Source: a virus
Strand: one strand, 5' to 3'
Length of the DNA: 26,068 nt
Virus record (IMG/VR): IMGVR_UViG_3300033143_003467
Span: 1 to 26,068 of that record
Under the pieces are notes generated by a model. The model made no database searches, had not been told where the DNA came from, and was given only the letters and a program-made list of their open reading frames with translations. Within the stretch, counting starts at the first letter, position 1. Each line of letters begins with the position of its first letter. Both the position numbers and the translations under genes were made by a program. This document shows positions 1-26,068 of this stretch, piece after piece.

Positions 1-138
1 TATAAGTTTTTTTTTTATTTTTTTTAAAATATTACGAATTAATATATTTAATTTAAGATTAAAATAGCTCACATCTCCTAAAGTTGTGTTTGATTTAATA
101 TTTAATCTCTGATGTTCTGTTAAATATGGCCTTTTCAT
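1..138 (-). CDS. Partial hypothetical phage protein (C-terminus outside window)
   Basis: An open frame starts with ATG at 138 and stays open for 46 codons to the left edge, so the C-terminus is missing. The peptide begins MKRPYLTEHQRLNIKSNTTL, then GDVSYFNLKLNILIRNIL and a lysine-rich stretch. It reads like a real small phage protein: mixed polar sequence, and a basic, isoleucine/leucine-rich helix at the visible end. It follows the 162-431 gene on the same strand after a 23-bp gap, which suggests the same transcript. No domain is recognised. The start fits because nothing convincing lies upstream in frame. Confidence 0.5.
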   Translation of the reverse strand, partial: MKRPYLTEHQRLNIKSNTTLGDVSYFNLKLNILIRNILKKIKKKLI

Positions 139-161
139 ACTTTTATTTTATAGTTTTCTTT

Positions 162-431
162 TTAATATACCAATATATTTTTACAAATTATAACTTTTCC
201 GGGTATTTTCTTTATTATCGGAACACCTTTAAAAACCCCGTCTTGTCGATTAAAAGATTTTATTTTAATTAAATAAGAATTATCAATTATATCCGTTACA
301 ATACCTCGCATATTTAGTACCCAAAATTGCTTATTGTTTAAATCTTTTGCAGTACTGTCATAGATTATAACATTATCTCCTATTGCTATATTAGTAAAAT
401 GATTATTTGAAAAAAGTTTTAACTGTTTCAT
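162..431 (-). CDS. Hypothetical phage accessory protein, start placed at internal ATG
   Basis: A protein of about 89 residues beginning MKQLKLFSNNHFTNIAIGD. It is rich in beta-type sequence (VIIYDSTAKDL, FWVLNMRGIVTDIID, YLIKIKSFN), as in a small barrel or KOW-like fold, but I recognise no family. The frame extends upstream to an ATG at 497. That extension encodes a low-complexity KVYLKVYL stretch made by three short DNA repeats (431-466), so I place the start at 431, directly after the repeats. The QLKLF opening resembles N-termini of small Bacteroidota phage proteins. Function unknown. Confidence 0.55.
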   Translation of the reverse strand: MKQLKLFSNNHFTNIAIGDNVIIYDSTAKDLNNKQFWVLNMRGIVTDIIDNSYLIKIKSFNRQDGVFKGVPIIKKIPGKVIICKNILVY

Positions 432-466
432 TTTAGATAAACTTAGATAAACTTTTAGATAAACTT
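431..466. repeat. Three tandem copies of a 10-12 bp AT-rich unit
   Basis: On the plus strand the unit TTAGATAAAC occurs three times in a row (near 433-442, 443-452 and 455-464) with spacings of 10 and 12 bp. The array sits immediately upstream of the preferred start of the gene ending at 162. It could be a protein-binding array controlling that gene, or slipped-strand duplication in a leader. If the upstream start were used, it would encode KVYLKVYLSLSK. Confidence 0.6.
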
Positions 467-558
467 TTCTTTTATCCCTTGAATACCTTTTAAACAAATA
501 TATAAATATTAATTAAAGATATAAAAGAGTTCAAAAAAACTTTAATTCATTTTTTTGC

Positions 559-663
559 TCAACTAAACAGCATTGCACCCTTGACGTACATTTCATACGT
601 GCCGATACAGCCCTTTAACCGCTCGGATACTAATAATAGTATTTTGACTTTTTGCTCGTTCAT
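559..663 (-). CDS. Possible 34-residue protein downstream of a broken gene
   Basis: ATG at 663 to TGA at 559 gives a 34-residue peptide beginning MNEQKVKILLLVSERLKGCI and containing GTYEMYVKGAMLF. The composition is plausible for a short amphipathic helix pair. It lies on the same strand just after the PAPS-reductase-like remnant. It could be a real small phage gene or another fragment left by the event that damaged its neighbour. No family recognised. Confidence 0.35.
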   Translation of the reverse strand: MNEQKVKILLLVSERLKGCIGTYEMYVKGAMLFS

Positions 664-792
664 TTCGATTTTTTCAAGGTCTCCTGTTTTGGTTTGTCAA
701 ATTGCAGGAACTGTTTATAAACGTCTGTTTAGTTGCATCTGCTTTTTACATCTTTTTTTTATGAGTTCCGAGCGTTCAACTCCGGCAGATGT

Positions 793-1112
793 TTATATAA
801 TTGTTTCAATATTAAATAATTTTTGATTAAAATCAAATTCATTCATTGTCTTTCCGCTTAACCACCATTCAACCGCTAAATTTTCATCTCCTTTTGTAAG
901 TTTTGATAATTTCCATTGCGGATTTTTTGTCATTCCTATTTTTATTGCTTTTCTTATAGCTTTTAATCTTAAAGGCTCTTTCTTAAACTCATCAACCCTT
1001 GCCCCTTTTCGAGTTACAAGCGGACACCCAACACATCCAAGCCTTTTAAATTCATTTTTGATAAAGATTTTAAAAATTTAATTGACAAATCTATTTGTTT
1101 CTGTAATTTCAT
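793..1112 (-). pseudogene. Remnant of a phage PAPS-reductase-like (adenine nucleotide alpha hydrolase) gene with internal deletion and frameshift
   Basis: ATG at 1112 opens a peptide MKLQKQIDLSIKFLKSLSKM, which resembles the N-terminal helix of phage phosphoadenosine phosphosulfate reductase-like proteins. That frame soon stops (VLGVRL, then TAA). A different frame from about 1040 to 793 reads FKRLGCVGCPLVTRKGARV and, near its end, WWLSGKTMNEFDF. GCxGCP followed by a basic stretch and a WW(L/M) segment is the usual C-terminal signature of this family. The central nucleotide-binding part (SGGKDS loop), normally over 100 residues, is absent. I infer a large internal deletion plus frame disruption. 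The same frame stays coding-like beyond the TAA at 793, to a TAA at 715 (TSAGVERSELIKKRCKKQ). The start lies just downstream of a terminator-like leader (1133-1247). Confidence 0.6.
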
Positions 1113-1132
1113 TTTAAATTTTTTTACGGCAT

Positions 1133-1170
1133 AAAAAAAACCGTTATCACCTTAAAGGACCAACGGTTTT
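1133..1170 (-). terminator. Intrinsic terminator-like hairpin
   Basis: A nine-base-pair stem, AAAACCGTT pairing with AACGGTTTT, encloses a loop that itself contains the palindrome CCTTTAAGG. It runs into a tract of eight Ts on the minus strand. It lies 21 bp before the ATG of the PAPS-reductase-like remnant, so it is either the end of a small RNA or an attenuator. Confidence 0.6.
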
Positions 1171-1247
1171 AAACGGTTTTTTCGGCTTTCGCCTTATTTT
1201 AAATAATATTTTTCAGTATTCCGTTTTGTGTTGGTCCGTACAAAACT
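1133..1247 (-). ncRNA. Candidate small RNA or attenuator leader with alternative hairpins
   Basis: On the minus strand a promoter match (1253-1285) is followed by about 115 nt of structured sequence ending in eight Ts. Visible pairings, in transcript order: GTTTTGT/ACAAAAC (1246-1240 with 1229-1223); GGC-GAAA-GCC with a GNRA loop (about 1190-1181); and AAAACCGTT/AACGGTTTT (1170-1162 with 1145-1137), followed by Ts. A competing pairing joins GGACCAAC (1237-1230) to GTTGGTCC (1164-1157), which shares bases with the last stem. It could be a free small RNA or a switch leader for the gene starting at 1112. Confidence 0.5.
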
Positions 1248-1252
1248 TTGAG

Positions 1253-1285
1253 CAAAAATAAGAAACTTTTTTTTAAAAAACAAAA
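1253..1285 (-). promoter_or_regulatory. Bacteroidota-type promoter match
   Basis: On the minus strand TTTTG (1285-1281) is separated by 20 bp from TATTTTTG (1260-1253). This matches the known Bacteroidota consensus of a TTTG -33 box and a TAnnTTTG -7 box. The predicted start near 1247 sits exactly at the beginning of the structured leader. Such matches arise easily in AT-rich DNA; the agreement with the RNA structure raises confidence. Confidence 0.5.
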
Positions 1286-1300
1286 TTTAATTTGAATTAT

Positions 1301-1729
1301 TTAAAAATTTTCTTTTATATTACTACTTCCGCAAATAGGACAACATGAAAAATTAAAATTATCTGTTTCGTAAGCACTCCATTCATGTCCACAATCTTTA
1401 CATTTACATAAATGATTTTTTTCATATTCAATATCACCTAATGTTTGGAATAAAGATTTTCTTATTTTATCATCATTTTTACAGATATTTAATGTAATAT
1501 CAACTATCATCTTTCGGATATTATTAAATACTTCTGCTTGTTTTTTATCTTTATAATTTACATATCCATCTTCTGACATTAATACACTTAATATTTCCCA
1601 ATCACCTGCTAAAAGAGTGATACAATCACCATCTCTTTTATTATGAGATAATACTAATAAAGCATCATCGTTGTTTAATTCAGCTGCATATTCATTCAAA
1701 GCATTATAAAAATCTAATCTTAAATCCAT
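1301..1729 (-). CDS. Hypothetical protein with C-terminal zinc ribbon
   Basis: A 142-residue protein. Residues 1-100 are an alpha-helical region without a recognised fold (LRLDFYNALNEYAAEL, AGDWEILSVLMSEDGYVN). The C-terminus has two CxxC knuckles, CKCKDCGHEW and CCPICGSSNI, about 20 residues apart: a rubredoxin-like zinc ribbon as in small nucleic-acid-binding or protein-binding phage proteins. It lies on the minus strand 31 bp after the secreted-protein gene, probably in the same transcript from the divergent control region near 2300. The exact role cannot be inferred. Confidence 0.65.
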   Translation of the reverse strand: MDLRLDFYNALNEYAAELNNDDALLVLSHNKRDGDCITLLAGDWEILSVLMSEDGYVNYKDKKQAEVFNNIRKMIVDITLNICKNDDKIRKSLFQTLGDIEYEKNHLCKCKDCGHEWSAYETDNFNFSCCPICGSSNIKENF

Positions 1730-1760
1730 AATATCATTTTTTTTTAAAACAAAAATTATT

Positions 1761-2108
1761 TTAATAATCTGAATTTTCTAATTGTAAATTAATCTCATAA
1801 AGTACCATATCATAATCAATACAGAGCTTTCCGTCAATCTCATAAGCCCACTTATTAAGATAATTAATTGCAGTTTCTTGAGAAACTTTTTTAATTACAG
1901 ATTGTAATTTAATATAAGAATCAGACTGTAGATTAATAACATAAACAATCATATTATTATCTCCTTGCCACTTTTGAACTGCTAAAGTTCTAATTTTTGA
2001 ATAAACTTCCGGTCTTTTTTCTCGAATTAATTTAGCATTTGATTTTAATTGAGCAAAAGAAACGAATACTGTTAATATTAATACTGTTAAAATTGTTATT
2101 TTTTTCAT
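1761..2108 (-). CDS. Secreted hypothetical protein with signal peptide
   Basis: A 115-residue protein starting MKKITILTVLILTVFVSFAQ, a clear type I signal peptide with a hydrophobic core. The FAQ ending is the form common in Bacteroidota periplasmic and secreted proteins. The mature part (about 95 residues) has alternating hydrophobic strands (MIVYVINLQSDSYIKLQSVI) and a KKVSQETAINYLNKWAYEI helix, suggesting a small alpha/beta fold. A phage-encoded exported protein of this size could alter the host envelope (superinfection exclusion, a spanin-like part) or be a host-derived moron. No family recognised; envelope action is inferred only from the signal peptide. Confidence 0.65.
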   Translation of the reverse strand: MKKITILTVLILTVFVSFAQLKSNAKLIREKRPEVYSKIRTLAVQKWQGDNNMIVYVINLQSDSYIKLQSVIKKVSQETAINYLNKWAYEIDGKLCIDYDMVLYEINLQLENSDY

Positions 2109-2127
2109 TTTATTTAATTTAGTTAAT

Positions 2128-2280
2128 TTATTTATGTTCTGAATTGTAATGAGTTAAAATATCTTTACGTTTTTTGGAATTATAAAGGTCTTTCTCACAA
2201 TATTCATCTTTTGTTTTTATCCATTTAACAAGATTTCTTGCATATTTTTCCATATCTTTAAATTCTTTTGGAAATTTCAT
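2128..2280 (-). CDS. Small hypothetical protein, 50 residues
   Basis: ATG at 2280 to TAA at 2128 encodes a 50-residue, charged, mostly helical peptide opening MKFPKEFKDMEKYARNLVKW and ending THYNSEHK. It is the first gene of the leftward unit from the divergent control region 2281-2386 and lies 19 bp upstream of the secreted-protein gene. The sequence looks coding, with a balanced amphipathic pattern and no stops in a very AT-rich stretch. No known domain. Confidence 0.55.
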   Translation of the reverse strand: MKFPKEFKDMEKYARNLVKWIKTKDEYCEKDLYNSKKRKDILTHYNSEHK

Positions 2281-2296
2281 ATTAAATAATTTATCA

Positions 2297-2304
2297 CAAA
2301 AATA
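2297..2304 (-). promoter_or_regulatory. -7 box of a leftward promoter
   Basis: On the minus strand TATTTTTG fits TAnnTTTG exactly and lies 16 bp before the ATG at 2280. The matching -33 position (about 2324-2328) is weak. It would drive the 50-residue, secreted and zinc-ribbon genes. Confidence 0.35.
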
Positions 2305-2336
2305 AACTATTATTTCTGAATTATAGCATATTTCAG

Positions 2337-2352
2337 TATGTTGTATAACATA
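2337..2352. promoter_or_regulatory. 16-bp near-palindromic operator, copy 1
   Basis: TATGTTGTATAACATA has 6-bp inverted arms (TATGTT/AACATA) around GTAT, the form expected of a dimeric repressor or activator site. It lies between two divergently transcribed units, next to the -33 position of the rightward promoter and upstream of the leftward one. An identical 16-mer, in inverted orientation, lies at 21908-21923 before the portal gene. Confidence 0.6.
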
Positions 2353-2374
2353 TTTTTAGTATTGTTTTTTTGTT

Positions 2375-2382
2375 TATATTTG
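2375..2382 (+). promoter_or_regulatory. -7 box of a rightward promoter
   Basis: TATATTTG fits TAnnTTTG exactly. It lies only 4 bp before the ATG at 2387, so the transcript would be leaderless or nearly so. The -33 position is poor and is covered by the 3' edge of the 16-bp palindrome, which suggests control by the bound factor. Confidence 0.4.
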
Positions 2383-2386
2383 CATT

Positions 2387-2533
2387 ATGGAAAAAATTAA
2401 ATTACCAAAAGTAGACCCAAATAAAGTAAGAAAATTAAATGAGGGTGTAGATAACGAGAGTGGAAATAAATATATAGTAATGACAATTGTCTTTTGTATT
2501 GTAATAATATCATTATTAGCAATTGTTTTATAA
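2387..2533 (+). CDS. Small single-span membrane protein, 48 residues
   Basis: ATG at 2387 to TAA at 2531 encodes a 48-residue peptide. It has a polar N-terminus (MEKIKLPKVDPNKVRKLNEG) followed by a C-terminal hydrophobic helix (about residues 29-48, VIVMTIV-like to ISLLAIVL). It is probably a tail-anchored inner-membrane peptide. The stop codon overlaps the TAAC that begins the attC-like site, the typical arrangement for integron cassettes. First gene of the rightward unit. Function unknown; a small phage membrane protein could act in lysis or exclusion. Confidence 0.5.
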   Translation: MEKIKLPKVDPNKVRKLNEGVDNESGNKYIVMTIVFCIVIISLLAIVL

Positions 2534-2659
2534 CGGCTCGTATATGATTTTGTAGGTATTGTAAACCACTAATTTTGAATTACCTACATACTTTGAAATG
2601 AAGAAATAAATTTGAATTATTAACCTAACTGCCTATAAATTATATACTTTGTTATATGC
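2529..2659 (+). other. attC-like recombination site (integron cassette type)
   Basis: The two ends are imperfect inverted repeats arranged like attC core sites: TATAAC-GGCTC-GTATAT (2529-2545) and ATATAC-TTT-GTTATATGC (2642-2659). The right end has a GTTRRRY-like box (GTTATAT) and the left its complement, with inner L-like boxes separated by short unequal spacers. The arms extend further with GATTTTGTAGG against CCTATAAAT. The centre has a perfect 8-bp inverted repeat, TGTAGGTA/TACCTACA (2551-2558, 2581-2588), a variable terminal structure. The total of about 130 bp is normal for attC. No integron integrase is in the window. Confidence 0.55.
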
Positions 2660-2685
2660 TGGGCGGTTTTAAAACGGAAAATATT

Positions 2686-2964
2686 ATGAACAAGACTATT
2701 TGGAAATACGAATTAAAGATTGATGATTTGCAAAACGTGACAATGCCAATAGGCGCAGAAATACTAAGTGTGCAAATGCAAAATGATACACCTTGTTTAT
2801 GGGCTTTGGTAAATCCTGATGAAAAAGAAACTGATGCAAGAAATATAGAAACTTTTGGAACAGGACACCCAGTTACTTACGATATGGGTGTAACACGAAA
2901 ATTTATAGATACTTACCAAACAAGAGGATTGGTATTTCACGTATTTGAATATACTGGTGTGTAG
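2686..2964 (+). CDS. DUF7352-like protein, apparent integron cassette gene
   Basis: A 92-residue protein from the ATG at 2686, beginning MNKTIWKYELKIDDLQNVTM. The pattern IWKYELKIDDLQNVTMP, then IGAEILSVQ, LWALVNP, FGTGHPV and a closing FHVFEY is one I know from small proteins (DUF7352 type) found in phages and cassette arrays. The function is unknown. An in-frame ATG at 2656 lies inside the GTTATATGC box of the attC-like site and would add LGGFKTENI; I prefer 2686. The gene is bracketed by 20-bp inverted repeats (2640-2659 and 2969-2987), so it looks like one captured cassette. Confidence 0.65.
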   Translation: MNKTIWKYELKIDDLQNVTMPIGAEILSVQMQNDTPCLWALVNPDEKETDARNIETFGTGHPVTYDMGVTRKFIDTYQTRGLVFHVFEYTGV

Positions 2965-2968
2965 CCTT

Positions 2969-3010
2969 GCATATAACTTGTATATAAACGCAACTTTTGT
3001 ATTACAAAAG
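2969..3010 (+). repeat. Left half of a second attC-like site plus hairpin
   Basis: GCATATAAC-TT-GTATATAA (2969-2987) is the reverse complement, apart from one base in the spacer, of the right arm of the first attC-like site. It begins 5 bp after the stop of the cassette gene. A hairpin CTTTTGT-ATT-ACAAAAG (2994-3010) follows. No GTTATATGC partner is seen before the peptidase gene, so this site looks truncated. Confidence 0.5.
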
Positions 3011-3044
3011 ACTATAACAAATTGAATATTAATAATATAAAATT

Positions 3045-3539
3045 ATGAAGCATATATCAAAAAAAGAAATGTATTACTCCTCAACTGCTATTCGTTTGGG
3101 AATTAATAACACTCCGACACTGGAGCATTTTAAGAAATTAGATTTACTCGGTTTATTAATTTTTGAACCAATAAGAACTCATTTTAACGTCCCTATTAAG
3201 ATTAATTCAATGTATCGATGTCCTGAACTCAATAAAGCAATCGGAGGCAGCAGAACGTCTCAACATTGCCTTTGTGAAGCTATTGATATTGACGATACTC
3301 TCGGCGGATTAACTAATAAAGAAATATTTTATTTTATTGTCAATAATTTAGATTTCGACCAATTAATTTGGGAGTTCGGAACATCAAAAAATCCGGCATG
3401 GGTACATATTTCTTATAAAGTTTATAACGAAGAGAAAAATCGTAAAAAGATTACTATTTCATACACGAAAAATAATAAAGTAAAATATGCAAGTTTTTAC
3501 AATTTAGAAGATTTTGAATTTTTTAAAGTTAATTTATGA
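3045..3539 (+). CDS. M15-family peptidase, probable endolysin
   Basis: A 164-residue single-domain protein without a signal peptide. The M15/VanY-type metallopeptidase pattern is clear: SMYRCPELNKAIGG (residues 55-68), then SQHCLCEAIDI with zinc ligands His74 and Asp81, and WVHIS with the third ligand His121. In the family consensus SxHxxGxAxD the glycine is usual; here it is Cys77. Known members cleave peptidoglycan peptide bonds, and small phage members are endolysins or virion-associated lysins. It heads a close-packed group of small genes, two encoding membrane proteins that could supply the holin function. Next gene's ATG overlaps its stop (ATGA). Confidence 0.8.
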   Translation: MKHISKKEMYYSSTAIRLGINNTPTLEHFKKLDLLGLLIFEPIRTHFNVPIKINSMYRCPELNKAIGGSRTSQHCLCEAIDIDDTLGGLTNKEIFYFIVNNLDFDQLIWEFGTSKNPAWVHISYKVYNEEKNRKKITISYTKNNKVKYASFYNLEDFEFFKVNL

Positions 3540-3679
3540 AAAAATTAAACGAAATAGACGAGTTGCGAGACCTCCTTGACCAATTAGAAATTCAAGAAAC
3601 GGCAAAATTTCCAAATAAAGAACTAATTGAAATCATTCATAAACAGATTGAATTATCTGTTGAATTTTTAATAAATTAA
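3536..3679 (+). CDS. Small coiled-coil-like protein, 47 residues
   Basis: ATG at 3536 overlaps the TGA of the peptidase gene and the frame runs to TAA at 3677. The peptide (MKKLNEIDELRDLLDQLEIQ onward) is almost entirely amphipathic helix with leucine/isoleucine spacing suggestive of a short coiled coil. Overlap and spacing show translational coupling in a lysis-like cluster. No family recognised. Confidence 0.6.
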   Translation: MKKLNEIDELRDLLDQLEIQETAKFPNKELIEIIHKQIELSVEFLIN

Positions 3680-3681
3680 TT

Positions 3682-3849
3682 ATGAAAAAAACTATCGGAT
3701 ATATATTATTTGTTTTATTTATTGCCGGAGCGTTTACAATGGCAGCATTAATGTATAATTTATTATTTGCATTTATAATATTTGGAATGATAATCTTTCT
3801 TTCCGCATTCGTTTATTTAATAATTTATCTTATTACGTCAGACAAATGA
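3682..3849 (+). CDS. Small membrane protein, first of a tandem pair, holin candidate
   Basis: A 55-residue hydrophobic protein with two predicted membrane helices: MKKTIGYILFVLFIAGAF and FIIFGMIIFLSAFVYLII, ending YLITSDK. It is 2 bp after the previous gene and overlaps the next (ATGA at 3846). The next gene encodes a paralogue of the same length with the same ends (MKKxIGYIL...YLITSD). Small, two-span, positively charged N-terminus and position after a peptidoglycan peptidase all fit a holin or antiholin, but this is inference from context. Confidence 0.6.
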   Translation: MKKTIGYILFVLFIAGAFTMAALMYNLLFAFIIFGMIIFLSAFVYLIIYLITSDK

Positions 3850-4013
3850 AAAAAAATATCGGTTACATATTATTGATTTTGCTTATTATAGGAATGTTAA
3901 TGATAGCTATATTTATACCAGTTTTAAGATTTCCTATTATACTGTTTTTATCTATAATAACCTTTTCCGGATTACTTTGTTTAATCGTTTACTTAATTAC
4001 ATCAGATGAATGA
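3846..4013 (+). CDS. Small membrane protein, second of a tandem pair, holin/antiholin candidate
   Basis: A 55-residue protein, MKKNIGYILLILLIIGMLMI onward, with a second helix FPIILFLSIITFSGLLCLIVYLI and the end YLITSDE. Same length, same first and last motifs and same topology as the gene before it, so the pair arose by tandem duplication and then diverged in the loop (here IPVLRFP, with a proline and an arginine). A duplicated pair could act as holin and antiholin. Its end overlaps the next gene's start (ATG at 4006). Confidence 0.6.
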   Translation: MKKNIGYILLILLIIGMLMIAIFIPVLRFPIILFLSIITFSGLLCLIVYLITSDE

Positions 4014-4149
4014 AATAGACTTAAAAATTAGAAATTTACTTGAAGAAAATTCAGATACAATTATTATTAATGACAGAAATATTGATATAATAAATATTGA
4101 TATTGAAATGTTTTTATCTGATATTAAAACACTTATAAATGAACTATAA
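4006..4149 (+). CDS. Small acidic hypothetical protein, 47 residues
   Basis: ATG at 4006 overlaps the end of the membrane-protein gene; TAA ends at 4149, past the ATG of the HNH gene at 4139. The peptide (MNEIDLKIRNLLEENSDTII onward) is rich in isoleucine, asparagine and aspartate. Double overlap with both neighbours supports real, coupled translation. No family recognised. Confidence 0.55.
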   Translation: MNEIDLKIRNLLEENSDTIIINDRNIDIINIDIEMFLSDIKTLINEL

Positions 4150-4378
4150 AGAAAAATATTATAAATTTCACGGTTTAGATAAATCTGATGTTCTTTTTTG
4201 TAAAAATTGCGGTAAAATTGCAACGAATTTGCATCATGTGAAATATAAAAGCCAGGGCGGAACAGACGATCCTACAAATTTAATCCCACTTTGTTATGAT
4301 TGTCATTCCGGACACCATAATAATAACAACCCCACAACCGAAGAAATTGAAAGATTAATGTTAAATGAATTATTTTAA
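4139..4378 (+). CDS. HNH endonuclease
   Basis: A 79-residue protein. A zinc knuckle CKNC (about residues 21-24) is followed by LHHVKYKSQGGTDDPTNLIP, and then LCYDCHSGHH with the second CxxC. The LHH pair, the central Asn (N48 region) and the final His are the HNH catalytic and metal-binding pattern. Small phage HNH proteins act as nicking or double-strand nucleases and often assist the terminase in DNA packaging; homing activity is the alternative. This one is not next to the terminase but ends the rightward unit. Its stop (4376-4378) abuts the stop of the convergent holin-like gene with no space for a terminator. Confidence 0.85.
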   Translation: MNYKEKYYKFHGLDKSDVLFCKNCGKIATNLHHVKYKSQGGTDDPTNLIPLCYDCHSGHHNNNNPTTEEIERLMLNELF

Positions 4379-4738
4379 TTACAATTTTTCAATCAATTTA
4401 TTAAATACAACTGTATGATTATTAAAGGCGTTGGTATTATTTTTCAATGCTAAAACCATTTCTTTTTGTATTTCATTATCTTTTACTTTCATTTCTGCAT
4501 ATTTCGCAAGCTGATCGTTTCGCATTTCTTGCAATTCGCTATAAACAATTTCATTTTTCTGAGTTAATTCCTCTTTATCTTTTACTAATCTTTCCGTCTT
4601 TTGTCTTTCTTGGCTTTTAATATAACGAATTAAAACCACAATAACAATTATAAGAAGTATTAAGATAGCTCCGTAAGCTCCCCACGCCTCAATAAATGAT
4701 TTAGTTACTTCTACCGGTAATTCTGCCTGTAATATCAT
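4379..4738 (-). CDS. Holin-like protein with one membrane helix and a coiled coil
   Basis: A 119-residue protein. A short N-terminal segment (VEVTKSFIEAWGAYG) leads to one strong membrane helix (AILILLIIVIVVLIRYI, about residues 24-41). A long charged coiled-coil region to the end follows (QERQKTERLVKDKEELTQK). One N-terminal span plus a coiled coil is the layout of BhlA/UviB-type holins and of some Bacteroidota phage lysis proteins. It is the last gene of the late operon, where lysis genes often lie, and its start overlaps the stop of the gene before it. The holin role is inferred from topology and position. Confidence 0.6.
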   Translation of the reverse strand: MILQAELPVEVTKSFIEAWGAYGAILILLIIVIVVLIRYIKSQERQKTERLVKDKEELTQKNEIVYSELQEMRNDQLAKYAEMKVKDNEIQKEMVLALKNNTNAFNNHTVVFNKLIEKL

Positions 4739-5193
4739 GAAATTCCTGTTTTACTGTTAAAATTCTGTTTAATTTGATGCCATTTATACGCCTGTTTACA
4801 ATGGTCTTTCCCGAAAACTTTACTCAATAGCTTAATGAAAAATAAACCCGATTTCTTTAAATAAATCCATTCGTAAGCGTGTCCGAATGCTGCTGATATA
4901 GTTACTTCATTTTTCTTAAATAATGTTTTATAGCGGTATTCTTTTTGCACAAATACACGGATAAATAAGTCCCCTACAATTACGTTCCCGAGCCTGTCAA
5001 TTATAACTGCCATTTTCTCAAGAATATCTAAAACAATCAAATATACTTCTTTGACAAAATACCATAATGTTTTGGCAAATTTCAGTTTTAATAGTAATAC
5101 AGTAAATAAACTGTATAAAATTCCTAAAGGAAACAGTATTGCTGCCAAGATAACGGCTGCAATAAATTCAATAATCTTAAATAAATTCTTCAT
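4735..5193 (-). CDS. Membrane protein of the tail/lysis end of the late operon
   Basis: A 152-residue protein with an N-terminal hydrophobic hairpin (IIEFIAAVILAAILFPLGILYSLFTVLLL, residues 7-35). The rest is amphipathic and aromatic (VYLIVLDILEKMAVIIDRLG, FGHAYEWIYLKKSGLFFIKL) and basic at the C-terminus. Overlaps with both neighbours (4 bp downstream, 17 bp upstream) make it part of the operon. Similar proteins occur at the end of tail operons in Bacteroidota phages, but I know of no assigned function. It may assist the holin or act at the inner membrane during DNA entry. Confidence 0.6.
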   Translation of the reverse strand: MKNLFKIIEFIAAVILAAILFPLGILYSLFTVLLLKLKFAKTLWYFVKEVYLIVLDILEKMAVIIDRLGNVIVGDLFIRVFVQKEYRYKTLFKKNEVTISAAFGHAYEWIYLKKSGLFFIKLLSKVFGKDHCKQAYKWHQIKQNFNSKTGIS

Positions 5194-5575
5194 TGGTTTC
5201 TATTTTTACGTTAATATCATTTTCCATATGCTCCCGATGTTTCGGATACAATTGATTAAAATACATTACCCGGTCAGTTCCTATTGTGTCGCTGGCTGCC
5301 TGTTTTGCGTCAATTAATTGTTTAATGCTTCCGATTAACGCCGTATAAAACGGGTCATCAAGGATAACCGTTTCCGGAATTGTAACTCGTATCGGGAAAT
5401 CATGCACCCATGTAGGGTCGTATTTTACCCATTTGCCGTCCGTTTGTTTATAATTGAGACTTTCTTCAATTGTTTGAAATGGGGTATTTTCATCAATTTC
5501 AAACGGTAAACTATCGTCATAGCCGCAAGCATTTATATATCCGTCTTTTGTTAAATTATATTTTATTTTTTTCAT
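5177..5575 (-). CDS. Hypothetical protein after the receptor-binding candidate
   Basis: A 132-residue soluble protein opening MKKIKYNLTKDGYINACGYD. The first half looks like a small domain with a repeated acidic pattern (ENTPFQTIEESLNYKQTDGKW). The second half has a helical stretch ending HREHMENDINVKIETNEEF. Position directly after a fibre-like gene suggests a fibre chaperone or small tip protein. No signature supports this beyond context. The stop of the preceding gene overlaps its ATG. Confidence 0.5.
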   Translation of the reverse strand: MKKIKYNLTKDGYINACGYDDSLPFEIDENTPFQTIEESLNYKQTDGKWVKYDPTWVHDFPIRVTIPETVILDDPFYTALIGSIKQLIDAKQAASDTIGTDRVMYFNQLYPKHREHMENDINVKIETNEEFI

Positions 5576-6954
5576 AATAATCTTGTCGGGTAAATATCAT
5601 TTATAACATCTGTAAAATCTATGTAATTAAAGTCAGGCGGAATAGAACTGTCAATACTTGAAGTATCAATTAATTGAAGTCTCTTGCCGTTGTTTGCTGT
5701 TAATATAATCAGATTTTCATTAGCATACATTCCTGTTTTTAAAACATTACTTATACTGTCAGGATTTTGTAATAAATAAGAACAGTATTTTAAATCATCA
5801 AATTTAAAAATTGCAAATTTATTTCCGCCTGAAAAAGTAGCTGTTTGATTTGTTTCTTGATGTATTGCCCACGTATATATTCCTCCTGTATTTGAATATC
5901 CTGTTGTATCGTAAATTGCTATATTTTGAGAAAATTGATTTATTGTTGCAATACGACAGTAATTTAATCTATATATATAATATATATTTTTATTCCGATT
6001 ATAACAAACTTGATAAGATAATCCGGCATTTGTAAATGTTGCCAACTTTGTTTTATTATTTTCAATATCAAACTCATATCTTTCGTGAAATGTTTTCTTA
6101 TAAGGATTAAAAGTTGAACGAGCATAAACTCCTAAATGTTGATTTTGAAATGCTTTTATAATTCCTGTTTTTTTTGTAAAATTATTTGTATTCAAATCTA
6201 ATTTAATCCACATCTCACCATAAGCATATTCAAGAAAGTAAATATAATTATCAACAAAATTATATAATATAAGATAGATTTTTGTATTATAAAAAGATGA
6301 ATATGTTGTAAAACCTAAATTTCCGGATAAATCTTTAAAACTTCCGTCATAAAAGGTAAAATATTTGTTTTTTGTTCCGTTATTACTCCCTGCAATTATA
6401 AATCTTCCGTCTTTTAATTGTAACATTCTATCCCAAGTTCCGCCTGACGGAAGTGTAGGGAGCGCAATAACATCAATTATCGGATTTGTTGTAAATGTTC
6501 CGATTGACGGCGTATTAGACCGTGTCAGTAAATTGTTATCTAATTTATATAAATTTGTTCCGCTTAAAATATATGAATATTTTTCAAAATTTGTAAATTG
6601 AAAATCAGGCAACTCAATATTTTCCGTGAATGCCGTTTGAGTTGTTTCAAATTTTATTGATGCTTCTAAACTCGGATTTGTCTTTACTATTTCAATTAAA
6701 TAAACAGTATTTAAATTTATGGTAAAAGGCAGACTAACCACCGAGCCGTCAATCTTATAACTGCTGACATTCGTTAATTTGGTATCAATTATTTTCCCTG
6801 TAAATTTTGAGAATATTGCCCAAATATCAGTAGTATCAGTCTGAAATTCAATATTATAAAATGATGAATCTTTTGAAAGATATACAATGTTATCATGGAC
6901 AGTAACGCTCACGCTGTCCTCTTCACTTACATTTATGTTAATTATATCACTCAT
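5572..6954 (-). CDS. Probable receptor-binding or tail fibre protein, beta-rich
   Basis: A 460-residue protein. Residues 1-115 are beta-sandwich-like (VSVTVHDNIVYLSKDSSFYN; SLPFTINLNTVYLIEIVKT) and may attach to the baseplate, as the next gene upstream is BppU-like. From about residue 120 there are repeated blade-like segments (RMLQLKDGRFIIAGSNNGTK; NYIYFLEYAYGEMWIKLDLN; NIYYIYRLNYCRIATI), compatible with a beta-propeller. Position late in the tail module and this composition fit a host-recognition protein. I recognise no specific family, so the propeller and receptor role are inferred. Confidence 0.5.
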   Translation of the reverse strand: MSDIININVSEEDSVSVTVHDNIVYLSKDSSFYNIEFQTDTTDIWAIFSKFTGKIIDTKLTNVSSYKIDGSVVSLPFTINLNTVYLIEIVKTNPSLEASIKFETTQTAFTENIELPDFQFTNFEKYSYILSGTNLYKLDNNLLTRSNTPSIGTFTTNPIIDVIALPTLPSGGTWDRMLQLKDGRFIIAGSNNGTKNKYFTFYDGSFKDLSGNLGFTTYSSFYNTKIYLILYNFVDNYIYFLEYAYGEMWIKLDLNTNNFTKKTGIIKAFQNQHLGVYARSTFNPYKKTFHERYEFDIENNKTKLATFTNAGLSYQVCYNRNKNIYYIYRLNYCRIATINQFSQNIAIYDTTGYSNTGGIYTWAIHQETNQTATFSGGNKFAIFKFDDLKYCSYLLQNPDSISNVLKTGMYANENLIILTANNGKRLQLIDTSSIDSSIPPDFNYIDFTDVINDIYPTRLL

Positions 6955-7309
6955 CTGTGCTGTCTTCTTTAATTAGTATAGTTCCGAACATTTGGGCATC
7001 TTTGTCTCCTGAAGCATCAGTTATTTTAATATCAAAATAATAAGTCCCTGCTCCCCAGTCAATGAAAAATTTGTCAATCGTAAACTTGCCGTTTGTCGGG
7101 TCTGATAGTGTCAGCCCGTCCCCTATTGACATTTTCTTAACAATACTTCCGTTGGCATTTCCACGCCTCCACCATAAGTTAATCGTTGCTCCTGTCAAAT
7201 CTAAAGGCGATGTACCGCTTGAATTAGTTATTGTAATTGTAACGATTTTCGATTTAAATGTCGTATTATTTATTTGCTCTTCAAAATTATGTTCTTCAAA
7301 ATTTGCCAT
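6947..7309 (-). CDS. BppU-like baseplate protein (N-terminal domain type)
   Basis: I place the start at 7309 (MANFEEHNFEEQINNTTFKS), directly after the stop of the preceding gene. An in-frame upstream ATG at 7360 would overlap that gene by 50 bp. The 120-residue product carries the BppU N-terminal pattern: FKSKIVTITITNSSG, then LDLTGATINLWWRRG, then GDGLTLSDPTNGKFTID and WGAGTYYFDIKITDASG. In known phages this domain anchors upper baseplate proteins that carry receptor-binding tips. Here it is a free-standing single domain preceding the fibre-like gene. Confidence 0.65.
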   Translation of the reverse strand: MANFEEHNFEEQINNTTFKSKIVTITITNSSGTSPLDLTGATINLWWRRGNANGSIVKKMSIGDGLTLSDPTNGKFTIDKFFIDWGAGTYYFDIKITDASGDKDAQMFGTILIKEDSTDE

Positions 7310-7310
7310 G

Positions 7311-7673
7311 TTATATTTTTTTAAATAATTCAGAATAATAAGACTCCTCATTTGTTTCAATTATAATTCTATAAATTTTATTAATTTCAAGAGGTTTAAT
7401 CAATTTGTCTGCATAGAAATATCCGTTATTTAAATTTACAGTTATAGTTAAAGTTGAAAAATTATTAATATAAATTATTTTATTTGATTTTAATTTATCA
7501 ATATTTATTTCACAAAAATCAACATGGTCTAATGTTTCAGAACTATCTAATGGTTTAAAATCCCATGCCGGAACGAAATCACCGTCAACTTCTAAAATAG
7601 AATTACAAAGATTTTGATAACTTTGTTTTTGAAATTCTAATTTATTGATTGTATTTATTCTTAATAAACTCAT
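7311..7673 (-). CDS. Small tail/baseplate-region protein
   Basis: A 120-residue protein, beginning MSLLRINTINKLEFQKQSYQ. It contains beta-type segments (KIIYINNFSTLTITVNLNNG; YRIIIETNEESYYSELF). No family recognised. It sits between the tip protein, whose stop overlaps its start by 4 bp, and the BppU-like gene, so it is probably a baseplate or tip accessory. Confidence 0.5.
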   Translation of the reverse strand: MSLLRINTINKLEFQKQSYQNLCNSILEVDGDFVPAWDFKPLDSSETLDHVDFCEINIDKLKSNKIIYINNFSTLTITVNLNNGYFYADKLIKPLEINKIYRIIIETNEESYYSELFKKI

Positions 7674-9454
7674 TTTTTTAATGTTAATTTTAAAATATTA
7701 TTATCGGCATTTTGTTCTATTTTGTCAATCTCAGAATTTTCTCCGAAAGTATCAATATAATTATTAATATCATAATCATTTTGCATATTATCTGCCGGCA
7801 AATTGATTTCAATTTTATTTCTTTTTTCTAATTGCCATACCGAAGCCGTGTGATTTCCACCGTTTGCCCAGTAATCATCACTCGGATAACTTCCGTAAAT
7901 ATATTTACCGCAATAACTAAATGAAAGTTCATTGTTATTTTTTCTTATTCCAGTTCGCAGACCCGTTGATTGCCTTACATAATCTTTTGTCGTTCCGTAT
8001 TTTTGTGCTGCTATAATTACAACATTTTCAACATCAGAATCTGAATAAACATCCGCTCTTCTAACTGAAATATCATCCAAATCAGTATAAATCTTATTAT
8101 CGGAATAAGTTAAATTAGTTTCAACTCCATAAATATTATTAAATATTATTTCTGTTCCGACAAAATCAATAGATTTACAGGTTTGTTCATTTTTTATTTT
8201 ATGATATTTCGGATGTTCTTTTTTCCATTTATTCGCTAATCTTAACCAATTTTTACCCTTATAATTTAATAAGTCAGGGTTTCCGCTACCTAAAGATTTT
8301 TGACTTTTATGTTGTAAAATAAAATAATTCGTACCACTACGATCCTCAATGAACCATTCAAAATTTAAAGTTTCAAAATAATCTAAAATCGTTTTAAGAC
8401 TTATATTTGTCTGTGCTGCCGGTACATCATTTTGACCGTCATCATCGGCAGGGATAAAATCCGTTAAATTCATTATTAACAAATGAGAATATAATTTATC
8501 TGATGTACTTCCATAAGATAAACTTTCTCCGGTCATTGATTTAAAGCTATAAAAACTATCCGTTGATGTTCCGCCGCTGTCAAAACTTAACGATAAACCC
8601 ATTTGAGACGTAAGCCATTCAATTACATCCGAAACTTTTCTTGTAACTCCCGTATATTCTATAACTGGTTTATCATAAAAATTTGCAGTATTATCAAAGC
8701 CATTATAAGGTTCTGATGAGCCTGACATCGTATAAATAGGTGTTATTATTTGATGAAATACCGGTAGTGTCGTATTTGAAAATGTTTGATTATATAAATA
8801 TGACCATTTTCCTAAAACATAAATCACTCCGTCAGGGTCATATCTCGTAGAACCGATATAGTAACCGTATGCCCGAACTCTCTTATAAATTACTACAACA
8901 TGATAGTACCAAACACCTAAAGTTTGATAACTTGATAAAACAGCACCGTAATCAATATCCCAGTCTGCTCTTTCAAACGGTGATAGGTCAGCCGGATTAA
9001 TTTCTATATCATAAAAATGAACACCTACCGGGTCGGTTGTAATCGGGAGGTATCCCGGCAAGAAATATAAATCATTTGTTTCAGGCGTTAATTCATTAAT
9101 ATTATATTTTGTATCGAAACTTTTCCACGCTTCACCCGTATATTGCGTTTCTGCCGTTAATCCTAAGTCTATTTTATTAAATGAAATATCAATTTTAGGT
9201 GTATTTGTAAATTTTTTACTACAACTGAAATATAAATCAGATTTATAATAAGCATTAATAATATAGTCATAACTTCCGACTGTATCAATAAAAAAATCAT
9301 AATCAGGTCCGGATAAAGTTATGGCTCCTGAAACTTTAAATTTTGATTTTCCTTTTTCATTGTCAAGTGAAAATTTAAGTTTAGAATAGTCAGGACTTAT
9401 GATTTTTTTCGTAAATCCTGAACTGTCCGGCACTATTTCAAAAACTAATTTCAT
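7670..9454 (-). CDS. Tail-tip / tail-associated protein candidate
   Basis: A 594-residue beta-rich protein, opening MKLVFEIVPDSSGFTKKIIS. The N-terminal third has sandwich-like segments (SKFKVSGAITLSGPDYDFFI). A central section holds many tyrosines (VWYYHVVVIYKRVRAYGYYI). Around residues 285-400 there is a stretch resembling hub or minor-tail assembly sequence (VIEWLTSQMGLSLSFDSGG; LKTILDYFETLNFEWFIED), as seen in distal tip proteins of siphoviruses. Position right after the distal-tail gene agrees. Assignment by context and pattern, not by a diagnostic motif. Confidence 0.5.
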   Translation of the reverse strand: MKLVFEIVPDSSGFTKKIISPDYSKLKFSLDNEKGKSKFKVSGAITLSGPDYDFFIDTVGSYDYIINAYYKSDLYFSCSKKFTNTPKIDISFNKIDLGLTAETQYTGEAWKSFDTKYNINELTPETNDLYFLPGYLPITTDPVGVHFYDIEINPADLSPFERADWDIDYGAVLSSYQTLGVWYYHVVVIYKRVRAYGYYIGSTRYDPDGVIYVLGKWSYLYNQTFSNTTLPVFHQIITPIYTMSGSSEPYNGFDNTANFYDKPVIEYTGVTRKVSDVIEWLTSQMGLSLSFDSGGTSTDSFYSFKSMTGESLSYGSTSDKLYSHLLIMNLTDFIPADDDGQNDVPAAQTNISLKTILDYFETLNFEWFIEDRSGTNYFILQHKSQKSLGSGNPDLLNYKGKNWLRLANKWKKEHPKYHKIKNEQTCKSIDFVGTEIIFNNIYGVETNLTYSDNKIYTDLDDISVRRADVYSDSDVENVVIIAAQKYGTTKDYVRQSTGLRTGIRKNNNELSFSYCGKYIYGSYPSDDYWANGGNHTASVWQLEKRNKIEINLPADNMQNDYDINNYIDTFGENSEIDKIEQNADNNILKLTLKK

Positions 9455-10605
9455 CTGTTTATATTAACCATTTTATTATTGTAATAAATTTTTATATTAT
9501 ATTCAAATAAGTCGATTAAAGTCGGCTTATCTTCTTTTGTGATAATATCTTTTGCTTGATTCGGTAAAATTACCGTTCCGTCTGCAAATGTTATCGTAAT
9601 ATCATTAAATAATGCATAATTTAAATATTCAGCTTTATATAATTCATCTTTTCCCAACCAAACTTTTAAATTTATAACATCTTTTGAATTAAACTTGTCA
9701 TTTTCTTCAATTCCGTTTTCTTCTGTTATGCCTTCAATCGGAATTAATTCATTTGAATAAATCGGATTAATAAATGTAAATATATCAAACTCAATTTCTT
9801 TGTCTACAACTGTAATACTTGACGGAATATCCGGATAGCCTTTTTCATGATCAATAATTAAATTATTTATATAATATGCAACTCTGTCAGCTGTATAATC
9901 AGAATAACAATCAAATGTTAATGTTGTTGCCGTTTTTACAGAACAAGCTGCAAAATTCAAATAATTTCCTGACTTATCCGTTTCTGTATTAAATTCAACA
10001 TTATTTGTATGTAAATAGTATGTATCTCCTATATTAATGGTATCTGTTAAATCATTTATCGGAATATCAAAATATACTTGCCAATTTCCCGGGGCACTGG
10101 TATTTTCGACGCTATAAATGACAACTCGATTAAAAACATAACTCGGATTCTTAACTTTGTAATTTATAGTATTTACATTCCCTAAAATAGAATATCCAAA
10201 TGCATTATCAGAACTTAAATGATTTATAATATCAGTATCATACCGATAAAATTTTAATGTTAGTCGATAATCTAAACTACCGGCAACTTTTTCATAATTT
10301 ACTTCAATATCATGAGCTAAAAAAGTTTCCCCGTCTGTCGTTACAACCGTTACCGTCCCGACACTAAGCCGAGCAACATCAATATTTCGTGATAAAATGA
10401 ATATTACTTCATATTGTCGTTTTTTGATTGTCTGAATTAATCTTGTCTTATTTGCAGTATCAAAAATATGAGGCAATATTTCCTTAGTCGCCTGACTATT
10501 ATAAAGAACATTTCCTTCTTGTACATCTTGGGATATTACAAATTCCTCCTCAAAATCAATTGTCGGATATAATTCAAATAGATATTTTATTGTAAATTTT
10601 GTCAT
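9451..10605 (-). CDS. Distal tail-like protein
   Basis: A 384-residue protein immediately after the tape measure, the usual place for the distal tail (Dit-like) protein. The opening MTKFTIKYLFELYPTIDFEE is beta-type, followed by IKKRQYEVIFILSRNIDVAR, HDIEVNYEKVAGSLDYRLTL and a C-terminal domain with GITEENGIEENDKFNSKD and LKVWLGKDELYKAEYL. In many siphoviruses Dit makes the ring connecting tube and tip. No diagnostic signature was identified; the call rests on synteny and on the beta pattern. Its stop overlaps the tip gene's start by 4 bp. Confidence 0.5.
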   Translation of the reverse strand: MTKFTIKYLFELYPTIDFEEEFVISQDVQEGNVLYNSQATKEILPHIFDTANKTRLIQTIKKRQYEVIFILSRNIDVARLSVGTVTVVTTDGETFLAHDIEVNYEKVAGSLDYRLTLKFYRYDTDIINHLSSDNAFGYSILGNVNTINYKVKNPSYVFNRVVIYSVENTSAPGNWQVYFDIPINDLTDTINIGDTYYLHTNNVEFNTETDKSGNYLNFAACSVKTATTLTFDCYSDYTADRVAYYINNLIIDHEKGYPDIPSSITVVDKEIEFDIFTFINPIYSNELIPIEGITEENGIEENDKFNSKDVINLKVWLGKDELYKAEYLNYALFNDITITFADGTVILPNQAKDIITKEDKPTLIDLFEYNIKIYYNNKMVNINR

Positions 10606-13600
10606 TTAACTGTAGCTTATAAAATGATTTCCTTTTTTTTCAAATGTAATATTTCCGTTCATATCTCTGATAATATCTCTTGAAGTATTGTCAGCAATTA
10701 CATCAAGTTTTTCAATTACTTTTCCGTTGTCATTCACATAATAATTTGAATATCCGCCCGATAACCACAATTTAGCGGCATCCGGTAACCATTCATTTTT
10801 AAAACCTTTCGGCATTTTTTTGTTAACATCTGTTTCGACGATTCTTTCCCCGATAGTTACCATTGCAGGAACAGTATCAACACCGCTTCTGTTATTGCCC
10901 TGTTCTACATATTCCGTTCCCTTGGCATATTTTGCCGATTTAATTTGTGCTAATTGAACAGCTCCCAAAGCACCCATGACAGCTGACATTACAATTGCCA
11001 CCCATGTAGGTTCTAATTTGGATGCATTTAATATACTTGTTGCAATTGCTATATTAGCAGAAACTATATCCATTTTCTTTTGCTGTTCTTTTATCTTTTT
11101 TTCTTCTTTTAATGCTTTTTCTTTTGCCTTTTGTTCTCCTGCAAGTCTTTTTTCAAGTGATTCCTTTTTTGTTAAATCATAAGCCGCACCTGCCTCAATT
11201 AATTTTTGTATTTTTTCTTCTTCCGCTTTTAAATCTTCCTGACTTTTTTGCATTTTGTCATCAATCATTGATATTTCTTCATCAATAGCTTGCCTTTTTT
11301 GTGCTAAATAATTGCTCATTAATTGCATAGCTTGATTAAATGCTTCATTTACTGCAGCTGCTACTGCGGCAGCATCTTTATCCGAAATATTTAAAACTTT
11401 TGCTAAAAACGACCGATTATCGTCTTTATCTTTTAATCTTTCAAATAAATTTTTCTTTGCTGTCTTTCCGGCCGTTACAATTGCATCAACTGATTTATTA
11501 AACAATGCATCTGCTTCCGCAACTGTTAACGGAGTCATTCCTGTTGCAGCTATCATTCTGCCTTTTGCTCCTAAAATAGTAGCTTCGCTTCCGTGTGTAG
11601 GTATTGGTTTTTTTGATGTACTATCACTGATATTTCCGCCGCCACCGCCGCCACCGCCCATTTCACCGCCAATTAAATTAACATCAAGTTTATCAAGGAT
11701 ATCAAGATAGTCATCTTTAAATTTCTTTACGGCATTAAGCTCTTTTTCATAACCTTTATTTATGTTTTTAACAGCTCTGTCAAGTGCTTCTTGTTGTAAT
11801 GAACTTAGGTTATCAATTGGAAAAACCTCTTTTATTTTCCTCATTTCTTCTTGCTGACGAATCTCTATTTCAAATATTTTTTTATCAATTTCTGTTATTT
11901 TGGATTGTCCGACTCTTGCCCTTGTTTGTTCTTCAAGTTTCTTAATATACCTATCTATTGCAGCTGTTGTTTTATCCGTATTAATTTCTTCAAGCGTGAT
12001 ATTTCCTAAAAATTCAGGGCTTATTTTATTAATTTTCTCAATAGCTCTTAAACGTTCTTCTTTACTTCTTTTTTCATCTTTAGCAACTCTTAATAATAAT
12101 TCAAGATTTGTTTTCTCTGATTGTATCTGTTTATTTACTGCTTTTGAAACTTCATTATTTGCTTTTTGTGCGGATGTTAATTGTTTTGTGTTTTTTATTA
12201 ATTTAGGAATGATTAAAACTAAAGCCGTAACCGCTGCCAAAATAAGCCCGAAAGGATTTAATTTTAATGTTTTAAACAATGTTTTAAAACTAAATGTCAA
12301 TTTTTCATTTGCTTTTGTAAATAATAAAGTAGAAAGTGCCGCTGCTTTCATTCCTGCAAAATATGCAGCAATTATCGGTATTATAATTTTTAAATTTTTT
12401 ATTAAAAATGTAATTCCTTGAATTAATCCTCTTATTGCTTTTCCTAAAATACCCGTTCCGTCCTCGACACTTAATATAAACCCCTCCCATGCTGATTTTA
12501 AGAGAGTTACATCACCACCGATATTATCAAGCATCTGTTTAGACATTTTTTTAGCCGATCCCCCTGCATTTCTATATGCAATTTCTAATTCATTTGCTTG
12601 TTCAACATTTTCAGCCAATATAATAGCAGCATTTGCCGCCTTAATTCCAAATAACTCAATTGCAGTTTTGGATTTATCAGAAGAATTATTTATTTTTTCT
12701 AATGATTTATTATAATCAAGCCCTTTTTTAGCTAATTCTGCAAATATTTTTCTTAATCCTGTTCCTGCGGTTGTTGATTTCATACCCCTATCAACTAAAA
12801 CCGCTAAACGTGAGGTAGTCCACTCAATGTCTTTACCTGCTACTTTTGCGGATGTTCCGACATACGGTAAAGAATCGGCTAATTTATTCATATTTAAAGC
12901 ACTTGTTGCCGTACTCAAAGACAAAACATCTGATACTCTTTGAGCTTCTGAAGCATCTAACCCGAATATATTTAATGCCGAACCTGCCAAACTTGCGGCT
13001 TCTGCTAAGTCTGTTCCGGTGGCTGTTGCAAGTGATTGTATTCCCGGAACGGCATTTTCAATTTGTTCGGCTGTAAATCCTAACTTTGCAAGTTCAATAT
13101 CAAGTCTTACAATATCTCTTGCCGTAAATGCCGTTACAGCTCCAAGTTCTTTGGCTTGGTCAGATAATAATTTAAGTTGCTCTGTTGTCGCTCCTGAAAT
13201 AGCTCCTAACTTATCAATATTTTGCTCAAATTCTACAAATGTGTTAAAAGTGTTTCTAATTAATGTAACTGCTAACATTGCACCGCCTAAAATTCCAAAA
13301 TTAGCGGCAAGTCCTTTTATTGCATTTGAATATTTGCCTACACTACCTTGAAATCTCCCTATACTTTCATTTTGTTTGCGGTTAGCATTATTAACCTTTA
13401 TTATTTGTTTAGTTAAATTATTATATTCTTTGGCTTGTTTTTTTGTTTCAACTCTTAAATTTTGTTTTTTCTTTACTAAAAGAGTTTCATATCGCATCAT
13501 TTCCTTATCGGATTTGATTTTTTTCCGTTGAAGTATTTCAAGCTCCCGCATTTCTCTTTTAAGTTTAGCTTCTTCCGTTGCTCTTTTCCTTATTTCCTGT

Positions 13601-13908
13601 GCTAATACTCTTTCAGTTGCAAGTCTTTTTTGTTCTGCTTCGTTATATTTTAGTGCCTCTTTTGCTGCTTGTCTTTGTAGTTTTTCCGATTTTTTTAATG
13701 CTTCATTATATTGCTTTTCGCTTTGAATTAATTTTGTGTTTTCAGAATTTAAAGTTTTAACAGCACTTGTATAATTCTCTAATTTACCACCGGTGCCGAG
13801 TTTCTTTATGCCTTCATGGACAGTATTTGCCTTTTGGACTGTTTTGTCCAATTCAGTATTGATTTTTTTAAGGTCTTTTAATAATTTGTCAAATTTATAT
13901 TCTGCCAT
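10606..13908 (-). CDS. Tail tape measure protein, TP901 family
   Basis: A 1100-residue protein, the largest in the window. Residues 1-185 are charged coiled coil (ELDKTVQKANTVHEGIKKLG onward). Residues about 190-440 carry the TP901 tape-measure core: FVEFEQNIDKLGAISGATTE, LGAVTAFTARDIVRLDIELA, TATGTDLAEAASLAGSALNI, STTAGTGLRKIFAELAKKGL. Hydrophobic helices follow (about 490-570; NLKIIIPIIAAYFAGMKAAA and GLILAAVTALVLIIPKLI). There is then a coiled coil, a run of eight glycines and further coiled coil near 860-950. It sets tail length inside the tail tube and enters the host membrane on infection. Length predicts a long flexible tail, on the order of 1.5 angstrom per residue. Confidence 0.9.
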   Translation of the reverse strand: MAEYKFDKLLKDLKKINTELDKTVQKANTVHEGIKKLGTGGKLENYTSAVKTLNSENTKLIQSEKQYNEALKKSEKLQRQAAKEALKYNEAEQKRLATERVLAQEIRKRATEEAKLKREMRELEILQRKKIKSDKEMMRYETLLVKKKQNLRVETKKQAKEYNNLTKQIIKVNNANRKQNESIGRFQGSVGKYSNAIKGLAANFGILGGAMLAVTLIRNTFNTFVEFEQNIDKLGAISGATTEQLKLLSDQAKELGAVTAFTARDIVRLDIELAKLGFTAEQIENAVPGIQSLATATGTDLAEAASLAGSALNIFGLDASEAQRVSDVLSLSTATSALNMNKLADSLPYVGTSAKVAGKDIEWTTSRLAVLVDRGMKSTTAGTGLRKIFAELAKKGLDYNKSLEKINNSSDKSKTAIELFGIKAANAAIILAENVEQANELEIAYRNAGGSAKKMSKQMLDNIGGDVTLLKSAWEGFILSVEDGTGILGKAIRGLIQGITFLIKNLKIIIPIIAAYFAGMKAAALSTLLFTKANEKLTFSFKTLFKTLKLNPFGLILAAVTALVLIIPKLIKNTKQLTSAQKANNEVSKAVNKQIQSEKTNLELLLRVAKDEKRSKEERLRAIEKINKISPEFLGNITLEEINTDKTTAAIDRYIKKLEEQTRARVGQSKITEIDKKIFEIEIRQQEEMRKIKEVFPIDNLSSLQQEALDRAVKNINKGYEKELNAVKKFKDDYLDILDKLDVNLIGGEMGGGGGGGGNISDSTSKKPIPTHGSEATILGAKGRMIAATGMTPLTVAEADALFNKSVDAIVTAGKTAKKNLFERLKDKDDNRSFLAKVLNISDKDAAAVAAAVNEAFNQAMQLMSNYLAQKRQAIDEEISMIDDKMQKSQEDLKAEEEKIQKLIEAGAAYDLTKKESLEKRLAGEQKAKEKALKEEKKIKEQQKKMDIVSANIAIATSILNASKLEPTWVAIVMSAVMGALGAVQLAQIKSAKYAKGTEYVEQGNNRSGVDTVPAMVTIGERIVETDVNKKMPKGFKNEWLPDAAKLWLSGGYSNYYVNDNGKVIEKLDVIADNTSRDIIRDMNGNITFEKKGNHFISYS

Positions 13909-14743
13909 TTTCTTTTGGTTTCATTTCTTCTGCTATTCTGTGAGCTGTATTTTTATGCGCTTCAAATTCTGCTAAGGTCGTTTCTTTTGTGTTTATATTA
14001 ATCTTCAAAATATTGCTTATCTGTGAGACTTCCGTAAATCCCGAATGTTTTTCTTTCGGACTTGCCGTTATAGCATTTAAATCAAATAATTTAGAACGCC
14101 TTATCTGATAATCATTATATTTGTTGTTTTCTGCAAAAATATCAGATAAAAAAGTATCTAAGCCAATTATATTTTCAAGTTTTATTGTTCGTTTTTTTAT
14201 AAATTTTTCATTAAATGTAGGGATAAATGCCAATAATAATATTTCGGGATGTTTATTTGCAAAAAGTTTGTATTCAAACCAATCATAAAATCTAATTCCT
14301 TTAAATATATCAATTTCTTTGGGTGCTTCTTCGTTGGTTAATTCTTTATATATTTTCTTGTAATCTTCGGCAAAATAATATTCTGTCACTTCAAATTCTT
14401 TGTAAATCTTTTGCAGTTCTTCCAGATAAGCTCTGAAATCATCTTCCATTGTTGTTTTTGACTTTTTAAAATCCTCTTTTGAAAGTTCATTTACTTTTTC
14501 TTTTAATATATCCGCTCGAAATGTCGTTAATGATGCTTGCCAGATTACATATTTTTGTAAAAGTTTAAATTCCATTTCTTCCAAACTGTCTAAAATATGC
14601 AAATATGTTTTATATAAAATATTGTTTTTTTTCTTATTCAAACGTGTATTTTTTTTTAACAGATATTTTAAATTAAATCCATTTTCTGAAATCATAATCC
14701 AATTCCAAATCGGTAACTCATATTTATTTTTATAAACTTTCAT
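13895..14743 (-). CDS. Pre-tape-measure protein, unknown (chaperone position)
   Basis: A 282-residue helical protein starting MKVYKNKYELPIWNWIMISE. It overlaps the tape measure gene by 14 bp and the preceding gene by 14 bp. Segments include LQKYVIWQASLTTFRADILK and YYFAEDYKKIYKELTNEEAP. Gene order places it where siphoviruses encode tail assembly chaperones (G/GT type), which hold the tape measure during tail assembly. I see no slippery heptamer or two-frame arrangement, so a programmed frameshift is not supported. The role is inferred from position only. Confidence 0.5.
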   Translation of the reverse strand: MKVYKNKYELPIWNWIMISENGFNLKYLLKKNTRLNKKKNNILYKTYLHILDSLEEMEFKLLQKYVIWQASLTTFRADILKEKVNELSKEDFKKSKTTMEDDFRAYLEELQKIYKEFEVTEYYFAEDYKKIYKELTNEEAPKEIDIFKGIRFYDWFEYKLFANKHPEILLLAFIPTFNEKFIKKRTIKLENIIGLDTFLSDIFAENNKYNDYQIRRSKLFDLNAITASPKEKHSGFTEVSQISNILKININTKETTLAEFEAHKNTAHRIAEEMKPKENGRI

Positions 14744-15236
14744 CTAATATTTTAAAAAATTCAGGTTCAATATATTCATCTACAATTTTATTTAATTCAT
14801 TTTCATTTAAGGACATTATTAAATCTTCCATTTTTTTAGGAGAAGCATACATATCTTCAAAATTCTTTTGTATATGACCATCTCTTTTAATAAAATCAGC
14901 ATCTATTTTAAAACTATGAGTCAAAATCAATATCTTAAACGAATGATAAAAATCTCCGTCATTAAAAAGAGTTACATTCTTATATCTTAATCCTCTGGCA
15001 ATTTTTCCTAAAAATCTTTTTTTTTCATATATCGTACTAAAGGCATATTTATTATTGCCGACAGACATATCCGTTTTTAAAGTATTTCCGTTGCTGTCTA
15101 TTCCTTTATAATGTAATCTTGTTTTTATTAAATTTAAAATATTTATTTGTACTGATTTTTCTTTTAAGACTTCAATCAAAATCTTATTAGTATCAATTTT
15201 CTTTATATTTGTCGCTATTTCTCCGAATGTTGACAT
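14730..15236 (-). CDS. Tail-region hypothetical protein
   Basis: A 168-residue protein starting MSTFGEIATNIKKIDTNKIL. A central part IKTRLHYKGIDSNGNTLKTD and FSTIYEKKRFLGKIARGLRY suggests an alpha/beta domain, followed by YHSFKILILTHSFKIDADF. The motif KGIDSNGNTLKT resembles the beta-hairpin seen in some head-tail joining or minor tail proteins, but I cannot name a family. The gene starts 4 bp after a strong hairpin with a T tract (15241-15266). It ends overlapping the following gene. Confidence 0.5.
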   Translation of the reverse strand: MSTFGEIATNIKKIDTNKILIEVLKEKSVQINILNLIKTRLHYKGIDSNGNTLKTDMSVGNNKYAFSTIYEKKRFLGKIARGLRYKNVTLFNDGDFYHSFKILILTHSFKIDADFIKRDGHIQKNFEDMYASPKKMEDLIMSLNENELNKIVDEYIEPEFFKILDESL

Positions 15237-15240
15237 AATT

Positions 15241-15266
15241 AAAAAAGGCGGGCTTTATACCCGCCC
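15241..15266 (-). terminator. Terminator-like hairpin inside the late operon
   Basis: On the minus strand GGCGGG-loop-CCCGCC (15265-15260 with 15252-15247) is followed by six Ts (15246-15241). It is the most GC-rich stem of the region. It lies between the 71-residue gene and the 168-residue gene, 4 bp before the latter's ATG, so it probably lets only part of the transcripts continue. Confidence 0.65.
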
Positions 15267-15270
15267 TTTA

Positions 15271-15486
15271 TTATTTGTTTTTAATTTCAGATTTTAAACT
15301 TTTATCAAGATATTTTTCTTTTTTTTCTTTTACTTCTTTCTTCCCGATTGCTTTGTTATATTCCGAAATTGTTAAATCCGGTTTAAATTGTCTGCAATCT
15401 TCAAAAGACGTACCGTTTAAAAACATAACATCAAGTCCGTTTATTTCAAAAAATCCTTTGTACTTTTTAATATCATTTTTTTTCAT
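15271..15486 (-). CDS. Small hypothetical protein, tail region
   Basis: A 71-residue protein starting MKKNDIKKYKGFFEINGLDV. It has a small folded N-terminal part (FEINGLDVMFLNGTSFEDCR) and a very basic lysine/glutamate tail (KKEVKEKKEKYLDKSLKSEI). It follows the major tail protein candidate by 10 bp and is followed by a terminator-like hairpin. In other siphoviruses a small protein here may be a tail chaperone or a tube cofactor; unproved here. Confidence 0.55.
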   Translation of the reverse strand: MKKNDIKKYKGFFEINGLDVMFLNGTSFEDCRQFKPDLTISEYNKAIGKKEVKEKKEKYLDKSLKSEIKNK

Positions 15487-15496
15487 GTCTCAAATT

Positions 15497-16372
15497 TTAA
15501 GGTATAGTTGCTGTAATGTCATTATTTAATTCGTAAAGCTCACCCGTTGCTGACGGTGCTCCGTAACCTCCTGTTAAAACATCCGCGGATGTTTGAGCTG
15601 TAAACGCTAATGTATATACATATCCCGATAAAGTAATACCGGTTACTGTCACTGATGCCGCAGTCGTCTTATTGTACACGACAAAATTACCTGCTCCTAC
15701 TGTATCTAAATCGGTAATACCTTTTTTATTCAAATCTTTTACTGTTATAGGAAATGTTGTTGTCGTCAAAGTTCCCGCAGTAAAAGTCATTGATTTTACG
15801 GTATCAAGTGCTGAGGCGTCAAAGTCAGGTTGTATCAGAGTTGAATATTCTTCAAAATCTTCCAAAGCTGAAAAATGCAATTGCACGTATGCAAATTCTT
15901 TCGGTGCTTGAGATATTAAAGTTGATGTAACTCTGTATTTTACAGCTTCGATAGTGTTCGGAGTTACTTCTTTACAGCTTAAATAGCCTTTACTTGTATA
16001 AAAGATAGCATACAAGTCAGCACCGTCTTTTAGTTGTCCGTAAATTGCTTTTTTACCTGCTAAACTTGAAATCATTTTATAAGTATCAGACGGACGGTCT
16101 GCACTTTCAACTATTTTTTCGCCGGCTGCTCCTTCAATTTCATTCAAAGAACTTTCTCCGGGCTCTACTTTAAAAAATTTAAGATGCATTAATCGATTAG
16201 TCATTGCCAGCAATGCTAATGCGTCCCAAGTTGCCTCTAATTTTGCATTCGCTTCTGTAATTGCGCTTGGTTTCGTTTCAAATAAGAAAACACCTGCATT
16301 GTAACCTGGATTACAAATTGAGCCGCTTTCAATGTTTTGCAGGATTCCCCCGCAAGGATTTGTTGTTGCCAT
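15497..16372 (-). CDS. Major tail protein candidate
   Basis: A 291-residue protein, starting MATTNPCGGILQNIESGSIC. The region 1-190 looks like a tail tube subunit (AIYGQLKDGADLYAIFYTSK; APKEFAYVQLHFSALEDFEE). From about residue 195 there is a separate all-beta domain (FTAGTLTTTTFPITVKDLNK; VTVTGITLSGYVYTLAFTAQ) that could be an Ig-like surface decoration. Place in the order, after connector and tail-completion genes and before pre-tape-measure genes, fits the major tail protein. Evidence is context plus beta-sandwich pattern. Abundant major tail product may explain the strong terminator two genes on. Confidence 0.6.
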   Translation of the reverse strand: MATTNPCGGILQNIESGSICNPGYNAGVFLFETKPSAITEANAKLEATWDALALLAMTNRLMHLKFFKVEPGESSLNEIEGAAGEKIVESADRPSDTYKMISSLAGKKAIYGQLKDGADLYAIFYTSKGYLSCKEVTPNTIEAVKYRVTSTLISQAPKEFAYVQLHFSALEDFEEYSTLIQPDFDASALDTVKSMTFTAGTLTTTTFPITVKDLNKKGITDLDTVGAGNFVVYNKTTAASVTVTGITLSGYVYTLAFTAQTSADVLTGGYGAPSATGELYELNNDITATIP

Positions 16373-16384
16373 TTTTTCTAAATT

Positions 16385-16852
16385 TTAAATTAAACAATAA
16401 TTAGCGTTATCAATTTCTATTCTGATAACATTTACAGGCGTATTAAATTCGTTTTCATCAGCTCTGTAAAATAATTCTTTTCTTTTATATTCTTCAAAAG
16501 ATACTCCTTTTCTTTGTAATTCTTTTACAAGATTATCTCTTATAGTTCGTAATTTAGGCATTTCATTTTCATTTCTTCCGTATGCATCGTATTTAAGATT
16601 TGACCTGTTTACAATCCAAAGAGTTAATAAACATTCATTCATATCTCCGCTTAATTGAATACCTTTTACCGTTTCTTCAAAATTAGTATTCATGTAAATA
16701 AACGGAAACTTTTTATTTTGACCTGATAATATCCGATTCAATGTCGTTGTTTCATTACTAACTTCCAAAATGTCGCCATATCTGAAATAAGGTTCTTTCT
16801 TTTTATCTTGAATGCTTTCAACAGCATTTTCTATTAAATCAATAAATGTCAT
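16385..16852 (-). CDS. Tail completion / head-tail joining candidate
   Basis: A 155-residue protein starting MTFIDLIENAVESIQDKKKE. It contains FPFIYMNTNFEETVKGIQLS and ECLLTLWIVNRSNLKYDAYG, a pattern seen in tail terminator-like subunits: N-terminal helix, then beta strands with a central LWIVNRS strand and a C-terminal VNVIRIEIDN strand. It sits between the connector and tube genes. Overlaps the connector gene by 4 bp. No diagnostic residue; function by position. Confidence 0.55.
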   Translation of the reverse strand: MTFIDLIENAVESIQDKKKEPYFRYGDILEVSNETTTLNRILSGQNKKFPFIYMNTNFEETVKGIQLSGDMNECLLTLWIVNRSNLKYDAYGRNENEMPKLRTIRDNLVKELQRKGVSFEEYKRKELFYRADENEFNTPVNVIRIEIDNANYCLI

Positions 16853-17376
16853 ATTCCGAATAAATTAAGTTTCTCAAATTCTGTAAAATACCAGTTGTCA
16901 AAATCATGATTTTTTAAATAATGATAAACTGTCGGCTCATACAAGTCATTTGATTGTATCTTGTCAATTGCATTATTATATGCCTCATTCATTTTTGATA
17001 CAGGAATAACCTTTTTTGAATTTTTATTATTCAACGAAAGTTCCCCGTTTTCTGCCAATATACTTACTGTATGCCTTTGCCAATAGTAATATATGAAATC
17101 AATTAATACAGGCTCAATTCCTTTGTAATTATAATGAATATCATTAACGATATAATCTGTTCCTTTAACAAAATCAATCCATTTCTGAGTTGTCAGAGCA
17201 CCATCGGTAATATCTTGTGTTAAATTATAATACTCAATATTACCGAGAATTTGTTTTAATATCTTTTCCTGATATTTGTCAATTATCTCATTAAGATATT
17301 CGGTTGCATTTTCAGAACCTGAAAAGATTTTATAAACTTTTCCGTCAAAATCGTTATTTTCAATTAATCTAATCAT
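16849..17376 (-). CDS. Head-tail connector candidate (DUF6712-like)
   Basis: A 175-residue helical protein starting MIRLIENNDFDGKVYKIFSG. Features typical of head-tail connector proteins in Bacteroidota phages: LNEIIDKYQEKILKQILGNI, ALTTQKWIDFVKGTDYI and VLIDFIYYYWQRHTVSILAE, then a C-terminal helix. I recall this pattern from DUF6712-type proteins, but cannot confirm. It would form the ring below the portal. Overlaps the next gene (4 bp) and the previous gene (8 bp). Confidence 0.55.
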   Translation of the reverse strand: MIRLIENNDFDGKVYKIFSGSENATEYLNEIIDKYQEKILKQILGNIEYYNLTQDITDGALTTQKWIDFVKGTDYIVNDIHYNYKGIEPVLIDFIYYYWQRHTVSILAENGELSLNNKNSKKVIPVSKMNEAYNNAIDKIQSNDLYEPTVYHYLKNHDFDNWYFTEFEKLNLFGI

Positions 17377-18145
17377 TTATTAAAATTAAATCAAAACCTG
17401 CACTTCCATCTGTATCTGCTGTACTTGAATTACCCTGCATTTTAATTATAGCAGGACCTTTAATTATAAAAGGCGGGTCAAATTTATGACAAACATAAGA
17501 ATTTCCTTCTGTTACAACGCCCTGCGAATGTTTTACTTTAAATCCGTTTAATCCGGACGTAATTGTGTCATTTATCAATAAATTAGTTAAAATACTCAAA
17601 CTTGTTGCATTTTTATTTACACTTATGTAATATTGTTTCATTACACATGAAACGCCTGACGGAATACCGTATATAGCCATTTGTGTCTGACCTTGTCCGG
17701 TATTAATCTGCGCTGTTACCGTTGCATCTGTATCCGCCGTTGCTATAAGATTACCTGCATTTGTTCCGCCGCTTCCGTATGTCATCATCTTCATTCTGTG
17801 AATTATAACATACTTATTTGCTGTAGGAACATCTGTTGTACCGTTTAATGTAATTATTTCAGATACTTCAGGTGTATCCCAATCTTTTAATCCGTAAATC
17901 TTGATAGTACGAACTCCCGTTCCGGCTGATGCATCATTTACTGATGAACTTACAATCTGATGTGTTCTTGCAACTGTCGGAGCTACCCATATTTGCTGAG
18001 TAGGTGTTGCATCTGCTCTGTCCCAAATATCCGTTGCTGTCGTTTGAACGCCTGACGGTGCTCTGCCGAATTTATTAACAGATTTATGTTTCGGAATTTT
18101 ACCTATCGCAACGTCAATATCGTAACCATTTTTTATATTGCTCAT
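17369..18145 (-). CDS. Probable capsid decoration or head fibre protein
   Basis: A 258-residue protein. It has a pattern I know from marine and environmental phages next to the major capsid gene: FGRAPSGVQTTATDIWDRAD, then IWVAPTVARTHQIVSSSVND, GTGVRTIKIYGLKDWDTPEV, LNGTTDVPTANKYVIIHRMK, then GSGGTNAGNLIATADTDATV. All-beta composition with glycine/threonine-rich loops. Function in those phages is usually listed as structural or hypothetical; decoration of the head is inferred from position and beta content. Start chosen at 18145, 3 bp after the 50-residue gene's stop. Confidence 0.6.
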   Translation of the reverse strand: MSNIKNGYDIDVAIGKIPKHKSVNKFGRAPSGVQTTATDIWDRADATPTQQIWVAPTVARTHQIVSSSVNDASAGTGVRTIKIYGLKDWDTPEVSEIITLNGTTDVPTANKYVIIHRMKMMTYGSGGTNAGNLIATADTDATVTAQINTGQGQTQMAIYGIPSGVSCVMKQYYISVNKNATSLSILTNLLINDTITSGLNGFKVKHSQGVVTEGNSYVCHKFDPPFIIKGPAIIKMQGNSSTADTDGSAGFDLILIND

Positions 18146-18148
18146 AGC

Positions 18149-18301
18149 TTAATTTTTTGCCGGACGACCTGCTTTTTTAACTTTTTTAATTTTGCCGAAT
18201 TTCATTTTTTCAAATCTTTCAGCATCTTTTTTTTCTAAGTCAATTCCTTTACCACAAGTAAATCCGAGTTTTTTATTGTTTTTATTCGGTATGAAAATCA
18301 T
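18149..18301 (-). CDS. Small basic protein with AT-hook-like C-terminus
   Basis: ATG at 18301 to TAA at 18149 encodes 50 residues, starting MIFIPNKNNKKLGFTCGKGI. The C-terminal third is very basic and ends KKAGRPAKN. The GRP core flanked by lysines resembles an AT-hook that binds the minor groove of AT-rich DNA, which would suit this genome. It lies between the major capsid gene's terminator-like hairpin and the decoration gene. Could be packaged DNA-associated or head-completion protein; unproved. Missed by a 60-residue length cut-off. Confidence 0.6.
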   Translation of the reverse strand: MIFIPNKNNKKLGFTCGKGIDLEKKDAERFEKMKFGKIKKVKKAGRPAKN

Positions 18302-18316
18302 AATTAAAAGTTTTAA

Positions 18317-18343
18317 AAGTACCTACCGTCATAGTAGGTACTT
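18317..18343 (-). terminator. Terminator-like hairpin after the major capsid gene
   Basis: A perfect 10-bp inverted repeat AAGTACCTAC/GTAGGTACTT (18317-18326 and 18334-18343) with a 7-base loop. It lies 7 bp past the capsid gene's stop and is followed on the minus strand by an interrupted T-rich tail. It may end part of the transcripts or protect the 3' end of the capsid message, which gives more coat than downstream product. Confidence 0.6.
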
Positions 18344-18349
18344 ATTGGT

Positions 18350-19810
18350 TTATACTGCATTAATTAAAGTTTGTAATGCTGCTAAATTAGCTATTGAGGT
18401 TTCCCCGGCAACGGCTGTTTTATAAGCTCCCAAATCGGCTGGATCTGTTCCTGTTACTCCGGCTGCAATAAGTAAGTTAATTGTCAATTTACTTGCATCA
18501 CTTCCGGTTGCCATTGCCTGAATTAATATTAATGATGCAGCTGCACTTGTTAAAATTGCAATTGCGGCATCAAAACTATCATATACAAAAGCTGAATAAT
18601 CAACTGTTTTAATTCTTGAGGCGTAACGCAAAGAACCGGTAATTGTCAATAAATCGTTCTGTACATCGGTTGCATTTTGTTCCCACACACGAATATCAAT
18701 CGCTCTTTTAAATCGTTTTGCAACTTTTTTCATGTCTGCAATTTCAAAATAACCTACATCAATATCGGTAGTTTCTGATATTACAATCCCTTTAACCTGC
18801 ATTCCGTTAGGCATAATGAAAGGCGGGAAAATATAATTCCCGTTACTATCTTTGTCAATGTCTTGTTCCGCGACATCAATAGGATTCATATATATTTTAT
18901 TCGGAATCCATTTTGTTTTTCCGGAAGACATAATTTGTGCAATTGTAACTCGAATGACATCCCAAACACTGGGAGTGCTTGTCGTTAATCCGTTTGCGTC
19001 AAATTCTACCGATATACCTTGAATAGCTGTAAACAAATCGTCATTTAACGTTGTTAATAATAATTCATTTACAAGCTCATTAACTGCCATTGAAAATTCA
19101 TTCCAATCTTCAAGCATTTCACGGGTAATCTTAGTGTAATTTGCAATTTTCTTGACACTTGTTTCTTGTTTATTATAAGCAACTTCAACAACTCCGAATG
19201 CTCCGTTTTCTGCAACATCTGAGTTCGTTCCGTCAGTTACAGTACCTCTTTCGATCCACGTCCATTTATCCGAGTTTGGAGAAATAGGTGCTAACGTTTG
19301 AACATCTTGAACAAATGTAAGCGGTGTAATCGGTGCTTTTGCAATACCTGATTCTTGGTCATCTTGTAAAAAAGGATAGTTTGATGATGCCGACCATGTC
19401 GTAGTAGTCATCGGTAATGCTTTAATTGACATTTCCGCACTGTTAATATTCGGGTCATCTTTAAATCTTTTTTTCATTCCTTCCCATGCTGATTTTAAAG
19501 CAGCTTCAAAACCTACTTCTTTTTCGCCGATATCTTCAATGATTGTTTTTGAAAGATTTTCAAGTTTTTCATTTACTTGATTTTTAAACGCTTCAAAATC
19601 TTCTTCTTTTTGTAATCCGTCAAGAAATTTATCAAAATCTTCTTTTTTCATTAAATCTTTTGTTATTTCTTTAACATCATTAATGATTTGTTCCTTTTCA
19701 AATTCACTTTTTGCCTCAGAATATTCTTTTATTTCTTCTTCTGAAAGAGTATCTACTTCTTTTATAGATAAAAGGTTAAACTTCCCTTCTTTAATCCAAA
19801 TTTTTTCCAT
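18350..19810 (-). CDS. Major capsid protein, HK97 fold, with delta-like and C-terminal extra domains
   Basis: A 486-residue protein. Residues 1-115 are charged helix (LSEEEIKEYSEAKSEFEKEQ; QVNEKLENLSKTIIEDIGEK), the scaffold-like delta domain removed by the protease after assembly. A linker SIKALPMTTTTWSAS near 128-142 is a likely cleavage zone. The rest matches HK97-type coats: IERGTVTDGTNSDVAENGAF, VAYNKQETSVKKIANYTKIT, EMLEDWNEFSMAVNELVNEL, and the late YFEIADMKKVAKRFKRAIDI and TGSLRYASRIKT strands. After about residue 420 an extra alanine-rich helical module follows (NLLIAAGVTGTDPADLGAYK). The protease gene lies 11 bp upstream. Confidence 0.85.
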   Translation of the reverse strand: MEKIWIKEGKFNLLSIKEVDTLSEEEIKEYSEAKSEFEKEQIINDVKEITKDLMKKEDFDKFLDGLQKEEDFEAFKNQVNEKLENLSKTIIEDIGEKEVGFEAALKSAWEGMKKRFKDDPNINSAEMSIKALPMTTTTWSASSNYPFLQDDQESGIAKAPITPLTFVQDVQTLAPISPNSDKWTWIERGTVTDGTNSDVAENGAFGVVEVAYNKQETSVKKIANYTKITREMLEDWNEFSMAVNELVNELLLTTLNDDLFTAIQGISVEFDANGLTTSTPSVWDVIRVTIAQIMSSGKTKWIPNKIYMNPIDVAEQDIDKDSNGNYIFPPFIMPNGMQVKGIVISETTDIDVGYFEIADMKKVAKRFKRAIDIRVWEQNATDVQNDLLTITGSLRYASRIKTVDYSAFVYDSFDAAIAILTSAAASLILIQAMATGSDASKLTINLLIAAGVTGTDPADLGAYKTAVAGETSIANLAALQTLINAV

Positions 19811-19821
19811 TTGTTTTGTTT

Positions 19822-20619
19822 TTAAATTATTAAATATCTTCTGTTTAATGATTTTTTGATTTCATCAGGTTTTTTGCAAACTGATTTGTCAAAAGAAACA
19901 TCACTTATTGATTCTGCAATTAATTGTTTTAATTGCATATATTGTAATTCATATATTTTTTTGTTGTGGCTATCTTGTCGATTAGCCGTTTTGATTAAAG
20001 CATCCATTTTTTGATACAATCCCTGCAATTGAATTGCTTTATTTTCTGATTTAACCCCCAAAAAGGGAGTTAATTTATTAGCACCAAATGCAACTGCCGA
20101 CCATTCATATAACTTTATTTCGGTTACATCATATCCGAAACCGTTTTTTTCAGCCTCTTCCGGATTAATTAAATCTTTTAAAAAATCATCCCATTTTTCA
20201 CTTTCATTATCAATATAATTAATTTGATTATATCGGAATCCTATCGAATGTTGATTAATTATACCCTCTTTATATTGTTGCAAAGTTTCTTCACCTGCCG
20301 GTGTTTCAAGTAATTTCGCCTCGACATATAAAACAGAATTACCATTAATCATTGCTTCTTTTTCAATTAAAGATTTTCCGTTTAATTGTGTTAAGTCGTG
20401 AAATTTTGCATATAATATCTTATCTGCGGCATCTGATTTCGCACCCCTTTGTTCAATTGATAATTTCGCAACACCGGGACGCAATACATCACTATCAGAA
20501 TCGTAAAAATTATAAGTATTGGCAATTGCTTTTATCGTTCTTCCGCTCTCATCAATTTCTTTATAATCAGATAAATTACTCTTTACTTGATATGATATAT
20601 CTAATTTATTTTTTTTCAT
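19822..20619 (-). CDS. Prohead protease, HK97 type
   Basis: A 265-residue protein. Signature of caudoviral prohead proteases (U35/S78-like): GRTIKAIANTYNFYDSDSDV (about residues 26-45), a catalytic-His region LYAKFHDLTQLNGKS (His74), LYVEAKLLETPAGEETLQQY, then INQHSIGFRY with Ser125 as the likely nucleophile, and LYEWSAVAFGANKLTPFLGV. It trims the delta region of the capsid protein and itself during maturation. The C-terminal 70 residues are helical and probably dispensable for catalysis. Start at 20619 overlaps the portal's stop by 4 bp. Confidence 0.85.
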   Translation of the reverse strand: MKKNKLDISYQVKSNLSDYKEIDESGRTIKAIANTYNFYDSDSDVLRPGVAKLSIEQRGAKSDAADKILYAKFHDLTQLNGKSLIEKEAMINGNSVLYVEAKLLETPAGEETLQQYKEGIINQHSIGFRYNQINYIDNESEKWDDFLKDLINPEEAEKNGFGYDVTEIKLYEWSAVAFGANKLTPFLGVKSENKAIQLQGLYQKMDALIKTANRQDSHNKKIYELQYMQLKQLIAESISDVSFDKSVCKKPDEIKKSLNRRYLII

Positions 20620-21896
20620 TGTATTAAATTTTGGGCGTCTTCAATTTCATATCCGCTTAATTCAAGGAAACTAATTGCATTATCTCTTGTCATTTCTCCT
20701 AAACTTACGGACTTATTAAGATTCATTATTAAATTACTTTCAATTTCAATTTTTTCAACCTTAGTTTTCTCATCAACTGAAAAAACATCAAGACCATCAT
20801 AATTTAATATTATTTTTTCATCACTAAATTTATAAAAATAATTACTCAAACTATTTGTTAAAGCATCTGCAATCGGGAACAACTTTTCTTTGTACATAGA
20901 TTTGCGCGCTTCTTGATAATCTGTACTTTTATATTTATTTGCATTGTTAGAATTTAGTATTGCTGTATCAAATCCCATTACATCGGCAATGATTGTTTTT
21001 ATCATATTTTGTTGTTCCGGCAATAACATATCTTTAATACGTGAGGTTATTGGAACATAATTCACTTTCGTGTTTACAAATGCAATATCGTGCTGACCTG
21101 ATTTACTGCCATAATTTCTAAATGCTTTATGAATGTCCTTTTTTTCTTCCGGTGTAATAGGCATCGACCCAAACTCTCCAAGACTTTCATTTGATACAAA
21201 CCCCTTCATCCCGCCGTTATTCATAAGATTCTGCATTGAATCGTACATTGCAGGAGTTACTTTTAATACTTTTTCAAGTGGTTTTAAAGGACTTAAATAA
21301 TTTAATCTTTTGTTTCTCAAAGATAATGATGTGTTAGCCGTAACTATAATTACATTTTCAGTATTTATTTTAATTTTTTTTGTATCACTGAAATATTCAA
21401 AACATTTTATAGTTTTCTTTAAATCTGTAGCTTCTAATAATTGAATATTTGATATATCTCCGACATACGGACTTACTTTATTACTTCCCAAAACAGATAA
21501 CCCCTTTGCAAATTCGGGCAATCCTTTTGAATTTACATATATATACGATACTCCGTAAGTTATAATATTTTCAAAGAAAGACTGAATAAATTCAGTTTCT
21601 GATTGAAACGGATTTGGTTTTTTTAATAATTTTAAAATATCATTTTCAATTTCTGTTTCATCTTTAAGAATATTAAAAGTCCCAAAAGAAAAAGAACTTG
21701 ACATATATTTAATTATGCTTGAAAGTTCCGGAACTTCTAACAATGCTTTTGCTACATCTTCTTTTTTAGAAAGATTATAAAGAGGAATTGAAACACTTAT
21801 AATTTCGTCAGTTGTAGGTGCTAATGATTTCTTTTGCAGTTCTGCAATTTGTGATTCTAATTTATTTATTGTTTTTTTTGAAGGTATGCCAAACAT
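20616..21896 (-). CDS. Portal protein, HK97 family
   Basis: A 426-residue protein. The N-terminal coiled coil (INKLESQIAELQKK) is followed by the portal wing and stem pattern: ALLEVPELSSIIKYMSSSFS, ILKLLKKPNPFQSETEFIQS, NIITYGVSYIYVNSKG, VIIVTANTSLSLRNKRLNYL SP. The C-terminus has LNSNNANKYKSTDYQEARKS and YKEKLFPIADALTNSLSNYF, a usual HK97-portal ending. It forms the dodecameric vertex for DNA entry. A 16-bp palindromic site and a promoter match lie just upstream, so the structural operon may have its own promoter here. Confidence 0.85.
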   Translation of the reverse strand: MFGIPSKKTINKLESQIAELQKKSLAPTTDEIISVSIPLYNLSKKEDVAKALLEVPELSSIIKYMSSSFSFGTFNILKDETEIENDILKLLKKPNPFQSETEFIQSFFENIITYGVSYIYVNSKGLPEFAKGLSVLGSNKVSPYVGDISNIQLLEATDLKKTIKCFEYFSDTKKIKINTENVIIVTANTSLSLRNKRLNYLSPLKPLEKVLKVTPAMYDSMQNLMNNGGMKGFVSNESLGEFGSMPITPEEKKDIHKAFRNYGSKSGQHDIAFVNTKVNYVPITSRIKDMLLPEQQNMIKTIIADVMGFDTAILNSNNANKYKSTDYQEARKSMYKEKLFPIADALTNSLSNYFYKFSDEKIILNYDGLDVFSVDEKTKVEKIEIESNLIMNLNKSVSLGEMTRDNAISFLELSGYEIEDAQNLIQ

Positions 21897-21907
21897 TGCA
21901 AAATTTT

Positions 21908-21923
21908 TATGTTATACAACATA
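21908..21923. promoter_or_regulatory. 16-bp near-palindromic operator, copy 2
   Basis: On the minus strand the site reads TATGTTGTATAACATA, identical to 2337-2352. It lies 12 bp before the portal ATG and 6 bp after the -7-like box, around the expected transcription start, a normal repressor position. Confidence 0.6.
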
Positions 21924-21929
21924 TTTCTG

Positions 21930-21961
21930 CAAAAGTTAAAATAATAATTTTAAAAAACAAA
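21930..21961 (-). promoter_or_regulatory. Promoter match upstream of the portal gene
   Basis: On the minus strand TTTG (21961-21958), a 19-bp spacer, and TAACTTTTG (21938-21930). The -7 box has one base more than TAnnTTTG. It is in the 82-bp gap between the terminase and portal genes, the only sizeable gap in this part of the operon. Confidence 0.4.
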
Positions 21962-21978
21962 TTTATTTTTTAACAATT

Positions 21979-23199
21979 TTATAAATGAAGCATTACACGG
22001 CAATATTTGGCAAGTCCTGCAAGGCTGTCAGGTGCGTCATCAAATTGTTTAGTTTTCGGATTTATTTCGTATTCAAGAAGTGAATTAATAAATTTTCGAT
22101 ATTCTTCATTTTGTTCTTTGAAGTCTTTAATTAAAATTTTTTCTAAAATCCAGCCCGCTTGTGATAATATTCGAGTTTCTTTTTTTACTGTATTTCTTTT
22201 GCCGATTATTCGAGCTTTTGTTCTGTTTGTTAAATTTCCGACATATAACGACCCTTCTTTGTTAGTTTCTATAATTACGGTATCAATTTTTAAATCATTA
22301 ATCTTCGCGACCGTTAAAGGCTCTAATACTGTTAATCTCGATTGATTATAAATAACATCAATAAGATATATATTTCCGTTCTGTATTTCAATTATCGGCA
22401 TAGAGTAATAATCTTTCCCTGTATCTGCCGTGTCGATATATGCAACTCTTATATTATCTTTACTTAATTCTATATTTTTATAGGTTTGAAATTTAGGAAA
22501 TAATAATCCATCTTCCGGATTAAGCCAACCACTCAAATATTCTTTTTTATATCTTTTCGGGTCTTTTATTTTTAATTCTTCTGCTTCTCTTATAAAATCT
22601 TCATCGAGGTTATCCCTATTATCTTCCCAAGTTAAATGTATGTATGTTACGTTATCTTTTATTCCGTTAAAATGTTCGTTAATATTTTTTTCTAAAAAAA
22701 ATTTCTTATAAATCCAGTGTTTTTTGTAAGTGGGATTTAAAATAAAAATTATAATATTCTTTTCATCTTTAATTCTTATTGACCGATTTAATTTATCAAA
22801 TAAATTTTCATCTATAAATTCTTCGGCTTCATCAATTACCCAAACAGTAGCTCCGGTTAATCCTTTTAATTTTGCCGTCTGACTGCCTTGACTTACTTTA
22901 ATACCTCTAAATTTCATTTCAGAAAGCGAATATCTGTTGATTATATCAAGTCTGTTTATATAGAAATGACTTTCACAATTCAATAATTCTAATTTCTCTT
23001 TAAATTCAGGAATAATAGAATCTTTGGCTGATTCCATTGTGAAGCGTGTGAAGTATATTATCTGATTTCTTTGATAAGTTTTACGAACAAGATAATCAGC
23101 AACGGAAAATGATTTTGAAGACCCACGCTCTCCGGTTATGATATAGTAGCGTGTATTTTCTTCATATAGTAGTCTAAATTTTTCATTTATCTTTATCAT
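21979..23199 (-). CDS. Terminase large subunit
   Basis: A 406-residue packaging motor and nuclease. Walker A is GERGSSKS (residues 23-30), Walker B is VWVIDEAEE (119-127), followed by IIIFILNPTYKKHWIYKKFF, a coupling-type motif with Asn155 and Pro156. The C-terminal RNase H-like nuclease has YIDTADTGKD (Asp256 and neighbours), VIIETNKEG (Glu311) and a late DDAPDSLAGLAKY (about residues 389-401). This family (PBSX-like terminases) cuts and translocates DNA into the prohead. The start overlaps the small subunit's 3' end by 17 bp. Confidence 0.9.
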   Translation of the reverse strand: MIKINEKFRLLYEENTRYYIITGERGSSKSFSVADYLVRKTYQRNQIIYFTRFTMESAKDSIIPEFKEKLELLNCESHFYINRLDIINRYSLSEMKFRGIKVSQGSQTAKLKGLTGATVWVIDEAEEFIDENLFDKLNRSIRIKDEKNIIIFILNPTYKKHWIYKKFFLEKNINEHFNGIKDNVTYIHLTWEDNRDNLDEDFIREAEELKIKDPKRYKKEYLSGWLNPEDGLLFPKFQTYKNIELSKDNIRVAYIDTADTGKDYYSMPIIEIQNGNIYLIDVIYNQSRLTVLEPLTVAKINDLKIDTVIIETNKEGSLYVGNLTNRTKARIIGKRNTVKKETRILSQAGWILEKILIKDFKEQNEEYRKFINSLLEYEINPKTKQFDDAPDSLAGLAKYCRVMLHL

Positions 23200-23545
23200 T
23201 TTTTACAAAGGTTAAAGGAGTTATATCTTCTATTCCGGTTAATTTTATATCTGTTTCTGTTTTTTCAATATAACCTCTTTTTTTAGCTTTTGTTTTTAAA
23301 TAAAATATTGTCGCTGTTGTGTTATCCTCCTGGATTTGTTTAAATAATTGACTTTCTACAAAATCAATTGCAATATCTTCAATATCTTGAACCTCTTTCT
23401 CAAACTCTTTATCATCCTTTAAATATTGATAAAATGTTGTCCTTGAAATGCCTACTTTTTTGCAAGCAGTTGTTACAATTCCTAAGCTTAAAGTCAGTGC
23501 TTCAATTAATTCCTTTTTCTTATGTTCAATTTTGTTAGTTTTCAT
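23183..23545 (-). CDS. Terminase small subunit
   Basis: A 120-residue protein starting MKTNKIEHKKKELIEALTLS. A helix-turn-helix lies at about residues 23-45 (TTACKKVGISRTTFYQYLKD), followed by an acidic helix EFEKEVQDIEDIAIDFVESQ and LFKQIQEDNTTATIFYLKTK AKKRGY. HTH plus a TATIFYLKTKAK helix near the C-terminus is the usual form of TerS that binds the pac/cos DNA and docks on the large subunit. The large-subunit start overlaps its end. Confidence 0.8.
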   Translation of the reverse strand: MKTNKIEHKKKELIEALTLSLGIVTTACKKVGISRTTFYQYLKDDKEFEKEVQDIEDIAIDFVESQLFKQIQEDNTTATIFYLKTKAKKRGYIEKTETDIKLTGIEDITPLTFVKNDKDK

Positions 23546-23546
23546 T

Positions 23547-24734
23547 TTAAATATTTGGTATATATTCTTTACCGTTTATTTTTATTTCTAAACTATTATC
23601 TAATTTATACATTCTGTCAATTATTACTTGGCAATACATAGGGTCTAATTCCATTCCATAGCATTTACGTTTTAATTGATGAGAGGCTACCATTGTCGAA
23701 CCTGAACCTAAAAAAGTATCAATAATAATATTTTGTTTTTTGCTACTATTCAATAAACAATTTTCAATTAATGCTACTGGTTTCATTGTGGGATGTAGTT
23801 TATTTTCAGTTCGTGGGATTTCCCAAATACTTTTTAAAAATTTACCTTTACTATAAAAATTATGTTTATTTTTCCAACCATACATTATTGGCTCATGTTT
23901 ATAATCATAATCTAATCTCCCCATCGAAAATACTGGAGCTTCTTTTACCCATATCAATTCATGTTTTACTTTCCATTTCACACTCATCATCATCATCATC
24001 ATCATCTGGTCTCCCCCTTGAGGCATTGTAACATAAAAAGAACATTCATCTATTGACACATCAAAAACATTTTTAAAAGTTGGTCGCCATATTTTCTCTG
24101 CAGTTTCATTAACGGTTAAATTATCATTTTTTATTTCATTATATCTTTTATTTTTAAATATTTCATTTGACTTTTTTGTAAAATTAACAGAATATGGGGG
24201 ATCAGTAATATATAAGTCTGCCTTTTCGCCATTCATTAATTTAGCTACTTGTTCGCTATCTGTACTATCACCACACATTAACCTATGTTCGCCAATTTCA
24301 ATTAAATCACCTAAAACAACATCGACCTGCTTTGTATCTTCAATGCTATAATTATCTTCTTCTGTTTCTAATTCTTTATTTTCAAAGTCAAGTTCTAAAC
24401 CCCAACTTTCAAGACTATCACTATCCCAATCAGACTGTAATAATTCCCAGTTCCATTCTCCAAACCCAACATTATCAGCAATTTGAAACCGTTTCTTTTC
24501 ATCTTCTGTAAGTTCTGATGCTTTCACAACCCATTCATCCGGTATCTCTTTAAATCCTAAATTTCGTAAACATATTAATCGTTTATTACCTCCCAATACC
24601 ATGTTATCATTATCTATAACAAGAGGTCGTAATTTAAGCATTTTCGGAAATTCTTTTAATGAGTTTTCAAGTTTTGAAAGGTCATTAAATTTCTGTGGAT
24701 TATTTTGATTTATTTTTAAGTCTGATAATTTCAT
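23547..24734 (-). CDS. ParB-like domain fused to a beta-class DNA methyltransferase
   Basis: A 395-residue protein. Residues 1-75 are ParB/sulfiredoxin-like (NNPQKFNDLSKLENSLKEFP; RPLVIDNDNMVLGGNKRLIC). The methyltransferase starts near 135 with LGDLIEIGEHRLMCGDSTD, then the catalytic DPPY (178-181). SAM-binding FLGSGST (341-347) comes after it with HPTMKPV before it, so the order is DPPY first, as in beta-class N4-C/N6-A enzymes. Such fusions are known beside phage terminases; they modify phage DNA against host restriction or at the packaging signal. A run of seven methionines (244-250) comes from (CAT)7. TerS begins 2 bp after its stop. Upstream are two hairpins and a promoter. Confidence 0.8.
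   Translation of the reverse strand: MKLSDLKINQNNPQKFNDLSKLENSLKEFPKMLKLRPLVIDNDNMVLGGNKRLICLRNLGFKEIPDEWVVKASELTEDEKKRFQIADNVGFGEWNWELLQSDWDSDSLESWGLELDFENKELETEEDNYSIEDTKQVDVVLGDLIEIGEHRLMCGDSTDSEQVAKLMNGEKADLYITDPPYSVNFTKKSNEIFKNKRYNEIKNDNLTVNETAEKIWRPTFKNVFDVSIDECSFYVTMPQGGDQMMMMMMMSVKWKVKHELIWVKEAPVFSMGRLDYDYKHEPIMYGWKNKHNFYSKGKFLKSIWEIPRTENKLHPTMKPVALIENCLLNSSKKQNIIIDTFLGSGSTMVASHQLKRKCYGMELDPMYCQVIIDRMYKLDNSLEIKINGKEYIPNI
23985..24005. repeat. (CAT)7 microsatellite coding for seven methionines
   Basis: Seven perfect CAT units on the plus strand encode Met244-Met250 of the methyltransferase. Slippage would add or remove methionines without shifting the frame, so it would change a loop length rather than switch the gene off. 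Confidence 0.9.
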
Positions 24735-24742
24735 AATATTTT

Positions 24743-24769
24743 AAAAAAGGCATATATAGCTGCCTTTTT
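24743..24769. terminator. Symmetric hairpin with A/T arms upstream of the methyltransferase
   Basis: AAAAAGGCA and TGCCTTTTT form a 9-bp stem around TATATAGC. On the minus strand the stem runs into T6, 9 bp before the ATG at 24734. It can work as an intrinsic terminator in either direction, so transcripts from 24920 would have to read through it to express the methyltransferase. Confidence 0.6.
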
Positions 24770-24833
24770 ATCGTCTGTTGCAAGTCGCTGACATCTATAT
24801 ACATCTAATTGTAAAGACTCTTACGGGTTGTTA

Positions 24834-24920
24834 ATTTAAAAAAGGGATGCACTATTATTCACAAAAAACTCAATCAAAATGAAAATCAAATATTAACTAA
24901 AACTTTTTGCACCCCTTTTA
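24834..24920 (-). ncRNA. Candidate small RNA or leader, ends paired
   Basis: On the minus strand the predicted transcript starts at about 24920 with AAAAGGGGTGCA, and its 3' part reads TGCATCCCTTTTTT. So the two ends pair (one mismatch) around about 55 nt of loop, with a T6 tail, like a small RNA bounded by its own terminator. The loop is AT-rich without further obvious stems and has no real open frame. A promoter match lies directly upstream (24927-24959). Confidence 0.45.
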
Positions 24921-24926
24921 TTTTTT

Positions 24927-24959
24927 CAAATGTAATGAATATTTTTTTAAATATCAAAA
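24927..24959 (-). promoter_or_regulatory. Bacteroidota-type promoter match
   Basis: Minus strand: TTTTG (24959-24955), 20-bp spacer, TACATTTG (24934-24927), an exact TAnnTTTG. It overlaps the last codons of the 106-residue gene and would start transcription close to 24920. Confidence 0.5.
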
Positions 24960-25274
24960 TTTTTTAATATATAATTTAGAATTTAATTTTTTAATATAAT
25001 TTTCATTTGTCGGAAAAGGTATAATTAATCCGAATATTGAAATTAATATCCTTGCAATAAATTTCATAATTCTTTTCATTTTATAACTAAATTTAAGATT
25101 AATTTTAAATTCATAAGTTCCGGGACCGTCACATTTTATATTTGATAATTCAAAATCATTAATCGATATATCAAAAAAATCAACAACCATTTCCTTTATA
25201 GAATTATTTAATATCTCAGATTCATTTCTTTTATGAAATGTTATTTTAGCATCTGTAATATTATTTATTTTCAT
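24954..25274 (-). CDS. Hypothetical protein with one membrane segment
   Basis: A 106-residue protein starting MKINNITDAKITFHKRNESE. Residues 10-65 are beta-type (VVDFFDISINDFELSNIKCD; GTYEFKINLKFSYKM), and residues 70-88 are hydrophobic (FIARILISIFGLIIPFP), probably a membrane helix, followed by a basic tail. No family recognised. It is 17 bp after the next gene upstream, and the ParB-methyltransferase promoter starts inside its end. Confidence 0.45.
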   Translation of the reverse strand: MKINNITDAKITFHKRNESEILNNSIKEMVVDFFDISINDFELSNIKCDGPGTYEFKINLKFSYKMKRIMKFIARILISIFGLIIPFPTNENYIKKLNSKLYIKKF

Positions 25275-25291
25275 AATTTCTTTTTATTAAG

Positions 25292-25510
25292 TTAATTAGA
25301 TTTATCTTTTATTTCTTTAAGCAATTCTATTCGTTTCTCAAGTTCTTCATTTATAAGTTTTTCAAGTTTAAGTCGGTCATTTATTACGTTAAAACGTCTT
25401 ATTTCAAAAGTTAGAATTTTTTTTAATCTTTTTATAAAAGGTGATTTGTAATTTTTAATTATATAAAATAATTTTAAAATTTTACTGTTACATTTAAATA
25501 TTTTTTTCAT
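25292..25510 (-). CDS. Small basic hypothetical protein, 72 residues
   Basis: A 72-residue, strongly basic protein starting MKKIFKCNSKILKLFYIIKN, with a helical C-terminus (LKLEKLINEELEKRIELLKE). The N-terminal basic/aromatic stretch and the coiled C-terminus suggest nucleic-acid or membrane binding. No family recognised; coding is supported only by length and composition. Confidence 0.4.
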   Translation of the reverse strand: MKKIFKCNSKILKLFYIIKNYKSPFIKRLKKILTFEIRRFNVINDRLKLEKLINEELEKRIELLKEIKDKSN

Positions 25511-25539
25511 AATACTTTAATTTATTTTTTAAAAATGAC

Positions 25540-25624
25540 TGTGGGTGGTATGCTATTGGGATTATTCTTACAATATAAATACAGCCTTTACAGAATCACT
25601 TTGTTCATAGCAGTTCGCCCCACA
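25540..25624 (-). other. Nested inverted repeats, possible structured RNA
   Basis: Three nested stems are visible: TGTGGG/CCCACA (25540-25545 with 25619-25624), TGCTAT/ATAGCA (25551-25556 with 25607-25612) and ATTCT/AGAAT (25564-25568 with 25592-25596). They stand out as GC-containing sequence in an AT-rich gap of 155 bp between the RNA-ligase-like gene and the 72-residue gene. It does not fit a tRNA (no T-arm or anticodon arm). Strand is uncertain. The 12-codon frame MNKLDLIKRKRK (about 25669-25631, minus) overlaps the end of the upstream gene and leads into it. Confidence 0.4.
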
Positions 25625-25665
25625 CTATTAATAATTATTTACGTTTTCGTTTAATTAAATCTAAT

Positions 25666-26068
25666 TTATTCATTTTCTTTTATGAAGCGTATATTCCACT
25701 CATCGGCATTTAAGTATTTGCCTGTTTCAAAATCACTTCTTACCCACTTTGCAAGAAAATCTACTTTTCCTTTTCTTTCAACCCTATATATCATTCCTTC
25801 GGGTGTGCCGTTTTCAACCTCATATCCTCTTGTCCCAAAATTTAAGATATTAAGTAAGTTTTCTGTTTTTATAGCATTTCCACAGTGCAACATTCTTGCA
25901 GTTTCAAAAGGAAAGTTTGATAATTTTACTTTAAAATCGTGCATTAATATTCTTTCGTTTTTATCATTAAAAAAATCAAAAAATATTATCGGAGCTTTAT
26001 TTTTTGCAATTTTGTATTTTAATGAAACTGTTTTAATCAACAACTCGCCAACTATTCTTTCTTTTTCA
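25666..26068 (-). CDS. RNA/DNA ligase-like protein, N-terminus outside window
   Basis: The frame is open to the right edge, so the N-terminal part, which would carry the ligase KxDG motif, is missing; a TTG at 26043 is only an internal codon. The visible 134 codons include FFDFFNDKNERIL (motif III-like), then EGMIYRVERK (motif IV-like, EGxxYR) and VDFLAKWVR (motif V-like, K-W). These spacings suit phage nucleotidyltransferase ligases that seal RNA or DNA nicks, for instance repairing host-cut tRNA. It is the most upstream minus-strand gene here. Family assigned from motif order, not from a search. Confidence 0.5.
   Translation of the reverse strand, partial: EKERIVGELLIKTVSLKYKIAKNKAPIIFFDFFNDKNERILMHDFKVKLSNFPFETARMLHCGNAIKTENLLNILNFGTRGYEVENGTPEGMIYRVERKGKVDFLAKWVRSDFETGKYLNADEWNIRFIKENE

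Follow-up and report, generated by a model that had tools for sequence, protein, structure and literature searches.

The stretch of DNA analysed here (the window) is the entire IMG/VR virus record IMGVR_UViG_3300033143_003467, of 26,068 bp. The record can be assigned to a tailed phage, since a terminase, a portal, a prohead protease, a tape measure and an endolysin were found by family search; we infer a host within the Bacteroidota, the only grounds being the site type described below and the base composition. The locus of interest is bordered on the left by a 48-aa ORF with one predicted membrane stretch and no family match (2387-2533, plus strand), belonging to the phage DNA, and on the right by the endolysin gene (Peptidase_M15_3, phrog_894; 3045-3539, plus strand). 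Between both are found an imperfect inverted repeat (2529-2659) and a gene encoding a 92-aa protein (2686-2964, plus strand, with a likely start codon at 2686). The latter had been described in the earlier note on this DNA as DUF7352-like, and indeed matches that family (PF24043/phrog_3848) with an E-value of 8.6e-28. Its product is predicted to be a small, all-beta protein, and comparison of the fold with the PDB gave no match; in Flavobacterium phage immuto the DUF7352 gene stands, according to the annotation, in a normal run of genes. Elsewhere in the record, a fusion of ParB-like and DNA methylase parts (phrog_498, N6_N4_Mtase; 23547-24734) adjoins the terminase genes, and another inverted repeat, GGACCAAC ... 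GTTGGTCC (1155-1251), flanks a T-rich stretch, with several ACCGTT/AACGGT motifs in succession close by, and is not of the attC type studied here.

The repeat at 2529-2659 has the layout of an attC site, with outer R boxes carrying AAC/GTT, inner L boxes, unpaired spacers and imperfect symmetry, and all the elements from which an integron-type site had been proposed are present in the sequence. On the plus strand, its left side consists of TATAAC (2529-2534), the spacer GGCTC and the L-type inner box GTATAT (2540-2545), which pairs with the L-type inner box ATATAC (2642-2647) of the right side; the equivalent stem covaries in 70 relatives. The right side continues with the spacer TTT and with GTT plus a cassette-specific extension, ATATGC (GTTATATGC, 2651-2659), the extension being identical to the reverse complement of 2969-2974. 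The stop codon TAA of the 48-aa ORF (2531-2533) forms the left edge of the site, overlapping TAAC as had been noticed, and the exchange point would lie within the core AAC (complement GTT, 2532-2534), between 2533 and 2534. Read on the minus strand, the order is R'' GCATATAAC, spacer AAA, L'' GTATAT, ..., L' ATATAC, spacer GAGCC and R' G|TTATA. The R' of the window, GTTATAT, is no strict fit to GTTRRRY, having T at the third R, and those of its relatives (GTTAGGC, GTTGGC and GTTGTAC types) mostly fit at GTTR. As for the perfect internal stem TGTAGGTA/TACCTACA (2551-2558 with 2581-2588), its presence stands, as an alternative stem, but not its role as the main stem of the attC, which is formed by the pairing of TAGGTA with TGCCTA, adjoining L'. 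An internal copy of the 5' arm is common in sites of 80-125 nt (2551-2588 in the window, and also L188 and L196), where the arm could pair with either partner; such copies are enriched in mid-length and long sites (34/119 against 20 expected).

Positions 2524-2661 are matched with 34.5 bits (E 4.4e-6, 1.09 Mb searched) by a covariance model for which 70 short sites of other loci served as the training set, the window and the long sites being left out; this bears out the attC-like character of the site. With the filters off, the same model does not recover it, because of its long insert. The folding of the site, suggested earlier as a check, came out against it: free folding is at the level of shuffled sequences (z -0.3 to -0.7), and the forced attC fold reaches -5.2 kcal/mol, 95th of 107 long sites, although the 6-bp L boxes are intact. 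Nothing in the window was matched by Rfam, and BLASTN of the site against plasmids returned chance matches only.

The site belongs to a large family, of which more than 260 members were collected from Bacteroidota genomes and phages. Box-pattern searches yielded 50 and 72 stretches from viral contigs, and genome contigs gave at least 118; among the matches listed, those from genomes come overwhelmingly from Bacteroidota (Flavobacteriaceae, Saprospiraceae, Aquimarina, Maribacter and others). The family consensus is AAC-GGNNN-GTATA...TATAC-WTT-GTT, with length classes near 44, 57-60, 85-90 and 110-125 nt. Whether the arm recurs beside different genes had been suggested as a check, and the site type of the window does adjoin very many of them. 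Dense arrays also exist: a viral contig of 38 kb has eight attC-type model matches in some 4.2 kb (L003, 322-4528), and Polaribacter phage P12002L has four matches to the model built here. Six viral matches sharing one repeated sequence (L012, L019, L022, L036, L040, L042) were excluded as probably due to chance, and those in L020, L079, L161 and L167 also look like chance.

Because the window and a few relatives served to draw up the search pattern in the first place, a match of the searched letters is partly circular in the case of the window; the covariation and cassette-behaviour tests are free of this circularity. Among 70 short, non-redundant sites, strong covariation is seen in the part of the stem that the searched letters do not cover, with 144 double-change cells against 44.9 in shuffled sets and a covariation of 0.405 against 0.106, a signal which is abolished by sliding the stem partner. 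The compensatory changes proper to an attC stem are, therefore, found at the level of the family.

Short inverted repeats between genes, with a weak free fold in the case of the window, could also be ordinary mobile repeats or terminators (REP/MITE-like), shuffled by homologous recombination between them. Such repeats would not predict that the two ends of a gene unit match while the outer arms of a site do not, and this is what was observed. Across the gene units of 45 neighbouring site pairs, the cassette ends are complementary at 3.67 of 6 positions, against 2.30 in shuffles (sd 0.17, highest of 2000 shuffles 2.89), whereas the two outer arms of one site agree at 2.24 of 6, the chance level, as predicted by cassette exchange at the site cores. 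In the window, the 6-nt extension ATATGC is found at either end of the gene unit (6/6 match).

Moreover, units recur in different surroundings. DUF7352 relatives with 65% protein identity to that of the window occur in two other phages, L003 and L004, which share the DUF7352 block with 94% identity from the TATACATT...TTGTGC arm to GCACAA. The DNA outside this block is unrelated, and sharing stops at the predicted borders R' and R''. The gene is common to both phages and the hairpin is not, a difference which a simple exchange point leaves unexplained. The same cassettes, with about 99% identity, stand in different order in the phages L217 (3088-4926) and L223 (1541-2804), where shuffling can be seen directly; the phage pairs L031/L051 and L035/L037 carry the same units beside different neighbours, and one unit is common to the phages L053 and L054 and to a genome record, L075 (Lacinutrix MAG). 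The behaviour of integron cassettes, the same unit with different neighbours and borders at the cores, is therefore seen in L003/L004 and in other cassettes, and the possibility raised at the outset that the arms are always fixed around the DUF7352 gene does not hold.

The side on which exchange takes place could be deduced from what travels together. When two sites share only the DNA on the GTT side, they have the hairpin in common as well in 15 of 19 pairs, whereas it is shared in 1 of 17 pairs with only the AAC side in common (Fisher 1e-5) and in 1.3% of random pairs. The hairpin thus travels with the GTT-side DNA, placing the exchange at AA|C, or G|TT when read on the complementary strand. 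These counts rule out what had first been assumed, namely that the hairpin goes with the gene on the AAC side. Exchange at AAC instead of inside the hairpin is not what REP/MITE-like repeats would predict either, nor are arrays beside a tyrosine recombinase (see below), and such an origin appears very improbable. It follows that the true attC is the reverse complement of the searched pattern, 5'-TAACAAW-GTATA...TATAC-NNNCC-G|TT, and that the window carries it on the minus strand, the opposite of the plus-strand orientation implied by the earlier note, with a unit of approximately 2534-2976. Exchange at G|TT of a cassette made up of gene and attC is supported by comparison for the family, the window copy itself displaying matching ends only.

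The cassette unit of the window would accordingly comprise 443 bp (2534-2976), including the hairpin, the DUF7352 gene and the R-box extension, as delimited by the logic of its borders. Its right border, GCATATAAC (2969-2977), is the complement of 2651-2659 and begins 4 nt after the end of the gene at 2964, and not 5 as had been given. The right-hand stretch as a whole (2969-2987) reads GCATATAACTTGTATATAA. This element had been taken for an attC half site, an interpretation that has to be reduced to a cassette border with at most a remnant: the R box of the cassette itself is the one secure part. The adjoining TTGTATATAA (2978-2987), after which no matching L'/GTT arm follows, may have been left over from a neighbouring site or belong to the original target, and GTATATAA could likewise come from a second site, as its remnant, or from the target. 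A second complete site at 2969-3030 was not matched by the model, with filters on or off. Joining the flanks gives TTTTATAA|CTTGTATATAA, with the stop codon of the left ORF kept. Phages close to the window were sought through the endolysin and the terminase; the nearest ones had 52% and 40% identity and none of these relatives was a closely related phage without the cassette, so that the window has no empty-site comparison. In the relatives sampled, no site was found except one in L345 and those already known.

Of the two possibilities offered earlier, a cassette inserted into the phage lysis unit or a small attC cluster without an integrase, the former is favoured by an attC-type site and a one-gene cassette beside the endolysin gene. 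Regarding the latter, the record does lack an integrase, but a single complete site is not a cluster, the CALIN definition demanding two or more attC sites within 4 kb and no integrase. Comparison demonstrates, at the level of sequence, a family with covarying stems, complementary unit ends, exchange at the AAC/GTT core and units reordered between phages. We consider it highly probable that the window phage carries one integron-type cassette, consisting of an attC-type hairpin and the DUF7352 gene, which was moved by a trans-acting tyrosine recombinase at AA|C. According to this mechanism, the site would fold when single-stranded and be cut by the recombinase at AA|C (on the minus strand, G|TT), whereupon the unit would move as a circle into another such core, as may have happened at the G|TT core between the small membrane-protein ORF and the endolysin gene.

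Whether the insertion can still move is another matter. The element might be a fossil, that is, a genuine cassette insertion that has lost its mobility: the right-hand partner site is absent, the forced fold of -5.2 kcal/mol is among the weakest of its length class, and the right-hand sites have collapsed in L003 and L004 too. Against this, neither the L and R boxes nor the 6-nt match between the ends has decayed in the window, and in integrons one intact attC can be enough when its partner is attI or a secondary site. We give loss of mobility and its retention equal weight. In any case, the window copy is probably poorly mobile today, its mobility being doubtful on account of the weak fold and the lack of a complete partner site to the right.

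Since no IntI/XerA-like recombinase was noticed among the ORFs of the 26,068-bp record, the enzyme would have to act in trans, from the host or from another phage. Canonical IntI, with membership set at a TIGR02249 score above 265 bits, was found over the cut-off in two of 31 site-bearing genomes. Most of the others encode a tyrosine recombinase of 357-490 aa, which matches TIGR02249 in two pieces and below the cut-off (217-229 bits) and the family NF040815 above the cut-off. When aligned to true IntI, the Bacteroidota enzyme is devoid of the IntI-specific insert, present in the true IntI of L243 and L244; this additional domain near patch III has been described as necessary or essential for integron recombination (PMC9668308, PMC8138268). 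The chromosomal form has about 100 extra N-terminal residues with no Pfam match.

The sites lie close to this recombinase. Model matches were found in 8 of 20 gene neighbourhoods chosen only for the recombinase and in none of 19 controls, nearly all from the same genomes (p 0.002); overall, 24 of 54 recombinase neighbourhoods have sites. An insensitive whole-genome model search, which scored only 82 candidates per genome, detected sites in 5/30 recombinase-positive and 0/30 recombinase-negative genomes. Chromosomal arrays of 3-5 attC-type sites adjoin an IntI-like recombinase in L300, L301, L438, L440, L441 and L260, and many such recombinase genes are found at the ends of contigs, where site repeats would be expected to interrupt the assembly. 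The N-extended enzyme keeps a constant geometry, upstream of the cassette genes and co-directional with them, and the cassettes beside it are canonical with respect to the attC (33:0 downstream, 26:2 upstream). A shorter recombinase (264-311 aa), whose gene diverges from the direction of the attC as it does in class 1 integrons, occurs in 8/50 site-bearing viral records, often within 0.6-4 kb of a site; strong matches were found in 0/40 control records, but these are smaller, which leaves the viral enrichment unproven. The probable enzyme is, then, one of these IntI/XerA-like recombinases without the insert, adjacency being evidence, though not proof, that they act on the sites.

The sites could instead be recombined by a classical IntI of some Bacteroidota or of a co-occurring bacterium, the adjacent XerA-like recombinase being incidental. 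IntI1 does recombine an attC of P12002L in E. coli (PMC9892861), and two of the 31 site-bearing genomes possess an IntI over the cut-off. However, the remaining 29 do not, the sites cluster in fixed geometry at the other recombinase, and the neighbourhoods of two true IntI genes contained no site, except for one at the far end of the same contig, where a short IntI-like gene is also located. A classical IntI is accordingly regarded as unlikely, and the insert-less enzyme is retained as the candidate.

Phages and chromosomes differ in the orientation of the genes. Relative to the searched pattern, flanking genes are forward in viral contigs (89:6 and 89:7) and reverse in genome contigs (forward:reverse 4:96 and 13:63; Fisher 1e-42 and 1e-25). 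With respect to the true attC, chromosomal cassettes follow the canonical order, gene then attC (96:4 and 63:13), whereas the genes of phage cassettes, including those of the window and P12002L, are antisense. The co-orientation of gene and attC proper to integron cassettes is thus a feature of the chromosomal cassettes and not of the window or the phages. Our guess is that the antisense orientation results from selection for transcription from phage promoters.

The carriage of attC by phages is already known. Both attC sites and CALINs have been published for 21 phages, using existing attC models, and include those of a Bacteroidota phage, P12002L, called by HattCI and HattCI+INFERNAL, one of whose attC sites is active with IntI1 in E. 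coli (Qi et al. 2023, PMC9892861). P12002L and the window have in common the site type, single-gene units, the orientation of the phage genes and the lack of an integrase in the array. Neither the Bacteroidota site family nor the orientation rule is described in that work, and the same is true of the exchange-side evidence and of the recombinase beside the arrays (PMC9892861). Taxon-specific attC models have been published, none of them for Bacteroidota (PMC8352920), and complete integrons are reported to be very rare in this phylum, IntegronFinder 2.0 having found one, in Salinibacter ruber (PMC9024848). The site family, the insert-less recombinase beside the arrays and the mirror orientation in phages are apparently new, no description of the family, its recombinase or this orientation having been found in openly licensed papers.

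The present system resembles canonical integrons in its R/L-box hairpin site, G|TT core, cassette ends, arrays and site-specific exchange. It differs in the recombinase, which lacks the IntI-specific insert, in that attI was not found here, in the N-extended enzyme being co-directional with the cassettes instead of divergent, and in the phage genes being antisense to their own attC. The Bacteroidota recombinases match over the cut-off the Xer/XerA-like NF040815 family ('site-specific tyrosine recombinase/integron integrase'), from which the chromosomal forms are set apart by their N-terminal extension (approximately 100 residues) and their location beside attC-type arrays. In pdif modules, too, sites of tyrosine recombinases delimit single genes; these are short duplex sites for XerC/XerD, unlike the hairpins of 44-160 nt with L and R boxes described here.

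A wider proposition would be that one integron-like economy of cassettes is common to Bacteroidota and their phages, run by an insert-less sister group of tyrosine recombinases instead of canonical IntI, the phage pool being a mirror image in which genes lie antisense to the attC, so that phage transcription reads them and array orientation is preserved; the chances of this being correct seem evenly balanced. If true, cassette arrays would be common in Bacteroidota and would have been missed so far on account of their different sites and recombinase. Natural comparison would then be a means of examining the insert that has been called essential in integron recombination, and phages would be regular cassette carriers, with many DNA methyltransferases that could help to evade host restriction.

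Finally, as regards cargo, the 86 phage cassette genes scanned are mostly small unknowns; those recognised include DNA methyltransferases, a Mom protein, HTH proteins and an RNA ligase. DNA methyltransferase cargo is also found in the P12002L/phage attC study, and the recurrence of several DNA methyltransferase families together with Mom suggests anti-restriction cargo. In L441 (1718-9160, Flagellimonas) and L108 (6958-7420), each cassette gene start is preceded by a near-identical leader of about 380 bp ending at the AAC core, and the cassettes there may carry their own promoter region.
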